A DNA stretch of 64,000 nt from Acidobacteriaceae bacterium. Its GTDB lineage: Bacteria > Acidobacteriota > Terriglobia > Terriglobales > Acidobacteriaceae. Position 1 is the stretch's first letter. Each line of letters begins with the position of its first letter. Below are positions 1 to 64,000 of this stretch, piece by piece. The notes under the pieces were generated by a model. The model was not told the origin of the DNA. It was given only the letters and a program-made list of their open reading frames with translations, and did no database searches. The position numbers and the translations under genes are program-made. The stretch spans positions 10,187 through 74,186 of the forward strand of contig PLHW01000019.1 of NCBI GenBank assembly GCA_003139095.1, read 5' to 3'.

Positions 1-729
1 ATGCTGGTGCATCCGCGGATCGTTATCGGCGTGCCTTCGGAAATTACGCAGGTGGAAAAACGCGCCGTCATGGATTCCGCCTATCGGGCCAAGGCGAGCG
101 AAGTGCATCTCGTGGAGCAGGCCATGGTCGCAGCCATTGGCGCCGGACTGCCCATCACCGAGCCCAGTGGGAACATGGTCGTCGATATCGGCGGCGGCAC
201 CACTGACATTGCAGTCATCTCTCTCAGCGGCATTGTGTACTCTCGTTCCGTGCGCATGGCAGGCAATCAGATGGATGAGGCCATCATGAACTACCTTAAG
301 CGCAAATATAACCTGCTGGTGGGCGAGCGCACGGCGGAGCAAATCAAAATGGAGATCGGCTCCTCCTACCCGCTCGACAAGCCGCTCACGATGGAGATTA
401 AGGGCCGCAACCTGATCGAAGGCGTGCCGAAGACGATCACGGTCGACGACAGCGAAATTCGCGAATCGCTCAGCGAATGCGTTTCCACCATCATGAATGC
501 GATCCGCGTCGCGCTCGAACGCACTCCGCCGGAGCTTTCCGCCGACATCAGCGACCGTGGCATCGTGCTCACCGGTGGAGGCGCGCTGCTCAAGAATTTG
601 GACAAGCGCATCCGCGAGGAAACCGGCCTGCCCGTCTCCATCGCCGACGATCCGCTCTGTAGCGTGGTTCTGGGCACGGGCAAGATGCTTTCCGACTTCA
701 AGCTGCTGCGCAAGATTTCGATTGAGTAA
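1..729 (+). CDS. mreB: Rod-shape determining protein MreB, C-terminal part (5' truncated by window)
   Basis: MreB is the bacterial actin homologue that forms membrane-bound filaments and positions the elongasome during lateral wall synthesis. The 242 visible residues match the second two thirds of the family: VVDIGGGTTDIAVISL at about residues 60-75 (actin phosphate-2 loop), the KMEIGSSYP stretch near 118, PPELSADISDRGIVLTGGGALL near 176-197 (adenosine motif), and the usual C-terminal ending. Family members are about 340 residues, so roughly 100 N-terminal residues lie upstream of base 1. The ATG at base 1 is an internal methionine, not the start. mreC and mreD follow on the same strand, supporting an mre operon. 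Confidence 0.97.
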   Translation: MLVHPRIVIGVPSEITQVEKRAVMDSAYRAKASEVHLVEQAMVAAIGAGLPITEPSGNMVVDIGGGTTDIAVISLSGIVYSRSVRMAGNQMDEAIMNYLKRKYNLLVGERTAEQIKMEIGSSYPLDKPLTMEIKGRNLIEGVPKTITVDDSEIRESLSECVSTIMNAIRVALERTPPELSADISDRGIVLTGGGALLKNLDKRIREETGLPVSIADDPLCSVVLGTGKMLSDFKLLRKISIE

Positions 730-763
730 AGCGCGAGCCGCTGAGTTGCCGGCGGCAAGCCAC

Positions 764-890
764 GAGCCACTAGTCTCGAGCCACGAGCAAACGAAACTGG
801 TTGTCGGGTTCCACCGAGGATTGTCATTCCGAGCGCAGCGAGGAATCTGCTCTTTGTGGCTCGACGCTCAAAGCTCGCGGCTCGCAGCTG
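764..890. repeat. Composite repeat: inverted heptanucleotide arrays around a palindromic repeat
   Basis: The mreB-mreC spacer holds heptads of the form GAGCNNN on the plus strand (764-791, including two GAGCCAC) and the same heptad on the minus strand at 856-890 (five units, NNNGCTC read on plus). CGAGCCAC at 777-784 is complementary to GTGGCTCG at 856-863, so the ends can pair. Between them, at 821-848, lies a copy of a dispersed palindromic repeat (TTGTCATTCC ... AGGAATCT). A further heptad-like stretch (ACTGANR type) runs from about 896 to 916, just before mreC. No gene fits here. Confidence 0.75.
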
Positions 891-924
891 CCTTCACTGA
901 CGACTGAGAGCTGATAGCCGTTTT

Positions 925-2571
925 ATGGAAGTCTTCGGCCGCTACCGCAACCTGATCGTACTCGTGGGCGTGCTCTTTGCCCAAATCCTGGGCCTGGCGG
1001 TCCAGGTCCGTCGCACTACAGACACCGAACCCACCCGTCTTATCCGCATCTGGGCGGTCGGCTCCGTTTCCCCTCTCGAAAAGGGACTGCTCTGGTTCCA
1101 GAACTCCACCGATAACATCTGGCACAACTATTTCTACCTGCGCGGGGTACGCGCGGAGAATCGCGAACTCAAGCATGAGATCGAGCAAATGCGCCTCGAA
1201 CAGGTGCGCATAACCCAGGACGCCGATCAGGCCCGGCGCCTGCAGGCGCTGCTCGCCTTCAAGGAACAATTCATCTCCGGGACCTTGGCCGCGCAGGTTA
1301 TCGGATCGAGCGGCAGCGAGCTTTCCCGCTCCGTCTACATCGACAAGGGCGAGCGCGACGGCCTGAAGCCCGATATGGCCGTCCTCACCAAAGACGGCAT
1401 CGTGGGCAAGGTACTCCGCGTCTATGGTTCCACCGCGCTCGTGCTCCTCATCGACGATCAGACCAGCGGCGTCGGGTCCCTGCTCGAAAAGTCGCGGCTC
1501 CAGGGCATTCTGCGGGGCACGCCCGCGGGCGCCGTTGTTCTCGAAAAGGTCATGAGCGACGAGACTGTGCCCATCGGTGAGCAGGTGGTTACCAGCGGCG
1601 GAGACGGCATCTTCCCAAAAGGTTTGCCGGTCGGCACCGTCACCGGAGTTTCCCCCGGCAGCGATCTTTTTCTTAATATCCGTGTGCGCCCTGCCGCCGA
1701 CCTCGGCCGCCTCGAAGAAGTCCTGGTCGTGACTAAAGTCGACGAGAAGCAAGCCGAACCCGATGAGACATCGCCGATGCGCGCCGTCGACATTCTGGCT
1801 GAGCGCTTGCCCACCGTGCCCCCAAAACCTGATGCAACTTCCGGCAGTCCCGCTCCCGGCGCCGTCGCTCCGGGTCCGCCCGCATCGAACGGCGTGGCCT
1901 CGAGTTCGCCGGCGATGAAACCTACTGGCACGAACTCTTCCGGTTCGACTTCTGCCGCGCCGAAGCCCGTTGCCTCGAACTCCTCCACACTGAAGTCGGG
2001 ATCTCCAAACTCGGCCGCGCCGGGCCCTGCTGCGGCGAACACTTTCGCGCCGAAGTCTGCTGCGCCGAAATCTGGTGCCGCAAAAACTGGAGCGTTGACT
2101 TCCGTTCCATCCGCCGTCCGCCCGGCAAACTCCAACGCCACCGCGAGCCAACCCGCACAACATCTCCGGTCCCAGCCAGCCGCCACGGGAAAGCCGAACG
2201 CACCGCCATCGGCCGCATCTGCAACGGCAGGGAACTCCGCTCCGCCAAAAACGGCAGGCAGTTCACCATCGGCAAAGCCGGTCACTCCCAGCGCAAGAAC
2301 TCCCGGCGCAGGCCTCGCCTCCACTGAAACGAAATCTGCGACGCCGCAGCACGATCCCGTGAGAAAGAATGCGGGTCCAACTCCACCGACGAAAGCGGCT
2401 TCTGCAAATCCATCGCCCGCAACGGCTGCTGGCGCTTCCACCACCAACTCGACAGCGACCAACTCCGCCACTTCCTCCGCCGCGAAGAAGCCGCCGGCTA
2501 AGCCCGTTGCCTCCGGCGCTGCCACTCATCCGCCCAAGCCGCAACCCGTGCCCGAGGACTCCCCGCAATAA
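925..2571 (+). CDS. mreC: Rod-shape determining protein MreC with long low-complexity C-terminal tail
   Basis: MreC is the inner-membrane scaffold that links MreB filaments to periplasmic wall synthases. A single membrane anchor is visible at about residues 10-28, then a coiled coil at about 70-115 (ENRELKHEIEQMRLEQ), then the MreC beta-barrel domain to about residue 275, including IDDQTSGVGSLLEKSR and LGRLEEVLVV. From about residue 295 to 548 the protein is a Pro/Ala/Ser/Thr/Asn/Lys tail with no family match that I can see. MreC proteins are usually 270-370 residues, so this one is unusually long. The ATG at 925 directly precedes the anchor. The TAA at 2569-2571 is followed two bases later by the mreD start. 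Confidence 0.95.
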   Translation: MEVFGRYRNLIVLVGVLFAQILGLAVQVRRTTDTEPTRLIRIWAVGSVSPLEKGLLWFQNSTDNIWHNYFYLRGVRAENRELKHEIEQMRLEQVRITQDADQARRLQALLAFKEQFISGTLAAQVIGSSGSELSRSVYIDKGERDGLKPDMAVLTKDGIVGKVLRVYGSTALVLLIDDQTSGVGSLLEKSRLQGILRGTPAGAVVLEKVMSDETVPIGEQVVTSGGDGIFPKGLPVGTVTGVSPGSDLFLNIRVRPAADLGRLEEVLVVTKVDEKQAEPDETSPMRAVDILAERLPTVPPKPDATSGSPAPGAVAPGPPASNGVASSSPAMKPTGTNSSGSTSAAPKPVASNSSTLKSGSPNSAAPGPAAANTFAPKSAAPKSGAAKTGALTSVPSAVRPANSNATASQPAQHLRSQPAATGKPNAPPSAASATAGNSAPPKTAGSSPSAKPVTPSARTPGAGLASTETKSATPQHDPVRKNAGPTPPTKAASANPSPATAAGASTTNSTATNSATSSAAKKPPAKPVASGAATHPPKPQPVPEDSPQ

Positions 2572-2572
2572 C

Positions 2573-3091
2573 GTGCCGATCACCTACACTTCGGGCGAGC
2601 AGGTTGAGGTTTACCGCTTCAGTCCCTTCGCGACTATTTCCATTCCGCTTGCCGCCATCCTGCTGCAGGCGATTCTGCCGCGCTACCTCCACTTCTTCAC
2701 CATCTTCGATCTTCCGCTGCTGGTCACCATCGGTTTCGCCACGGCCCGCCGCAACCCGCTCGCCGGACTGCTGACCGGCTGCCTGATCGGCATTTTCCAG
2801 GACGCGCTTACTCATCAGCCCATCGGGCTCTACGGAATCTCCAAGACCGTCGTCGGCTTCGCCGCTTCCTCGCTCGGCATCAAGATCGACGTAGAAAATT
2901 CCGGCGCGCGTTTTCTTCTCACCATCCTTTTTTATGTGGTCCATGAAGTGGTCTACTTCATGATCGCTCGCGGCCTCGTCGGCCTGCACATGGAATGGAG
3001 TTGGCCGCACGAAATCGGCTCCGGCGTAGCCAACGCCGCCCTCGGCATCTTCGTCTACGCGCTCCTTGATCGCGTTAAGCAGCGGACCTGA
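2573..3091 (+). CDS. mreD: Rod-shape determining protein MreD
   Basis: MreD is the small polytopic membrane partner of MreC in the elongasome. The 172-residue product has about five hydrophobic segments (IPLAAILLQAILP, FDLPLLVTIGFA, LAGLLTGCLIGIF, FLLTILFYVVHEVVYFM, AALGIFVYALL) and the usual MreD length. I choose the GTG at 2573, one base after the mreC stop. A longer open frame reaches back inside mreC, but its extra N-terminus is Arg/Pro-rich shadow translation of the mreC tail. Tight spacing implies translational coupling with mreC. The pbp2 (mrdA) and rodA genes that commonly follow mreD are not present; the next gene is on the opposite strand. Confidence 0.92.
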   Translation: MPITYTSGEQVEVYRFSPFATISIPLAAILLQAILPRYLHFFTIFDLPLLVTIGFATARRNPLAGLLTGCLIGIFQDALTHQPIGLYGISKTVVGFAASSLGIKIDVENSGARFLLTILFYVVHEVVYFMIARGLVGLHMEWSWPHEIGSGVANAALGIFVYALLDRVKQRT

Positions 3092-3141
3092 TTTTGTTGT
3101 GGGTACGCCTCGCCCGCGTGTGCGAATGAGCGGTGTTACCT

Positions 3142-3169
3142 GAAAACTGACAACCGAAAACCGAGCAAA
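3142..3169. repeat. Heptanucleotide tandem array (GANAACY type)
   Basis: Three to four consecutive 7-bp units of the type GAAAACT / GACAACC / GAAAACC sit in the short convergent spacer between mreD and the DUF92 gene. The period is exactly seven bases, as in the other arrays of this window, but the unit sequence differs. Confidence 0.5.
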
Positions 3170-3184
3170 ACTGGCAACTCACAC

Positions 3185-3925
3185 TCACAACCGATAGCCG
3201 ACAACACCGATCCCCGCAGTCAAGACGGTGGCCACAAAATTTACTCCCTGATTGCCGATCCACCCGCGCCGCTGAATCGTCGCGCCCATCAGGCTGTCCA
3301 ACAGCATCCCCACAAATCCGGCTACCACCGCGATCCACATTTCGCGCCGTGCCACCAACCCGCACACCGCCGCCAGGGCCGCGATCACCATGCCAGCGGC
3401 CAGTCCCGCCAATGTCCCTGAAGGCGTAACGCCTCCATCTGTCCCCGCCGGAACCCGTTTGCCGGTCGTGATCATCCATGCCTCGCGTCGCCGCGATTGC
3501 CCGATCTCGCTCGCCACCGTATCCGTCGCCGCCTCCGCCAGAGCAGCAACCGCAGCCAGTATCCACGCGCGATTTCCACTCGCTGCAAACACCAAAGCGC
3601 ACGCCGCTGCGACCGCGAGATTTGCCAGAACTTGCGTCGCATTTCTGCCCTCGCGCCGCTCGGCCAACCCTAGTTCCTGTTTGCGCCGATATCCCAGTCG
3701 CGTGCTTACCCACGTCACCGCGAACAACGCCGTCAGCACGGCAAACGCTCCCCGCCCCGCGCCCACAAACAGCGCGAGACATGCGAGTCCGCCGCCCACC
3801 GCTCCCGAGGATGACACCCCGCGCACCGCCCGCGCCAGCAGCGCAAAACACACGGTAATGCCCGCCGCCAAAGCCATTCGCTCCGGCGTAGCCGCCCACG
3901 CATAAGGTAGGAAGGGAATCGGCAT
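3185..3925 (-). CDS. DUF92 family integral membrane protein
   Basis: The product (246 residues from the ATG at 3925) is hydrophobic throughout, with about six to seven membrane segments. It carries the DUF92 hallmarks AEAATDTVASEIG in the middle and GTDGGVTPSGTLAG further on, with GFVGMLLDSLMGA towards the C-terminus. The DUF92/TMEM19 family includes plant VTE6, a phytyl-phosphate kinase, and is distantly like CTP-dependent polyprenol kinases. A role in isoprenoid-phosphate metabolism is therefore possible but unproven here. An upstream TTG (3943) would add six residues, but it lies within a repeat array and is less likely. The gene is convergent with mreD. Confidence 0.85.
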   Translation of the reverse strand: MPIPFLPYAWAATPERMALAAGITVCFALLARAVRGVSSSGAVGGGLACLALFVGAGRGAFAVLTALFAVTWVSTRLGYRRKQELGLAERREGRNATQVLANLAVAAACALVFAASGNRAWILAAVAALAEAATDTVASEIGQSRRREAWMITTGKRVPAGTDGGVTPSGTLAGLAAGMVIAALAAVCGLVARREMWIAVVAGFVGMLLDSLMGATIQRRGWIGNQGVNFVATVLTAGIGVVGYRL

Positions 3926-3933
3926 TTCTAGTA

Positions 3934-4083
3934 GCAGCTCCAAGCTCCAAGCGCCAAGCGCTCAGCAATCAATGCGAATCGAACAAGAGGGGTTTTGTCT
4001 CCAGCCTGTACTCACAGATTTTACTTGGACCTTGGATTCTGAGAGCTTGGAGCCTGCTGGCGGACCTTGGAGCTTGGAGCAAA
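3934..4083. repeat. Composite repeat: inverted heptanucleotide arrays upstream of ku
   Basis: Four heptads of CAAGCTC/CAAGCGC type (minus-strand GAGCTTG) occupy 3934-3961. After a core of about 80 bp, GAGCTTG-type heptads on the plus strand occupy 4043-4056 and 4070-4083. The arms are complementary, as in the mreB-mreC spacer. The whole spacer 3926-4317 contains no convincing gene; besides this element it holds the palindrome at 4281-4300. Confidence 0.7.
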
Positions 4084-4280
4084 GCCCAGACCCGGCGATC
4101 CCCGGTCGCCAACACCATATTCTGTGCACCCACCGTCCCAGCCCCGTCATCTAGTGCTTGGCCTTTTGATTCAGCCGTACGCTGGCGCCGGCAAATGTGC
4201 CCCATTTGCGCTACACTTCTGTACGCTCGGCGCGCTTCCCGCATCTGAAAATATCGCCGAGTTGTGGCGCGCAGCTTCCC

Positions 4281-4300
4281 AGACGAGGCCTGCCTCGTCT
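4281..4300. repeat. Perfect 20-bp palindrome in the ku leader
   Basis: AGACGAGGCCTGCCTCGTCT has arms AGACGAGGC and GCCTCGTCT around CT. It ends seven bases before the ku Shine-Dalgarno sequence (AAGGG, 4307-4311) and 17 bases before the ATG. A related hairpin with arms GGAGACGGG and CCCGTCTCC lies at 60205-60227, so it is probably a dispersed intergenic repeat; a regulatory role is also possible. Confidence 0.6.
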
Positions 4301-4317
4301 CTATGCAAGGGTGAATT

Positions 4318-5151
4318 ATGGCAGCTTCAGTCTGGTCCGGTTATCTGACGTTTGGTCTCATCTCCATGCCCGTGCGTCTTTTCTCGGGCGCGCGCAGCAG
4401 TGGAATCTCTTTCAACCAGCTTCACCGCACCGATCTCCATCGCGTGAAGCAGCAACTCATCTGCTCGCTTGACGGCCAGGTCCTCGAGCGCAGCGAAATC
4501 GTCAAAGGCTACGAGTACCGCAAGGACGAGTACGTCATCGTGGAGCCCGACGAGATCAAGGCCATCGAACCCAAGACCGCGAAGACCATGGAGATTCTCG
4601 AATTCGTCAAGACCAGTGACGTGGATCCCGTTTACTTCGAGTCATCGTATTACATGGTTCCCGAAGAGGCGGGCCGCCGCCCCTATGCGCTCCTCACCAA
4701 GGCTCTCGAAGAGAGCGAATACGTCGCTATTGCCAAGCTCACCATGCACAACCGCGAGTACACGGTTTTCCTGCGCCCACACAAGGGCGGCATGATGCTT
4801 CACACCATGTACTACTCCGAAGAGGTGCGCGAGGTCGAAGAATTCGGCGCGCCCGATGTCGAAATCAAAGAAGCCGAAATCAAGGTCGCCCACCAGTTGA
4901 TCGAAGCCCTCGCCGGTGACTGGGACCCGGAAAAATATCACGATACGTTTCAGGACAATCTGAAGAAGCTGATCGAGACCAAGCTCGAGGGCGGCACCGT
5001 CGAGGCCGTCGAAAAGCCAAAGAAGCTGGCGCCCGTTGTCGACCTGATGGCCGCTTTGAAACAGAGCCTCGAAAACGCCAAGAAGCCGCCCGCTTCAGAA
5101 AAGGACGCGGAGCGCGAAGCTCCCGCCGCAAAAAAGAGAAGTCGCGGGTGA
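4318..5151 (+). CDS. ku: Non-homologous end-joining protein Ku
   Basis: Bacterial Ku is a homodimeric ring that binds DNA double-strand ends and recruits ligase LigD. The 277-residue product has the expected N-terminus (ASVWSGYLTFGLISMPVRLFSGA), the VKGYEYRKDEYVIVEPDEIKAIEPK segment around residues 60-85, and the Ku core through about residue 225 (HQLIEALAGDWDPEKYHDTF). The C-terminal 45 residues are Lys/Ala/Glu-rich, as in many bacterial Ku proteins, where this tail contacts DNA. The ATG at 4318 has an AAGGG Shine-Dalgarno six bases upstream. No ligD is present in the window, so the ligase must be elsewhere or absent. Confidence 0.96.
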   Translation: MAASVWSGYLTFGLISMPVRLFSGARSSGISFNQLHRTDLHRVKQQLICSLDGQVLERSEIVKGYEYRKDEYVIVEPDEIKAIEPKTAKTMEILEFVKTSDVDPVYFESSYYMVPEEAGRRPYALLTKALEESEYVAIAKLTMHNREYTVFLRPHKGGMMLHTMYYSEEVREVEEFGAPDVEIKEAEIKVAHQLIEALAGDWDPEKYHDTFQDNLKKLIETKLEGGTVEAVEKPKKLAPVVDLMAALKQSLENAKKPPASEKDAEREAPAAKKRSRG

Positions 5152-5155
5152 GAGC

Positions 5156-5268
5156 GTCGTTGGTCGTTATTCGTTGGGAATCCGAAATTGCTGCGATCCT
5201 CTTTTCGCGGGAGACGGAGCGACCTTCTCCACCGCCCCGCGAACGACCGCCGACCACAGACCAGAGAC
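5156..5268. repeat. Composite repeat: inverted heptanucleotide arrays after ku
   Basis: Three heptads of GTCGTTG type start five bases after the ku stop (5156-5176). Four heptads ending in GAC (first unit GAACGAC) occupy 5241-5268. The two sets are approximate reverse complements and flank a core of about 64 bp. This is the third copy of the same architecture in the first 5.3 kb, with a different unit sequence each time. Confidence 0.65.
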
Positions 5269-5343
5269 TGCCCCCATTTCCCCTCGAATGCAGATTCCCG
5301 CTACAATATCGGTTTCCGTGAAACTTAATTCCATGGAGTCTGA

Positions 5344-6765
5344 ATGAAGCGGTTTCTGTGTCTAGGCGCGGCTTTGGCTCTGTTTGCCATCCTGCCGGGC
5401 TGCGGCGGTGTCTTTCGTCCCATCATCATTCCTAATCCTCCGCAGTTCCCCAATCCCGCGGCGGCGCACACGGTACTCACCCTCAGTGACAACGGTACGT
5501 CCGTCTCCGGCAGCGCCATGGTCATTGACGTCTCCGGCGATACCGATGTCGGCCAGCAAACCGTCGGACTGCGTCCGGTCCATGCCGTCCAGCAGAGCGC
5601 GCTCAAGGTCCTCATCGCCAATCAGTCCGTCCCCGGCGCGGGCCAGGATTCTCTTACCTCCATCAATTTCTCCGGCGTCGCCATTGCCTCGGCCGCCACG
5701 CTGAGTCTGCCCGCCGGCTCCGCGCCCAACTTCGTTGCCACTACCGAGGCCAATCAGGCTTACGTCTCGCTGCCCGGCTATGCGCCGCCCTCGGTCGCCG
5801 TCATTAACACGTCGCTTAACAGCATTGCCGCCACCATTCCCGTCGGCCTGAATCCATCCTCCATCGCGGAAACACCCGACACCAAAAAGCTTTACGTCGC
5901 CAACGCCGGCGACCCGGCCACCCAGAGCACGTGGACTATCAGCGCCTTCAACACTACTGCCCGCTCTGCGCGCACCGTTTGCGATTCCACCGGCACCGTC
6001 TGCCCGCCTACGCTCAGTTCGCAGCCCATTTGGCTCGCCGCCCGCTCTGACAGTCAGCGCGTCTTCCTGCTCGAATCGAACGGCACTCTCGCCTACCTCA
6101 ACACCACCACTACCAGCGGACCCGACTTGCTCACCGAAACCAGCATCGTCGTGCCACCGGTCACGCCGGCCACGTCCGCCTACATGTGGTACGACGTTAT
6201 TCTCAACCGCCTCTACATTCCGTCGGGCCAGCAGTTGGTAATCGTCGACGCATCGCAATCCGCGCCCACGACTCTCGCCACCGTCCCCATCTCCATCGTT
6301 TCCCCGGCGTCCCGCGCCGCCACCGACCCCTGCTCTACCACTACGCCGGGCACGCTCGTCGTCACCTCCGCCACCTCGCTCCCCGACGGCAGCCGCGCTT
6401 ACGTCGGCGGATACTACATCGACAGTGCCGACAACCTTTGCCCGCAAGTTACAGTCATCGACGCCAAAAGCTACGGCGTTAAAACCAACATCGCGATTCC
6501 CGGCGTTCCCGACGCCACCAATCCCGCGACCGAGTATTACGTACCCGTGTGCGCCACCGTGCGCTTTCGCCTGAACATGGCTGCCGGCGGCGACAGTTCC
6601 CGCGCCTACCTCGCCACCTGCGACGGCGGCGCCGTCAACATCGTCAACACGGCGACCGACACGTATTACTTCAGCCTTCCCGCTCCTTTCAGCGTCCGCC
6701 CGCCGCTCCCGGGAAGCAAGGAGAATCCCCCACAAAATCCAACCTTCCTGTTAGCCGGGCCATGA
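5344..6765 (+). CDS. Exported lipoprotein with YncE/NHL-like beta-propeller repeats
   Basis: The 473-residue product starts with a lipoprotein signal (MKRFLCLGAALALFAILPGC); Cys20 follows an LPG lipobox, so it is probably lipid-anchored outside the cytoplasm. The mature part is rich in small residues and contains propeller-like blades such as SVAVINTSLNSIAATIPVGLNPSSIAETPDTKKLYVANAG (residues about 155-195), VTVIDAKSYGVKTNI near 370 and VNIVNTATDTYYF near 430, as in YVTN/YncE-type surface proteins. No catalytic motif is visible. Function is unknown; ligand binding or surface attachment is typical speculation for the fold. thiS starts 14 bases downstream. Confidence 0.75.
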   Translation: MKRFLCLGAALALFAILPGCGGVFRPIIIPNPPQFPNPAAAHTVLTLSDNGTSVSGSAMVIDVSGDTDVGQQTVGLRPVHAVQQSALKVLIANQSVPGAGQDSLTSINFSGVAIASAATLSLPAGSAPNFVATTEANQAYVSLPGYAPPSVAVINTSLNSIAATIPVGLNPSSIAETPDTKKLYVANAGDPATQSTWTISAFNTTARSARTVCDSTGTVCPPTLSSQPIWLAARSDSQRVFLLESNGTLAYLNTTTTSGPDLLTETSIVVPPVTPATSAYMWYDVILNRLYIPSGQQLVIVDASQSAPTTLATVPISIVSPASRAATDPCSTTTPGTLVVTSATSLPDGSRAYVGGYYIDSADNLCPQVTVIDAKSYGVKTNIAIPGVPDATNPATEYYVPVCATVRFRLNMAAGGDSSRAYLATCDGGAVNIVNTATDTYYFSLPAPFSVRPPLPGSKENPPQNPTFLLAGP

Positions 6766-6778
6766 GCCTGATGATCCG

Positions 6779-6976
6779 ATGACGCTGACAATCAATGGCG
6801 AGCCGCGCGAATCTTCCGCCGAAACTCTAACCACGTTGGTTGAGCAACTGGGGATGAAGCCCGATCGCGTAGCCATCGAACTGAATCGCGAGATCATCCC
6901 TCGCGACCGCTGGCCACAAACGTCGCTCAAAGATGGCGACCAGTTGGAGATCGTTCATTTTGTCGGCGGAGGTTAG
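6779..6976 (+). CDS. thiS: Sulfur carrier protein ThiS
   Basis: ThiS carries sulfur as a C-terminal thiocarboxylate for synthesis of the thiazole ring of thiamine. The 65-residue product has the ubiquitin-like signature: MTLTINGEPRE at the start, LVEQLGMKPDRVAIELN in the middle, LKDGDQLEIVHFVGGG at the end. The terminal Gly-Gly is the adenylated and thiolated end. The usual thiG/thiF neighbours are absent here; a thiO-like oxidase lies about 15 kb away at 21835. The start ATG at 6779 gives the canonical length. Confidence 0.92.
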   Translation: MTLTINGEPRESSAETLTTLVEQLGMKPDRVAIELNREIIPRDRWPQTSLKDGDQLEIVHFVGGG

Positions 6977-7088
6977 CCGTAGAGATTGCAGGCCCAGAAG
7001 ATTTTTGCCCGACTAGAAGGTTTTTGCCTTCGCGCACGTTGCCGCATGCGGCTGAGTTGTTGCGCAGGGATCTCTGACTTGCGCAGAG

Positions 7089-7165
7089 TGGAGGCCCCGG
7101 GCAGAGTCGAACTGCCGACCAACGGTTTAGGAAACCGCTGCTCTATCCATCTGAGCTACGGGGCC
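7089..7165 (-). tRNA. tRNA-Arg(CCT)
   Basis: The minus strand folds as a complete 77-nt cloverleaf. The acceptor arms are GGCCCCG and CGGGGCC, the D stem is GCTC/GAGC, the anticodon stem GCGGT/ACCGT encloses TTCCTAA, and the T stem GGCAG/CTGCC encloses TTCGACT. Anticodon CCT decodes AGG (Arg). The 3' CCA is encoded (7089-7091). The discriminator base is U, whereas bacterial tRNA-Arg normally has A or G at position 73. Confidence 0.95.
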
Positions 7166-7271
7166 ACTCACGACCGTCTGTAGCTACTTTACCGCAGTGC
7201 GTTCGTTTCCATGAATAGATAACAACCGCCCCGCTTGCGCCCCCACCTCGCCCGCTTTATCCTTCTCCCGT

Positions 7272-8747
7272 ATGCCCAGCACTCTTGTCGAATGCGTTCC
7301 CAACTTCTCCGAAGGCCGCGACAAATCCATCGTCGACGCCATCGTCGACGCCATGAAAATTCCCGGCGTCTTTCTCCTCGACCGCGAAATGGACTCCGAT
7401 CACAACCGCTGCGTTATTACGCTTGTCGGCGAGCGCGAACCCATTCAGGAGGCCGCCATTCGCGGCGTCGGCAAAGCCGCCGAACTCATCGATCTCACCA
7501 AGCACCAGGGCGCTCACCCCCGCATGGGCGCCGCCGACGTCATTCCCTTCATCCCCATTGACGGCGTTACCCTCGAAGACTGCGTCGCCATGTCTCGCCA
7601 CGTCGGCGCCGAGATCGCCAGGCGCTTCCAAATCCCCGTCTATCTCTACGAGGCGGCCGCCGCCACGCCCGAGCGCCAGAATCTCGAGAACATTCGCCGC
7701 GGCCAGTTCGAAGGCATCCGCGCGGATATCGCCACCAACCCCGCCCGCAAGCCCGATTTCGGCGAGGCCCGCGTCCATCCCACCGCGGGCGCCACCGTCG
7801 TCGGCGCCCGCAAATTTCTCATCGCCTACAACGTCTTCCTCAACACGCCCGATGTCGACATCGCCAAAAAGATCGCCAAGGCCGTCCGCTTCTCCAGCGG
7901 TGGCCTGCGCTTCGTCAAAGGTGCGGGATTTCTCGTCCGCGGGCTCGCGCAGGTCTCCATGAACCTGACCGACTTCGAGCAGACGCCCATTCATCGCGTC
8001 TTCGAATTCGTAAAAAGGGAAGCGGCCCGCTACGGCGTCATCCCCGTATCGACCGAGATCGTCGGCCTCATCCCGAAGAAAGCCCTCGAGCAGGCCGCCG
8101 AATGGTTCCTGCAAGTCGAAAATTTCGATTCTTCTTTAATCCTCGAAAACCGCCTCGCCGCCGTCATGAGCGGCAAGATGGCCGTCGGCGGTCTGCGCGC
8201 CGGCGTCGAGCCGTTCATCGAGCAACTCGCCGCCCCCACGGCCACTCCCGGCGGAGGCAGCGCCGCTGCCGCCAGCGGAGCCATGGCCGCCGCCCTCGCC
8301 ACCATGGTCGCCTCCATGTCGCGCGGCAAAAAAACGTACGTACAATATGAGCAGCAACTGAGCGAAGCCATCGCCCGCCTGGCCAGTCTTCGCGAAGAAC
8401 TAAAATCCGCCATCGATGCCGACGCCGAGTCTTATAACTCAGTTATGAAGGCTTATAAGTCCGCGAAAGAATCCGCGAACGGTGACGGCGCCATCAACGC
8501 CGCCTTAAAGCAAGCCACCACCATTCCCTTAGGAGTAGCCGAGCGTGTAGTCGAGGTTATGCAAATCGCCAGTAACTTAATCCCAATCACCAATCCCAAT
8601 ATGAAGTCCGACCTGGCAACCGCAGTAGCCCTGGCAAAAGCTGCCCTGGCCGGCGCATTAGCCAACGTAGAAATCAACTTAGAATCCCTGAAAGACGACC
8701 AATTCGTAACCCAAACCCGCGAGAAAGCCGCTGCTCTCCAGGGATAA
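7272..8747 (+). CDS. ftcD: Bifunctional glutamate formimidoyltransferase / formimidoyltetrahydrofolate cyclodeaminase
   Basis: The enzyme transfers the formimino group from formiminoglutamate to tetrahydrofolate, then deaminates and cyclises it to methenyl-THF, the last steps of one histidine degradation route. Residues 1 to about 295 are the transferase (LVECVPNFSEGRD at the start; KHQGAHPRMGAADVIPF near 75; GARKFLIAYNVFLNTPDVDIAKKIAKAVR near 177). Residues about 312-491 are the cyclodeaminase (FIEQLAAPTATPGGGSAAAASGAMAAALATMV). The fused form is known from animals and some bacteria. No other hut gene is nearby. The last 100 or so codons use TTA (Leu) and GTA (Val) repeatedly, unlike the CTC/GTC bias of the rest. 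Confidence 0.93.
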   Translation: MPSTLVECVPNFSEGRDKSIVDAIVDAMKIPGVFLLDREMDSDHNRCVITLVGEREPIQEAAIRGVGKAAELIDLTKHQGAHPRMGAADVIPFIPIDGVTLEDCVAMSRHVGAEIARRFQIPVYLYEAAAATPERQNLENIRRGQFEGIRADIATNPARKPDFGEARVHPTAGATVVGARKFLIAYNVFLNTPDVDIAKKIAKAVRFSSGGLRFVKGAGFLVRGLAQVSMNLTDFEQTPIHRVFEFVKREAARYGVIPVSTEIVGLIPKKALEQAAEWFLQVENFDSSLILENRLAAVMSGKMAVGGLRAGVEPFIEQLAAPTATPGGGSAAAASGAMAAALATMVASMSRGKKTYVQYEQQLSEAIARLASLREELKSAIDADAESYNSVMKAYKSAKESANGDGAINAALKQATTIPLGVAERVVEVMQIASNLIPITNPNMKSDLATAVALAKAALAGALANVEINLESLKDDQFVTQTREKAAALQG

Positions 8748-8937
8748 GGTGCGCTCAATCACATTATGAGAAGCCTTCTCGTAACGTGCTGGTCATATTA
8801 ACAACCATTGAGATGTGCTCGGGATCACTGACCTACTCACTCTGCGGGCTTATAGTCGCAGCGAAGCTTCGAGTGAGTGGAGCTTGCATCCTGGGCTGGC
8901 GCGCCCCCGCTGGGTTGTCATCCCGCGGGTGACCGTT

Positions 8938-10517
8938 ATGAAGTTTCTCGGTAGTTCCTTATTCCGCATATTGGCATTCGCGGTTGTCGTGACCACGTTT
9001 GCGCCGGGGCAAAGAACGGAGATGCACTTTGCTCCGGCAGTCGTCTATGGCTCCGGCGGAGCTTTCACTTACGGAATTGCAGCCGCGGATCTGAACGGAG
9101 ACGGCTGGCTGGATTTGGTCGTTGTCAATTGCGCGGATAGTCTTAACCAATACGGCGATTGTCTTAACATTGGATCGGTCGCAGTGCTCCTGGGCAACGG
9201 CGACGGGACGTTCCAGCCAGCTGTAACCTACAGCACCGGCGCATATAACGCCCAGGCGTTAGCGGTGGGCGACGTAAACGGCGACGGCATACCTGACTTG
9301 ATAGTGGCCAACGCGTGCGTGGCGCCTGGTCACTCAGGGTGTGTGGGAGAGACTGGGGCCGTGAGCATTTTGTTGGGTAATGGCGACGGAACCTTCGGAC
9401 CGGCTGCGGTCTACAGCTCGGGTGGTGACTATGCCTCTTCGGTCGCGCTCGGAGACCTGAGAGGGGATGGAAGTCAGGACGTAGTTGTAGCTAACTCTTA
9501 CTGTTGCGGCGGGAGTTACAGCGGCTCAGTGGGAGTGCTACTCGGGAGCGGCAACGGATCCTTTCAGTCCGCATTGCTATATCCCTCGGGCAGAGACCAT
9601 GCGGAATCGGTCGCAATCAGGGACGTCAACGGCGATGGAATTCCCGATCTCATCGTTGCGAACCTTTATCAAATTGAATCCGCCGAGGGCGAAGTTGGTG
9701 TGCTGTTGGGTAATGGCGACGGCACATTTCAGCCAGCCGCGTTGTACGATGCGGGCGGCGAGTATACCTACTCAGTGGCGCTCGGGGACCTACGGGGCGT
9801 CGGAATTCCGGATGTGGTCGTAGCCAACGCGGTCCCCGGTGGTTCGGTGGACGTGCTGTTTGGGAACGGCGATGGAACATTCCAGAATGCTGTAACTTAT
9901 CTGGCGCATGGGCTAATTGGAGGCGGAACTGAATCGCTGGCGATTGGCGACGTGAACGGCGACGGAATCCCGGACGTGGTTATTGTCGAGGAGTGCCTAA
10001 GACTTCGCCCCGGCGACGAGGTTTGCGAAGGTACTGGACAGGTAAATGTCATACTGGGGAACGGTGATGGCACTTTCCAAAAAACGGTGTTTTATAGCTC
10101 CGCCGGCTACTATGGGTCGGGGATTGCAGTCGCGGATGTGAACGGCGATGGAAGACCGGACCTCCTCGTAGCGAATGCGGAGGCCAGCGAGAGCGAGTAC
10201 AGCAATGGCTCGGTCGCGGTGCTGCTGAATGGAACTTCATACAAGTCCGAGACCGCTCTAACGTCGTCGCCCAATCCATCGCAGATCAATCAGTCAGTGA
10301 CCTTCACTGCAACGATCACCCCGACTCCGCCCAACGGCGAACTCGTACCCTTCTACAACGGCAAGACGAGCCTGGGAACGGGCACGACAAAAATGGTGCG
10401 GCGAGTTTGACGAGATCGTTCGCGGCGGCCAAGAGGTATACGATCAAGGCGAACTATGCGGGCGACGCGTTTCGTAAGGCGAGTTCGGGGACGGTGAAGC
10501 TGGTGGTCAATCCCTGA
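8938..10517 (+). pseudogene. Secreted FG-GAP/VCBS repeat protein with Ig-like domain, frameshifted near 10390
   Basis: From ATG 8938 the product has a signal peptide (KFLGSSLFRILAFAVVVTTFAPGQ) and seven integrin-like FG-GAP/VCBS repeats of the form DVNGDGIPDLIVAN, each with a Ca-binding DxNxDGxxD loop, followed by LLGNGDGTFQ. An Ig-like (Big_5 type) domain starts near residue 440 (TSSPNPSQINQSVTFTATITPTPPNGE). The frame stops at 10408-10410. Reading on one frame over from the A-run at 10389-10393 restores the rest of that domain (GAASLTRSF, IKANYAGDAFRKASSG, VKLVVNP) up to a TGA at 10515-10517. A missing A in that run (A6 to A5) explains it. Either the gene is truncated or the assembly has an error. 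Confidence 0.8.
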
Positions 10518-10758
10518 CCCCAGTTCGCAGTTCAGACCCTCATGGGGGCTGCCATTCCGGAGATTTGGACCGTGTCTCCGCGCCTCCGCGGTGACCAGGC
10601 TCTGCGCAAGAAACTCCTCACCGCCGCGTTCTCTATCCGTCGGAGGAATGCACTTTCGTACCGCCCCGCAAACTCGTTTCCGCATTTAGAATATGAAAAC
10701 AACCGAATTGAGCCTTTAAATTGCATCTAACCTCTACAGGTCCTTTTTCGAGGAGTGT

Positions 10759-11688
10759 ATGAAGAAATTGTCTTTGTTCGTTCTGCTGCTGTGCGCCACC
10801 GCCAGTTTTGCCATGCCGCTGGCTTCCTCCGCCCGTTCCATGGTCCCCGCCGAGCTTCAGCAATTGGTCGGCGTCGACTACCGCGCGCTCAAGGATTCTC
10901 CCACCGCCCAGCAACTCAAGGATCAGGTGTTGCCGCAGGACCTCAAGAGCTTTGAGTCCTCGCTGAAAGGCGTCGGCATCGATGCCGAGCGCGATGTCGA
11001 TCAGTTGAACTTCATCTCCTTCCGCACTCCGAAGGTGGGCATTCAAACCGTCTGCGTGGCCCAGGGCTCATTCTCGGCCAAAGCCGTCTTGAAGAAAATG
11101 AAGCTCAAGAAAATCATGGCGAAGAAATATGGCACGTCCAGCGTCTATCCCATGAGCAACGGGTTTGTCATGACCTTCCTCGACGACAACACCCTCGCCT
11201 TTGGCCAGGACGCCTCCCTCCACAGCGCCCTCGACGCCCATGACGGCAAGCGACCCTCGCTCGATTCCAATCCGACCATGTCCGACCAGATGGCCGCCGT
11301 CGATGGCGCACCTGTGTGGAGCGTTCTCGATCAGGAAGGCACGCAGGCCATGATGCGCTCGGCCCTCGGCGATGCCTCCAAGGTGGCCGACTATGACACG
11401 GTGAAAAAGCGCATTCAAGCCTCGCGCTACACCATGAGCTTCCAGAGCGGCGTCAATTTCGACCTCACCGTCGTCACCGCCGACTCCATGACCGCCGCCA
11501 CTCTCTCCTCGCTGCTCAAAGCCGGAATGCTATATAAGAAGATGAGCGCTACGCCAAGCGAAAAAGTGGCCCTCGATTCCACCACCGTAGACTCGGACGG
11601 CTCCAACCTCGGCCTGCACTTCAAATCCGACGACCAAAAGTTCCAGGCCCTGATGAAATCCCCATTGTTCGCCGCAGTTTCCCACTAG
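10759..11688 (+). CDS. Secreted protein of unknown function
   Basis: The 309-residue product begins with a clear Sec signal peptide (KKLSLFVLLLCATASFA, cleavage near 18-20). The mature part is mixed alpha/beta with no cysteine cluster or catalytic motif that I can recognise. Segments such as GFVMTFLDDNTLAFGQDASLHSALDAHDG and the TLSSLLKAGMLYKK helix recall acidobacterial exported proteins of unknown function. A good Shine-Dalgarno (CGAGGAG) lies just upstream of the ATG at 10759. The gene stands alone, convergent with glmU; the 240 bp upstream holds nothing I recognise. Confidence 0.75.
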   Translation: MKKLSLFVLLLCATASFAMPLASSARSMVPAELQQLVGVDYRALKDSPTAQQLKDQVLPQDLKSFESSLKGVGIDAERDVDQLNFISFRTPKVGIQTVCVAQGSFSAKAVLKKMKLKKIMAKKYGTSSVYPMSNGFVMTFLDDNTLAFGQDASLHSALDAHDGKRPSLDSNPTMSDQMAAVDGAPVWSVLDQEGTQAMMRSALGDASKVADYDTVKKRIQASRYTMSFQSGVNFDLTVVTADSMTAATLSSLLKAGMLYKKMSATPSEKVALDSTTVDSDGSNLGLHFKSDDQKFQALMKSPLFAAVSH

Positions 11689-11712
11689 GTATTGTCGGGT
11701 TCGGGGAGCTGG

Positions 11713-13134
11713 CTAGGTGCGGCGGGCGCGCTTGGCCGCGGCCCAACCTTCCTTGGTAGTCTGCCGCGCCCGCCCCAAGGCCAGCGCGTCGGCCGGCACG
11801 TCGTCGGTGATGCAACTGGCGGCGGCGACGTAGGCACCCCGCCCAATGCTCACCGGCGCGACCAGCGTCGAGTCGCTGCCAATGAAGACTCCATCTTCGA
11901 TCACTGTCTTGTGCTTGTTAACGCCATCGTAGTTGCAGGTGATAGTGCCCGCACCTACGTTGACGAGGGAGCCGATTTCGGCATCGCCTAGATATGTCAA
12001 GTGGTTGGCTTTGGAACCTTTGCCTAATTTTATCTTTTTGGTCTCGACGAAATTGCCTACGTGGGCACCCTCTCCGATGTCGCTGCCGGGGCGGAGACGG
12101 GAGTAGGGACCGACGATTGCGCCGGTCGCTACGCGTGCGCCGTCGAGGACGGTTAGGGCGTTAATGGTGACGGCGTCGGCGAGTTCGGAATCTTTAATGA
12201 TGCTGAAGGAGGCGATGCGGCAATCGCTTCCGATTTTTGTTTTGCCGCGGAGTTGGACGAAGGGCTCGATGACTGTGTCGGCGCCGATCTCGACATCGCT
12301 GTCGATGACGCATGACTCGGGATGGAAGATGGTGACGCCTTCGGACATTAGCTGGTGGCACTTTGCGAGGCGGAGGCGGGCGTCGAGGTCGACGATTTCG
12401 GCGCGCGTGTTGCTGCCGAGGACCTCGCTGGCGTCAGAGGTTTTCATGGCGACAACTTTTTTCCCGGCGCGGTTGAAGAGGGCGGCCATGTCGGTGAGGT
12501 AATACTCGTGGTGTGGATTGTTGGTGGAGAGTTGGGCGATGTACTCGTAGAGGGCGGGGACGGAGAAGACGTAGAACCCGGAGTTGATTTCGCGGAGTTT
12601 TTTCTGGGCGGGGGTGGCGGACTTTTCTTCGACGATGGCGCGGACTTCCGCGCTGCGCGGGCCTTTTCGGAGTATCCGGCCATACCCATAGGGATTCGCG
12701 AGATCGGCGCTCAGGAGGGTCATCGCGGCTTTTTGGGCGGTGTGGAATGCGGCTAGTTGTTTTATGGTCGCGGTGGTGATGAGTGGAGCATCGCCGGAGA
12801 GAACGAGCACTTGATCGTAGGGCGAAAGGGCTTCGCGGGCGACTATGAGGGCGTGTCCGGTGCCGCGCTGTTCAGATTGGAGGACGAAATTTACGCCGAG
12901 AGGAGCGACGGCTTCGCGGACGCGGTCGGCCTCGTGTCCGATGATGACGAAGACATCGCGCGCGGGGACGACCTGGGTGGCGGAGGCTATGACGTGGGCG
13001 AGGATGGATTTGCCGGCGACTTCGTGGAGGACCTTCGGGTGCCTGGACTTGAGGCGCGTGCCTTTGCCGGCGGCCATGATGGCGACGGCCATGCGCGGGG
13101 GAATCTGTTTTTTGTTTGGAGCAGGCTTTGCCAT
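11713..13134 (-). CDS. glmU: Bifunctional UDP-GlcNAc pyrophosphorylase / glucosamine-1-phosphate N-acetyltransferase GlmU
   Basis: GlmU acetylates glucosamine-1-P and uridylylates it to UDP-GlcNAc, the precursor of peptidoglycan and lipid A. The N-terminal Rossmann-like domain shows AVAIMAAGKGTRLKSRHPKVLHEVAG at about residues 16-41 and QRGTGHAL further on. The C-terminal left-handed beta-helix shows GARVATGAIVGPYSRLRPGSDIGEGAHVGNFVETKKIKLGKGSKANHLTYLGDAEIG. From the ATG at 13134 the protein is 473 residues, close to the usual 456. A longer frame to 13272 has an N-terminus not seen in the family and is rejected. Confidence 0.96.
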   Translation of the reverse strand: MAKPAPNKKQIPPRMAVAIMAAGKGTRLKSRHPKVLHEVAGKSILAHVIASATQVVPARDVFVIIGHEADRVREAVAPLGVNFVLQSEQRGTGHALIVAREALSPYDQVLVLSGDAPLITTATIKQLAAFHTAQKAAMTLLSADLANPYGYGRILRKGPRSAEVRAIVEEKSATPAQKKLREINSGFYVFSVPALYEYIAQLSTNNPHHEYYLTDMAALFNRAGKKVVAMKTSDASEVLGSNTRAEIVDLDARLRLAKCHQLMSEGVTIFHPESCVIDSDVEIGADTVIEPFVQLRGKTKIGSDCRIASFSIIKDSELADAVTINALTVLDGARVATGAIVGPYSRLRPGSDIGEGAHVGNFVETKKIKLGKGSKANHLTYLGDAEIGSLVNVGAGTITCNYDGVNKHKTVIEDGVFIGSDSTLVAPVSIGRGAYVAAASCITDDVPADALALGRARQTTKEGWAAAKRARRT

Positions 13135-13747
13135 ATTTTCAATATTAGAGGAAAACAAACCGGAGCGGATGGAGTGGGGATTTACTAGTTCGCGGCGAGG
13201 TCGGATGCTGGAAACCGGGGACAAAGAGGCATTGTCGAGATGGATATCTTTGTCCTCGTCATAGTAGAGCACAAATTACTATCTGACTAGTAAACTTAAG
13301 CCCGTTGTTTTTTTACTATTTAAATGGCAGGAGAAGGGGGTGTTTTGTGATATAGGAGGTGGTGACCGGGTGCCGATTTTGCGGACTAAACTCCGGTAAG
13401 CCATTAAGAATCAATCGGTAAGGGGAAATTCTCGAAACGAGCTTCGAAGACAGTGAAGCAAGAGATTTTGGTTCGCGCCTGGAAGTCCTTTCCATGCAGT
13501 TGGTTACGGGGAGCGTCCGGATGCTGAACTCGCGTCCTGCAGCGAGATTTTGGGACTGGGTTCGGGATTAGGCTGCGCCGGGTTGGGGGACGCGGACGGG
13601 AGTGTCCGCGCTACACGAATACGGGGTGGATTGCTGTCGAGAGCGGATGGGGGCCGTGGTGGGGATAGGGAGTCAAAATCCCCGCCCTGTCGCAGAAAAC
13701 GCGACAAGGACGGGGCACCCTCGGGAGTTGGGATTTAGGATAGGAGA
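13135..13747. other. Long spacer between glmU and yvcK
   Basis: I see no convincing gene in these 613 bases. The 3' half holds dispersed repeats: a GGACGGGAGTGTCC-type palindrome at about 13596-13617, the 60-bp hairpin repeat at 13661-13720, and heptad-like GGGAGTT/GGGATTT units at 13723-13750 that run into the yvcK stop. The 5' half (13270-13500) is comparatively AT-rich and may contain the glmU promoter. Confidence 0.5.
13661..13720. repeat. Dispersed hairpin repeat, uninterrupted copy
   Basis: This 60-bp element starts GGGGATAGG and ends GGACGGGGCACCC. Its centre can fold with TGTCGC pairing to GCGACA and CCCCGCC to the GGACGGGG side. A second copy at 31810-31894 shares the flanks almost base for base but carries about 25 extra bases in one stem arm. 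Confidence 0.75.
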
Positions 13748-14800
13748 TTAGCGGTGGGTGGTATGGTGGTCGGGGACCTGGGACATTAGGGACATTAGGT
13801 CGGTGGCTACCTGATTAGTCGCGTGGCGGGCTACTTTGTCTTCATCTAAGTAGTCCCCTAGGACGGGGCAGATGCCGATGGCTTCTATGGCTTCTAAGTC
13901 GATTACGATTTGGGAGGCGCCTTCCAGTGCGTACTTAGCTTTCATTTCGGCGGAGACGGGCTTGCGGTTGATCAGGGCGTAGTCGAAGAGCTGGGCGTGG
14001 GCGTGGCGGTTTAAGGCTCGGATGTGATCGGCGGCGGTTAGGCCGAGGCTTTCGTTGGCTTGCGTCATTAGGTTGCAGACGTAGACTTTGACGGCGTTGG
14101 AGTTGACGATGGCGTCGGCGATGCCGTGGACTAATAAGTTGGGGATAAGGCTGGTGAAGAGCGAGCCGGGGCCGATGGTGATGAGGTCGGCCTGGGCGAT
14201 GGCTTCGAGGGTTTGAGGGAGAGGCTCGACGTCGGGCGGGACTAAGAAGAGCTCGCGGATCTTACCTTTGCTGGCGGTGATGCGGGTTTCGCCGCGAACG
14301 CGGGAGCCGTCTTCGAATGCGGCTTCGAGTTCGACGTTGGAGGTAGTGGCGGGATAGATGTGACCGCGAGTTAGTAGGATTTCGGAGGAGAGGCGGACGG
14401 CTTCGGCGAAATCTCCGGTGATGGAGGTGAGGGCGGCGAGGAAAAGATTGCCGAAGCTGTGGCCTTCGAGTCCGGAGCCTTTTTGAAAGCGATGCTGAAA
14501 GAGGCGGGAGAGGAGAGCCTCGTCTTCGGAGAGGGCGACGATGCAGTTGCGGACGTCGCCGGGAGGGAGCATGTTGAGCTCTTTGCGGAGACGGCCGCTG
14601 GAGCCGCCATCGTCGCTGACGGTAACTACGCCGACTAACTCGCGGATGGCGGTCTGGCCGGCGGCGGTGAGAGCGGGAGTTAGAACGAAACGCTTGAGGC
14701 CTTTGAGGAGCGTGGAGAGGCCGGTGCCGCCGCCGATGGCGACGACGCTGAGGTCATCGGCGTGCGGGTGACGCGATGGAGTTGTGCGCAGGGGGACCAT
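13748..14800 (-). CDS. yvcK: YvcK/CofD-like protein (gluconeogenesis factor)
   Basis: YvcK proteins bind UDP-sugars and are needed for growth on gluconeogenic carbon sources and for wall synthesis; the fold is that of CofD 2-phospho-L-lactate transferases. The 350-residue product has the family N-terminus VVAIGGGTGLSTLLKGLKR at about 19-37, VVTVSDDGGSSGRLRKEL near 58-75, PPGDVRNCIVAL, GHSFGNLFLAAL near 118, and ITIGPGSLFTSLIPNLLV near 210. The ATG at 14800 gives the normal length. The TPR gene upstream ends 15 bases away, so the two may be cotranscribed; UDP-GlcNAc synthesis (glmU) lies downstream on the same strand. Confidence 0.93.
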   Translation of the reverse strand: MVPLRTTPSRHPHADDLSVVAIGGGTGLSTLLKGLKRFVLTPALTAAGQTAIRELVGVVTVSDDGGSSGRLRKELNMLPPGDVRNCIVALSEDEALLSRLFQHRFQKGSGLEGHSFGNLFLAALTSITGDFAEAVRLSSEILLTRGHIYPATTSNVELEAAFEDGSRVRGETRITASKGKIRELFLVPPDVEPLPQTLEAIAQADLITIGPGSLFTSLIPNLLVHGIADAIVNSNAVKVYVCNLMTQANESLGLTAADHIRALNRHAHAQLFDYALINRKPVSAEMKAKYALEGASQIVIDLEAIEAIGICPVLGDYLDEDKVARHATNQVATDLMSLMSQVPDHHTTHR

Positions 14801-14815
14801 ACTGCCTCAGGGAAG

Positions 14816-15382
14816 TCAGTAAGGGCTGGGGGATTCGGCGGGCGCTTCGGATTCGTCGGGGCCGGGATCGGGATAAAGCAACTCGGTGAAGCGGGGATCT
14901 TCGGCGAGATTCTGGAAGTCGGAATCGTTGCGAGCCTGAAAGCGCAGGGCGGGGCCGATCTGAATGGCCTCGTGAAGAGTCTTGAGCGATTCCTCAACGT
15001 GTCCGGTGAGGCAATAGAGGGCAGCGAGGCCGTAAAGAACGTAGTCAGACTGGGGCTGCTGCTTAAGAAGTTTATCGAGATGCTCGCCGGCGGTGACGAA
15101 GTCGCCGGAGTTCATGATGGACATGGCGTAGTCGAAATGCTCTTCGGGGGATTTGAAGTGGAGAGCGGGCTGCGCGAGATTTTTGTCGCAGGTGATGATG
15201 TGGACCTGGGCGCGATCGACGAGCGATTTGTTGGGCCCGGAGAGGACCTTTTGCAAGCTGGTTTTGGCTTTCTCGAATTTGTGCTCCTGGAGGGCGCGGA
15301 GACCCGTCTCGTAATTCTGAAGGGCCTGGATGTGGCGCGGATCCTCAGCCGGTTGTTTCTTGGGAGCGATCTTCAATGTCAT
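14816..15382 (-). CDS. TPR-like repeat protein
   Basis: From the ATG at 15382 the product is 188 residues with no signal peptide. It is helical with tetratricopeptide-like pairs: ALQNYETGLRALQEHKFEKAKTSLQKVLSG, HFDYAMSIMNSGDFVTAGEHLDKLLKQQPQSDYVLYGLAALYCLTGHVEESLKTLHEAIQIGPALRFQARNDSDFQNLAEDPRF. The last 15 residues are acidic and Pro-rich. It is probably a cytosolic protein-protein scaffold. Position directly upstream of yvcK suggests an operon. A longer frame to 15601 overlaps the next gene and has an unlikely N-terminus. Confidence 0.8.
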   Translation of the reverse strand: MTLKIAPKKQPAEDPRHIQALQNYETGLRALQEHKFEKAKTSLQKVLSGPNKSLVDRAQVHIITCDKNLAQPALHFKSPEEHFDYAMSIMNSGDFVTAGEHLDKLLKQQPQSDYVLYGLAALYCLTGHVEESLKTLHEAIQIGPALRFQARNDSDFQNLAEDPRFTELLYPDPGPDESEAPAESPSPY

Positions 15383-15440
15383 CGAAACCTCGTGTCGATA
15401 AAGATGTCCGCCGCAGCGGCGGGAAAGCGCAAGGGGCGCG

Positions 15441-15896
15441 TTATTGGAGGGTGGCGGATTTTTCCAGGTCCACCGATTTCCAATCGCCCTTGATGATACC
15501 AGCCCGAATCTGGCTGGCGGATTTGTGCTCTTTGTACATGGTATACGTGTAGTAAAGCTCTTTGAGGCAGGTGGTGCACTCGGCGCCGTGGGTGCCGGCA
15601 AAGCAACTGTGCAAACTATTGTGGCCCATGCCGCGGTCGCAGAAGCAGTAGCAAGGCTGCTGGTAGAGGACTTTTGGAATTTTGGCGGCGAGCTCGTAGG
15701 CGTGGAGCTGATATTCGTGCTGGGCGTTGGGACCCCAGAGCTGATCTTTGGTGAGGATGGGCGGGAGTTTTTCGCCTGGGGCGGGCGGGTGGGGGTTGTA
15801 GTGCGGGATGGCAGCGTCGTCAGATCGCAGGCTGGGCGCGGAGATTAGAGCGATCAGCAGGAAGAGAGCGGCGGAGGCGGCTACCCGTTTGCGCAT
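15441..15896 (-). CDS. Secreted Cys-rich PCYCGC-family protein
   Basis: The 151-residue product starts with a signal peptide (RKRVAASAALFLLIALISAPSLRS). Its hallmark is PCYCFCDRGMGHNSLHSCF at mid-protein, followed by GAECTTCLKELYY; this matches the PCYCGC-motif family, with Phe in place of the usual Gly. Six cysteines and a His suggest metal or cofactor binding outside the cytoplasm, but no function is established. I choose the ATG at 15896 (GAGG seven bases upstream) over a TTG at 15908. The ArsA-type ATPase and its CPCC partner lie just downstream on the same strand. Confidence 0.8.
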   Translation of the reverse strand: MRKRVAASAALFLLIALISAPSLRSDDAAIPHYNPHPPAPGEKLPPILTKDQLWGPNAQHEYQLHAYELAAKIPKVLYQQPCYCFCDRGMGHNSLHSCFAGTHGAECTTCLKELYYTYTMYKEHKSASQIRAGIIKGDWKSVDLEKSATLQ

Positions 15897-16020
15897 GGAA
15901 TTCCTCAACCTTATATTTTAACTTAAGTTGCGGAACAGGGCCGCCATGAGCTGGCAGTTTCTTCTTATGAACACAGGTGGAGGGAAGGGAATGACGAGTT
16001 GGCCGCGTGGCGCTTGACCG

Positions 16021-16248
16021 CTATTCTACCGCGACCCGCGTCCCCTTCGACGGCTGACTCGAGAGATGCTCGATGCGAGTATTAATCATCTCGCGGATCG
16101 CCTTCAAAAACTCCACGCGCGAGTTTGCCAGGTGCTGCTTGACCGCAGGCGACACTCCAAGAACGTGGCTCACAGCGTCTGCGATCTCGCAGCAGGGGCA
16201 ATGCTCATGCGTATGGCCGGTTGGCGTCGATTGCGTTTGCTCGTTCAT
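16021..16248 (-). CDS. Small CPCC-motif protein coupled to ArsA-type ATPase
   Basis: The 75-residue product has an N-terminal His/Cys cluster, HTHEHCPCCEIADAV (residues about 12-26), followed by a predicted long amphipathic helix (PAVKQHLANSRVEFLKAIREMINTRIEHL). The cluster could bind a metal. Its ATG (16246-16248) overlaps the TGA of the upstream ATPase gene as ATGA. An AAGGAGG Shine-Dalgarno lies inside the ATPase 3' end, so translation is coupled. I do not recognise a named family; a role as partner or regulator of the ATPase is inferred from this overlap. Confidence 0.8.
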   Translation of the reverse strand: MNEQTQSTPTGHTHEHCPCCEIADAVSHVLGVSPAVKQHLANSRVEFLKAIREMINTRIEHLSSQPSKGTRVAVE

Positions 16249-17435
16249 ACTGCCTCCTTCATTTCCACCGTGAGAACTCGATTTTCCAGCCGCGCCTTGG
16301 CCGGCTGCAAAGCGGCCATGGATCGCGGCAGGCCAACGTGACGCCGCAGCGTGCCAATCTCAATCACCAGTTCGTCGCCTTTTTTAAAAAGGTTAATCTC
16401 ACCCTTGGTGGCGAACGGCAACTGCACCTGCACTTCGTAAACTCCGTCCTGCTTGCCGAAGCTGAACGGTCTTTCCGTGCGCGTCACCGCCGAGGGGTCT
16501 TCTCCCGCAGGATACAGCACGGCGGCCAGCTCTTCCAGTCGCTCGCGGCCCAGCACCTCGTGCGCAAACAGGGGCACGCGCTTCACCGGCACGGGCGCGA
16601 AATATTCTTCGATCTCGCGCAGGATTTTTTCCTGCGAGTTGTGCCACTCGTTAAACCAGGTGTCGCTGACCTCGGTCGGGAGCAGGCGATTGACGATGAC
16701 CCCATCTACGGTAAGGCCGTGCAGAGAAAAATAGACGAAGGCGCGTTCGGTCTCGCGCAGAACCATCTTCTCCGGGTTGGTGACGAGGCGAACGCTGGTG
16801 ATGTTCGGATCTTCCATGATCTCGTCCACGCCTTCCAGCTTTTCAAACAGACTGCGAATGTTCACGAAATAACTGTCGGTCGGTAACTCAAACGGCGCCA
16901 CGCGGTTGGCAATCGGGCGCACCGCTTTCAGCAGGCTGCGCTGAAACGGAAAAATATGTTTCATGTACCAGTCGAGCGTGGTGGGCATGCTGACGAAGCG
17001 CATGGACTCGGCGGTGGGCGCGGCGTCCAGCACGATGACGTCGTAGCGCTGCTCGCGGCGGTACTGGTTTACGTACATCATCGCGCTCAGTTCTTCCATG
17101 CCGGGCAGAATCGCGAGTTCCTCCGCCTCAACCCCGCTGATGCCGGTCGTGCGCAACACCGACGTCACATAGGAAGAAATCTCCTGCCAATGGCGCTTGA
17201 TTTCTTTCTGAATATTCAGCTCCTGAATCCACAGCCGCTCGGCGACCAGCAGCGGATCGGAAGTGTGCAGGTGAAAAAGATCAGTCTCAAGGTCGAACGA
17301 ATCGCCCAGGCTATGCGCCGGATCGATGCTCATGACCAGCGTGCGATAGCCCAGCCCGGCAAGCTTCACGCCGGTGGCGGCCGCCAGACTGGTTTTCCCC
17401 ACGCCGCCCTTGCCCGTGAACATAAGAATTCTCAT
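16245..17435 (-). CDS. ArsA/GET3-family ATPase with C-terminal HSP20-like domain
   Basis: The 396-residue product starts with the deviant Walker A of the ArsA/Get3 family (MFTGKGGVGKTSLAAATGVKLA, residues 5-26). SIDPAHSLGDSF follows near 36-47 (switch region) and VIVLDAAPTAESMRF near 133-147. Residues about 315-396 resemble the HSP20-like C-terminal domain found on some bacterial ArsA relatives (VYEVQVQLPFATKGEINLFKKGDELVIEIGTLRR). I see no arsenite-binding Cys set and no arsB neighbour, so arsenic efflux is unlikely. A Get3-like or unknown chaperone role is possible. It is the first gene of a pair with the CPCC protein. Confidence 0.9.
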   Translation of the reverse strand: MRILMFTGKGGVGKTSLAAATGVKLAGLGYRTLVMSIDPAHSLGDSFDLETDLFHLHTSDPLLVAERLWIQELNIQKEIKRHWQEISSYVTSVLRTTGISGVEAEELAILPGMEELSAMMYVNQYRREQRYDVIVLDAAPTAESMRFVSMPTTLDWYMKHIFPFQRSLLKAVRPIANRVAPFELPTDSYFVNIRSLFEKLEGVDEIMEDPNITSVRLVTNPEKMVLRETERAFVYFSLHGLTVDGVIVNRLLPTEVSDTWFNEWHNSQEKILREIEEYFAPVPVKRVPLFAHEVLGRERLEELAAVLYPAGEDPSAVTRTERPFSFGKQDGVYEVQVQLPFATKGEINLFKKGDELVIEIGTLRRHVGLPRSMAALQPAKARLENRVLTVEMKEAV

Positions 17436-17585
17436 CTCTTCATTGTAAGGGGAAGCGGCGGTGGCATCGCCGCCGGGACAAATTGCCGGACGCGCGATTC
17501 ATAGATCACCGCCATACGGTTCACACGTCACTGCCCGTTGGTTGGTCGCCCGGTAGAATCCGCTCAAATAGAAGGAGAGTCCGCC

Positions 17586-18710
17586 ATGAGAACCCTGCGA
17601 GTTGCCAGCCTGACCCTTGTCATTTTCGCTATTGCTCTGGTGGTTGCTGAGCACGCGCGTTGGAATTCCGCCTCCACCGCGGTTATCGCGGCCAGTCAAC
17701 CGGTTGGGATCATGCCCATTGGCAAGCCAATCACCATCCAACCGCCTCTTGGATTGCCGGCAGTGCCGATTCCGGCCGACAATCCTCCCACCGCGGAGAC
17801 CATCGCGCTCGGCCGTCAGCTCTATTACGACCCCATCCTCTCCGCCGATAACACAATTTCCTGCGCCTCCTGTCATGGTCCAGAGGTGGGCTTCACCGAT
17901 CGCAATTCGTTTTCCATCGGGGTGGGCGGCAAAAAAGGCGGACGCCATTCTCCCACCGTCATCAACTCCGCCTACAACACGCTGCAATTCTGGGATGGGC
18001 GCGCCCCCAGCCTGGAAGAGCAGGCGAAAGGTCCAATGGCCAATCCGGTCGAGATGGCCACCACCCACGACGCCGTCGTCGCCCGCCTGCAAGCCGATCC
18101 AAAATATGTGGCGCAGTTCAAGCAGGCGTGGGGCACCGGTCGCATCACCATCGACCTGGTCGTGAAGTCCATCGCGTCATTCGAGCGCACCGTGCTCTGC
18201 GGCAACTCGGCGTTCGACCGCTTTTATTATGGACACGACAAGACCGCGCTCTCCGAGTCGGCCCAGCGCGGCCTCAAGCTTTTCGTGGATCCGAAGAAAG
18301 GGAATTGCGCCGTGTGCCATACCATCGGCGAGAAGTACGCGCTCTTCACCGACAACAAGTTTCACAACCTCGGCATTGGCGCGGATATTAATGGCAACCT
18401 GAACGACCTCGGGCGCTTCGACCAAACCAAAAACGCCGCCGACACCGGCGCCTTCAAAACGCCCACGCTGCGCAACATCGCGCAACGCGCGCCCTACTTC
18501 CACGATGGCAGCTTTCCCACGCTCAAGGATGCGCTCGGGCACTACATTGGCGGCGGGAACGCAAATGCGCACCTGGACAAGGAAATGCACGAACTCGATT
18601 TCCTGAGCTTCGACGAACGCGACGACATTCTCGCGTTTCTGAATTCGCTGACGGCGAAAATGCCGCCGGATGTCGGTCCGCCCCCCGACTTGGCCAGGTT
18701 GAAGAAGTAA
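17586..18710 (+). CDS. Periplasmic di-heme cytochrome c peroxidase (CcpA/MauG family)
   Basis: These enzymes reduce hydrogen peroxide (or oxidise protein substrates in MauG types) with two c-type hemes. The 374-residue product has an N-terminal signal/anchor (RVASLTLVIFAIALVVAEHA) and two CxxCH motifs, CASCH at 93-97 and CAVCH at 241-245, the spacing expected for the family. LGRQLYYDPILSADNTISC and FKTPTLRNIAQRAPYFHDGSFPTLKDAL are family blocks. The ATG at 17586 has an AAGGAG Shine-Dalgarno; the upstream extension to 17538 is rejected. Whether it is a true peroxidase or MauG-like cannot be told from what I see. Confidence 0.93.
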   Translation: MRTLRVASLTLVIFAIALVVAEHARWNSASTAVIAASQPVGIMPIGKPITIQPPLGLPAVPIPADNPPTAETIALGRQLYYDPILSADNTISCASCHGPEVGFTDRNSFSIGVGGKKGGRHSPTVINSAYNTLQFWDGRAPSLEEQAKGPMANPVEMATTHDAVVARLQADPKYVAQFKQAWGTGRITIDLVVKSIASFERTVLCGNSAFDRFYYGHDKTALSESAQRGLKLFVDPKKGNCAVCHTIGEKYALFTDNKFHNLGIGADINGNLNDLGRFDQTKNAADTGAFKTPTLRNIAQRAPYFHDGSFPTLKDALGHYIGGGNANAHLDKEMHELDFLSFDERDDILAFLNSLTAKMPPDVGPPPDLARLKK

Positions 18711-18812
18711 GTGGAGCAAGCTCAGTAAGCATCGAAGCCCTTGCTGTCGCGCGATGGTGGTGGCTGAATCCACCCGCCACCACCGCGGCCGCCCTCCGCC
18801 AAACATCTCCGA

Positions 18813-18868
18813 CGCAAATCTCCGGTCACGAATCGTTTGTCACAAATCTCTTGTCACGAATCTTGCAG
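18813..18868. repeat. Four-unit 14-bp tandem repeat
   Basis: Four consecutive 14-bp units (for example CACGAATCGTTTGT and CACAAATCTCTTGT) lie between the peroxidase and the next gene. The period is twice seven, as in the heptanucleotide arrays elsewhere in the window. The rest of the 18711-18971 spacer holds nothing I recognise. Confidence 0.7.
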
Positions 18869-18971
18869 GAATTTGACAACTTCGTGACAATTCCCCACCG
18901 CCGCATTGCTACCATCGCCGCCGGCTCAGTAATCCCATCTCCAGACATTCACTCGAAAAGGAGTGCCCCTC

Positions 18972-20144
18972 ATGCGACCGATCCTCTACACCTCCATCGC
19001 TTGCCTCGCGCTGGTCACAGCTTCCTTAGCGGCCCAGAATCCTACGATCTCTCAGGTTTTCGCGTTCACGTGCAACACCGATTACACCTCGTGCCCCTAT
19101 GGCATGGACCCGACGCTCGCGCCCATCCAGCTTTCCGACGGCAATCTTTACGGCGTCACCTGGTGGGCCGGACAAGGCAATGCCAACGCCGGTGGCACGG
19201 TGTGGAAAATTTCCCCTGCCGGGCAAGCCGCGGTCGTGCACACCTTTGAACCCAACAAGACCGGCCAATTCCCCAAAGGCGAGAATCCGGTCATCGGCTT
19301 TGCCCAGGGCGCCGATCACAATCTTTACGGCATCACCGAATCGGGCGGCAAAACAAATCAGGGAGTGATGTACAAACAGGCGGCGGGTGGCGCGAAGGGT
19401 GGATTCAAGGTCGTGCACAATTTCTGTAGCGGGCAGTGCACCGACATCCAGGGCCCGATCATCCTCGGCAACGATGGCAACTTCTATGGCATTGAATTCG
19501 GCGGCGGAGTGATCTTCCGCATGACCCCGCAAGGCGCGTGGAGCGTCTTCTACACACTGAACTCGGAGACGAACGGCTGGGCCTCGACTCTGTTGCAGGG
19601 CTCGGACGGCAACTTCTACGGGACCGGCGAGATCGGCACTCCGTGTGACCGCCAGGGTACAGTATTTCGACTTACTCCCTCCGGCCAGTTCAGTATTCTC
19701 ACCAGCTTTCAGGCCTTCGAGCTCGTGGGCGGCAACCTGGTTCGGGCCACAGACGGCAATCTCTATGGCGCTGCTGAATACGGAGGTACAACGAACATCT
19801 TCCGCATGACGACGGCTGGCAAAGTCACGCTCCTCTATCAGCTTCAGTCCGGCGAGGGCTCGACGGTGGTGAGCTTGATGCAAGCCTCCGATGGCAACCT
19901 CTGGGGACTGACCTCTGACGGCGGCCCGCAACCGGCGCGTGCGGGAGCGGTATTCGCGGTCACCACCGGCGGCGCGCACGTGGCCGACGCGGCCTTCACC
20001 TGTGCCACGACTGGTTGCACGCCCACCGGCATGATTCAAGGCGCCGACGGAAGTTTCTACGGCATCGCAATCTCAGGCGGTTCAGCGCCGGGAAAGAATC
20101 CCATGGGTACGCTCTTCAAAGTTGACGCGGGGCTCGGAAACTAG
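18972..20144 (+). CDS. Secreted GloVer-repeat (TIGR03803) protein
   Basis: The 390-residue product has a signal peptide (RPILYTSIACLALVTASLAAQ) and at least seven repeats of the choice-of-anchor GloVer type: DGNLYGVTWWAGQGNANAGGTVWKI, DHNLYGITESGGKTNQGVMYK, DGNFYGIEFGGGVIFRM, DGNFYGTGEIG, DGNLYGAAEYGG, DGNLWGLTSDGG, DGSFYGIAISGG. These probably form an extracellular beta-propeller. No catalytic motif is seen. The ATG at 18972 has AAAAGGA nearby; a GTG at 18963 would add three residues and is less likely. Function unknown. Confidence 0.85.
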   Translation: MRPILYTSIACLALVTASLAAQNPTISQVFAFTCNTDYTSCPYGMDPTLAPIQLSDGNLYGVTWWAGQGNANAGGTVWKISPAGQAAVVHTFEPNKTGQFPKGENPVIGFAQGADHNLYGITESGGKTNQGVMYKQAAGGAKGGFKVVHNFCSGQCTDIQGPIILGNDGNFYGIEFGGGVIFRMTPQGAWSVFYTLNSETNGWASTLLQGSDGNFYGTGEIGTPCDRQGTVFRLTPSGQFSILTSFQAFELVGGNLVRATDGNLYGAAEYGGTTNIFRMTTAGKVTLLYQLQSGEGSTVVSLMQASDGNLWGLTSDGGPQPARAGAVFAVTTGGAHVADAAFTCATTGCTPTGMIQGADGSFYGIAISGGSAPGKNPMGTLFKVDAGLGN

Positions 20145-20216
20145 AGGGGGCGATCCCGCAACGGGCCGCCGCAGTGTTCGGGAGAACCTCGGCGGCCTTA
20201 GGTTCGCGGCGCGGTC

Positions 20217-20741
20217 TTAGTGCTTCTGCAGGAATCGCCGCCGGTTCAAATGCGTTGTAGCCGTCGGCTGGATGTCGTCATATTTCAGCACGCTGATCGA
20301 TCCATCCACCTCGAGCACGGCCAGCGCTGCCTCCTTATATGTGGCCACGCCGTGTTCGCGCAGCGCGCGCTGCAATTCATCCATGCTGACGTGCTCTTTC
20401 GCCATGTGCGCCTCGATGATCTGGCCGTCGTGCACCAGCAGGCTGGGCTGCCCCTGAATGAATTTGCGAAAGCGCCGGTTGCCGCCCGAGACCTCCGCGA
20501 CCAGGTAATTCATAATCAGCAGCGTAACCGCCGCCACCGCGCCCCCGGCCAGCGACGTGTCCGGCCCGGTCATCGCGTTCTGCACCGAGTTCGAAATCAG
20601 CAGCAGCAGCGTCAGGTCAAACGGCGTCATCTGCCCGACCTCGCGCTTACCGCTCAGCCGAATTCCGATCAGCACCAGCAGATAGATCGCCCCTGTGCGC
20701 AGTGCGATCTCAAGCAGCGTGTGAGCGTTCGGAGGAATCAT
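20217..20741 (-). CDS. DUF421 (YetF-like) membrane protein
   Basis: The 174-residue product has two to three N-terminal membrane segments (ALRTGAIYLLVLIGIRLSGKREVGQMTPFDLTLLLLISNSVQNAM and AGGAVAAVTLLIMNYLVAEVS), then a soluble DUF421 domain (FRKFIQGQPSLLVHDGQIIEAHMAKEHVSMDELQRALREHGV, AVLEVDGSISVLK). The family is widespread and of unknown function. Length is normal for the short form. It is followed upstream on the same strand by a coiled-coil membrane protein, about 40 bp away, so cotranscription is possible. Confidence 0.88.
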   Translation of the reverse strand: MIPPNAHTLLEIALRTGAIYLLVLIGIRLSGKREVGQMTPFDLTLLLLISNSVQNAMTGPDTSLAGGAVAAVTLLIMNYLVAEVSGGNRRFRKFIQGQPSLLVHDGQIIEAHMAKEHVSMDELQRALREHGVATYKEAALAVLEVDGSISVLKYDDIQPTATTHLNRRRFLQKH

Positions 20742-20784
20742 GAGTTAGCGCGCAATGGGTGCCTGCAAACAATAAAAGGCCGTT

Positions 20785-21621
20785 CTACTCCTTGGTCGCC
20801 GTGACCGGAACCGGCGCGTTCTTCGGCGTGCTCAGGTAGCCCGTGATCTTATTCTTGTCCACCGTCCACACCACCAGCTCAAACAGCATGTGATCGCGCC
20901 CGGTATAAAACTGCACTGGCTCATTCTGATTCTTATCTTTCTTCTCGATCGTCTTATCGTCAGCCGTCACGTTCAGGCTGTACTTGCCGTGCTTCGGATC
21001 CGACTTCTTCAGTTGCAGCTTGACCGTGGAAATCGCCTGCGGCTGCGCGCCTTTCACCAGCGCGAATTCGTAGTACTGCCGGTCGCCTTTGTGCTTGAGC
21101 GCCTCCAGATCGGACCGCGTATTGGCGATCAGCCCGCTCTGCTGGCCGAGATCGCCGATCGTGCTTTGCAGCTTGGCAATCGTCTGGTCGAGCGTCGCCT
21201 TGGTCGCGGCCACATCCGACTTGACGCCGCCCACATCGGTCTTCACGGATCCTACTTCTCCAGACACCGCGCCAATGTCCTTTTTCTCCTGCTCAGCCTG
21301 CGCGGCGATGCGGGCCGCCGCCGCCGCCTGCGAGCGCTGTAACTCCTCCGCTCGCTCCGACATCTCACGCTTCGTCATCCCGATCTTCTGGCCCAGCGTC
21401 TCCGCATCGGCCTCCGCCGATTGCATGCGCTTGGTCAAATCCGCGATCTGCTTCTGGCTCGCGGCCTGGTCATCGGCCAGCTTGGTCAGCTTGGTGTGCG
21501 TGTCGTAGCCAAAAAAACCTGTCGCCGCCACAAAAATCGCGGCCAGCGCCACTACCACCCACTTCGCCGCGCTGCTTCCGCCCTCCGCGTGATACACGTT
21601 ATCTTGCTGGTCTTCTGCCAT
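20785..21621 (-). CDS. Single-pass membrane protein with long coiled coil, function unknown
   Basis: The 278-residue product has a short N-terminal cytosolic segment and one membrane helix at about 20-40 (KWVVVALAAIFVAATGFFGYD). A long Ala/Lys/Gln/Glu coiled coil follows to about residue 170, including a regular stretch GAVSGEVGSVKTDVGGVKSDVAATKATLDQ. The C-terminal globular part is about 100 residues (FALVKGAQPQAISTVKLQLKKSDPKHGKYSLNV). I do not recognise the family. The layout resembles bacterial envelope spacer proteins, but that is only an analogy. The ATG at 21621 is well placed before the membrane segment. Confidence 0.7.
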   Translation of the reverse strand: MAEDQQDNVYHAEGGSSAAKWVVVALAAIFVAATGFFGYDTHTKLTKLADDQAASQKQIADLTKRMQSAEADAETLGQKIGMTKREMSERAEELQRSQAAAAARIAAQAEQEKKDIGAVSGEVGSVKTDVGGVKSDVAATKATLDQTIAKLQSTIGDLGQQSGLIANTRSDLEALKHKGDRQYYEFALVKGAQPQAISTVKLQLKKSDPKHGKYSLNVTADDKTIEKKDKNQNEPVQFYTGRDHMLFELVVWTVDKNKITGYLSTPKNAPVPVTATKE

Positions 21622-21834
21622 GAGTATTTTCTCCGTTGGTTAAACGATGCCCGTTAAAACGATGTCGCTTGAACGATGTTCTATTGTTTGTGAGATGCAG
21701 ATTGCTGTCAATCGCGTTTTGGGCAGTTGGACCATCGTAACCAGCAGTCCCAACACTCTTTTCAGATCGAATATCTTGCCGTTGCGTCCACCTCAAACGC
21801 GAGCACATTCCCGCGCGAGCGATAGAATGAAGCC

Positions 21835-22890
21835 GTGAAATCCTGGGACGTCATCGTCATCGGCGGCGGCATCATCGGGCTGTCGCTCGCCATCGAACTC
21901 GACAAACGCGGCCTGCGCATCGTTATTATTGATAAGTCCGAGCCCGGCCGCGAAGCGTCATGGGCCGCTGGGGGAATGCTCGCCGACTTTCCTCGCGAAC
22001 TGCCGCCGCCGCTGCGCGATTTGGCCCCTGCCAGCGCCCGCCTCTATCCCGAATTCGTCCACGAACTCGAAGACGAGTCGCGCCTAAAAATCGACCTGCG
22101 CCAAGAAGGCACGCTCCTCTTCGCATCCGAAGCAGGCTTTCCCCGCGAGCCCCTGCCCCGCCCGCTCAGCGACCTGGAACCCGGCCTGGCCGCCGACCAC
22201 CTCTCCCACCTCACCGCGCTCTTACTCCCCGAGCGCAGCGTCGATCCCCGCGACCTCATCGCCGCGGCCGTTGCCGCGGCCAAACATCGCGGCATCGACT
22301 TCTCCTCCGGCGACCACGTTCTCGCTGTCGAAATCGCGAGCGGCAGGGCCGCCGGCGTCCGCACCAACAAAACTCAATTCGCGGCGCCCATCGTCGTCAA
22401 CTGCGCCGGCGCATGGGCCGGCCAAATCTCGCCGCACCCGTTTCCCACTCACCCCGTCAAAGGCCAGATGCTCTCGGTCGTTATGCCGCAAAAAGAATTT
22501 CTGCGCCACACCATCCGCACGCCTGACGTCTATCTCATCCCGCGCAGCGACGGCCGCCTCGTCATCGGCGCCACGCAAGAAGAGGCTGGCTTTGACAAGC
22601 AAACCGTTCCCGCTACCATCCAAAAGCTGCGCCAGTTAGCCCTTCACGCTGCTCCCGGTCTGGCCGACGCCCGCATCCTTGAAGCCTGGGCCGGCCTCCG
22701 CCCCGGCACGCCCGACGCGCTGCCCATTCTCGGCCCCACCTCAACCCCCGGCTACTTCGTAGCCACCGGCCACTTCCGGGACGGCATCTTACTCGCCCCA
22801 ATCACGGCGAGAGTGATGGTCCAGTTGATCACGGGACAGAGCCCGGACTTCGATTTAGCGGCGTTTGACGCTAAGAGGTTTCATAGTTAG
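21835..22890 (+). CDS. thiO: Glycine oxidase ThiO-like FAD-dependent oxidoreductase
   Basis: ThiO oxidises glycine to iminoglycine for thiazole synthesis in aerobes. The 351-residue product has the DAO-family FAD motif VIVIGGGIIGLSLAIEL at residues 6-22, DKSEPGREASWAAGGMLA near 32-50, VNCAGAWAG near 184, and GLRPGTPDALPILGPT near 285-300, followed by ATGHFRDGILLAPITA, all typical of ThiO. The start is a GTG at 21835, overlapped by a four-codon ATG frame ending in the same TGA. thiS is 15 kb away, so assignment to thiamine synthesis rests on sequence; another amine oxidase role is possible. Confidence 0.85.
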   Translation: MKSWDVIVIGGGIIGLSLAIELDKRGLRIVIIDKSEPGREASWAAGGMLADFPRELPPPLRDLAPASARLYPEFVHELEDESRLKIDLRQEGTLLFASEAGFPREPLPRPLSDLEPGLAADHLSHLTALLLPERSVDPRDLIAAAVAAAKHRGIDFSSGDHVLAVEIASGRAAGVRTNKTQFAAPIVVNCAGAWAGQISPHPFPTHPVKGQMLSVVMPQKEFLRHTIRTPDVYLIPRSDGRLVIGATQEEAGFDKQTVPATIQKLRQLALHAAPGLADARILEAWAGLRPGTPDALPILGPTSTPGYFVATGHFRDGILLAPITARVMVQLITGQSPDFDLAAFDAKRFHS

Positions 22891-23152
22891 CAGAACGTGT
22901 TCTTCGTGCCGGACAACGGCGAATCGGCGGATAGATTCCCCATTGCGTCTCCACAAATCCGCGACCCAGCTACTGGACCTAATACGAGAATCTTCTTCAG
23001 ATGCTATGTCTCCGGATGCTAGAATTGGCTTCTTTTCGAGCGAAGAAGCACTTCCCCATAACTTGAGCTGACGACCTCGCCTCCGGTGGCAGCACGCACG
23101 AACCACTTTGCGGGAAAAACATAACCGAACGATTCCATAAAGGAGCGGAGAC

Positions 23153-24601
23153 ATGAATGACCCCACGCAACATCGAAACCGATCTCTCGGAACACGCGGA
23201 CGAGCGGCAGGCGTAGCCATTACGTTAGCAACTCTGCTTATGCTGGCAGTCGTTGCTGTCCCGTCCGTGCAAGCGCAGACGTTCACCACCTTCGACGCTC
23301 CGGGGGCAGTCAACGGAACCTACCCTTGGAGCATCAATGACTCAGGGGCCATCACGGGATTTTACTATAGTAAGAACTACGCGAGTCACGGCTTCGTGCG
23401 CGCTACCAACGGCTCGATAAAGAGCTTCAGTGTCCCGGGTGCCGGGCCCAACGGGACCACGCCCGTCGGCATCAACAACTCCGGGACCATCGCGGGCTAC
23501 TACTACGATAAGAACAACGTGAGTCACGGCTTCGTGCGCGCCGCGAATGGCACCATCACTGAATTCGATGCTCCAGGCGCTGGCACCGGCGAATTTCAGG
23601 GAACCCACGCCTGGGGTATCAACGCGGCGGGAGATGTCGCGGGTGACTACATCGACGCGAACTGGGTTATTCACGGCCTCGTGCGCTCCGCGAGCGGCAT
23701 GATGACCACCTTCGACGCTCCGGGCGCTGGCACCGGCGCATCGCAAGGAACTTCCGCTCGCGTCATCGACACGGCGGGGGATGCCGCGGGATTCTACAAA
23801 GATGCCAACGAAGTTTTCCACGGCTTCGTGCGCCCCGCGAGCAGCACGATTAACGAATTCGATGCCCCGGGCGCCGGCACGGGCGCGTGTCAGATCTTCT
23901 TCGGAAATGTCCTCTATTGTCAGGGAACCTTCCCTAACAGCATCAACACAGCGGAGGACGTTACGGGATGGTACATCGACGAGAACTTTGTATACCACGG
24001 CTTCGTGTACGCCGCCGGCGGCACGATAACCACCTTCGATGCGCCGGACGCAGGCACCGGCGCTCTTCAGGGAACTGGTAGCGATGGCATCAACGATTCG
24101 GGGAATATCGCGGGAGGCTACAACGACGCGAGCAACGTGGGTCATGGCCTTGTGCGCACTGCCAGTGGCACGCTAATCGCCTACGACGTCCCGGGCGCAG
24201 GCACTGGCGCGAATCAGGGAACTTCCGGGGGTGCCATCAACAACGTGTCGGTTATCACGGGATCGTACACGGACGCGAACAACGCCGCTCACGGCTACGT
24301 ACTCACCCCTGCCACCACACTCACCTCGTCGCCGAATCCATCCCACCTTGGACAGCCGGTGACCTTTACCGCAACAGTCACTTCCATTTTCGGTCCGCCG
24401 CCAGATGGGGAAACGGTCTCGTTCATGAAGGGCAAGGCGGTGCTCGGAACGGGTCCGCTCTCCGGCGGCACGGCCACTTTTACGACCTCGAAGCTCAAGG
24501 CGGGCACAACGACGGTCATAGCGGTGTACGCTGGCGACCCGACCTACGCAGCCAGCACATCGAACCCGGTGAAGCAGGTGGTGGAAAAGACCGCCGAGTG
24601 A
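23153..24601 (+). CDS. Secreted HAF-repeat protein with C-terminal Ig-like domain
   Basis: The 482-residue product has a signal peptide (AGVAITLATLLMLAVVAVPSVQAQ) and about eight near-identical repeats of roughly 45 residues following the pattern FDAPGAGTG..QGT..GIN..GDVAGYY.DANNVSHGFVRAASGTI. These match extracellular HAF repeats (TIGR02913-like). Residues about 385-480 form an Ig-like Big_5 domain (TLTSSPNPSHLGQPVTFTATVTS ... VIAVYAGDPTYAAST). The same Ig-like domain ends the broken FG-GAP protein at 8938-10517. AAAGGAG precedes the ATG. Function unknown; the protein is probably surface-exposed or released. Confidence 0.88.
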   Translation: MNDPTQHRNRSLGTRGRAAGVAITLATLLMLAVVAVPSVQAQTFTTFDAPGAVNGTYPWSINDSGAITGFYYSKNYASHGFVRATNGSIKSFSVPGAGPNGTTPVGINNSGTIAGYYYDKNNVSHGFVRAANGTITEFDAPGAGTGEFQGTHAWGINAAGDVAGDYIDANWVIHGLVRSASGMMTTFDAPGAGTGASQGTSARVIDTAGDAAGFYKDANEVFHGFVRPASSTINEFDAPGAGTGACQIFFGNVLYCQGTFPNSINTAEDVTGWYIDENFVYHGFVYAAGGTITTFDAPDAGTGALQGTGSDGINDSGNIAGGYNDASNVGHGLVRTASGTLIAYDVPGAGTGANQGTSGGAINNVSVITGSYTDANNAAHGYVLTPATTLTSSPNPSHLGQPVTFTATVTSIFGPPPDGETVSFMKGKAVLGTGPLSGGTATFTTSKLKAGTTTVIAVYAGDPTYAASTSNPVKQVVEKTAE

Positions 24602-24910
24602 GTAGCTTGGCGGCACAGAACCACGCCGAACTGGAACGGCAGCCCCAGCTTTGACCGCAGTTCGGCGTCGCTATTTCCGGCCGCTGTTCGGAAATTAACC
24701 CTGCAAGAGTCTTGCTGGTTGATGTGTCAATCCGATCCCGCGGGATGTGAGCGAAAACGATAACGAAGGTCTGTCTGCTTACGCGGGCTTGGAAACTGGC
24801 TCGTAACCGCGCGTGCCTCCGCGCCCGCCCGCGCCTTGAGGTATATACTGAAACGTTTTCGGCGCTCTTCTGAATCAATCCACGTCTTCGAGCGCCAGAA
24901 AGGCAAACTT
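24602..24910. other. Spacer upstream of the M20 peptidase
   Basis: About 309 bases without a gene. A TATACT hexamer at 24844-24849 could be a -10 element for the peptidase, but I see no convincing -35. No repeat family of this window is present. Confidence 0.35.
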
Positions 24911-26344
24911 ATGGCTTCACCGGCAGTAGATTTTGCGCGTTCCAATCAGTCCCGCTTTGTCGATGAGTTGAAGAACCTCCTCCGCATTCCCAGCATCAGC
25001 ACGCTTGACGAGCACAAATCGGATGTGCAGAAGGCCGCCGATTTTGTCGCCGACGAACTGCGGCGCATCGGCATGAACAATGTCGAAGTGATCCCCACCA
25101 AGGGACATCCTCTTCTTTATGCCGATTGGCTCCACGCCCCCGGCAAGCCCACCGTCCTGATGTATGCGCACTATGACGTCCAGCCGCCCGACCCGCTGAA
25201 TGAGTGGAAATCGCCGCCGTTCGTTGATAAAGATGCGTACTCCGTAAAGGGCGACGAAGCACAAGCTTCGATGCAAGGTTGGACGTTGCCGCCCGAGCGC
25301 AACAACAACATCTACGCCCGCGGCGCGGTCGACGATAAAGGCCAGCTCTGGATGGAAGTGAAAGCCCTCGAGTCGCTCTTTCACGCGCACGACGGCAAGC
25401 TGCCGATCAACGTCAAAATCATTTTTGAAGGTGAGGAAGAAGTGGGCGGCGAATCCATCGCCGAATATGTCGGCAAGCAAAAAGCCAAGCTGAAAGCCGA
25501 CTTTGCCCTGGTCTGCGACACGGAACTTTTCGCGCCCAATCTTCCCACTCTCTGCGTCGGGCTGCGCGGTCTCGTTTACACCGAGATCGAAGCCTTCGGC
25601 GCCAAGACCGACCTCCACTCCGGCGTCTACGGCGGCGCTGCTCCCAATCCCTTATTCGCGCTCATCGAAATCATCGGCAAGCTCAAAGACGCCAAGGGCA
25701 AAGTCCTCATCCCCGGCTTCTACAGCAAGGTCAAAGCGCCCAGCAAAGACGAGCTGAAAGCCTGGAAGCGCCTGCCCTTTAATGAAGAGCACTATCGCAA
25801 AACCGAAGTCGGCTCCAAAGTCCTCACCGGCGAACCCGGCTTCTCCGTCCTCTATCGCACCTGGGCGCGCCCCACGCTGGAAGTCCACGGCATGCCCGGA
25901 GGCTTCACCGCTCCCGGCGCTAAAACCGTGATTCCCGCCAAGGCCGCGGCAAAAGTTTCCATGCGCATGGTCCCCAATCAGGATCCCGACGACATCCTCA
26001 AGCGCTTCACGGCCTATGTAAAAAAGCTCACGCCCAAGGGCATTGAAACCAAAATAAAAGTCTGGAGCAAAGGCCCCGCTTGCGTCGTCGGCACGGACAA
26101 TCATTTCATCCGCGCCGCCACTGAAGCGCTGCACGATACGTTCAAAAAAGACACCGTCTTCATTCGCTCCGGCGGCTCCATTCCCATCGTCACCGACTTT
26201 CAGGACGTGCTGAAGATTCCATCCGTCATGATGGGCTTCGGCCTCCCCGACGACAACCTGCATGCCCCGAATGAAAAGTTTCACATTCCGAACTTCCATC
26301 GTGGCATCGAAACCATCTGTCTGTTTTTCGAAAAGCTCGGCTAA
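24911..26344 (+). CDS. M20-family metallopeptidase (dipeptidase, CNDP/PepV type)
   Basis: The 477-residue product shows the M20 metal and catalytic motifs in order: MYAHYDVQPPDP with His87 and Asp89, GAVDDKGQ with the bridging Asp near 141, GEEEVGGESI near 174 with the general-base Glu and a ligand Glu, and CDTELF near 202 with a metal Asp. The C-terminal His ligand is within DNLHAPNEKFH. Residues about 210-330 form the dimerisation lid. Such enzymes cleave dipeptides or short peptides in the cytosol; the exact substrate is unknown. I chose ATG 24911 (AAAGG upstream); the longer frame to 24836 has no family support. Confidence 0.92.
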   Translation: MASPAVDFARSNQSRFVDELKNLLRIPSISTLDEHKSDVQKAADFVADELRRIGMNNVEVIPTKGHPLLYADWLHAPGKPTVLMYAHYDVQPPDPLNEWKSPPFVDKDAYSVKGDEAQASMQGWTLPPERNNNIYARGAVDDKGQLWMEVKALESLFHAHDGKLPINVKIIFEGEEEVGGESIAEYVGKQKAKLKADFALVCDTELFAPNLPTLCVGLRGLVYTEIEAFGAKTDLHSGVYGGAAPNPLFALIEIIGKLKDAKGKVLIPGFYSKVKAPSKDELKAWKRLPFNEEHYRKTEVGSKVLTGEPGFSVLYRTWARPTLEVHGMPGGFTAPGAKTVIPAKAAAKVSMRMVPNQDPDDILKRFTAYVKKLTPKGIETKIKVWSKGPACVVGTDNHFIRAATEALHDTFKKDTVFIRSGGSIPIVTDFQDVLKIPSVMMGFGLPDDNLHAPNEKFHIPNFHRGIETICLFFEKLG

Positions 26345-26475
26345 CTCGACTTATAGCAACTTACTCCCCTCTCCGCGTAGTGGCTAAGGTCACCAGACTT
26401 CAGCCACTACCGCGACCGAGCCTTTTAGCTCTTGCCATCGCCCGCCGCGAGACTACAATTACTTTGGAGGCTTTT

Positions 26476-28311
26476 ATGTCCAGATTCAGCCTGTGCGCCC
26501 TCGTTTCGACGCTCCTCATCTGTGCTCCTATATGTGCATTCGCCCAGCACGGCGGTGGTGGCGGCGGCCGCGGCACGAGCGGCTCCACTCCCGTGGCGCA
26601 TGGCTCCACGGGTTCCGCCGTCAACAATGCCCCCGAGCCCGACTTTGTACCCGCCTCGACCGCCACGCGCGCCGAGGACGAGGCCCGCGTCGAATTCAAA
26701 AGCGAAGTCGTCCTAGTCCAGTTTCCCGTGGTCGTCGTCGACAAATCCGGCAAGCACATTCCGAATTTGAAGAAAGAAGATTTTCAAATCTGGGAGAGCG
26801 GCAAAGAGCAGAAGCTCACCACCTTCGAAGAGGTCGTCACTAACACGACTCCGCTCGTCGCCCCCATTAAATCCGCTACCGGCGAGTTCCACAACCTCAC
26901 CGCCGCCACCGGAGAGCCACCACGGTCCACCATGATCGTCGCCCTTGATACCGTCAACACCCCACTGCTCGACCAGACCTATGGCCGCAAAGAGCTGCTG
27001 AAATTTCTCGCCAAGAATCTCGACTCCAGCCAGGTCTTCGGGTTAGTGGTGATCACTTCCAGCGGCCTCAAGGTCATTCACGGCCTCACTGGCGACTCCA
27101 AAGAACTCATCGAGGCTCTCAACAAAGTGACCAGCGAACTTCCCGCCACGACGGGCCTGAGCGTCGATGCGCAGGCCGCCGCGGTCAGCGGAGATAGGCC
27201 GGTCTTAGACCCGTTCGCATTCGCCGCCGGGGGCGGCAACACACTCAGCATGCTGGAAAACTTTGAGAATGGCGCCGACGCCTCCGTCGCCACCTTCCAA
27301 CAGGACGCGGCCATCGAGACCACGATGAACGCCTTTCTCGGCATCGCCTGGTCCATGGAAGGCATTCCCGGCAAGAAATCCATCGTCTGGGCCACCGGCG
27401 GCATGCCCTTCTATCTCGACTCCGCTTCCACCGTTCCCGGCGGATACCTCTCCAACCTTTATGAGCGCACCATGGCCGTGCTCAATGAGTCGAGCATTTC
27501 CGTTTATCCCGTCGACGTCCGCGGCCTCGTGAACACCTCGCTCGAAGCCGAGCCCGCCCGCCGCAACATGCCCACGAGCGGGGTATCTCGCGCCAATGAC
27601 GCCATGCGCCAAGCCTCCGGCCGCAGTTGGCTCAACACCTCCACCACCGATTCCCTGCGTGACTTTGCCGCGATGACCGGCGGCAAAGCGTTCTACAATA
27701 ACAACGATATTGCCGGCTTATTCAAGCGCGCCGTCGACGACTGCTCCTCTTATTATCTTGTCGGTTACTACCTCGACACCAAAAATACTCATCCCGGCTG
27801 GCGGCCATTAAAGGTCAAACTGCGCGACAAAGAGAAAGACAAAGAAGCCGAAGTCCGCGCCCGCACCGGATTCTTAGTGACCAACGCCACCGTCAATCCC
27901 GACATCGCCCGCAAGAGCGATCTCGACTTTGCCGCCATCTCTCCCTTCGACAGCACTGGCCTGCCCGTGACGGTTCGCTGGCTCGGCACAGCTCCCGATG
28001 GCGCGAAGAAGAAGATCCAGTTCGGTCTTCAACTGCCCTCGAAGGCCCTCACGCTCGGCACCGAAAACCTGCTCAACTTCGACTACATCGCGACCGTCTA
28101 CGGCGCCAAAGACAGCAAGCAGGCGAGCAGCCTCACCAAAACCATCAAGGGCAACATCCCCAGCGATCGCGTTGCCAAGTTCCAAAGCGAGGGCCTGGGC
28201 CTCAAGAACGAAATCGAACTTCCGCCCGGCGACTACTTAGTAAGATTCGTGGTCCGCGACGACGTCTCCGGCAAGATCGGAAGCGTCTCGGCTCCGCTGA
28301 CCGTCAACTGA
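26476..28311 (+). CDS. VWFA-related secreted protein of acidobacterial type (TIGR03436)
   Basis: The 611-residue product has a signal peptide (SRFSLCALVSTLLICAPICAFAQ), a Gly-rich linker, and the TIGR03436 entry block VEFKSEVVLVQFPVVVVDKSGKHIPNLKKEDFQIWESGKEQKLTTFEE (about 75-120). A von Willebrand factor A-like domain follows (MIVALDTVNTPLLDQTYGRKELLKFL; VFGLVVITSSGLKVI; KKSIVWATGGMPFYLD) and the family ending SSYYLVGYYLDTKN. Proteins of this family are abundant in Acidobacteriota and lack an assigned function; the C-terminal 150 residues look beta-rich. GGAGG lies six bases before ATG 26476; the longer frame to 26380 is rejected. Confidence 0.9.
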   Translation: MSRFSLCALVSTLLICAPICAFAQHGGGGGGRGTSGSTPVAHGSTGSAVNNAPEPDFVPASTATRAEDEARVEFKSEVVLVQFPVVVVDKSGKHIPNLKKEDFQIWESGKEQKLTTFEEVVTNTTPLVAPIKSATGEFHNLTAATGEPPRSTMIVALDTVNTPLLDQTYGRKELLKFLAKNLDSSQVFGLVVITSSGLKVIHGLTGDSKELIEALNKVTSELPATTGLSVDAQAAAVSGDRPVLDPFAFAAGGGNTLSMLENFENGADASVATFQQDAAIETTMNAFLGIAWSMEGIPGKKSIVWATGGMPFYLDSASTVPGGYLSNLYERTMAVLNESSISVYPVDVRGLVNTSLEAEPARRNMPTSGVSRANDAMRQASGRSWLNTSTTDSLRDFAAMTGGKAFYNNNDIAGLFKRAVDDCSSYYLVGYYLDTKNTHPGWRPLKVKLRDKEKDKEAEVRARTGFLVTNATVNPDIARKSDLDFAAISPFDSTGLPVTVRWLGTAPDGAKKKIQFGLQLPSKALTLGTENLLNFDYIATVYGAKDSKQASSLTKTIKGNIPSDRVAKFQSEGLGLKNEIELPPGDYLVRFVVRDDVSGKIGSVSAPLTVN

Positions 28312-28543
28312 CGATGCCGTGTTTTCTTCAAAACATAAGGAAGCGAGCAGACCGTAACCCGAGCACAAGGTGAAGGGGTCGACATCGCAACGCCGACGCG
28401 GCGATTGTTCTCAATCCCACTCGGAGATTTGGCGCGCACAGAGGTTTATTCGCCGCAGATCCGCGGACAGAGTGTCCGAGTCGCACATTTTTACTTGCAA
28501 TGACTTGCAATAGTGCGATGGCGAAATCGCTCGGACCCGATCC

Positions 28544-29959
28544 TTATGGGTGCGTCATCTTTTCCGGCTTCACCAATGCGTCAAACTCTTCGCCAGTAAG
28601 ATGGCCTAGCTTGACAGCGGCTTCGCGCAGGCTGGAGTGCTCGACGTGGGCGGTGTGCGCGATCTTCGCCGCGTTGTCATAGCCCACCTTTGGAGCGAGC
28701 GCCGTTACCAGCATCAGCGAATTCTTCACATACCGGTCGACCTTAGCGCGATCCACTTCAATGCCCTTGATCATGTATTCGACATAGCCGTGGCAGGCGT
28801 CGGTGACGAGCGTGACCGAGTGCAGGAAGTTATAAATGATGACCGGCTTGTACACGTTGAGCTCGAAGTTGCCCTGCGAGCCGGCGAATCCGACGGCGGC
28901 GGTCGCGCCGTGAACCTGCACGCAGACCATGGTCATGGCCTCGCACTGCGTGGGATTGACCTTGCCGGGCATGATGGAGGAGCCGGGCTCGTTCTCAGGA
29001 ATGGACAGCTCGCCGAGGCCGCAGCGGGGGCCGGACGCGAGCCAGCGAATGTCGTTGGAAATTTTCATGAGCGAGGCGGCGAGAGTTTCCATCGCGCCCT
29101 GGGCGAACACGAGTTCGTCGTGCGCGGAAAGTGCGGCAAACTTGTTGGGGTGCGAGCGGAAGGGAAGTGACGTGAGTTCCGCGATTTTCCTGGCGGCGCG
29201 CTCGGCAAATTCGGGATGCGTGTTCAGGCCGGTGCCGACGGCGGTGCCGCCGATGGCCAGGTCGTAGAGGCCTTCGAGGGCCTGCTCTAGGCGATGGATG
29301 TCGCGGTCGAGGAGGCTGGCCCAGCCGCCGAATTCCTGACCGATGGTTAGAGGGACGGCGTCTTGCAGGTGTGTGCGGCCGATTTTTACTATGTTGTCGA
29401 ATTCTTTGGCCTTGGCCGCGATGGCGTCGCGCACGGTTTTGATGGCGGGGATGAGCGCGTTCTTCACGCGCTCGGCGGCGGCAATGTGCATCGCCGTGGG
29501 GAACGTGTCGTTGGAGGACTGCGACATGTTGACGTGATCGTTGGGATGGACGGGCTTCTTGCTGCCCATCTCGCCGCCGGCGATTTCGATGGCGCGATTC
29601 GAGATGACCTCATTCACATTCATGTTGGTCTGCGTGCCTGAGCCGGTTTGCCAGATGCGGAGGGGAAACTGGTCATTTAACTTGCCAGCGATAACTTCGT
29701 CGGCGGCCTGCACGATGAGGTTCGCGATGTTGGCGGGGAGCTTGCCGAGATCCTGATTGACGAGCGCGCACGCCTTTTTCAGGGTGCCGAATGCGCGGAT
29801 GAGTTCGGGAGGCATGGTGTCGCGTCCGATGTTGAAGTGGAGGAGCGAGCGCTCGGTCTGCGCTCCCCAGTAAACGTTGGCGGGGACTTCGATCTTGCCC
29901 ATGCTGTCGGATTCGGTGCGGGTCTTCAATTGAGTCGGGACTTCGGTAAGAGTGGCCAT
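28544..29959 (-). CDS. fumC: Fumarate hydratase class II FumC
   Basis: FumC interconverts fumarate and malate in the TCA cycle without an iron-sulfur cluster. The 471-residue product contains all three aspartase/fumarase signature regions: [15 protein letters not shown] near 100-115, [24 protein letters not shown] near 137-160, and the lyase signature [15 protein letters not shown] near 320-334 with the mobile-loop serine. Length and start are canonical. It is monocistronic here; other TCA genes of the window are 17-35 kb away. Confidence 0.97.
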
Positions 29960-30048
29960 GATGGAATCTCCTGTTACGAGAACCGATTATTATACGGCGC
30001 GAAGTTCGCACGGGGCGAAAAACCGCGCGGCGGTTGAGAAGTGGGCGG

Positions 30049-30101
30049 AAAAACCGAGGGCCGGGGAAAAGAGTTTGCGAACAAACTCGACGGCCCCGGC
30101 C
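30049..30101 (-). terminator. Hairpin with T-run, probable terminator downstream of the 30140 gene
   Basis: On the minus strand an outer stem GGCCGGGG/CCCCGGCC (30094-30101 with 30059-30066) encloses an inner perfect stem GAGTTTG/CAAACTC with a 4-nt loop (30071-30088). It is followed six bases later by TTTTT (30049-30053). The structure lies between the gene ending at 30140 and the start of fumC, both on the minus strand. Confidence 0.55.
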
Positions 30102-30139
30102 GCTAATGTTAAAGAGCGACGATTTTTATTTGCCGCAAC

Positions 30140-30514
30140 TTATTTGGCGCAACTGGTACTGACCATCTTTACGCCAGAGACTTGCAGATCGGCGTGTTGT
30201 CTGTCTCCCATTTCTTTCTTTTCTGAAGGTTGGCTTTTTACTTCCTGGGCTTTGGAGCGGTGCGCGACCGTGCCGGTTACGGTGACGGTGTGGCCAACGT
30301 GATCGGCGAGGGGCACGTCGGCGTTGGGATAAAGCTCCCAATGCTTGCCTTCGGTGCTGATGAGGAAAAACCCTCCGGACTCGGTACCTTGCTGGAGACA
30401 ACCGGTGATGGTCTGTGCCGCGGATGCCTTGTCGTTGGCCATTTGCGGCGCGGCGAACAACAGGACTGAGCTCAGGCTGACGAGTAGAAACAGCCATGCG
30501 AGTTTCTGGATCAT
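30140..30514 (-). CDS. Small secreted protein (DUF5818-like, acidobacterial)
   Basis: The 124-residue product has a signal peptide (QKLAWLFLLVSLSSVLLFAAP). The compact mature domain begins QTITGCLQQGTESGGFFLISTEGKHWELYP and continues with GHTVTVTGTVAHR, an OB-like pattern in which a short beta protein reports 'entity, value, tolerance to property'. Similar small exported proteins are common in Acidobacteriota (I believe listed as DUF5818, not verified); the gene at 54175 has the same layout. AGGAGAA precedes the ATG. Function unknown. Confidence 0.75.
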   Translation of the reverse strand: MIQKLAWLFLLVSLSSVLLFAAPQMANDKASAAQTITGCLQQGTESGGFFLISTEGKHWELYPNADVPLADHVGHTVTVTGTVAHRSKAQEVKSQPSEKKEMGDRQHADLQVSGVKMVSTSCAK

Positions 30515-30721
30515 GATTTATGTTCTCCTACTATAGGGCCTAGTATGAGCTTTTTCGGGGGAAATGGCTATGCCTTGCATCACATCTGGTCTTCGAGTTT
30601 CGGCGTGACGCGTTTTTGACCTGCCAACTACGAATGCCGCTTGAACTCACGGTTTGCCATCCAAAGCCTGCAACCTGCGCGACTACAATATTCGCACCCT
30701 ATCGTTCGTCTATATCTGTAG

Positions 30722-31348
30722 ATGAAGGACGCGGCTAGCTTAGAGCGGACGAACGTGCTGATGGGCGCGCGCGCGGCTGCGCGAATGAGCGAGCGGATGA
30801 GCGTCGAACAGGACCGGAAAATCTCGGAGGCGGTGGAGCGGGACGAGTCGCGGCTGCGCAAGTTCATCCGGCGGCGGGTGGCGGATCCGCTGGATGCGGA
30901 AGACATTTTGCAGGAGGTGTTCTACGAGTTGGTGGAAGCAAACCGGTTGCTGATGCCGATCGAACACGTGACGGGATGGCTGTTTCGGGTGGCGCGGAAC
31001 CGGATTACGGATCTGTTCCGGAAGAAGAAGCCGGAGAGACTTGGGGATGCGGTTGCGGGAGATGGGGAAGAGTTGCGGGTAGAGGAGTTGCTGCCTTCTC
31101 CGGATGCGGGACCCGATGCGCTTTATGCGCGCGGCGTGCTGCTGGAGGAACTGGAGTTTGCGCTCGAGGAATTGCCGGAGGAACAGCGCGCGGTGTTTGT
31201 TGGACACGAGATTGAAGGGCGGTCGTTTAAAGAGATGGCGGCGGAAACGGGAGTGAGCGTGAATACGCTCCTGGCGCGGAAGCGTTATGCGGTGCTGCAT
31301 TTGCGGGAACGGTTGCAGACAATTTACGAGGAATTCAGGAAGGGTTGA
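30722..31348 (+). CDS. ECF-type RNA polymerase sigma factor
   Basis: The 208-residue product has sigma region 2 (RLRKFIRRRVADPLDAEDILQEVFYELVEANR, then HVTGWLFRVARNRITDLFRKKK, residues about 40-100). Sigma region 4 follows (ALEELPEEQRAVFVGHEIEGRSFKEMAAETGVSVNTLLARKRYAVLHLRERL, about 143-195). The ATG at 30722 is the longest start; ATGs at 30785 and 30797 are also possible and nearer the usual domain boundary. A small membrane protein gene follows 33 bases downstream and is the likely partner; no classical anti-sigma with a zinc motif is seen. Confidence 0.92.
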   Translation: MKDAASLERTNVLMGARAAARMSERMSVEQDRKISEAVERDESRLRKFIRRRVADPLDAEDILQEVFYELVEANRLLMPIEHVTGWLFRVARNRITDLFRKKKPERLGDAVAGDGEELRVEELLPSPDAGPDALYARGVLLEELEFALEELPEEQRAVFVGHEIEGRSFKEMAAETGVSVNTLLARKRYAVLHLRERLQTIYEEFRKG

Positions 31349-31381
31349 GATTGCGAGTTTAGGAAACGCGAGGAAATGAAT

Positions 31382-31711
31382 ATGAGACCGAAGTGGATGA
31401 AGATGATGATGATTGCTCCGTTCGCGATCGTGGCGATACTGTTGTTCATCGCGGCCGGCGGCGAAATTGTGATGCACTTGTGGAATTGGCTGCTGCCGCC
31501 GCTTTTCGGGTGGAGGGTGATCACTTTCTGGCAGGCGCTGGGGATGCTGGTGCTGTGCCGGATTTTGTTTGGCGGGATCAGCGGTCGCGGGTTGCACCGG
31601 TCGCGGCGGCGGCGCATGGGCGAGCGCTGGGAGCGCATGACGCCGGAGGAGCGGGAGAAATTCCGGCAGGGGATGGGATGCGGCGCGGGGCCAGTGGAGA
31701 GGAAGGCGTAG
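31382..31711 (+). CDS. Small membrane protein cotranscribed with ECF sigma factor
   Basis: The 109-residue product has two hydrophobic segments (MMMIAPFAIVAILLFIAAGGEIVMHLW and VITFWQALGMLVLCRILFGG) joined by NWLLPPLFGWR, then a basic tail with MGERWERMTPEEREKFRQGM. The motif LFGWRVITFWQALG is, from memory, seen in many small proteins encoded beside ECF sigma genes in Acidobacteriota and Bacteroidota. It may act as an anti-sigma or sensor; I infer this only from position. ATG 31382 fits the GCGAGGA Shine-Dalgarno better than ATG 31376. Confidence 0.8.
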   Translation: MRPKWMKMMMIAPFAIVAILLFIAAGGEIVMHLWNWLLPPLFGWRVITFWQALGMLVLCRILFGGISGRGLHRSRRRRMGERWERMTPEEREKFRQGMGCGAGPVERKA

Positions 31712-31756
31712 GCGCGGTGGGAAAGGCAAAGCCTATAGTGCGAATCGGACTGCTAG

Positions 31757-31790
31757 CCCACCCTTCGCAAAGTGCGCGAAGGATGGGGGG
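31757..31790. repeat. Dispersed palindromic repeat (CACCC-TTCGC type)
   Basis: The sequence from CCCACCC through CTTCGC and GCGCGAAG to GGATGGGG forms a hairpin. A second copy with the same framework is at 34467-34510. It lies 20 bases before another repeat family at 31810-31894, so this short spacer is a repeat cluster. Confidence 0.65.
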
Positions 31791-31809
31791 CGCCATTGGG
31801 AGTTGTGAT

Positions 31810-31894
31810 GGGGATAGGAAGTCAGAATCCCCGCCCCTTCGGCTCCGCTCAGGGCAGGCTCTGTCGCACAGAACGCGACAAGGACGGGGCACCC
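31810..31894. repeat. Dispersed hairpin repeat with nested insertion
   Basis: This is the second copy of the element at 13661-13720. The left part (GGGGATAGG to CCCCGCCC) and right part (TGTCGCA to GGACGGGGCACCC) match. About 25 bases resembling TTCGGCTCCGCTCAGGGCAGG (31837-31861) interrupt one stem arm. Confidence 0.7.
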
Positions 31895-31933
31895 CAGTGG
31901 GAGGATGGTGACGGCGAGATCAAGGTCCTCGAC

Positions 31934-33031
31934 TTACTTATGATTCTGCTGGTTTTGGTCGGACAACTTTCTTATTGCCTTGGCTAAGTCGGGGAGTTTG
32001 TTGAAGACGGCGGAGCAGCGGAGCCACAGTTTGTTGTCGATGGCGGGATAGCCGCTCACGGTTTTGCCGGGTTCTACGTCGTTGGGGATGCCGGATTGGG
32101 CGGTGGCTATGGCGTTGTCTCCGATTTTGCAGTGGCCGGCTACTCCGACCTGGCCGGCGAGGATCACGTTGTTGCCAACTTCGGTGGAACCGGCGAGGCC
32201 GACCTGGGCGCAGAGTAAGGTGTCCTCACCGACGGTGGAGGCGTGGCCTACCTGGACTAAGTTGTCGATTTTTGCGCCGCGGGAAATTGTAGTGTGGCCG
32301 ACGGCGGCGCGGTCGATGCAGGAGTTGGCCTGGATCTCGACGTCGCTGGCGATGATTACGTTGCCGGACTGTAGGATTTTGTGCCAGCGCGGCTTCTCGG
32401 TTTTATCGCCCTCAGTTTTGTCCCCCTCAGTTTTACCTCCCTCAGTTTTATCCGCTTCAGCTTTATCCTCTGCGGTGGTTTTGGCGAAGCCGAAGCCGTC
32501 GGAGCCTACGATTGCGCCGTTTTGTAGGATCACGTTGTCGCCGATTTGGCAGAACTCGCGGACTACGGCGTGGGTGTGGGCGAAGAAGTTGTGGCCGATT
32601 TGGGCTCCGCGATAGATGGCGACGTGAGCGAGGAGAACGGCGTGGTTGCCAATGCGGGCGTCGGCGTCGATGGTGACGTAGGGGCCGAGGTGAGCGCCGG
32701 GGCCGAGCGTGGCGCTGGGATGGACTACGGCGGTGGGATGGATTCCGGGAGCGTATTGCGGGGGCTGATAGAAAAGCTCGATGGCGCGGGCCCAGGCGAG
32801 GTAGGGATTTTTTGTGCGCAGCATGCCGGTGGAGATGGCGGGGAAATTTTCGTCGACGATGACGGCGGAGGCGCAGGTGGTTTTGGCGGCGTGGGCGTAC
32901 TTGGGATTGCTGACGAAGGTGAGCTGGCCGGGGACGGCGTGCTCGATGCCGGCGACGCCGGAGATGTCGGCGTCGGGGGAGGCGTTTTCGATCTTTGCGC
33001 CGAGGGCTTCGGCGATTTGCGAGATCTTCAT
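31934..33031 (-). CDS. lpxD: UDP-3-O-(3-hydroxyacyl)glucosamine N-acyltransferase LpxD
   Basis: LpxD adds the second acyl chain in lipid A synthesis. The 365-residue product has the uridine-binding N-terminal domain (to about 100; VSNPKYAHAAKTT, NPYLAWARAIELF) and a left-handed beta-helix of hexad repeats. It contains the family blocks IGSDGFGFA-like (IVGSDGFGFAKTT) near 180 and NSCIDRAAVGHTTI near 240, with the catalytic His region downstream (QVGHAST, GVAGHCKIGD). An insertion of five DKTEG-like pentapeptides sits just after GFGFAKTT, in the loop before the next coil. The ATG at 33031 has AAAGGTG upstream, and that site lies in a hairpin. Confidence 0.95.
   Translation of the reverse strand: MKISQIAEALGAKIENASPDADISGVAGIEHAVPGQLTFVSNPKYAHAAKTTCASAVIVDENFPAISTGMLRTKNPYLAWARAIELFYQPPQYAPGIHPTAVVHPSATLGPGAHLGPYVTIDADARIGNHAVLLAHVAIYRGAQIGHNFFAHTHAVVREFCQIGDNVILQNGAIVGSDGFGFAKTTAEDKAEADKTEGGKTEGDKTEGDKTEKPRWHKILQSGNVIIASDVEIQANSCIDRAAVGHTTISRGAKIDNLVQVGHASTVGEDTLLCAQVGLAGSTEVGNNVILAGQVGVAGHCKIGDNAIATAQSGIPNDVEPGKTVSGYPAIDNKLWLRCSAVFNKLPDLAKAIRKLSDQNQQNHK
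32396..32470. repeat. 15-bp minisatellite inside lpxD
   Basis: Five tandem units of consensus CTCAGTTTTATCCCC (plus strand) encode the pentapeptide repeat GDKTE on the minus strand. Units two to four differ from the consensus by only a few bases. The 15-bp period keeps the reading frame, so copy number could change without breaking the gene. Confidence 0.85.
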
Positions 33032-33038
33032 GGCATTA

Positions 33039-33058
33039 CACCTTTCTGGCGAAAGGTG
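33039..33058 (-). promoter_or_regulatory. Hairpin covering the lpxD ribosome binding site
   Basis: In the lpxD leader the arms CACCTTTC and GAAAGGTG form a perfect 8-bp stem with a 4-nt loop. The 3' arm is the Shine-Dalgarno sequence (AAAGGTG), seven bases before the ATG. In the closed form the ribosome site would be hidden. Confidence 0.6.
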
Positions 33059-33209
33059 ATTGTAAATGCAAGGAAGTTCGGAGGAGGTGAGGTCAGATTT
33101 CGGGTTGGGGGCGCGGAGTGCGTGAGTTCCTGCCTGCTCGGGAGTGGTGCGGGTTTTGAGTGAAAATGGGATTTTGCGACAACAACGATTCGCGTTGCGA
33201 CGAGGATGA

Positions 33210-33638
33210 CTAGAAATCCCGGTTATCGGAAGGACAGCGGAACGCCACTTCGATACGAATCTGAACCGGAGCCGGTTCGCCCAAAGCTCTGCCCGGCTTG
33301 AACTTCCACTTCTTCACGGCCTCAATAGCCTGCTCGTCTAGTCCGTAGCCGACGGACCTAACAACGGAGATATCGTGAGTGAGACCATCGGTGCCGACTA
33401 CAACTGTCAGGACTACTGTTCCATTGATCTTTGCCTTCTCTGCTTCATGCGAACACTCGGGGGACGGTGCGCGCTTAACGGAGGGCGCTTTGCCGGCGCA
33501 TGGCGGAGGGTTGGTGTCGCCGCACTGTTTCAAGAATGGCTGCGAGTCCTGAGCAGCGGTTGGTTTCTCCTGCTGGGCGAAGGCGGAACCAACCAAACAT
33601 AGAAGAACGATTCGCGTTAAAAGTCGGAGGCAGCACAT
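33210..33638 (-). CDS. Secreted TonB C-terminal domain protein
   Basis: The 142-residue product has a signal peptide (LRLLTRIVLLCLVGSAFAQ) and a TonB-like C-terminal domain: INGTVVLTVVVGTDGLTHDISVVRSVGYGLDEQAIEAVKKWKFKPGRALGEPAPVQIRIEVAF. It lacks the N-terminal membrane anchor and Pro-rich spacer of true TonB proteins, so energy transduction is doubtful. Stand-alone exported TonB-C domains are common in Acidobacteriota. Four cysteines (two in CGDTNPPPCAG) may form disulfides. The ATG at 33638 is taken as the start. Confidence 0.85.
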   Translation of the reverse strand: MCCLRLLTRIVLLCLVGSAFAQQEKPTAAQDSQPFLKQCGDTNPPPCAGKAPSVKRAPSPECSHEAEKAKINGTVVLTVVVGTDGLTHDISVVRSVGYGLDEQAIEAVKKWKFKPGRALGEPAPVQIRIEVAFRCPSDNRDF

Positions 33639-33958
33639 TTGTTTGGAGTTTATCTACGTGACCGTGAACACGCAAGACAAGCTTGATGAAGGCATAGAGT
33701 AAGCTTCACCAGTTGGCAAAAGCAGGCGCTAGCACAAGCTTGCGCTTTTGTTTCGTCTTTTTTGGGACGTATTCCTTTCCGACCTACATTTGGCTGAGAG
33801 CGCGCGTGCCCGGAGGGAACGGCGCAGGCGGAGATGGGGCGCAATCCTGGGGACACAATCAACGATGATTCCGAAGCTGCCGAGCTTTGCTCGGCTGGAC
33901 AGCCGGGGGCGGCTGTCCCCACGCGGGCTGCAGGGGGTGGCTGTCCTTGCAAAAGAAT
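33639..33958. other. Spacer with GC-rich inverted repeat
   Basis: These 320 bases hold no convincing gene. A GC-rich imperfect hairpin (GGACAGCCGGGGGCGGCTGTCC) lies at about 33897-33918 and a related GGCTGTCC follows at 33941-33948. It resembles the other intergenic palindromes but is not the same family. Confidence 0.4.
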
Positions 33959-34435
33959 CTACTGTTCGAACAGGGTGACTTGGCGGGTGTCGGGTGGGAC
34001 GCCTTTGCGGCGGCGGGCTGCTCCTACTACGGCTAAGACGACTACCGACGACAGGGCGGAGCGAGGGACGAAGATGCGCTGGGTGTTGGAGCGGAGGTCG
34101 GGTGGATTGAGGAGGAAACCTTCGGGGGGATTCTGGGTGAGGTCGTTGGGGAGAATGCCTTCGATGATTTCGCTGTCCTTGAATTTTAAGCGCACCCAGA
34201 GGCCCTCGGTGCGGGGGCGGGTGGTGAAGGTTTTGCGGACGAGGGGGTCGGCGTCGGAGAATTCGCGGACGAAATAGACGGCCTTGATATCGCGGAGGTC
34301 GATGGCGACGACGTTGCCGGTGGTGCTGAGGAGTTCGAGTTTGCCGTCGATGACAAAGTTGGCGGGGGCAACGTGACCGTTGATGGAGTCGCGATCGTGC
34401 TTGCGCACGATTACTTTTTTGTGAGTCGAGGACAT
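33959..34435 (-). CDS. Conserved hypothetical protein
   Basis: From the ATG at 34435 the product is 158 residues, soluble, with no signal peptide. It looks beta-rich: KKVIVRKHDRDSINGHVAPANFVIDGKLELLS, VVAIDLRDIKAVYFVREFSD, GLWVRLKFKDSEIIEGILPNDL, GFLLNPPDLRSNTQRIFVPRSALSSVVVLAVVG. This pattern recurs in Acidobacteriota from memory, with no function assigned; it looks somewhat like a PilZ- or SH3-like barrel, but I would not claim it. A longer frame to 34606 has a poor N-terminus and is rejected. Confidence 0.75.
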   Translation of the reverse strand: MSSTHKKVIVRKHDRDSINGHVAPANFVIDGKLELLSTTGNVVAIDLRDIKAVYFVREFSDADPLVRKTFTTRPRTEGLWVRLKFKDSEIIEGILPNDLTQNPPEGFLLNPPDLRSNTQRIFVPRSALSSVVVLAVVGAARRRKGVPPDTRQVTLFEQ

Positions 34436-34784
34436 GAGCGAAGGCGCGTTGGAACAGGATTCACACGGCACCCACACATTCGCAAAAAAGCGCGAATGTA
34501 TAGGGCACCCACCGAAACTCCGGCCTAGAACTCCGGGCCGAAACTCCAGCTTGGATTCTCGCATTTTCGGAAGCAATCCGATAGATAGTGCGTTAGCAGT
34601 AGCCAAACGGTAAACGTTGTGTTATTTTCTGTAGCTTGCCGAATTGCGGATGTTGCTGTATAAGTCTAATGGTTAGAGTAAGTTAGATTCTGCGTATGGG
34701 AAAGCACGGGGAAGAGGCACGTTTGCCTGTGGAAAAGCTGTGAATAAATCCCGAAACCAGCCCCGGCAAGACGATTAGGACGGC
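34436..34784. other. Spacer with palindromic repeat and DnaA-box-like sites
   Basis: No gene is visible in these 349 bases. A copy of the CACCC-TTCGC repeat lies at 34467-34510 (stem ACATTCGC/GCGAATGT). Two near-consensus DnaA boxes, TGTGGAAAA (34728-34736) and TGTGAATAA (34739-34747), lie side by side just upstream of the CCA-adding enzyme. The middle is AT-rich and probably contains its promoter. Confidence 0.45.
34467..34510. repeat. Dispersed palindromic repeat (CACCC-TTCGC type), second copy
   Basis: GGCACCC at the left end, the perfect stem ACATTCGC/GCGAATGT, and TAGGGCACCC at the right end match the framework of the copy at 31757-31790. Confidence 0.65.
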
Positions 34785-36452
34785 ATGGCCGATTACATCT
34801 ACACGTTAGAAACCCGGCTCTCGCCGGATCAGCAAAAGGCAGTCTCAGCGGTGATCGATGCTGCGAAAGCGGCCGGAATGAACGTCTATCTTACCGGCGG
34901 CGCGGTGCGCGACATCATCACGGGCTTCACGATCCGCGATCTGGACTTCACGGTGCAGGGGAACGCGCTGAAGTTGCAGAAGGACTTGGAGCGTGGCGGA
35001 GCGTTGGTGAGCGACGCCGATGACGAGACGCGGTCACTACTCTTGACGTTTCCGGGCGGGGTGCGAGCCGAGATTGGGATGGCGCGCTCGGAACGCTACG
35101 AAAAAACCGGCAAGCCGCCGGTGATCGCACCCGCAACCATCATTGAGGATCTGCGGCGACGCGACTTCACGGTGAACGCGATGGCGCTGTCACTGAATGA
35201 GGGATCGCGCGGGCTGCTGATGGATCCGTTCAACGGCGCGGCGGACATTGAAGCGAAGCTGATTCGCGTGCTGCACAATTATGCGTTTTTGGAAGACCCG
35301 TCGCGGATGATCCGGGCAACGCGGTTTACGACGCGTTTTCACTGGCCGCTGGAAGAGCGGACGCAGGCGCGGTATGAGTCCGGGAAAGAAAACGGATATA
35401 TCGATCACATCCGGAGCAGCCGTATCGGGGATGAGATTGAGCAACTGGCCTATGAGGATGACGCGCTGGGAGTGCTGAAGGCGTATGAGAAAGAAGGCTG
35501 GCTGAAGGTATTGAATCCGCGGTGGAGCACGGCGAAGGTGGACGCGGCAGGACTGAGCGCGCTGACCAAGACGCGGCAGCAGATGAACGAGTTGGGATAT
35601 GCGCCGGATGTGGCGCCGGCGGTGCTGTACTTTTTGACGGGGCGACTGGGCGAGAAAGATGTGGCGGACTTGCGGCGGGCGATTCCGCGCAAGGACCTGG
35701 TGACGGCGTGGAAGGATCTGGAAGATGACGCGCGGGATTTGGCGAAGCGGCTGATGGGGAAGGAAGCGGCGACGCCGTCACGAACGTGGCAGTTGCTCTC
35801 GTCGGCGCGGCCGGAGATGGTGCTGTTTCTGGCGGTGACGGCGCGGCAGCAGGCGGTGACGCAGAAGATCAAAAACTTTTTCACCAAGTGGCGGCAGGTG
35901 CAGCAGAAGATTCCGTTGCCGGAGATGACAGAGTTGCGGATCACGCCGCAGATGGCGGAGTATCCGAAAATTGCCAACGATGTGTTCATGCTGCTGCTGG
36001 ATGGGAAGCTGCGGTCGCGGACGGAGACGCTGAAATTTTTGAAGCCGCTGGCACCGCCGCCACCACCGCCACCGCCGGCTCCGACTAAGCGTGGGCGGGG
36101 AGCGAAGGCTGCGGCAGCGGCTTTGCCTGCGGCTGCGCCGGTTGCGGGCAAGGGAAAGAAAGGCAAAGGAAAGGAAGCGCCGGTGGAAGCGGCTGCGGCG
36201 GCGAAGCCGGCGGTTAAGGCGATTGAGGCTAGTGCGGGGAAGGGGGTGGTTGCGAAGGCGGCGGCTGCACCTGCTGCGAAGGACGTTGCGAAATCTGGTA
36301 AGCCGGTTCAGGCTGACAAGGCGCAGGAGAACAAAGCGGCAAAGCCTGTGGCGAAGAAGGTAGTGAAGCCTGCGGCAAAGGTGACGGCGAAGCCTAAAGC
36401 GGTTGCAAAGGGTAAGGCGGGAAAACCGGCTGGGAAGAAGGGCAAGCGGTAG
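34785..36452 (+). CDS. CCA-adding tRNA nucleotidyltransferase family protein with histone-H1-like tail
   Basis: The enzyme adds or repairs the 3' CCA of tRNA (or adds poly(A)). The 555-residue product has the class II head: NVYLTGGAVRDIITGFTIRDLDFTV at residues 33-57 with the DxD metal pair, RRRDFTVNAMALSL near 124-137, and EDPSRMIRATRFTTRF near 166-181. Neck, body and tail helices run to about 425. From about residue 425 an eight-Pro run is followed by 125 residues of Lys/Ala/Pro/Val (for example KPVAKKVVKPAAKVTAKPKAVAKGKAGKPAGKKGKR, with repeated AKP/KAV), resembling histone H1-like tails. Whether it is a CCA-adding or poly(A) enzyme cannot be told by eye. Confidence 0.88.
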   Translation: MADYIYTLETRLSPDQQKAVSAVIDAAKAAGMNVYLTGGAVRDIITGFTIRDLDFTVQGNALKLQKDLERGGALVSDADDETRSLLLTFPGGVRAEIGMARSERYEKTGKPPVIAPATIIEDLRRRDFTVNAMALSLNEGSRGLLMDPFNGAADIEAKLIRVLHNYAFLEDPSRMIRATRFTTRFHWPLEERTQARYESGKENGYIDHIRSSRIGDEIEQLAYEDDALGVLKAYEKEGWLKVLNPRWSTAKVDAAGLSALTKTRQQMNELGYAPDVAPAVLYFLTGRLGEKDVADLRRAIPRKDLVTAWKDLEDDARDLAKRLMGKEAATPSRTWQLLSSARPEMVLFLAVTARQQAVTQKIKNFFTKWRQVQQKIPLPEMTELRITPQMAEYPKIANDVFMLLLDGKLRSRTETLKFLKPLAPPPPPPPPAPTKRGRGAKAAAAALPAAAPVAGKGKKGKGKEAPVEAAAAAKPAVKAIEASAGKGVVAKAAAAPAAKDVAKSGKPVQADKAQENKAAKPVAKKVVKPAAKVTAKPKAVAKGKAGKPAGKKGKR

Positions 36453-36623
36453 AGGGCCCGCGGGATTGGCGGACGGGGAGAGAACACCAAGAACAACACC
36501 AACGGCGGCGGACAAGAGTGTCCGCCCCACACGAGCAACTTCAAGATCAAAAAAGTCTGCGTTTGGCGATTGGGCGCTTCATTTTGGCGTTTGGCGGCAT
36601 CCAATCGGATATAGAATATTGCT

Positions 36624-37385
36624 ATGCGTCGCCTTCTCACCCTCGCGGCGTTCCTCCTGATTATTGCGATTGTGCCGGTGTGCGCGCAGAGGAGCAGCGG
36701 GCATTCGTCGGGCGGAAGCCATGGCAGCGTGGGCGGTGGGCACGCGAGTTTTGGCGGACACGTCAGTTCGGGCGGGAGTTTTGGCGGGCACGCGGGATTT
36801 GTGGGGCCGGGCGCGGGATATAGCGGCGGGCACTACGGGGCGGGATCGCGGCCAGGGTCGCGGACTTACGGGCACAGTGGCGGCGTGCGCATTCGGACTT
36901 ACGGAGTCAGAAACCGTTTCGGCTACGGGTATCGGTACGGCTATCCGTACGGCTATTCGAACTATGGCTATCCTTATTATGGTTATGCCGGGATCGATCC
37001 GTACTGGTGGTGGGATACGTATCCTTCCGAGAGTGAGGCGCAGCAACGGGCGGAAGCGAACGAGATGAACCAGGAAAATCTGGAGGAGCAGCAGGCGTTG
37101 CGCGAGCAGGACGAGGATGCGTATGCGCGGCCGATGCCGCGGCCCCGGCAGGCGCCAGCGGCTAGCCAGCAGGCGGAGAACGATCCAGCCACGGTGATCG
37201 TGTTTCGGGATCAGCACCAGCGGGAAGTGAAGAATTACGCGATTGTCGACGAGATGCTTTGGATTTTCACGCCGCAGCGGATCGAAAAAGTTCCGCTTGC
37301 CATACTCGATGTTCCAGCCACCATCAAGGCGAACGAGGATCGGGGAGTTGATTTCCGTTTGCCGGAGTCGGGCGAGGGGCAGTAG
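36624..37385 (+). CDS. Secreted Gly/Tyr/His-rich protein
   Basis: The 253-residue product has a signal peptide (RRLLTLAAFLLIIAIVPVCAQ) and a Gly/Ser/His-rich region (about 22-90). A Tyr/Gly-rich region with GYGYRYGYPYGYSNYGYPYYGY and DPYWWWDTYP follows (about 95-135), then an acidic Gln/Glu segment. The C-terminal domain (about 190-250) reads TVIVFRDQHQREVKNYAIVDEMLWIFTPQRIEKVPLAILD, a block that recurs in acidobacterial exported proteins. Function unknown; the layout suggests a surface or envelope protein. A TATAGAAT upstream at about 36610 could be a -10 element. Confidence 0.8.
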   Translation: MRRLLTLAAFLLIIAIVPVCAQRSSGHSSGGSHGSVGGGHASFGGHVSSGGSFGGHAGFVGPGAGYSGGHYGAGSRPGSRTYGHSGGVRIRTYGVRNRFGYGYRYGYPYGYSNYGYPYYGYAGIDPYWWWDTYPSESEAQQRAEANEMNQENLEEQQALREQDEDAYARPMPRPRQAPAASQQAENDPATVIVFRDQHQREVKNYAIVDEMLWIFTPQRIEKVPLAILDVPATIKANEDRGVDFRLPESGEGQ

Positions 37386-37418
37386 GCGAGCCCCGGTTGC
37401 AGCCGCATTTTCCACGTT

Positions 37419-37427
37419 TGTGGATAA
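37419..37427 (-). promoter_or_regulatory. Perfect-consensus DnaA box upstream of dnaE
   Basis: TGTGGATAA is the reverse complement of the consensus DnaA box TTATCCACA. It lies 162 bases before the dnaE start, in the 203-base spacer. One perfect 9-mer is not far above chance in 64 kb, so the call rests on its position. Confidence 0.4.
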
Positions 37428-37540
37428 CTTGGCAGTTTTCCTTTCTGCATTCACCAGTAAAATGAGCGCACGTTTGAAGGAAGCGAGCCAGACGCGCGAT
37501 TTCTGCGTCGCCAGGAACGCGACGCATCGCGCGGCTCGCC

Positions 37541-37584
37541 CAGATCCTTCGCTGCGCAAAAAACGCTTGCTCAGGATGACAACT
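37541..37584. repeat. Dispersed palindromic repeat copy abutting dnaE
   Basis: Read on the minus strand this is TTGTCATCCTGAG ... CGAAGGATCT, the same framework as copies at 821-848 (plus) and 51054-51088 (minus). It ends four bases before the dnaE ATG and contains the only Shine-Dalgarno-like sequence (AGGA, 37573-37576). Confidence 0.75.
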
Positions 37585-37588
37585 AATC

Positions 37589-40500
37589 ATGTCTGAATTC
37601 GTACACCTACATTTGCATAGCGATTATTCGATGCTCGACGGCGCTTGCGACGTTGAAAAATTGGTGGAGCGCGTAAAAGAGCTCGGCATGCCGGCCGTGG
37701 CGATGACCGATCACGGGAACATTTTTGGCGCGGTGCATTTTGTGAACGCGGCACAAAAGGCAGGCGTGAAGCCGATTGTGGGCTGCGAGCTGTACATCTG
37801 CAAGAAAGATGATCACGATATCCGGCGGACGCCGCCGGAGGGCGACACTTACAACCATTTGCTGGTGCTGGCCGAGAACGAGGAAGGCTACCGGAACCTG
37901 GTGAAGATTACGTCGGAGGCCTCGCTGCACGGGTTTTATTACAAGCCGCGGGTGAGCAAGAAATTTCTGGCGGAGCACTCGCGCGGATTGATCGGGCTTT
38001 CGGGATGCCTGAAGGGCGAGGTGGCGGAGCGGCTGACGGAAGGGAAGTACGAGGCGGCGCGGGCGGCGGCGGCGTTTTATAGCGATCTGTTTGGGCGGGA
38101 GAATTTTTTTCTGGAGATTCAGGACCAGGGCCTGGAGATGGAACACCGCATCCATGCGGGATTGTTTCAACTGGAGAAGGACCTGGGCATACCGCTGGTG
38201 GCGACTAACGACAGCCACTACCTTTGCGAGGACGACGCGCACGCGCAGGACGTGATGCTGTGCATCCAGATGGGGAAGTCGATTCTGGACACGAACCGGA
38301 TGAAGTTTGAGGGCAACCAGTTTTTTGTGAAGAACGGCGACGAGATGCTGCGCGTGTTCAAGGACGCGCCGGATGTATTGTCGCGCACGATGGCGATTGC
38401 CGAGCGCTGCAATCTGCGGCTGGAAAAAGTCCCGACGCCGTTTCCGCACTTCGATGTACCGGAGGGATTCACGGCGGACAGTTATTTCGAGCACATTACG
38501 CGGCAGGGATTTGCGCGGCGGATGGAGAGCCTGCGGCGGCTGTTGGAGCAGGGGCGGTTGAAGCATTCGCTGGCGGACTATGAGCAGAGATTGTCGCGCG
38601 AGATTGCGATTATTCAGCAGATGAAGTTTGCGGGATATTTTCTGATCGTGTGGGACTTCATCCGGCATGCGCGGGAGAAGGGGATTCCGGTGGGACCGGG
38701 GCGCGGCTCGGCGGCGGGCGCGCTGGTGGCGTATTCCCTGGGAATTACGAACATCGATCCGCTTCAGCATGAGTTGCTGTTTGAGCGGTTTTTGAATCCG
38801 GAGCGGATTTCGATGCCGGATATCGACATCGATTTCTGCATGAACCGGCGCGGGGAAGTGATCGAGTACGTGACGCAGAAATACGGGCGCGACAATGTGG
38901 CGCAGATCATCACGTTTGGGACGATGGCAGCGAAGGCGGCGATCAAAGATGTGGGACGCGCCATGGACATGCCGTACGCCGACGTGGACCGGATCGCGAA
39001 GATGGTGCCGACGACGCTGAACATCAAGCTGGACGATGCGCTGAAAGAGTCGGTGGCGCTGCGGGAGGCGTACGAGAAGGACGGGCAGGTGCGGCAGTTG
39101 ATGGACACGGCGCGGAAGCTCGAAGGGCTGGTTCGGAATTCGGGCGTGCATGCGGCGGGGGTGGTGATTTCGCCGCGGCCACTGATCGAACTGGTGCCGC
39201 TGCACAAGACGAAGAACGACGAAATTGTGACCGCGTTCGACATGGTGGCGATCGAGAAGATGGGCCTCCTGAAGATGGATTTTCTCGGGCTGACGACGCT
39301 GACGATTCTGGACGACACGCTGAAGCTGCTGGCGCAAGAAGGCAAGCAGGTGGTGCTGGATGAGATACCGCTGGAAGATGAAGAGACGTATCGGAAGGTA
39401 TTTCATCGCGGATTGACGTCGGGCGTGTTCCAGTTCGAATCGCACGGGATGCGAGATGTGCTGCGGCGGTATCAGCCGAATTCGATTGAAGACCTGACGG
39501 CGCTGAATGCGCTGTACCGGCCGGGACCGATTCAGGGCGGAATGATTGACGATTTTATCGAGCGCAAACATGGGCGGCGGAAGATCGAATACGAGTTGCC
39601 GGAGCTGAAGGAAATTTTGCAGGAGACGCTGGGCGTCATCGTGTATCAGGAGCAGGTGATGCAGGTGGCGAACCGGCTGGCGGGATATTCGCTGGGCGAC
39701 GCGGATTTGCTGCGGCGCGCGATGGGGAAGAAGAAGGCCGAGGAGATGGCGGCGCAGCGGGAACGATTTGTGCAGGGGGCGACCGGGAACGGGTATCCGC
39801 CGAAGAAGATTGAGAAGATTTTCGATCTGATGGCGCAGTTTGCGGGGTATGGATTTAATAAGTCGCACTCGGCGGCATACGCGCTGCTGGCGTATCACAC
39901 GGCGTATTTGAAGACGCATTATCCGCTGGAATTTATGGCGGCGCTGCTGACTTCGATCACGGGCGATACGGACAGCGTGGTGAAGTACATCAATGAATGC
40001 CGGGAGATGGGGATAGCGGTGGAGCCGCCGGATATCAACATCAGCGACGCGAATTTTACGCCGCACGAGCAGGCGATTCGATTTGGGCTGGCGGCAGTGA
40101 AGAACGTGGGTGGAAATGCGATCGAGTCGATTGTGGCGGCGCGGAAAAAGCTGGGGCGGAGCTTCCGGTCGCTGTACGAATTTTGCGAAGAGGTGGACCT
40201 GCGGCTACTGAACAAGCGGGTGCTGGAGTCGCTGATTAAGAGCGGGGCGATGGACACGTTTGGGCGGCGTGCGCAAGTGATGCAGGCGCTGGATAAGGCA
40301 ATTGAGCGGGCGCAGAAAACGCAACGCGATGCGGAATCAGGGCAGCACGGGCTATTTGGAGTGTTTGCGGACGAGACGAGCGACGCGGCGATCGATGCGC
40401 TGCCAGACGTGCCGGACTGGGATGAGCAGACGCGGCTGGCGGCGGAGAAGGAAATTCTGGGCTTTTACATCACCGGGCATCCGCTGGAGAAATATAAAGA

Positions 40501-41074
40501 GAAGCTGATCGATTTGAATGCGCTTTCGACGGAAGATATTTGCGCGATGAAAAAGGGGACGGCGAAGGACGAGAATATTACCACTGCGGGATTGATATCC
40601 GGCGTGCGGGTGGCGAAGTCGAAGCGCAGCGGCGAGTTGTGGGCGCAGGCGTCGCTGGAAGACATGCATGGCAAGCTGGAGCTGCTGGTATTCCCCGAGG
40701 CGTATAAAAAGCTGGCGGAGAAAGTGAAGCTGGATGTTCCGGTGCTGGTGCGCGGGGGCGTGCGCATGGAAGAAGGGGCGAGCCCGAAGGTAACAGCGAA
40801 CGAGATAATTGCGCTGGATGATGCGGAAGTGCCGCTGCCGAAGGCGCTGCGCATACGGATTCCGCTGGGCAGGGCGAGCGAGGGTACGGTGGATGCGCTG
40901 CACATTCTGTTCAACGAGCGCAAAGGCGAGGCGAAGGTGTTGTTCGACCTTGAACGGGACGGCGACTTCATGGTGGTGATGGAGGCCGAAGGCTATAATG
41001 TGATGCCAGATCGCAATTTTCTGAATCGAGTGGAGGAACTGTGCGGCCGGGGCAGTGTGCGCGTGATTGGGTAA
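37589..41074 (+). CDS. dnaE: DNA polymerase III alpha subunit
   Basis: DnaE is the catalytic subunit of the replicative polymerase. The 1161-residue product (E. coli 1160) starts with the PHP domain (FVHLHLHSDYSMLDGACDVEKLVE; VAMTDHGNIFGAVHF). The polymerase core has GRGSAAGALVAYSLGITNIDPL near 375-395, the catalytic Asp pair MPDIDIDFCMNRRGEV near 409-424, and LKMDFLGLTTLTIL near 561-574 with the third Asp. ALYRPGPIQGGMIDDFI near 640 and FNKSHSAAYALLAYHTAYLK near 755 follow, then an OB fold near 995-1040 (AGLISGVRVAKSKRSGELWA). It is a DnaE1-type enzyme. accA follows, as in E. coli. Confidence 0.98.
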   Translation: MSEFVHLHLHSDYSMLDGACDVEKLVERVKELGMPAVAMTDHGNIFGAVHFVNAAQKAGVKPIVGCELYICKKDDHDIRRTPPEGDTYNHLLVLAENEEGYRNLVKITSEASLHGFYYKPRVSKKFLAEHSRGLIGLSGCLKGEVAERLTEGKYEAARAAAAFYSDLFGRENFFLEIQDQGLEMEHRIHAGLFQLEKDLGIPLVATNDSHYLCEDDAHAQDVMLCIQMGKSILDTNRMKFEGNQFFVKNGDEMLRVFKDAPDVLSRTMAIAERCNLRLEKVPTPFPHFDVPEGFTADSYFEHITRQGFARRMESLRRLLEQGRLKHSLADYEQRLSREIAIIQQMKFAGYFLIVWDFIRHAREKGIPVGPGRGSAAGALVAYSLGITNIDPLQHELLFERFLNPERISMPDIDIDFCMNRRGEVIEYVTQKYGRDNVAQIITFGTMAAKAAIKDVGRAMDMPYADVDRIAKMVPTTLNIKLDDALKESVALREAYEKDGQVRQLMDTARKLEGLVRNSGVHAAGVVISPRPLIELVPLHKTKNDEIVTAFDMVAIEKMGLLKMDFLGLTTLTILDDTLKLLAQEGKQVVLDEIPLEDEETYRKVFHRGLTSGVFQFESHGMRDVLRRYQPNSIEDLTALNALYRPGPIQGGMIDDFIERKHGRRKIEYELPELKEILQETLGVIVYQEQVMQVANRLAGYSLGDADLLRRAMGKKKAEEMAAQRERFVQGATGNGYPPKKIEKIFDLMAQFAGYGFNKSHSAAYALLAYHTAYLKTHYPLEFMAALLTSITGDTDSVVKYINECREMGIAVEPPDINISDANFTPHEQAIRFGLAAVKNVGGNAIESIVAARKKLGRSFRSLYEFCEEVDLRLLNKRVLESLIKSGAMDTFGRRAQVMQALDKAIERAQKTQRDAESGQHGLFGVFADETSDAAIDALPDVPDWDEQTRLAAEKEILGFYITGHPLEKYKEKLIDLNALSTEDICAMKKGTAKDENITTAGLISGVRVAKSKRSGELWAQASLEDMHGKLELLVFPEAYKKLAEKVKLDVPVLVRGGVRMEEGASPKVTANEIIALDDAEVPLPKALRIRIPLGRASEGTVDALHILFNERKGEAKVLFDLERDGDFMVVMEAEGYNVMPDRNFLNRVEELCGRGSVRVIG

Positions 41075-41253
41075 TATTCGAAGTCTATTGACAGGGCTGA
41101 TGCGGGTAGCGGAAACCAATGCGGCGAGCGGAAAAAAAGAAGAAGGCAGAAGCATCGACGGCCGGCGAAGCGCACCCGGCAATTGCCGGCGCGGAATTTC
41201 TTCTGTCGGTGGTGGAAACGCACAGTACTCGCGGAAACGGAAAAGTTCTCACG

Positions 41254-42213
41254 ATGGATTCTGGAATTAAGGCGCAACAGGAACTCGACAAGATTGAAGA
41301 ACAGATCGCAAAGTTGCAGTCGCTGGAAGGACAGAGCGGCGAGACGCGGCGGCAGATCCAGCAGTTGCACGATCGAGTGAGCGATCTTCGGCGGGAAGTT
41401 TCGTCGCACTTGAATGCGTGGGAGCGGACGAACCTGGCGAGGCATCCGCAGCGGCCGTACACGCTGGATTACGTGGAGCGCATTTTTACGGACTGGAGCG
41501 AGATTCACGGGGACCGCGGATTTCGGGACGATCCGGCGATTGTGTGCGGAATGGCGCGCTTCCACGGGCAAGAAGTGGTGGTGGTGGGACAGCAGAAGGC
41601 GCGGGACGCGAAGCAGCGGGTGTACCGGAATTTTGGCATGCCGCATCCGGAGGGGTATCGCAAGGCGATGCGGGTGATGAAGATCGCGGAGAAATTTGGG
41701 CGGCCGATTCTTACGTTTGTAGATACGGACGGCGCGTATCCGGGATTGCATGCGGAGGAGCGCGGGCAGGGCGAGGCGATTGCGCGGAACCTGCTGGAGA
41801 TGTCGCGGCTGGAAGTGCCAATTATTGCGACGGTGATTGGCGTGGGCGGAAGCGGCGGCGCGCTGGCGATCGCGGTGGCGGACCGGGTGCTGATGATGGA
41901 GAACTCGGTGTATTCGGTGATTTCGCCGGAGGGGTGCGCGTCGATCATGTGGCGGGATGCGAGCAAGAAAGAGCTGGCCGCGGAGGCGATGAAGATTACG
42001 GCGAAGGACATGAGCGAACTGGGATGTATCGACGACATTATTCCGGAGCCACCGGGCGCGGCGCACACCGATCACGCGCGGGCCGCGGAATTGCTGGATG
42101 CCGCGCTGCAGAAGCATTTGTCGGAGATCAAGAGTTTGTGCGTGAAGGATCTGCTGGATACGCGATACGGGAAATTCCGCAAGATGGCGCAGTTCTTCCA
42201 GGTGGAAGGGTAG
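41254..42213 (+). CDS. accA: Acetyl-CoA carboxylase carboxyltransferase subunit alpha
   Basis: AccA with AccD transfers CO2 from carboxybiotin to acetyl-CoA, giving malonyl-CoA for fatty acid synthesis. From ATG 41254 the product is 319 residues, the E. coli length. Family blocks are visible: LNAWERTNLARHPQRPYTLDYVERIFTDWSEIHGDR near 55-90, NFGMPHPEGYRKAMRVMKIAEKFGRPILTFVDTDGAYPG near 127-166, VIGVGGSGGALAIAVADRVLMMENSVYSVISPEGCASI near 193-230. The extra N-terminus of the frame starting at 41119 is not family-like and is rejected. It lies 180 bases after dnaE. Confidence 0.96.
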   Translation: MDSGIKAQQELDKIEEQIAKLQSLEGQSGETRRQIQQLHDRVSDLRREVSSHLNAWERTNLARHPQRPYTLDYVERIFTDWSEIHGDRGFRDDPAIVCGMARFHGQEVVVVGQQKARDAKQRVYRNFGMPHPEGYRKAMRVMKIAEKFGRPILTFVDTDGAYPGLHAEERGQGEAIARNLLEMSRLEVPIIATVIGVGGSGGALAIAVADRVLMMENSVYSVISPEGCASIMWRDASKKELAAEAMKITAKDMSELGCIDDIIPEPPGAAHTDHARAAELLDAALQKHLSEIKSLCVKDLLDTRYGKFRKMAQFFQVEG

Positions 42214-42254
42214 GAACGCGCTCAGGCCGAACGGCCAACCCCATCGAGCTTCTC

Positions 42255-42623
42255 ATGAGTAAGGTCAAGCTTGTTCTTATACTGGCTGCTGTTGCCTTCG
42301 TGGTGATGGCGGGCGAACAGGTTGTGGTGGCGGAATGGAAGAATTGGGAATTTCAGGACGAACTGCATGATCTCGCGTCGCTGTTGGGGCAGCGGATTGG
42401 CTTGACCGACTTGCAGAGCGACGACAATCTTCGCAACGCGGTGGTTGTAAAGGCAGCGCGGCTTGGAATCCAGCTCAGCCCCACGCAAGTGATCGTGCAA
42501 CGTTCGGGTTCGAAGCAAGCGCCGGTTGTCCATCTGGCAGCCGATTATGACGCGATTATCGAGCTGCCGAAATACTCTTTCACGCTGCACTTCACGCCGT
42601 CGAGCACGACAAGAAGTTTCTAG
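42255..42623 (+). CDS. Small membrane-anchored or exported protein, function unknown
   Basis: The 122-residue product from ATG 42255 has an N-terminal hydrophobic segment (KVKLVLILAAVAFVVMAGEQVVV), then a mixed alpha/beta domain (WEFQDELHDLASLLGQRIGLTDLQSDDNLRNAVVVKAARLGIQLSPTQVIVQRSGS) ending in YDAIIELPKYSFTLHFTPSS. It recalls small DUF4845-like anchored proteins, but the match is weak. It lies 41 bases after accA on the same strand and may be cotranscribed. Confidence 0.7.
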   Translation: MSKVKLVLILAAVAFVVMAGEQVVVAEWKNWEFQDELHDLASLLGQRIGLTDLQSDDNLRNAVVVKAARLGIQLSPTQVIVQRSGSKQAPVVHLAADYDAIIELPKYSFTLHFTPSSTTRSF

Positions 42624-42640
42624 GTCAATCTGTGCCAATC

Positions 42641-42656
42641 TGATATCATGGTATCA
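42641..42656. promoter_or_regulatory. Candidate operator of the FitAB-like pair
   Basis: TGATATCATGGTATCA is a 14-of-16 palindrome located 18 bases before the antitoxin start. It can also be read as two tandem TGNTATCA half-sites; from memory, the gonococcal FitA operator has TGCTATCA/TGATAGCA half-sites. Antitoxins of this type repress their own operon. Confidence 0.6.
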
Positions 42657-42674
42657 CACTAGGGGAGAATGGGC

Positions 42675-42923
42675 ATGGCTCAATTTGTGGTGCGCAACGT
42701 GGAGACCTCGGTGAAGACGCGACTTCAGCGGCGGGCGCGCCGTAACGGCCGCAGCATGGAGGAAGAGATCCGCGACATCCTGCGGGATGCGGTCAAAGCG
42801 GAGTCGTCCGGGGGCGGAGGACTGGGCACGGAGATTTCAGCATTGTTCTCGAAAATCGGCCTTCGATCCGAGATTCCGGAATTGCGCGGGCACGAGGTGG
42901 TGCCTGTGGACTTCGAGAAATGA
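42675..42923 (+). CDS. FitA/VapB-type ribbon-helix-helix antitoxin
   Basis: The 82-residue product has an N-terminal RHH DNA-binding fold (AQFVVRNVETSVKTRLQRRARRNGRSMEEEIRDILRDAV), as in FitA and Arc-type repressors. A Gly-rich hinge and a C-terminal toxin-binding segment (LGTEISALFSKIGLRSEIPELRGHEVVPVDFEK) follow. It should neutralise the PIN toxin downstream and repress the operon. AGGGGA (42661-42666) favours ATG 42675 over ATG 42669. Its TGA overlaps the toxin ATG as ATGA. Confidence 0.93.
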   Translation: MAQFVVRNVETSVKTRLQRRARRNGRSMEEEIRDILRDAVKAESSGGGGLGTEISALFSKIGLRSEIPELRGHEVVPVDFEK

Positions 42924-43336
42924 TCATTCTCGATACGAATGTAATTTCGGCGCTGATGCAGGAGGCGCCGGACGCGAAGGTTGTGGCGTGGCTTGACCGG
43001 CAACCGCGAACGTCGATGTGGACGACCTCCGTGACGATACTGGAAGTTCAGTTCGGGATTGCGATTTTGGAACGTGGAAAGCGGAGACTGTTCCTAACCC
43101 AGGCTCTGGACGTTTTCCTGGATAAAATCGACCGACGGATCGCAGCCTTTGATCTTGCCGCCGCGCATGAGGCGGGGAATCTCATGGCTCTGCGGAGGAA
43201 GAAGGGGCGTCCGGTAGAGTTGCGCGACACTATGATTGCCGGGATCGCTCTCGCTCAGCGCGCGGCGCTGGCGACACGAAACACGGTCCATTTCAACGAT
43301 ATTTCCGCTCAGGTTATAAATCCCTGGAATGCGTAA
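42920..43336 (+). CDS. FitB/VapC-type PIN-domain ribonuclease toxin
   Basis: The 138-residue product is a PIN domain: MIILDTNVISALM with Asp5, TILEVQFGI with Glu42, and ELRDTMIAGIALAQRA with Asp103, followed by LATRNTVHFNDI with a further acidic residue. These are the metal-binding positions of the fold, spaced as in FitB. Such toxins cleave RNA (often tRNA) when the antitoxin is lost. All catalytic acids are present, so the toxin looks active. The start overlaps the antitoxin stop. Confidence 0.93.
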   Translation: MIILDTNVISALMQEAPDAKVVAWLDRQPRTSMWTTSVTILEVQFGIAILERGKRRLFLTQALDVFLDKIDRRIAAFDLAAAHEAGNLMALRRKKGRPVELRDTMIAGIALAQRAALATRNTVHFNDISAQVINPWNA

Positions 43337-43391
43337 CGGTTGTCCTCGGCACTTTTCTTTTGCAGCATTCACAAAGAAGCGCGAAACATTC

Positions 43392-44714
43392 CTACAAAAT
43401 TGGCATGTGCAGGCAGGGATGCACCATGAAATCGAGGGCGTTGATTTGTTTCAAGGCCTGAACGACGAGCGAGGTTCGGCATTCTTCCAGCGTGATCAAG
43501 AAAGGCAGATGAGATTTTTGGCAGCCGGGCTTTTGCAGGACGGAGTCGATGTTGATGCCGGACTTGTCGAGGATGGTGGCGAGCGCGGCGATGATGCCGG
43601 GGCGGTCCTTCACGAGAAAACGCAAGTAGTGGCGGGTTACAAAGTCGGCGGTCAGGGCGGGCGACTTCTCGCTGGGCTGCGATTTTGCCGTGACTTCAGG
43701 CGCGCGGCCAGTGCGCGATTGCCGGGCGTGAACGATGGCCAGGATGTCAGAAACGACCGCGACTGCCGTGGGATGTCCGCCGGCGCCGTGGCCTCCGAAG
43801 ACGGTTTCTCCGCCATAAACGCCGGTGGCCATCACCAGATTCTGGCTGCGTTCGACGCGGGCGAGCGGTGAAGTCAGAGGCACGAGCGAGGGCTGAACCG
43901 CCGCGAATAGCGTGTCGCCTTTGAGTTCCGCACGCGAGATCTGGCGGATGGTGCATTCGAGTTGCTTCGCGTAGTCGAAATCGATCGCATCAATGGGAGA
44001 AATTGATTGCGCTACGATGCTGGCGGCGGCGACATTGCAGTGCAATCCTACGCGAATGAGGATGGCGAGTTTGGCTCGGGCGTCGAGGCCGTCGATATCT
44101 TCGGTGGGATCGGCTTCGGCGAAACCCAGTTTTTGCGCCTCGCGCAGGGCAGTGGTGAAGGGAACGCCGCTCGATTCGATTTGGGTGAGGATGTAGTTGC
44201 AGGTGCCGTTCAAGATTCCGCAGATTTTAAAGAGGTCATCTCCGGCGAGTCCTTGATGGAGGCCGGAAATTACGGGGACGCCGCCGGCGACGGAGGCGCC
44301 GAACTCGATTTGCTGATTCATCTGGCGGGCCAGGCGCGCTAACTCCGGGCCGCAGTGCGCGATCAGTTGCTTGTTGGCGGTGACGACGGATTTGCCGGAG
44401 GCAAGCGCGCGGCGAACCCAGTCTTCGGTGGGATGCAGGCCGCCGATCAGTTCGACGACGATGTCGGCGCCGGAAGAGAGAACATCGTCGATGCTCTCGG
44501 TCCATACGACTTCGGGGGGAAGCCAGTCGACTTTCTTGCGGACCACGTTGCGATTGCAGATGTGAGTGAGGCGCAGTCCGATGTTCGAGCGCTCGCAGAG
44601 AATTCTTGCGACGGAACTGCCGACGGTGCCGAAGCCGAGCAGGGCGACTTTATAAACTAGAGGGTTCGCGTCGGCGTGATTCGGACGGGAGTCGAATTGG
44701 ATGGAGTCTGTCAT
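43392..44714 (-). CDS. hom: Homoserine dehydrogenase with C-terminal ACT domain
   Basis: Hom reduces aspartate semialdehyde to homoserine for methionine and threonine synthesis. The 440-residue product has the NAD(P) fold VALLGFGTVGSSVARIL near 24-40, ASGKSVVTANKQLIAHCG near 105-122, the catalytic block GGVPVISGL ... ICGILNGTCNYIL near 150-180, and GFAEADPTEDIDGLDARAKLAIL near 197-220 with the substrate Glu, Asp and Lys. An ACT domain follows at about 360-440 (RFLVKDRPGIIAALATILDKSGINIDSVLQ), consistent with feedback control by threonine. No other threonine-pathway gene is adjacent. Confidence 0.96.
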   Translation of the reverse strand: MTDSIQFDSRPNHADANPLVYKVALLGFGTVGSSVARILCERSNIGLRLTHICNRNVVRKKVDWLPPEVVWTESIDDVLSSGADIVVELIGGLHPTEDWVRRALASGKSVVTANKQLIAHCGPELARLARQMNQQIEFGASVAGGVPVISGLHQGLAGDDLFKICGILNGTCNYILTQIESSGVPFTTALREAQKLGFAEADPTEDIDGLDARAKLAILIRVGLHCNVAAASIVAQSISPIDAIDFDYAKQLECTIRQISRAELKGDTLFAAVQPSLVPLTSPLARVERSQNLVMATGVYGGETVFGGHGAGGHPTAVAVVSDILAIVHARQSRTGRAPEVTAKSQPSEKSPALTADFVTRHYLRFLVKDRPGIIAALATILDKSGINIDSVLQKPGCQKSHLPFLITLEECRTSLVVQALKQINALDFMVHPCLHMPIL

Positions 44715-44910
44715 TCAATTCTTCAATGAAGCGCGCACCGCGGCGAATGCGCTCCCGGAGCGCGCGCCTGGCGTGAAGAGCTCGCATGCGAGGGTTCCAT
44801 CGCAATTAACTCTCGCCGGTTTCATGGCTGTATAATAAAGGGTTTTCCGCTCTCCACTTCGAAGAAACTTCCGGGCAGGGGTGCCTGGTCAAAACAAGGA
44901 AGGCAAAGGA

Positions 44911-46749
44911 ATGGCCACTACGGATATTGTGCCCCAGGAATCATCGGGGCAGTTGGGGCGCAGGCGCGTCGTCAACGACATGAGCATTCAGGTTGCGACG
45001 GTGAACGGGTCGGGGTCGCAAAGTTCGAATACGGTGCTGCTGCGCAGCATCTTTCAAATGGGCGTGCCGATCTCGGGAAAAAACCTGTTTCCATCGAACA
45101 TTGCGGGATTGCCGACCTGGTATACGATCCGCGCGAATAAGGACGGCTACATCGGGCGCAAGAAAGAGATCGACCTGCTGATCGCGATGAACGCGGAGAC
45201 GGCGCAGGACGATGTGAAGACGCTAGCACCGGGCGCGAGCGTGCTTTATGACGAACCGCTGGCGCTCAATAAGGTGAGGGACGACCTGATTTATTATGCG
45301 GTGCCCTACGACAAGCTGGTGACGACCGTGTGCTCGGAGGCCAAGCTGCGCAAGCTGATCAAGAACATGATCTACGTGGGCGTGGCGGCGCAGTTGCTGG
45401 AGATCGACTTCGCGGAAGTGGAGAAGGCGATCCGGAAGCAGTTTGCGACCAAGGCGAAGGCGGCGGCGTTGAACCTGGCTGCGGCAAAGGCGGGACACGA
45501 TTATGCGGCGGCGAACCTGCAGAAGCGCGACCCGTTTTACATCGAGCGGATGGACAAGACGAAGGGAATGATCATCGTCGACGGCAACTCGGCAGCGGCG
45601 ATGGGGTGCATGTTTGCAGGCTGCACGGTGGTGACGTGGTATCCGATTACGCCGTCGTCGTCGCTGGTGGAGACGATGATCGACTACATGAAGGAATACC
45701 GCATTGGGCCGGACGGGAAGGCGACGTTTGCGATTGTGCAGGCGGAAGACGAGCTGGCGGCGATTGGGATGGTGATTGGCGCGGCCTGGGCGGGAGCGCG
45801 GTCGATGACGGCGACGGCGGGTCCGGGGATTTCGCTGATGGCGGAGTTTGCGGGACTGGCTTATTACGTGGAAGTGCCGGCGGTGATCTGGGACATTCAG
45901 CGGGTGGGACCTTCGACGGGATTACCGACGCGGACTTCGCAGGGAGATGTGCTGTCAACGGCGTTTCTGAGCCATGGGGATTCGAAGCACATCATGCTGT
46001 TTCCGGATTCGGTGAGCGAGTGCTTCACGATGGCGCAGGATGCGTTCGACCTGGCGGAGCGATTTCAGACGCCGGTGTTCGTGATGTCGGACCTGGATCT
46101 GGGGATGAATAATTGGATGTCAGATCCGTTTCCGTATCCGGAGAAGCCGATTGATCGCGGAAAGGTCCTGACGAAGGAAGACCTGGAGCGATTGGGAGGA
46201 TTTGCGCGCTACAAGGATGTGGATGGAGATGGAGTTGGTTATCGAACGTTGCCGGGAACGGATCATCCGGCAGCGGCGTATTTTGCGCGCGGCAGCGGAC
46301 ACAACGAGAAGGCGCAGTACAGCGAGCGTCCAGACGACTTCGAGCGGAACATGGAGCGGATCAACAAGAAGTTCGAGACGTCGCGGTCGTTTGTGCCGCG
46401 GCCGGAACTGGCGGGAAGTGGGAAGGCGAAGGTTGGGATCATTGCTTATGGAACTACGCACTGGGCGATTATCGAGGCGCGCGACCAGTTAGCGAACGAG
46501 CATAAGTTGGAGACGGATTATTTGCGGATTCGGGCGTATCCGTTTACGCGTGAGGTACATGACTTTATCGAGCAGCATGAGCGGCTGTATGTGGTGGAGC
46601 AGAATCGCGATGGGCAGATGGCGAGCCTGCTGAAGCTGGATGTCAAAGCGGAACTGACGCCGAAGTTGCGGTCGATCTGCCATATTCATGGACTGCCGAT
46701 AGATGCGCGATCGATCACGGACGACCTGATGATGATGGAGGGCAAGTAA
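44911..46749 (+). CDS. korA: 2-oxoacid:ferredoxin oxidoreductase, fused gamma-alpha subunit (KorA)
   Basis: Together with KorB this enzyme oxidatively decarboxylates 2-oxoglutarate (or a related 2-oxoacid) to the acyl-CoA and reduced ferredoxin. The 612-residue product begins with a gamma-type domain (VNGSGSQSSNTVLLRSIFQMGVPISGKNLFPSNI, to about 200). The alpha domain follows with GNSAAAMGCMFAGCTVVTWYPITPSSSLVETMIDY near 230 and IVQAEDELAAIGMVIGAAWAGARSMTATAGPGISLMAEFAGLAYY near 272-315. The two-subunit form without its own ferredoxin domain resembles that of Mycobacterium. I chose ATG 44911 over the in-frame GTG 44881 (AAGGAAGG upstream). korB follows without a gap. Confidence 0.93.
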   Translation: MATTDIVPQESSGQLGRRRVVNDMSIQVATVNGSGSQSSNTVLLRSIFQMGVPISGKNLFPSNIAGLPTWYTIRANKDGYIGRKKEIDLLIAMNAETAQDDVKTLAPGASVLYDEPLALNKVRDDLIYYAVPYDKLVTTVCSEAKLRKLIKNMIYVGVAAQLLEIDFAEVEKAIRKQFATKAKAAALNLAAAKAGHDYAAANLQKRDPFYIERMDKTKGMIIVDGNSAAAMGCMFAGCTVVTWYPITPSSSLVETMIDYMKEYRIGPDGKATFAIVQAEDELAAIGMVIGAAWAGARSMTATAGPGISLMAEFAGLAYYVEVPAVIWDIQRVGPSTGLPTRTSQGDVLSTAFLSHGDSKHIMLFPDSVSECFTMAQDAFDLAERFQTPVFVMSDLDLGMNNWMSDPFPYPEKPIDRGKVLTKEDLERLGGFARYKDVDGDGVGYRTLPGTDHPAAAYFARGSGHNEKAQYSERPDDFERNMERINKKFETSRSFVPRPELAGSGKAKVGIIAYGTTHWAIIEARDQLANEHKLETDYLRIRAYPFTREVHDFIEQHERLYVVEQNRDGQMASLLKLDVKAELTPKLRSICHIHGLPIDARSITDDLMMMEGK

Positions 46750-47805
46750 ATGGGGAGCACGACAGGAACACCGAGTTCTACGCCGGCGCCGAAGACGAAT
46801 CGAATCGGATTGCAGGTGATCGATTATCGCGGCGGAAAGACTACGCTGTGCGCGGGATGCGGACATAACGCGATCTCGGAGCGCATCATCGATGCGATGT
46901 ACGAGATGGGCGTGAAACCGGAGCGGGTGGCGAAGTTCAGCGGGATTGGGTGCTCGTCGAAGAGCCCCGCGTATTTTATGAACCGGTCGCACAGCTTTAA
47001 TTCGGTGCATGGGCGAATGCCGTCGGTTGCGACGGGCGCGATGCTGGCGAATAAAAACCTGCTGGCGCTGGGCGTGACGGGCGATGGAGATACGGTTTCG
47101 ATTGGCGCGGGACAGTTTGTGCATTTGATGCGGCGGAATTTGCCGATCATTTATGTGATCGAAGACAACGGCTGTTACGGGCTGACGAAAGGGCAGTTTT
47201 CGGCGACGGCGGATTTGGGATCGACGCTGAAGAGCGGCGTGGTGAACGATCTGCCTCCGGTGGATACTTGCGCGATGGCGATTCAGTTGGGCGCGACGTT
47301 TGTGGGACGATCGTTTTCGGGCGATAAGAAACAGCTGCACACGATGTTGAAGGCGGCGATTGCGCACAATGGGACGGTGATGCTGGATGTGGTTTCGCCG
47401 TGCGTGACGTTTAACGATCATGAAGGCTCGACGAAATCTTATAAGTACATGCAGGCGCATGAAGAGCCGCTGCATGAGGTGAGTTTTGTGCCGTCGTTTG
47501 AGGAAATTAATGTGGAGTACGATGCGGGGACGACGTTTGAAGTGACGATGCACGATGGATCGAGTTTGCGGCTGCGGAAGCTGGAAGAAGAATACGATCC
47601 GACGGATAAGATTCATGCCGTGCGGCGATTGATGGAATCGCACACGAAGGGCGAAGTGCTGACTGGAGTTTTTTACATCAATGAGAAGGCGCCGAGCTTT
47701 ATCGACATGCTGAACGTGACCGACAAACCGCTGGCGACGCTGCCGGAATCGGCGGTGCGGCCGAGTAGGGAAGCGCTGGCGAAGTGCATGGAAGAGCTGA
47801 TGTAG
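46750..47805 (+). CDS. korB: 2-oxoacid:ferredoxin oxidoreductase beta subunit (KorB)
   Basis: KorB binds thiamine diphosphate and the [4Fe-4S] cluster. The 351-residue product shows LCAGCGHNAISERII near 33-47, FSGIGCSSKSPAYFMNRSHSFNSVHGRMPSVATGA near 66-100, the ThDP motif GDGDTVSIGAGQFVHLMRRNLPIIYVIEDNGCYGLTKGQFSAT near 114-156, and DVVSPCVTFNDH near 214 with another cluster cysteine. The start codon directly follows the korA stop, so the two are translated in tandem. Substrate choice (2-oxoglutarate over pyruvate) is inferred from resemblance to KorB. Confidence 0.94.
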   Translation: MGSTTGTPSSTPAPKTNRIGLQVIDYRGGKTTLCAGCGHNAISERIIDAMYEMGVKPERVAKFSGIGCSSKSPAYFMNRSHSFNSVHGRMPSVATGAMLANKNLLALGVTGDGDTVSIGAGQFVHLMRRNLPIIYVIEDNGCYGLTKGQFSATADLGSTLKSGVVNDLPPVDTCAMAIQLGATFVGRSFSGDKKQLHTMLKAAIAHNGTVMLDVVSPCVTFNDHEGSTKSYKYMQAHEEPLHEVSFVPSFEEINVEYDAGTTFEVTMHDGSSLRLRKLEEEYDPTDKIHAVRRLMESHTKGEVLTGVFYINEKAPSFIDMLNVTDKPLATLPESAVRPSREALAKCMEELM

Positions 47806-47854
47806 GGGTTGGGGCGTTGACTGACCATGTAGATTGACCCCTGATTGAGAAAGT

Positions 47855-47895
47855 GCCCAGGTCTCCTCCACTCCAAGGAGGTGCGAGACCTGGGC
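47855..47895. terminator. Strong hairpin between korB and the kelch gene (probable bidirectional terminator)
   Basis: GCCCAGGTCTC pairs perfectly with GAGACCTGGGC, and CTCC with GGAG inside. The hairpin lies in the 105-base convergent spacer. No T-run follows on either strand, so intrinsic termination is uncertain. Confidence 0.45.
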
Positions 47896-47910
47896 CGGCA
47901 GCCACCTGTT

Positions 47911-48876
47911 CTACGGCTGATAAATCTCTACCGTGCCGACGACGCCACCGCCGTTGCTGTAATTACCACCGAGGCAGAACAGCCGCCCCTTATACGCCGC
48001 GGACCCGCCAATGGGTGTCATCATGCCTTGGGGCATGGGAGCCAGGGTTCTCCAGGCGTTCTTCGACAACGTGAACGATTCTGTGAGGGTTAAGGCCGCG
48101 TCGTTTACGACGTCCCAGCCACCTGCGGAGTAGAGCCGTCCACCGATGGAGGCACCACAGGCGCATTGTCGGAGTGTGGGATCCGAAGTGAGCCAACTCC
48201 AGGTGTTCGAGGGCACGTCGTACCCCTCGTTGTGTCCATCAACATAGTTATCCGAACCGTCAGTCACTATGATCGTAGTTCCGATTAGCCCTCCCGTCGC
48301 CGTGTCCTCCGGGCTCAACATAGACTGTAGTTGCCCCGGCTCTGTCCATTGATCGGTCGCGGGATCGTAGCCCTCGACCGTTGTGAGGAAGCTCCCGTCG
48401 CCGTAGCCGCCCATGACATAGATGATGCCCTTCTCTACGACACACACCGCACCAGCCTCAGCCGTGGTGGGCATGGAGGCCTTCTGGGACCACTTCTCCG
48501 TCTTCGGGCTGTAAGCCCATACCGCGTTCGTATAGTTTTGCCCTCCGGTGTTACCGCCGATGAAGTACAACACATTGTTCACTACTCCGGCGCACCCGCC
48601 TCCTGTCGCTATCGGCAGTTGAGGCCCCGAGCCCCATGTGTTCGTGGCGGGGTCGTAAATTTGGACGTTAGCGGCGACGGTTCCGGAAGGGGTGCCTCCG
48701 CCGACGACATAGATCCGCTTTTCAAGGACTGCGACAGCCGTGTATTCAAGGGCTACCGGCATCGACGCACCGTAACTCCAAGTATTGTGCGCGACAACTG
48801 GTTCCTGTGCTAAGGTCATTGGTGCCGTGCCAAGCAACATCAGTAGTACCGCTGCTACTACGGAGTTCGTTTTCAT
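47911..48876 (-). CDS. Secreted kelch-repeat protein
   Basis: The 321-residue product has a signal peptide (KTNSVVAAVLLMLLGTAPMTLAQ) and six kelch blades with paired Gly-Gly and a distal Trp, for example RIYVVGGGTPSGTVAANVQIYDPATNTWGSG, VLYFIGGNTGGQNYTNAVWAYSPKTEKWSQ, IIYVMGGYGDGSFLTTVEGYDPATDQWTE and RLFCLGGNYSNGGGVVGTVEIY. It should fold as an extracellular beta-propeller. GAGAGGAG precedes the ATG. It is in line with another secreted protein upstream and a CadC-like regulator beyond; regulation by the latter is an inference from position. Confidence 0.9.
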   Translation of the reverse strand: MKTNSVVAAVLLMLLGTAPMTLAQEPVVAHNTWSYGASMPVALEYTAVAVLEKRIYVVGGGTPSGTVAANVQIYDPATNTWGSGPQLPIATGGGCAGVVNNVLYFIGGNTGGQNYTNAVWAYSPKTEKWSQKASMPTTAEAGAVCVVEKGIIYVMGGYGDGSFLTTVEGYDPATDQWTEPGQLQSMLSPEDTATGGLIGTTIIVTDGSDNYVDGHNEGYDVPSNTWSWLTSDPTLRQCACGASIGGRLYSAGGWDVVNDAALTLTESFTLSKNAWRTLAPMPQGMMTPIGGSAAYKGRLFCLGGNYSNGGGVVGTVEIYQP

Positions 48877-48968
48877 TGTTGCTCCTCTCGGGATTAATTA
48901 AATAAGAAGGTCGTAAAACGCGGTTTCGTTCCGCGGGACGCCGCCGCCAGGCGGGCTGAGTGCAAATG

Positions 48969-49673
48969 CTACGGCGTGACCTTCACGCTAAACCAGTCAC
49001 CGTATTGTGGTCCGGTCTGGTCGGGGAGACCTATCCGCTGACTGAGCACTAGGTAGAACGGCCCTGTGCCCGCCTGTAGTTTTGAAAGCTTGCCCAGAAC
49101 GGTGCCCACAAAGTTCTCGACCGTCACCGTGGCTGCCCCCTCCGCGTTCACACTGATTGTGACGATGTAGGGCGCGTCGAAATTGGGTGAAATCGAAGGT
49201 GAGAATTGCTCGCCGAGCTGCCAAAGCTGACTGATATTGGGCGCTGACACCCAAAACCCGTCGTAGCACGGGCACACATTGGCGTCCAGATTAAGAAATT
49301 GGGTAAGGTCAGCGCTCGCCAGAAAAATCTCAAATGGATTCGCTGTTCCCCCAGTGGTTAGTACGTATGTGACGACCTTAAATGGCGGGGTGAAAGTTGA
49401 CAGCGACTGCACGCCGGTAAATTGATAATCGTCGGTTGGCCCTGTCATTGTCATCCCGAACTGGCTATTGAAGCTCAGTTGTGGGGGAACGAACGTCGCG
49501 GCAGGAGATGACGAAGACGCGGCAAGGGCGGTAAGGAACGGGGAGTTTGCCGTCCACAGGTTAGTGTTGAGGCTGGAATCCTTGGTGAAGTTGTCTAACA
49601 AGAGCGTTTGAGCCTGGGCGAGGACAGCCCCAAGTATGGCTAGCGACAATAGAATCTTGGCGAGGTGTTTCAT
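48969..49673 (-). CDS. Secreted beta-rich protein of unknown function
   Basis: From ATG 49673 the product is 234 residues with a signal peptide (KHLAKILLSLAILGAVLAQAQ). The mature part looks like a jelly-roll/concanavalin-type beta domain: LLLDNFTKDSSLNTNLWTANSPFLTALA at the start, FGMTMTGPTDDYQFTGVQSLSTFTPPFKVVTYVLTTG and PYIVTISVNAEGAATVTVENFVGTVLGKLSKL. The two-cysteine stretch NVCPCYDGFW is notable. Such domains often bind carbohydrate, but I see no catalytic residues. GAGGAG lies upstream. It is divergent from the CadC-like regulator, with about 200 bases between the starts. Confidence 0.8.
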   Translation of the reverse strand: MKHLAKILLSLAILGAVLAQAQTLLLDNFTKDSSLNTNLWTANSPFLTALAASSSSPAATFVPPQLSFNSQFGMTMTGPTDDYQFTGVQSLSTFTPPFKVVTYVLTTGGTANPFEIFLASADLTQFLNLDANVCPCYDGFWVSAPNISQLWQLGEQFSPSISPNFDAPYIVTISVNAEGAATVTVENFVGTVLGKLSKLQAGTGPFYLVLSQRIGLPDQTGPQYGDWFSVKVTP

Positions 49674-49871
49674 ATTTAGTTCTCCTCTCAGTGTCTGTTT
49701 TCGCTCCAAGACGTGGAACACCGTCTAACAGTGAGCGGGACTCAGATCGCTTACTCCTAGGGCGGACCGCGCAGCGCCACGATAGCGCTTTGTGCAGCCC
49801 TGTCAACGAAGTTCCTAATGAGCGATGGATGAGCGCGGACGGTGGTGGAAAAACAGGGTTTGACTGGGAGA

Positions 49872-50948
49872 ATGAGTTGGGGTAAGTTCGAGGGTCGCAA
49901 GCTTGAGGGCCCGCACGATAACGATAACTCCGAAGTGTCATGGGAGGGCATTGTGGCAGTCCAAGAAAAGGACGAGTCCTCATTCCTATCTTCTCCGTTA
50001 CTATCTGGTCCACAAGTTCGGTTCGATGTGTTCGAACTGGACGCAGGGAAGGGGCACCTCCTACGCAGTGGGTTGCCGGTAGATCTGTCGCCGCAATTAC
50101 TTACAATTCTTGGAATGTTAGCGGGGCGGCCCGGCCAGGTGGTCACGCGCAAAGAGATTAAGGAAGCGCTGTGGCCGGGGCAATCCTTCGGGGATTTTGA
50201 CAGCCGGCTGAATTTCGCCATCAAGAAGCTCAGAGAGGCGCTGGGCGACGACGCCGAGCACCCGCGCTACGTTCAGACTGTACGCAACGCAGGTTACAGG
50301 TTTATTGCGCCTGTGCGGGAACCACAGGCGCTTTCGTCGGTTGTTCGCGATCCAGATTGGTCTGAGTCAAAGCAGATTGGTGTTTTGCCGAGGTCAATGC
50401 AGGGGGCCTTGGTTTCAGGCAAAGGGCTTCAAGTTGGCATGAACGGACCCTTTCTCGCGCTCGTGACGGTCGTCGTCATCGCGATTGCAGTTACGACTGT
50501 GTTGGTGCTACGACATCGAGGGGCAGACCAGTCTGTATTCTCTGAGGTGAGGAGGCAGCCCCAGTCGAACGATTCTGAAAACGGACAACCGCGGATTGAT
50601 TCTGTGACTCCGATCCTGCCGCAACCCAGACAGAGGATAGCCATCAAGGGCACTAGCTTCGGTCTACACGTCCCATATACCCGCACCGATTCCCCGTACC
50701 TGGCGATTCGGGACAAAACATCGGGTTGGGCGGCGGGGCGAATTATTCCGCGAAATTACGATGACGTGATGATGGACGTCGAGAACTGGACCGACACGGA
50801 GATCGTGGTGAGCGGGTTCAGCGGAGATTATGGCCGAAAGGGATGGAAATTAAACCCTGGAGACGATCTGGAAATCGCGGTTTGGAATCCGCAAAGCGGA
50901 TTGGGTCCGGCCTTATACCACCTGAAGGTGAACCCGAACGGGCCTTAA
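49872..50948 (+). CDS. CadC-like membrane transcription regulator with TIG-like ectodomain
   Basis: The product (358 residues from ATG 49872) has a winged-helix domain of the OmpR/CadC type (RFDVFELDAGKGHLLRSGLPVDLSPQLLTILGMLAGRPGQVVTRKEIKEALWP ... FAIKKLREALGDDAEHPRYVQTVRNAGYRFIAPV). One membrane helix follows (GPFLALVTVVVIAIAVTTVLVLRH). The outer part of about 130 residues begins IDSVTPILPQPRQRIAIKGTSFG, like an IPT/TIG Ig domain, and includes WTDTEIVVSGFSGDYG. This design would let an outside signal reach DNA without phosphorylation. A GTG at 49842 is an alternative start. The gene is divergent from two secreted-protein genes. Confidence 0.85.
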   Translation: MSWGKFEGRKLEGPHDNDNSEVSWEGIVAVQEKDESSFLSSPLLSGPQVRFDVFELDAGKGHLLRSGLPVDLSPQLLTILGMLAGRPGQVVTRKEIKEALWPGQSFGDFDSRLNFAIKKLREALGDDAEHPRYVQTVRNAGYRFIAPVREPQALSSVVRDPDWSESKQIGVLPRSMQGALVSGKGLQVGMNGPFLALVTVVVIAIAVTTVLVLRHRGADQSVFSEVRRQPQSNDSENGQPRIDSVTPILPQPRQRIAIKGTSFGLHVPYTRTDSPYLAIRDKTSGWAAGRIIPRNYDDVMMDVENWTDTEIVVSGFSGDYGRKGWKLNPGDDLEIAVWNPQSGLGPALYHLKVNPNGP

Positions 50949-51053
50949 TTGCAGAGCCATTGTGCTGGGCTTGGCCGATCTGCGCGCGGCGTGGACGGGC
51001 GAGGGCGCATGTCGCGACACGGATCCGTCCCCCTGAAGCCGCAGTTAAGAATG

Positions 51054-51088
51054 AGATTCCTCGTCGCGTTCGCTCCTCGGGATGACAA
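51054..51088. repeat. Dispersed palindromic repeat, minus-strand copy
   Basis: Read on the minus strand it runs TTGTCATCCCGAG ... CGAGGAATCT, matching the copies at 821-848 and 37541-37584, with a few extra bases in the centre. It lies between the CadC-like gene and the end of the aminotransferase gene. Confidence 0.75.
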
Positions 51089-51112
51089 TTTGTTTGAGGG
51101 CTAGTTAGGGAA

Positions 51113-52402
51113 TCATCCTTTTACATTCGTCTTCTTGAATTCGTCAAACGCGTCCAGGTAGCGGTCTATGTCTTGCTTGGATAGGTAATATGGTGTCGAG
51201 AGGCGGAGTTTGTTTGGATCGCCGCCTCTTATGCGGATTTTCTTTTCTTTCCAGAGCCAGGTTTCTAAGTCTGCGCGCTTGATTGGGGGGACATTTACTG
51301 TCGCGATGGCGCAGCGCATGGATGGGTCGGGCGAGGTCCAGGGTTGGGCGCCGCGCTGGATCATGGTGTTCAGGATGTAGTCGCAGAGATGGCGGTGGCG
51401 GCGCTCGATGCGGTCGATGCCGATGTCGTTGGCTAGCTGGATGGAGGCGCGGAGTCCCCAGAGGGCGGGGACGTTGGAGCTGCCAATGCGCTGGAAACGC
51501 TCGGCGCGGAGTTTGGGGTCGTCCCAACCTTCGGTGGCGATGGTGTTCCAGAGGCGGTCGATGACCTCGTCGCGGACGTAGAGGAAGCCGGAACCTTTGG
51601 GGGCTTGCAGCCATTTGTGCGGGCTGGAGGAGTACATGTCGCAGCCGAGGTCGTGGAGGTTGAGGCGCATCATGCCGGGGACGTGGGCGCCGTCGACGGC
51701 GGAGAGAATTTGTTTGCCGCGAGCGAGGGCGCAGATTTCTTTGGCGGGAAGAACGACTCCGGTGACGGTGGTGATGTGGCTGAAGAAGATGACGCGGGTG
51801 CGTGGGGTGATGGCGTGGTCGAAGAGTTCGAGGACCTGCGCGGGGTTGATGACGGGCTTGGGGAGCGTGATTTTTTTGACGGCGATGCCGTAGCGCTTGG
51901 CGCGGAGATCCCAGGGATGCTCGCCGCCGGGATGCTCCTGGTCGGTGATGAGGACCTCGTCGCCGGGTTTGAGGTCGATGCCGTTGGCGATGTAGCTGTT
52001 GGCCTCGGTGGCGTTGCGGAGGATCGCGATCTCGTCGCGGTGGCAGCCGACGAAGGCGGCGAGCGGGTCGCGGAACTCGTTCCAGGCGGCGTAGCCCCAG
52101 ATGGGATAGTCTTCGGGATCGGCCTGATTCATCTTTTCGGTCGTTTCGTAGCCCTCGAAGATGGCGCGGAGAACCGGCGCGGGGCTGGAGCCGACGGTGC
52201 CGTTGTTGAGGTAAACCTCGTCGGCGGGAATGAGGAATTGCTGGCGGAGCTGGCGCCAGTAGGCGTCTTCGTCGCGGTCGTAGAGCGAGCGGTCGGGGAG
52301 ATGGGTGGGGATGGATTCGAGTTGAGCCCAGAGATTGCCGCGCCAGCCGAGGGCGGCGGTGACGGCGAGCGACGAAGAGAGGAAATGACGGCGGTTTAGC
52401 AT
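51113..52402 (-). CDS. Tat-exported class V aminotransferase (isopenicillin-N-epimerase-like)
   Basis: The 429-residue product from ATG 52402 begins with a twin-arginine signal (LNRRHFLSSSLAVTAALGW). The PLP-dependent fold type I follows: DEVYLNNGTVGSSPAPVLRAIFEGYE near 60-85, ILRNATEANSYIANGI near 125, DEVLITDQEHPGGEHPW near 147, LSAVDGAHVPGMMRLNLHDLGCDMYSSSPHKWLQAPKGSGFLYV near 233-275 with the Schiff-base lysine in HKW. The family includes cysteine desulfurases and isopenicillin N epimerase; this type is usually annotated as the latter, but the substrate is unknown. Export by Tat implies the cofactor is inserted in the cytoplasm. Confidence 0.9.
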   Translation of the reverse strand: MLNRRHFLSSSLAVTAALGWRGNLWAQLESIPTHLPDRSLYDRDEDAYWRQLRQQFLIPADEVYLNNGTVGSSPAPVLRAIFEGYETTEKMNQADPEDYPIWGYAAWNEFRDPLAAFVGCHRDEIAILRNATEANSYIANGIDLKPGDEVLITDQEHPGGEHPWDLRAKRYGIAVKKITLPKPVINPAQVLELFDHAITPRTRVIFFSHITTVTGVVLPAKEICALARGKQILSAVDGAHVPGMMRLNLHDLGCDMYSSSPHKWLQAPKGSGFLYVRDEVIDRLWNTIATEGWDDPKLRAERFQRIGSSNVPALWGLRASIQLANDIGIDRIERRHRHLCDYILNTMIQRGAQPWTSPDPSMRCAIATVNVPPIKRADLETWLWKEKKIRIRGGDPNKLRLSTPYYLSKQDIDRYLDAFDEFKKTNVKG

Positions 52403-52707
52403 GGCGCCTCGTAGGAAGTTTGGGGAACGCGCACATGGTAACACGCTGGCTAGGAGCTTCGAGCTGTGAGCTGCGAGCTACGAGCTTCGAGCCAACGGCG
52501 CGGGTCGTGGATGTGCGTTCGCGGGCCGGGATTGGCGGATTCGCGGATGGTGGTCAAAATCGGAAGTAAAATCTTGTAGATGGAAATAATAATGAGTAAC
52601 GTTCGCGGGCGGGGACGCGTCCAACTAGAAGGGGAATTCCGTCTTATCCCGATTGGCCATCGGGGGTATAATCGAGGCACGAAGCAGGTTCCCTCGCGGG
52701 GTGTGAT
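52403..52707. other. Spacer with heptad array upstream of the M48 gene
   Basis: These 305 bases hold no gene. Five perfect heptads of GAGCTNN plus a partial one lie at 52454-52493. The AT-richer stretch near 52555-52600 may hold a promoter. Confidence 0.45.
52454..52493. repeat. Heptanucleotide tandem array (GAGCTNN)
   Basis: Five consecutive 7-bp units share GAGCT with two variable bases (TC, GT, GC, AC, TC), followed by GAGCC. This is the cleanest heptad array in the window. I do not see an inverted partner nearby. Confidence 0.8.
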
Positions 52708-54039
52708 ATGTCATGGCGTAAAGCGCTGATCGGCTTGAGTTTAGTGGTTTTGATGGGAGTTTTAGCGGCGGCGCAGGAGCAAAGTGCGCCGAGCGCGAAC
52801 GCGCCGTCGACCAGTACGTCTACGAAAGAGCAGGGGAGCCAGGCGCCAAGTGCTTCGACGCCGACGTCGCCGGATCCTACGGCGCCGACGCAGAGCGCGC
52901 CCGCTCCGAGCGCGCCCGCTCCGAGCACTGCTCCGCAATCAGAACCCACGCAGACCGCGCCAGCGGGCGAGTCGCCAGCGACTACGCCGACGACGGTGCC
53001 GACCGATAAGCCGGGTGCGGATGAGTCGCCGACGAACGCGGCGGGTGATTCCGCGCAGACGCCACCGCCGGTTGTGCAGGAGCCGGATCCGAACAAAGTG
53101 AAGCACGACGGCAGCATCAATGACGTGGATGCGATCGGGAACCGCAAGGTGGGCGGGCGTGGCCTGGGCGACTGGTACTCGCTGGAGACCGAGATCAAAA
53201 TCGGCAAACAGTATGCGATGCAAGTCGACAACAGCGTCAAGATGGTGACCGACCCGGTGGTGACGGAGTACGTGAACCGGATTGGACAGAACCTGGTACG
53301 GAATTCGGACGCGCAGGTGCCGTTCACCATTAAAGTGATCGACTCCGATGAGGTGAATGCATTTGCGCTGCCGGGGGGATTTTTCTACGTGAACTCGGGG
53401 TTGATTCTGGCGGCGGACGAAGAGGCGGAACTGGCGGGCGTGATGGCGCATGAGATTTCGCACGTGTGCGCACGGCACGCGATGCGGCAGATGACGCGGG
53501 CGAATTGGGCGAATATCGGGACGATTCCACTGATTTTTGTGGGCGGGGGAATTGGATATGCGGTGTATGAGGCGGCGGGGCTGGGGCTGCCGATGACGTT
53601 CATGAAGTTCCAGCGGAATTTTGAGGCGGAGGCGGACTTCCTGGGTCTGCAATACATGTATAAGACCGGGTACGACCCGCAGGCGTTTATCAGCTTCTTC
53701 GAGAAGATTCAGGCGAAAGAGAAGAAGAAGCCGGGGACGCTGGCCAAGGCATTCGCGTCGCATCCGCAGACACCGGACCGGATCGAGAAATCGCAGCAGG
53801 AGATTGCGACGATCCTGCCGGCGAAGGCGCAGTACATCGTGTCGACGTCGGAGTTCGACGAGGTGAAGGCGCGGCTGGCGATGATCGAGAACCGGCACAA
53901 GGTGAACGAGCAGAAAGACAGCACGAAGCCGACGCTGCGGCGGACATCAAACACGGATAAGTCAGGATCGGATAAGAGCGGCGACGACGACCGGCCAACG
54001 CTGAAACGGCGGCCGGACGGGGATTCGGGGCAGAATTAA
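52708..54039 (+). CDS. M48-family metalloprotease (BepA/Oma1-like), exported
   Basis: The 443-residue product has a signal peptide (SWRKALIGLSLVVLMGVLAAAQ), then about 95 residues of low-complexity Ser/Thr/Pro/Ala/Gln (24-120). The M48 core is at about 150-340: VTEYVNRIGQNLVRNSD, NAFALPGGFFYVNSGLI, EAELAGVMAHEISHVCARHAMRQM with the HExxH zinc motif near 252-256, and NFEAEADFLGLQYMY with the third ligand Glu. A basic/acidic tail follows. The family degrades misfolded envelope proteins; BepA also helps outer-membrane assembly, but the TPR domain of BepA is not present here. The ATG at 52708 fits the signal peptide. Confidence 0.92.
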   Translation: MSWRKALIGLSLVVLMGVLAAAQEQSAPSANAPSTSTSTKEQGSQAPSASTPTSPDPTAPTQSAPAPSAPAPSTAPQSEPTQTAPAGESPATTPTTVPTDKPGADESPTNAAGDSAQTPPPVVQEPDPNKVKHDGSINDVDAIGNRKVGGRGLGDWYSLETEIKIGKQYAMQVDNSVKMVTDPVVTEYVNRIGQNLVRNSDAQVPFTIKVIDSDEVNAFALPGGFFYVNSGLILAADEEAELAGVMAHEISHVCARHAMRQMTRANWANIGTIPLIFVGGGIGYAVYEAAGLGLPMTFMKFQRNFEAEADFLGLQYMYKTGYDPQAFISFFEKIQAKEKKKPGTLAKAFASHPQTPDRIEKSQQEIATILPAKAQYIVSTSEFDEVKARLAMIENRHKVNEQKDSTKPTLRRTSNTDKSGSDKSGDDDRPTLKRRPDGDSGQN

Positions 54040-54081
54040 GTAAGAAGTAAGAAGGCAGAAGTAAGAAGGCAGAAGTAAAAG
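54040..54081. repeat. Heptanucleotide tandem array after the M48 gene
   Basis: Six consecutive 7-bp units, GTAAGAA alternating with GGCAGAA, begin at the base after the M48 stop codon. The units are unrelated in sequence to the GAGCTNN array upstream of the same gene, but the period is identical. Confidence 0.85.
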
Positions 54082-54097
54082 CAAAATCAGGTTATTG

Positions 54098-54135
54098 GCC
54101 GGCGGCGCTTTTTGCGCGCTGCCGGCTTTTTGTTT
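54098..54135 (+). terminator. Rho-independent terminator of the M48 gene
   Basis: GCCGGC/GCCGGC outer and GGCGC/GCGC(G) inner stems around TTTTT are followed by TTTTTGTTT. The hairpin lies about 60 bases after the M48 stop codon and just before the convergent small secreted-protein gene. Confidence 0.85.
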
Positions 54136-54174
54136 GGCTGCGACTTGGGGGAGGCGCTTGTTGTGAACTTGTAC

Positions 54175-54513
54175 TTAGGAGCCGGCGGCTACTGTTTTTA
54201 CGGTGACGGTTGAGCCGTCGACTTCGCCGGTTACTTTGGCTTTGGCACCGGCCAGTTTGTCGAGCGTGTCGAGGGCGGATGGATCGGAAGTTTGGAGTGT
54301 GTAGACCTTGTCGCCGACAACGAGAGCGTAGTTGGAGCCGTGTTTGACGCAGGCGCGGGTGCAATCGGCCTTCGAGGCCATCTCGTGCTTTTTGCCGCAC
54401 ATGGCGTCACTGACCTCGCCGGTAAGGGTTTGGCTTTTGCCGGCGGCGAGGGCGGGCGTGCCGAGGATGAGCGGGAGCGCGAGAATTGCGGCGGCAACGC
54501 GGGGTGCTTTCAT
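54175..54513 (-). CDS. Small secreted Cys-containing protein (DUF5818-like)
   Basis: The 112-residue product has a signal peptide (PRVAAAILALPLILGTPALAAG). The small beta domain TLTGEVSDAMCGKKHEMASKADCTRACVKHGSNYALVVGDKVYTLQTSD follows, then KAKVTGEVDGSTVTVKTV. Three cysteines in DAMC...ADCTRAC with nearby His suggest a metal or heme site, but none is proven. It resembles the 30140-30514 protein in size and layout. Its start is the ATG at 54513 with GGAG upstream. Function unknown. Confidence 0.8.
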   Translation of the reverse strand: MKAPRVAAAILALPLILGTPALAAGKSQTLTGEVSDAMCGKKHEMASKADCTRACVKHGSNYALVVGDKVYTLQTSDPSALDTLDKLAGAKAKVTGEVDGSTVTVKTVAAGS

Positions 54514-54574
54514 TTTGATTCTCCTGGAAAAACTGGATACTCCATGATGCCATAAGGCGGGCGGGAAAACCCCA

Positions 54575-55936
54575 TTAGTGGGTGATGAAACGGATGGTTA
54601 CGTCGACCACTTTGTTTTTTGCGTCGAGTTGCTGGTTGACATTCGTCGAATATTGCAGGCCGCGGGGCAGGAAGCGTGGGGCTTCATCTTCAAATGTTTT
54701 GACGTAGTCGGGATTGTAGGGATCGCCTTCGCGAAGGTGCCAGGCTGCCTGCAGACGATCGCGGCTCGCGCTGTCGACGCCGAGGATCTCTAATTCACCC
54801 ATTCTGTACAGCTCACCTTCGACGATGTTGATGGTGTATTGAACGGCGCTGGCCGCGTCGTCGAGATGCGGCTCCGGCGTAATGTTGGCAGTCATATAGC
54901 CGCGCGTGTGGTAGAGGCGGGTAAGGCTTTCGACATCTTTGCCGAGGCGGATGGCGTCGGCGGGATGGCCCTGGGCAAGATGCAAGAGGGCGGCGGCCTC
55001 TTCGATTTTGATCGCAGAATTTCCCTTCCAGGTGAGGCCTGACACGGCATAGACATTGCCGGGCGTGACGGGCACGATGGCATCGACGTCAATCTCCGCC
55101 GGAGAAGCTTCATCTTTTGTTGCGGATGCTGCGGATTCTGAGGCGTTGACGACGCGGGCTTCGGAGGCAGCGAAGGAAGCTTTCAGATAGCCGCGCTCGA
55201 GGTAGAGAGGTAGGAAGTCATACTGGGCGACGGTCGCTAACTTAGAGCGGAGGTACTCGGAGTACTGGAGGGTGCGGGCGGCTTTTTCGAGAAAGGCTGC
55301 CTGGTCGGGCGAGGTGCCGGGGAACTCGAGGTTGCGGATGCGGATTCTTACGTCTTCGACGCGATACTCAATGCCGATCAAATCGCCACCCCGCTCTTTT
55401 GACTGGCGCAAGTAGTCAACGCGGCCGGGAAGATGCTTTTCGCTGAGAAGCGCCTGGAGCGCGGCATTCACCTCGTCGGGCAAATGACCGGAGGCGGGCA
55501 GCAATGAGTGTTGGAATAAGGGTACGCGCTGCTCGAGGGAGGGGAGCAGTTCGGCGTCAGTGAACCAGACGAGATTTTCGAAGTTTACCGGGAGTAGTTT
55601 GATGGCGGGATTGTCGGTGAGTTGGAACTCGACCTTCGCGCCCTGATCGGAGTAGGTGAAGGTGTAGACGACGTCGGAGAAAAGGCCGGACTGGCCGAGG
55701 CGCTGCGCGGCTTCCTGGAAGTCAGCATCGGCCGCGTCTTTGCCGAGTTGAAGACCGCTGGCGGCGAGAATTTCCTTATCGGTATAGCGCGAGGTGCCAG
55801 TCGCTTTGACAGAGATTAGAGCGTGAGGAGCGGCTGGGGATGATTTCTTCTGGGCGGGCGGGCGCTTCTGAGAGAGGACGATCGCCGAGGACGCGAAGAG
55901 GCAGAGAAACGCGGCCACGACGAGCAGCTTTTTCAT
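54575..55936 (-). CDS. Exported POTRA-domain protein without beta-barrel
   Basis: The 453-residue product has a signal peptide (KKLLVVAAFLCLFASSAIVLSQ) followed by POTRA-like repeats: ALISVKATGTSRYTDKEILAASGLQLGKDA..DFQEAAQRLGQSGLFSDVVYTF, VYAVSGLTWKGNSAIKIEEAAALLHLAQGHPADAIRLGKDVESLTRLYHTRGYMTANI, and LYRMGELEILGVDSASRDRLQAAWHLREGDPYNPDYVKTF. These match BamA/TamA-type POTRAs. The protein ends (VVDVTIRFITH) where a BamA would begin its barrel, so it may be a periplasmic assembly factor. Its ATG overlaps the stop of the LysR gene (ATGA), giving translational coupling. Confidence 0.8.
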   Translation of the reverse strand: MKKLLVVAAFLCLFASSAIVLSQKRPPAQKKSSPAAPHALISVKATGTSRYTDKEILAASGLQLGKDAADADFQEAAQRLGQSGLFSDVVYTFTYSDQGAKVEFQLTDNPAIKLLPVNFENLVWFTDAELLPSLEQRVPLFQHSLLPASGHLPDEVNAALQALLSEKHLPGRVDYLRQSKERGGDLIGIEYRVEDVRIRIRNLEFPGTSPDQAAFLEKAARTLQYSEYLRSKLATVAQYDFLPLYLERGYLKASFAASEARVVNASESAASATKDEASPAEIDVDAIVPVTPGNVYAVSGLTWKGNSAIKIEEAAALLHLAQGHPADAIRLGKDVESLTRLYHTRGYMTANITPEPHLDDAASAVQYTINIVEGELYRMGELEILGVDSASRDRLQAAWHLREGDPYNPDYVKTFEDEAPRFLPRGLQYSTNVNQQLDAKNKVVDVTIRFITH

Positions 55937-56847
55937 TTCGCACGCTTGGGCAGTGCCGGGGAGGTGAAATTGTTCTGGCTGAGGGCGATGTCCATGAAGG
56001 CGCGGGCGGCGCGGCTGAGGGATTTATCTTTGCGGAAGACGAGAGCGAGGTCGCGGCGGATTTGGACGTCGGCGAGAGTGAGCGCGACGAGGGCCTTGGC
56101 GCGAATGTCCTCCTGAATGTTGGAGCGCGCGATGAAGCCGATGCCCACGCCGGCGGCAACGAAGCGCTTGAGGAGTTCGCTGGAATCGAGTTCCATGGCG
56201 AGCTTTGGCTTGACGTGGTGGTCGTAGAAGAGCGCGTCGAGGGCGTCGCGGGTGTGACCGAGTTTGGGGAGGACGAGCGGATAGGGAGCGATGTCAGAGA
56301 CGGTGACGGATTTTTTGCCGGCGAGCGGATGACGGGGCGCGGTGATGGCGACGAGCAAATCGCGGTGAATCATCTGGGCTTCGAGGCGGTTGTCATTGAC
56401 GGGGAGCGAGACGACGCCGAAGTCGACGGCGTTTTCGAGAATCGATTCGAGGATTCGCGAATAGTCGGCGCGCTTGATGCTGACCGAGACGCTGGGATAG
56501 TCGCGCTTGAACTGGGCGAAGACCTCGGGGAGGATGTGGAGGCAGGTGCCTTCGTTGGCGCCGACGACGATTTCGCCGCGCGGGATGCGCTCGGTTTCGG
56601 CGATCTCGGTGAGGATATTTTTGCGGTGCTCGATAGTTTCTTCGGCGTACTTATAAAAGAGCTTGCCGGCGGCGGTGACGGAGACGCGGCCTCCAGAGCG
56701 GTCGAGGAGGCGGGCGCCGACCTCTTCTTCGAGGGCGCGAATTTGCGAGGAGATGGCGGGCTGCGTACGGAAGCGCTTCTCGGCGGCGCGGGAAAAGCTG
56801 GAGAGGCGCGCGACCTCCAGGAAAATTTCTAGCTGGTCAAAATCCAT
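55933..56847 (-). CDS. LysR-family transcriptional regulator
   Basis: The 304-residue product has the LysR winged helix-turn-helix (MDFDQLEIFLEVARLSSFSRAAEKRFRTQPAISSQIRALEEEVGARLLDR, residues 1-50) and a periplasmic-binding-like effector domain (RGEIVVGANEGTCLHILPEVFAQFKRDYPSVSVSI near 90-125; VVSLPVNDNRLEAQMIHRDLLVAI; FVAAGVGIGFIARSNIQEDI). The ligand is unknown; it is not recognisable as CysB or OxyR by a key motif. From ATG 56847 the length is canonical. It is the first gene of a two-gene unit with the POTRA protein, which is an unusual partner for a LysR regulator. Confidence 0.93.
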   Translation of the reverse strand: MDFDQLEIFLEVARLSSFSRAAEKRFRTQPAISSQIRALEEEVGARLLDRSGGRVSVTAAGKLFYKYAEETIEHRKNILTEIAETERIPRGEIVVGANEGTCLHILPEVFAQFKRDYPSVSVSIKRADYSRILESILENAVDFGVVSLPVNDNRLEAQMIHRDLLVAITAPRHPLAGKKSVTVSDIAPYPLVLPKLGHTRDALDALFYDHHVKPKLAMELDSSELLKRFVAAGVGIGFIARSNIQEDIRAKALVALTLADVQIRRDLALVFRKDKSLSRAARAFMDIALSQNNFTSPALPKRAK

Positions 56848-56988
56848 GGTGGATTGATCCCTCACACTATAGCGGGGTCGGGGAGAGGATTCAATGCGGC
56901 CCGGGAGCGTGCGGCACTGGAATCAGGGCCGTCAGCAGATTCTTGCTGGGGCAGGGGTTTCAATCTAGACTATTCGAGAGGGGACGCC

Positions 56989-57249
56989 ATGGGAGTCGAC
57001 GCCACACAAGAACGCCAACAGGCCCACGAACTGCTCGACATGCTGCCACAGGAAAAACTGGCAGCCGTGCGCAGCTTGCTGGAAGTGATGGTAGAGCCGC
57101 TCTCACGGTCGCTGGCTTCCGCACCCGTGGAAGAGGAAGAGGTGGCCCCCGAGACGGCCGCCGCAATTGACCGCGCCCGCGCTTCGCTGGCTCGCGGAGA
57201 GGGCATCGCGCACGACGAGATTCTGCGCGAATTCGGCCTTGGCAAGTGA
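56989..57249 (+). CDS. Antitoxin of a RelE/ParE-type toxin-antitoxin pair
   Basis: The 86-residue product from ATG 56989 is soluble and helical: QERQQAHELLDMLPQEKLAAVRSLLEVMVEPLSRSL, an acidic linker, then ETAAAIDRARASLARGEGIAHDEILREFGLGK. This form is typical of small antitoxins encoded just before RelE-like toxins. Its stop overlaps the toxin GTG start (GTGA). The upstream extension to 56854 is not supported. The toxin downstream seems damaged, so this antitoxin may be an orphan in function. Confidence 0.8.
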   Translation: MGVDATQERQQAHELLDMLPQEKLAAVRSLLEVMVEPLSRSLASAPVEEEEVAPETAAAIDRARASLARGEGIAHDEILREFGLGK

Positions 57250-57509
57250 CCGAGCCGCGGGTGGTCCAGCGGGTGGGCGTGGTGTGGTCTCCTGAAGCCC
57301 GCGCCGACCTTCGCGCCATCGCCCGCGATGCTGATTCTCCACTGTGTAGGTCGCTACCTTGGCAACCGCACCGGCGATGTGAAGAAGCTCAAGCACCGCT
57401 CACCGGGTTCCGGCTTCGCTGCGGCGACTATCGGGTGTTCTTCGATCAGCGGGACGAGCACGCCATCAACGTCACTGCTATTCGCAACCGGCGCGAAGCT
57501 TACCGCTGA
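57246..57509 (+). CDS. RelE/ParE-like toxin with two compensating frameshifts
   Basis: The open frame (GTG 57246, 87 residues) has a RelE-like N-terminus (VVWSPEARADLRAIARD) and C-terminus (LTGFRLRCGDYRVFF ... VTAIRNRREAYR). The middle (about residues 28-52) is Cys/Arg/Pro-rich and unlike the family. The same bases read one frame over (57328-57405) give MLILHCVGRYLGNRTGDVKKLKHR, the expected helix 2 and GDVKKL block. One extra base near 57328-57335 and one missing C near 57400-57406 would explain it. The toxin is therefore probably inactive, or the sequence has two errors. Confidence 0.75.
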   Translation: MTEPRVVQRVGVVWSPEARADLRAIARDADSPLCRSLPWQPHRRCEEAQAPLTGFRLRCGDYRVFFDQRDEHAINVTAIRNRREAYR

Positions 57510-57545
57510 GATTTGGAGATGCAGGCTGTGGGTCGCGGTCTTTCA

Positions 57546-57567
57546 AGGGGCGGCTGTCGCTGCCCCT
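57546..57567. terminator. Hairpin between convergent toxin and mdh genes
   Basis: AGGGGC (57546-57551) pairs with GCCCCT (57562-57567) with a 10-nt loop. It is a short hairpin in the 70-base convergent spacer; no T-run is present, so its role as terminator is tentative. Confidence 0.35.
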
Positions 57568-57579
57568 CGATGGGTTTGC

Positions 57580-58527
<948 letters not shown>

Positions 58528-58557
58528 CTAAAGCCCGCATTATTGGCGACTCTTAAC

Positions 58558-58577
58558 GGCACGGCTGAAGCCGTGCC
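58558..58577. repeat. Perfect palindrome between icd and mdh
   Basis: GGCACGGCTGAAGCCGTGCC has 9-bp arms and a 2-base centre. It lies in the 100-base spacer between icd and mdh on the same strand and could form an attenuating or processing hairpin. Sequences of this kind are common intergenic repeats in related genomes, from memory. Confidence 0.6.
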
Positions 58578-58606
58578 CTTCCCAAAACCTCACCGTAAAC
58601 AGCTCA

Positions 58607-60025
<1,419 letters not shown>

Positions 60026-60204
60026 AGGATTGCCTCCAGTAATTGTTGAGAGTGAAAAGTAATTATAAAGAATAAAGAAATGAGGGGTGGAACTCGACGG
60101 GCAAAATCACGGGGCGATGTGAGCGGCGTCACAAAGGGCGGGTGAGCGGAGCGGGGGACCGGGGACTTGATTTGCGGGGGCGGTGAGCCTCGATTTGCGG
60201 CGAA

Positions 60205-60227
60205 GGAGACGGGCAGGCCCCGTCTCC
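60205..60227. repeat. Perfect hairpin repeat related to the ku-leader palindrome
   Basis: GGAGACGGG (60205-60213) pairs with CCCGTCTCC (60219-60227) around a 5-base loop. It shares AGACG-GG-CGTCT with the palindrome at 4281-4300 and lies between icd and the cyclophilin gene. Confidence 0.55.
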
Positions 60228-60258
60228 ACGCCACTTTCTCGCATTCCGTTCGAGCCGG

Positions 60259-60783
60259 CTAGCGCTCGATCTTGACGGATTTTACGGTTACCTCTTTGTT
60301 GGGGCGGTCCTGGCGGCCGCGGGGGGCCTTGGAGATTTTCTCCACCACCTCGTAGCCCTCGACGACTTCGCCGAAGATGGTGTGCTTGCCGGTGAGCCAT
60401 TCCGTGTTGGCGACGGTGATGAAAAATTGCGAACCGTTGGTGTTGGGGCCAGCGTTGGCCATAGCGAGTTTTCCGGGCTTGTCGAAACGATGCGGCGAGC
60501 CCTTCGTCTCGTCTTCAAATTGATACCCCGGGCCGCCCATGCCGGTGCCTTGCGGGTCGCCGCCCTGGATCATGAAGTCGGGAATGACGCGATGAAAAAT
60601 CGTGCCGTGATAAAGAGGGTCGCTTGATTTTTTGCGCGTGGAGGGATGGGTCCACTCGCGCTTGCCTTCGGCGAGGTCGGTAAAGTTGGCGACGGTTTTG
60701 GGCGCGTCTTTTTCAAAGAGGCGGCAGACGATGGTGCCCTCGCTGGTTTCAAAGACGGCGTAGGTTCCGGGGGTACGGGCCAT
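60259..60783 (-). CDS. Peptidyl-prolyl cis-trans isomerase, cyclophilin type, cytosolic
   Basis: Cyclophilins speed proline isomerisation in folding proteins. The 174-residue product has no signal peptide and shows the catalytic blocks FHRVIPDFMIQGGDPQGTGMGGPGYQFEDE near 62-92 (Arg, Phe, Gln), KLAMANAGPNTNGSQFFITVANTEWL near 105-130, and HTIFGEVVEGYEVVEKI near 133-149. It is adjacent to a second, exported cyclophilin on the same strand, 42 bases away. Confidence 0.96.
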   Translation of the reverse strand: MARTPGTYAVFETSEGTIVCRLFEKDAPKTVANFTDLAEGKREWTHPSTRKKSSDPLYHGTIFHRVIPDFMIQGGDPQGTGMGGPGYQFEDETKGSPHRFDKPGKLAMANAGPNTNGSQFFITVANTEWLTGKHTIFGEVVEGYEVVEKISKAPRGRQDRPNKEVTVKSVKIER

Positions 60784-60825
60784 GTAGAGTTCTCCAATCG
60801 ATCGAGTCGATATGACGAGTTTTAG

Positions 60826-61476
60826 TTATGACGGCTTTTTGGTGTTGGGTGCTGCCTTGGCGGGCGCTTCCTTCGATGCGGCGCCGGCGGTGTGAATTTC
60901 GATGTGCGTGATTTTGACGGGGTGAACCGGAGTCTCGCCGCTGGTGGGCATGCGGGCGATTTTTTTGACGAGTTCGACGGCGGCGTCATCGCACTGGCCG
61001 AAGATGGTGTAGCCGCCGTTGAGGCTGGGATAGGGAACCTCGGTGATGAAGAACTGCGAGCCGTTGGTGTCGGGCCCGGCGTTGGCGTAGGCGAGGCGGC
61101 CGGGACGGTCGAAGGCGACGGTGGGCGTCGTCTCATTCTTGAATTTGTAGCCGGGATCGCCCATGCCGTTGCCCTGGGGATCGCCGCCCTGAATCATGAA
61201 TTCGGGAATCACGCGATGAAAGATGGTGCCATCGTAAAGCGGGACGCCGTGCTTTTTGACGTGGCCGATCGGGCTGGTCCAATCCTTGGTGCCTTTGGCG
61301 AGTTGGATGAAGTTGTCGACGCCGATGGGCGCGACTTTGGGAAAGAGCGTGCAGTGAAGATCGCCGGCGGTGGTGTGGATGATGGCGACGGGATCGGTGG
61401 AGGCGGCAGGTTTGGCCTGTGCAGCGAGCAAGGATGCAGAACAGATCAAGGCGAGAGTACAGAAAAAGGTCTTCAT
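60826..61476 (-). CDS. Peptidyl-prolyl cis-trans isomerase, cyclophilin type, exported
   Basis: The 216-residue product from ATG 61476 has a signal peptide (KTFFCTLALICSASLLAAQ), so it probably works in the periplasm. Catalytic blocks are FHRVIPEFMIQGGDPQGNGMGDPGYKFKNE and RLAYANAGPDTNGSQFFITEVPYPSLNGGYTIFGQ. It ends in an Ala/Lys/Pro-rich tail. The upstream extension to 61566 lacks a signal peptide and is rejected. It is a paralogue of the cytosolic cyclophilin downstream, suggesting local duplication. Confidence 0.95.
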   Translation of the reverse strand: MKTFFCTLALICSASLLAAQAKPAASTDPVAIIHTTAGDLHCTLFPKVAPIGVDNFIQLAKGTKDWTSPIGHVKKHGVPLYDGTIFHRVIPEFMIQGGDPQGNGMGDPGYKFKNETTPTVAFDRPGRLAYANAGPDTNGSQFFITEVPYPSLNGGYTIFGQCDDAAVELVKKIARMPTSGETPVHPVKITHIEIHTAGAASKEAPAKAAPNTKKPS

Positions 61477-61581
61477 AAGCGCTCCATTTTGCGTAATAGC
61501 AATTTCGATTGTACGACATGAGGCGGTTCGATAAAATGCGCGCCCCGGGTCAGGCAGCGGTAGCAATTTCTTGCGTTGAGT

Positions 61582-62703
61582 TCACGCGGATGAGTCGCAT
61601 GTTTCCAAGCGCTCGGTATGCTCGATTCCAGCGTTTTGTAACTCCGCCATGAGGGCAGTGGGATCGATTGCCTCGGTCAAGAAGTTAACACCAGGTTGAA
61701 CGCCCTCGCGATTCGCGACCATGCGAGCCACGGTTGCCAACGTGAGCCCATGGATCCAGTAGTCGCGGTGCTTGTCGTAAACGATTTGAACAGTCAGAAG
61801 CTGGCTCTGCCCGTGGGATCGCCCGCGCACCTGAACCGTGACAAATCCTCCGACGGGCAATAAGACGCTGCGGAAACCATTCTGCAATAAACGGACAGAT
61901 AGCTCTTTTGGCAGAGGCAGGGAGGCGACGAGAGCTGCGGTCAGGGCAATCCGAGGGCTCGGGAGGTAAGCGTATGTGAAAAAGTTGCAGGTTTTGAGAC
62001 GGCGGCCGACCGCGTCCAACTCGGGCATCGAATACAGACTGAACCGGCGGAGGCCGATGCGGCCGCCCAGGTCGATTTTGGGGGAAGCCTGACGCGCGCG
62101 TGCGTGGACCGGCTCGCCTTTGCTGAAATACCGTGGGCGGCGGAGCCCCGCGCGGCGAAGAAACGCAACCATGTCGCGGAGCGCGTTGATGGACCACTCG
62201 CCGGAATCTCCGTAGTAGGTTGTCACGGACTCGATTGAATCCATGGTGGCGGATGCGCGCGCGTGCGCGTAAACGGGCAGCAGTTCACTGATGCCGGGGA
62301 TCCATCCGGCTGAGACCACGAACGACAGTCCCAAGTCCACGATTTCCCGGTCATGGGGAAGCATGCGCTCCTTGACGAACGACATGCCGGCGGGATCGAC
62401 GTAATGGCAGCGGTTGCGAAATGCGGATTGGGCTACGCGATCCTGTAAGACGGAGACTGGCCCGGCGCAATTGAGGACGAGCGAGCAGCGGCTGCAAAAT
62501 TTATCGAGCGAGCTGCCGTCGAGTACGTCAAGACGCGCCGCCGACACTCTTTGGTCGAACTCTGATGCCAAGGTCTTCGCTTGATCAAGGCTGCGTCCAC
62601 CGATCTGGATCTTCCAGCGGGTGGACTTCCATAGTTCGGCGACAACGACTTTTCCGGTCGCGCCGGAGCCGCCAACGACGCCGACAGTGATGTCGTCACT
62701 CAT
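61582..62703 (-). CDS. Saccharopine-dehydrogenase-like NAD(P)-binding protein
   Basis: The 373-residue product has an N-terminal Rossmann motif (DDITVGVVGGSGATGKVVVAELWKS, residues 3-27), SLVLNCAGPVSVLQDRVAQSAFRNRCHYVDPAGM near 74-107, and a saccharopine-dehydrogenase-like core (VSAGWIPGISELLPVYA). These proteins are reductases or oxidoreductases of uncertain substrate, often in lipid or secondary metabolism. The catalytic reaction here is not known. Position next to a DUF5715 gene gives no hint. Confidence 0.8.
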   Translation of the reverse strand: MSDDITVGVVGGSGATGKVVVAELWKSTRWKIQIGGRSLDQAKTLASEFDQRVSAARLDVLDGSSLDKFCSRCSLVLNCAGPVSVLQDRVAQSAFRNRCHYVDPAGMSFVKERMLPHDREIVDLGLSFVVSAGWIPGISELLPVYAHARASATMDSIESVTTYYGDSGEWSINALRDMVAFLRRAGLRRPRYFSKGEPVHARARQASPKIDLGGRIGLRRFSLYSMPELDAVGRRLKTCNFFTYAYLPSPRIALTAALVASLPLPKELSVRLLQNGFRSVLLPVGGFVTVQVRGRSHGQSQLLTVQIVYDKHRDYWIHGLTLATVARMVANREGVQPGVNFLTEAIDPTALMAELQNAGIEHTERLETCDSSA

Positions 62704-62766
62704 TTTTGCAGCTCGCGGCTGACGCGCTCGGCCTGGGCGAAGACGCGGAGGATGCGAACCCAGCGA

Positions 62767-63510
62767 TCAGTTGGAAGCAATGGTGTCGGGAATCACTTGC
62801 TGATGAGCGGGCAGGAGCGTCTCGGTCTGGCGCCAGTCTTCGTAGCGGTCGGAGACCATGACGTGGAAGCACCAGTGGCGGCTCTCTTCTTCGGGCTCGA
62901 CGAGGCCGAGGGCGCGCAGATAGAAGAGGTAATACTCGACGAAGCGAATCTCGTCTTTGGTCAGGCCGCGGCGCTGGAGGTCAACGGTGATGCCGGCAAG
63001 ATGCGAAGAAGCGGTTTCGCCTTCGGCGGGAGCGGCATTGCGATTGCGGCGGCGCAGTTTCTTTTGAACCTTCACGGTGCGCACCGCGGAGTTGACTTGA
63101 ATCTGGTCGTGGAATCGCGCGTAGTAAAGCTCGGAAAGATCCTGAACGAAGTCGCGAACCCAGACGCGGCAATAGCGGCGCGAGGGATCGAGGCCGTGCT
63201 CAATGCGGAGCGTCTCGCTCTCGGAGATGGGAACCAGTTCACCGGAGGCTTTGAGTTGCTCAAGTTGCACGTCGTCAACGATGCGGGGAAGCTGGAGGCG
63301 GTCAACCTCTTCATTCTGGCGGAGCAGGGAATCATGCGACGGGCGGAAGAGCGGATTCCAAAGAATGCCGCGGGCGTGGTGCAAGGTGCGATGCAGGCGC
63401 GAGGGCGCGCGATGATGCGAGCTGACGGGATGCAGGGCCAGGGCTGAGGGCGCGCAGAGCAGCATGCCGAGAAAGGCAAACAGTAATGGCAGGCGTGTTC
63501 TAAAGTTCAT
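62767..63510 (-). CDS. DUF5715-like exported protein, possible M15-type peptidase
   Basis: From ATG 63510 the product is 247 residues with a signal peptide (NFRTRLPLLFAFLGMLLCAPSALA). The C-terminal half reads IQVNSAVRTVKVQKKLRRRNRNAA, then SSHLAGITVDLQRRGLTKDEIRFVEYYLFYLRALGLVEPEEESRHWCFHVMV. His in SSHLAG, Asp in ITVDL and His in CFHV sit where M15/VanY-type zinc peptidases have their HxxxD...H ligands. If so, it could cut peptidoglycan stem peptides. I believe the family is called DUF5715; the enzymatic role is inference. ATGs at 63525 and 63573 are alternatives. Confidence 0.75.
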   Translation of the reverse strand: MNFRTRLPLLFAFLGMLLCAPSALALHPVSSHHRAPSRLHRTLHHARGILWNPLFRPSHDSLLRQNEEVDRLQLPRIVDDVQLEQLKASGELVPISESETLRIEHGLDPSRRYCRVWVRDFVQDLSELYYARFHDQIQVNSAVRTVKVQKKLRRRNRNAAPAEGETASSHLAGITVDLQRRGLTKDEIRFVEYYLFYLRALGLVEPEEESRHWCFHVMVSDRYEDWRQTETLLPAHQQVIPDTIASN

Positions 63511-63710
63511 AGGCCCTTGGGTCATAGGGGGAAGTCTTACGGTCGCAAACAAGCTATACGAACGATGCGCCATTGTAAACCAGATGTGAATGAGATCGTC
63601 AAAACAATCGGCGGACTTTAGATTACGAAAGAGAGTTACCAGTAACCATTACCGCGGGGCGCGGGCGGCAGGGGCCAGGAAAAACCCGCTGCCGGCCTGC
63701 GAATTACGGC

Positions 63711-64000
63711 TTATTTCCTGAACAAATCGCCGATTGCCTGTTTCATGACCTGGCCGCCGACCTCCGCTATGGATTTGGTCAGCGGGATGTCTTTCGGGCA
63801 AATCTCCACGCAATTCTGGGCATAGCCGCACTCCTGGATGCCGCCATCGCCCATGAGGGCGGTGAGGCGTTCGCGCTTGAGGGCGGCGCCCGTGGGGTGC
63901 GTGTTGAACAGGCGCACCTGCGAGATGGTGGCCGCGCCGACGAAGCCGGTGTCTTCGGTGAACTGCGGGCAGGCCTCCATGCAGCAGCAGCACGAGATGC
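63711..64000 (-). CDS. sdhB: Succinate dehydrogenase iron-sulfur subunit, C-terminal part (truncated by window)
   Basis: The visible 96 or so codons run off the window at base 64000, so the start is beyond it. They encode ISCCCCMEACPQ, then TGFVGAATISQVRLFNTHPTGAALKRERLTALMGDGGIQECGYAQNCVEICPKDIPLTKSIAEV. This matches the C-terminal ferredoxin-like domain of B. subtilis-type SdhB, with cysteines for the [4Fe-4S] and [3Fe-4S] clusters. It oxidises succinate in the TCA cycle and respiratory chain. The methionine at 63980 is internal. Confidence 0.93.
   Translation of the reverse strand, partial: ISCCCCMEACPQFTEDTGFVGAATISQVRLFNTHPTGAALKRERLTALMGDGGIQECGYAQNCVEICPKDIPLTKSIAEVGGQVMKQAIGDLFRK

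Follow-up and report, generated by a model that had tools for sequence, protein, structure and literature searches.

Three short intergenic hairpins with tandem-heptanucleotide arms, all within a 64,000-nucleotide stretch of Acidobacteriaceae DNA (the window), are probably the non-coding kind within a very large class of palindromic insertions. We put a probability of about 0.7 on the reading that such hairpins are the REPIN-like, non-autonomous members of selfish elements encoding the 23S rRNA intervening-sequence protein (IVP). The initial annotation regarded inverted heptad pairs as unreported; they have already been described in Xanthomonas (PMC4692102) and Geobacter metallireducens (PMC2700814), and it is the link between IVP and heptad arms that appears to be new. 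The origin of the seven-base repeats common in bacteria is an old question, for which the link suggests an answer that can be tested; it opens both the heptads and IVP function to experiment – each IVP is expected to favour its own heptad – and it cautions against first reading such repeats as regulatory sites.

Heptad-armed elements in the window

The initial annotation recognized three composites bounded by inverted heptanucleotide arrays that can base-pair, and all three are as it described them (Table 1), with tandem repeats called by TRF at 758-788, 3936-3959, 4062-4080 and 5156-5177. It lacked the extra array abutting mreC, the dispersed repeat in the core of element 1 and the divided right arms of element 2, and the IVP gene of coding members was beyond what it could see. 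The 5′ arm of element 1 is downstream of mreB (stop codon 727-729), that of element 2 overlaps the start of the DUF92 gene (complement of 3185-3943), and that of element 3 lies just behind the Ku stop codon (5149-5151). CTGANAN-type arrays occupy the equivalent position before mreC in most congeners, and the repeat pattern nested in the loop of element 1 has five exact matches in the genome and more copies in congeners.

Table 1. Arms, core repeat and additional array of the three window elements
Feature	Position	Strand	Description
Element 1, 5′ arm	748..790	+	GAGCCAC-type heptads; inverted score 15 against 856-893
Element 1, core	823..847	+	Palindromic repeat with dispersed copies, GTCATTCCGAGCGCAGCGAGGAATC, lying within the loop
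Element 1, 3′ arm	856..893	-	GAGCCAC-type heptads on the opposite strand, GTGGCTCGACGCTCAAAGCTCGCGGCTCGCAGC
Extra 3′-type array beyond element 1 3′ arm	895..924	+	CTGANAN units; abuts mreC start codon (925)
Element 2, 5′ arm	3928..3974	+	AGCTCCA heptads, upstream of DUF92 gene
Element 2, 3′ arms	4043..4092	-	TGGAGCT heptads at 4043-4053 and about 4060-4092
Element 3, 5′ arm	5156..5177	+	GTCGTTN heptads, downstream of Ku
Element 3, 3′ arm	5240..5271	-	CGAACGACC-type heptads

Each element region was compared with 400 dinucleotide shuffles. Element 1 has an inverted score of 15 and a lag-7 match of 15/21, each reached by 1/400 shuffles and both jointly by none, and element 2 has values of 15 and 18/21, neither of which was reached in 400. 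The lag-7 match of element 3 (15/21) was likewise reached by 0/400, and its inverted score of 9 was reached by 59/400, so that its pairing alone is not significant. A larger sample of 1.85 Mb comprised the source acidobacterial genome and one congener, and here 35 of 43 adjacent period-7 array pairs were inverted and one was direct, which puts the pairing far above chance for the class. Inverted scores of at least 14 were found in 68% of neighbouring array pairs versus 4.2% of random array pairs in the first sample. Shuffled intergenic sequence, the control suggested by the initial annotation, fails to reproduce the pairs, with inverted repeats of at least 14 in 46/671 spacers and in none of the shuffles. 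When 70 intergenic inverted repeats were chosen by complementarity alone, identity rose to 45% at a lag of 7 and to 42% at a lag of 14, versus about 24% at most other lags and 28% at lag 8. The polarity of the palindromes is fixed – among 24 genomes of the genus, 14 have CAGTTNT as the 5′ arm and none has the opposite order – and purine/pyrimidine skew was uninformative as a polarity marker.

IVP genes are mostly framed by matched inverted arms

Screening of pairs with longer cores brought up a 370-bp core that encodes a PF05635/TIGR02436 protein, the IVP. This protein is a four-helix bundle, and one solved relative, XCC0516 of Xanthomonas campestris (PDB 2gsc), is pentameric; to our knowledge it has no known catalytic activity, and the function of the family has long been unknown. 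Matched inverted arms are present at 53 of 59 IVP genes in the genus and at 10/10 of a divergent subfamily, versus 1/308 control genes of like length. They also frame 27/30 IVP genes phylum-wide and 10/10 on plasmids (from cyanobacteria and one Gemmatimonadota); the gene caller and assemblies were rough, and some IVP matches are broken genes.

The arm units at IVP genes are 7 bp and sometimes 8 bp long, with identity of 0.62 at period 7 versus 0.19-0.22 at lags 5 and 8, and the median matched arm is 33 bp for IVP elements and 31 bp for hairpins. Small hairpins have about 26 bp between their arrays and outnumber the coding members. AAAAC or AAACC is found just inside the arms in 5/35 hairpins and 19/63 IVP elements, with shuffled bases giving about 1 and about 3, respectively. 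Every element examined is located next to a protein gene or between two of them, and not within 23S rRNA. The three window elements contain no ORF of the PF05635/S23p family, and two of them have a partner: the element 2 unit scores 22 against an IVP element at G000:C11:6075 (runner-up in the genus, 11), and the element 3 unit scores 19 against one at G000:C31:83915. Parts of element 2 (4024-4078 and 3936-3965) also match G000:C11:6502-6549. For the GAGC unit of element 1, no IVP partner was found in its own 98%-complete assembly.

Heptad units follow the IVP of their genome

Clades of the IVP tree group by unit type, and IVP relatedness correlates with unit (Mantel r 0.376, 0/2000 permutations), a value that is inflated, some same-site pairs having been counted as different. 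In 86% of cases a non-coding hairpin has the same unit as an IVP element in its genome, against 30% when IVP elements of other genomes are compared (32/5000 permutations), and arrays at eight orthologous spacers have a unit in common with the own-genome IVP in 61% versus 39% (1/5000 permutations). A genome-specific palette of units was not significant from spacer arrays alone, and became so only against IVP arms. Many dispersed hairpins are thereby matched to a single-copy gene, as in REPIN/RAYT systems, with IVP in the place of RAYT. In the single congener that lacks IVP, an array is nonetheless present in one of three spacers, too few for this genome to serve as a natural knock-out.

Turnover and alternative explanations

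At orthologous spacers the layout is kept while whole elements, arms and core together, turn over; the unit differs between species at the same spacer, and some spacers of the same genes have no arrays. Related genomes mostly show pairs, contrary to the refuting outcome named in the initial annotation, arrays that are always single, and the empty sites it suggested looking for in close relatives exist for coding members, two IVP elements having empty sites in a congener. Inverted ends are present at these two elements and target duplication is not evident at the sites, where coding identity is about 75-83%. The early view that this is not a standard IS was borne out, and a MITE-type origin lacks its full-length relative with a transposase: IVP, the product of the coding relatives found, has no known transposase domain. 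Movement itself was not observed; mobilisation by IVP is what we infer. Arm-like matches aside, no loop of a heptad hairpin recurs in the sample, and the loops do not resemble shortened IVP genes; a single mobile element with a fixed core is rejected, as hairpin loops are not repeated within a genome. Rewriting of both arms in place around a retained core is disfavoured, since where loops are homologous the units also agree (14/17 cases, the three marginal exceptions being about the number expected by chance).

The arrays might instead be regulatory – binding sites for a global regulator, arranged in pairs, or translation signals replacing Shine-Dalgarno, selected via the neighbouring genes – as has been proposed for IHF/HU sites in Geobacter (PMC2700814) and for the TAACTGA repeats as a translation signal (PMC4679880). 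Arrays do lie close to gene edges, with 55% within 15 bp versus 33% under random placement in the same spacer, but their orientation tracks which side of the spacer they occupy rather than whether a start or a stop codon is adjacent, and the edge statistics give no support to a translation signal. This explanation is improbable, since the unit varies between species at one spacer, the same genes also have array-free spacers, and the arms around IVP genes are left unexplained. We consider it similarly improbable that neutral mutation is responsible, with slippage generating the tandem repeats, template switching at hairpins copying arm to arm, and IVP genes being incidental. Arms within one element are somewhat more alike than same-type arms elsewhere (mean 21.1 versus 17.1, with the own partner above the mean in 23/32), as such copying would have it, but neither the period of seven and the fixed polarity, nor the sharing of units between hairpins and IVP in the same genome and the enrichment at IVP genes, nor the recurrence of the same unit with homologous loops is accounted for.

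A scenario in which a Y1 (RAYT) transposase mobilizes the hairpins as REPINs, with IVP as cargo, is less likely still. Y1 transposase genes are present in 9/10 genomes tested and inverted repeats flank 14/20 of them, but the top-scoring repeats there are G+C-rich palindromes without heptads, genome G296 has no Y1 gene yet 11 CAGTT palindrome matches, and the unit tracks IVP clade. Judged by these top-scoring repeats, Y1 genes are not framed by the heptad repeat of the hairpins, as a REPIN/RAYT system would require, and we reject the Y1 transposase as driver. Chance or low-complexity artefact, for which only the pairing of element 3 speaks, is refuted for the class by the shuffles and by other periods, and its probability is negligible.

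A proposed mechanism

Read on either strand, an element consists of 5′-(about 4-5 copies of 5′-type heptads)-core-(reverse complement of such heptads)-3′, with one PF05635/TIGR02436 gene between the arms of coding members, and the small hairpins are the non-coding ones. IVP would bind the hairpin RNA or DNA formed by its cognate heptad arms, and may act in trans to spread or keep hairpins, by analogy with RAYT transposases and REPINs. By further analogy with 23S rRNA intervening sequences (IVS), RNase III may cut the hairpin from the transcript, and elements may be tolerated in operons because they fill spacers and the hairpin is possibly excised in this way. Copying via an RNA or single-stranded DNA hairpin intermediate would be a guess. 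We lean slightly towards a broader proposal: a transposase-less mobile class present in several phyla, whose pentameric four-helix-bundle IVP would recognise arms about five heptads long and propagate both itself and a swarm of ORF-less hairpins, and of which much of the heptamer periodicity widespread in bacterial intergenic DNA would be the footprint.

Relationship to known systems

Short ORF-less IVS exist in Salmonella. The 23S rRNA IVS of Coxiella burnetii has an S23p/IVP ORF and terminal inverted repeats of about 28 bp that form a stem, and such IVS have been described as selfish, with mobility proposed (PMC4990558). Compared by description, they resemble the elements here in having the same protein family in the loop of an inverted-repeat stem, of about 30 bp in both, and differ in sitting in 23S rRNA helices, whereas the elements here occupy protein-gene spacers and have tandem-heptad arms. 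REPIN/RAYT systems (PMC3116915) share the many non-autonomous hairpins per genome typed to one associated gene, the inverted pairs and a long co-evolution, but their associated gene encodes a Y1 tyrosine transposase; the present elements have IVP, heptad-array arms and unique loops.

The IVP link would unite as one family the cyanobacterial STRRs, the TAACTGA sets, the paired sites of Geobacter and the GGGAATC pairs of Xanthomonas. The Xanthomonas GGGAATC arrays, with 70 and 75 convergent pairs in two genomes, and the Nostoc GGGGA(C/T)T arrays are intergenic heptads as here, with about four units each; they were read as G-quadruplex elements with no IVP link (PMC4692102), though the solved IVP is from X. 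campestris. In G. metallireducens, pairs of five tandem heptanucleotides lie on opposite strands, and its class 1-3 paired sites comprise tandem arrays of heptads (MTYCTGA) or of octads, placed on opposite strands with a variable gap between them, which were interpreted as IHF/HU sites, with only eight heptad pairs and no IVP link (PMC2700814). Opposite-strand heptad arrays at variable distance, the trait of class 3, are also found here when Geobacter is compared by description, and MTYCTGA is the same heptad as AGAAGTC, the unit found with the divergent IVP subfamily (L409, L415). Our arrays are intergenic tandem heptads, which is what heptanucleotide STRRs are, and the period is that of the cyanobacterial STRRs and the Beggiatoaceae TAACTGA repeats. 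TAACTGA is a rotation of ACTGATA, a 3′-type unit here, and its sets were reported to be direct repeats apart from a single inverted case (PMC4679880). On cyanobacterial plasmids, units like those of the STRR and TAACTGA repeats make up arms that flank IVP genes.

Heptad arrays occur between genes as inverted pairs

The window covers C33:10187-74186 of its source genome (G000), a 5.53-Mb draft judged to be acidobacterial from its genes and from the named genomes with which it has repeats in common. Approximately 655 kb of G000 was sampled together with 1.2 Mb of G015, a congener with a 2-Mb contig and one of 23 available; genes were called with a simple purpose-written caller, and gene edges are therefore approximate. 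Period 7 is prominent between genes (at a threshold of 15/21, 58 segments of the G000 sample are intergenic and seven are coding), and 35 of 43 adjacent array pairs in the two samples are inverted and one is direct, compared with an inverted match in 4% of random array pairs. In inverted repeats selected by complementarity alone, identity is high at lags 7 (0.45) and 14 (0.42), compared with 0.28 at lag 8 and ~0.24 at most other lags. Some G000 arrays have period 8 and the same inverted layout.

The initial annotation described three composite elements in the window, with inverted heptad arrays around a core (elements 1-3; see table), and suggested testing whether such pairing exceeds chance, which these counts bear out. 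The class is real, but the case for element 3 is less strong than for the other two: its period reaches significance, whereas its pairing alone does not. Inverted heptad pairs had also been thought unreported; they were already published for Xanthomonas (PMC4692102) and Geobacter (PMC2700814), and the layout is thus not new. A related form (GTCATCCTGAGC) of the palindrome nested in element 1 occupies the corresponding position in several congeners.

Heptad elements and associated features in G000 and G015
Feature	Location	Unit or sequence	Setting	IVP element with matching unit
Element 1	window 764-890	GAGCNNC	spacer mreB-mreC (MreB identity read from sequence)	
Palindromic repeat nested in element 1	window 823-847	GTCATTCCGAGCGNAGCGAGGAATC	dispersed in genome (G000 C14, C22, C24, C45)	
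Element 2	window 3934-4083	AGCTCCA	spacer DUF92-Ku	G000:C11:6075
Element 3	window 5156-5268	GTCGTTN	spacer Ku-next gene	G000:C31:83915
Lone heptad array	window 52454-52492	GAGCTNC	no evident partner nearby	
Array, period 7 and 14	window 54038-54078	AAGTAAG/AGAAGTAAGAAGGC	gene end	
Period-8 arrays, inverted pairs	G000 C22 6636-6975, C45 979-1103	GTTTCAAG type		G000:C10:13543
IVP element	G000:C48:93593	octads GTTATTGA	TAG stop to ATG of isocitrate-dehydrogenase-like gene	
IVP element	G000:C19:75396	AATTTGT	between genes reading as nuoD and nuoE	
IVP element	G015:C10:809447-809897		370-bp core	
Divergent spacer with conserved blocks	G015:C10 ~529480-529791	GACCGCCTCCTGC, TTAGACCGCC, CCCTTTGGAATGTTAGAATT	well conserved non-coding, genus-wide	
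Orthologue of spacer with tandem hairpins	G015:C10 ~828253-828370			

Some elements encode an intervening-sequence protein

A search for inverted pairs with longer cores identified an element in G015 whose core encodes a protein matching the 23S rRNA intervening-sequence protein (IVP) families PF05635 (8e-35) and TIGR02436 (6e-32), its C-terminal tail being written by the 3′ heptads. About 120 PF05635 matches are listed in 23 of 24 genomes, some of them fragments of one gene. Among good matches with enough flank, 53 of 59 IVP genes in the genus have matched inverted arms (score ≥14), as do all ten tested in a low-scoring subfamily, compared with 1 of 308 control genes of like length, that one having an ordinary G+C-rich palindrome. 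The arms have a mean identity of 0.62 at lag 7 vs 0.19 at lag 5 and 0.22 at lag 8, with a median matched length of 33 bp (4.7 heptads). Phylum-wide, matched arms of this kind flank 27 of the best 30 IVP genes, mostly with period 7 and some with 8. They are also present at 10/10 plasmid IVP genes tested (nine cyanobacterial, one from Gemmatimonadota), with units that resemble the classical heptanucleotide repeats of cyanobacteria; on the plasmids from Anabaena sp. 90 and Pseudanabaena galeata (L450, L453), cas6 and cas4 flank the IVP gene.

Arms have a fixed polarity

Whichever strand is read, many types of 5′ arm (CAGTTNT, GAGCNNC, TAGCTNC) fit NAGYNNY, a consensus drawn by eye, with CAGGTNT, GTCGTTN and AATTNGT as variants. 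Element pairs with a common unit agree in polarity in 123 cases and disagree in five; the CAGTTNT-first order occurs 38 times and the reverse never in the 24 genomes of the genus, and 50 vs 3 times in 297 genomes of the phylum (counts that include nested matches). At least ten phyla have the CAGTTNT palindrome. Where an array stands alone near a gene edge, it keeps the rule relative to that edge in 52/61 cases, at start and stop codons alike. A palindrome is the same whichever strand is read, so this points to polarity as belonging to the element and not to the adjacent gene.

Units follow the IVP clade and the genome

The IVP tree groups by unit, and at the spacer read as dprA-topA well-supported clades have CAG[CT]TNT, [TG][AG]GCTNT, GAGCNNC and TAGCTNC arms. 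Protein identity correlates with arm similarity once pairs recognised as one site are set aside (Mantel r 0.376, 0/2000 permutations), an upper estimate since some same-site pairs escaped the filter; the correlation is weaker for within-genome pairs, which are by definition at different sites (Spearman 0.38). In G000 and G015, 86% of the non-coding hairpins have a unit in common with an IVP element of the same genome, vs 30% when they are compared with IVP sets from other genomes, an excess reached in 32/5000 permutations, and arrays at eight orthologous spacers across the genus match 61% vs 39% (1/5000 permutations). No other IVP element in the genus matches element 2 as strongly as the one listed in the table. 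For element 1, the G000 assembly has no IVP partner; GAGC-armed IVP genes are present in two congeners (G001 and G034).

Elements turn over at orthologous spacers

Across one operon in ~20 congeners, with coding flanks mostly 74-82% identical to G015, spacers differ in unit and core, and the order of stop codon, array, core, inverted array and start codon is mostly kept. The mreB-mreC spacer and a second region behave likewise. Units agree in 14/17 pairs with homologous loops, and elements therefore change as wholes; loops do not repeat within a genome. One divergent spacer has arrays in some species and lacks them in others in which flanking sequence is conserved. Empty sites, also raised in the initial annotation, are found in a close relative for two G000 IVP elements (C48 and C19), where the G015 spacers are 20 bp and 16 bp, respectively, with no target duplication evident in these comparisons. 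G015 has a non-coding hairpin with another unit where G008 and G009 carry an IVP element. In G033 (L108), an entire hairpin and flank are present in three tandem copies. The conserved blocks at a divergent G015 spacer and its orthologues (see table) are possibly a promoter or leader.

Relationship to known systems

IVP is found within a stem-loop in 23S rRNA (PMC4990558), an arrangement shared by the coding elements here, although these lie outside rRNA; we rate the elements as IVS-like, with REPIN-like derivatives. No paper was found joining heptad arrays with IVP genes, and priority is not established because most subscription journals lay outside the search. The IVP homologue XCC0516 (PDB 2gsc, an entry of five chains) has been described as a homopentamer of four-helix bundles (PMC4990558), and IVP gives a weak score with Avd of diversity-generating retroelements. 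As arms span nearly five heptads, one could speculate that each subunit of the pentamer binds one heptad. We propose that IVP binds its heptad hairpin and would promote the copying of elements with and without a gene, much as RAYTs are thought to act on REPINs. Inverted repeats flank 14 of 20 Y1 transposase genes (L329-L348), the best being G+C-rich palindromes without heptads; in these genomes they probably represent a RAYT/REPIN system distinct from the heptad elements.
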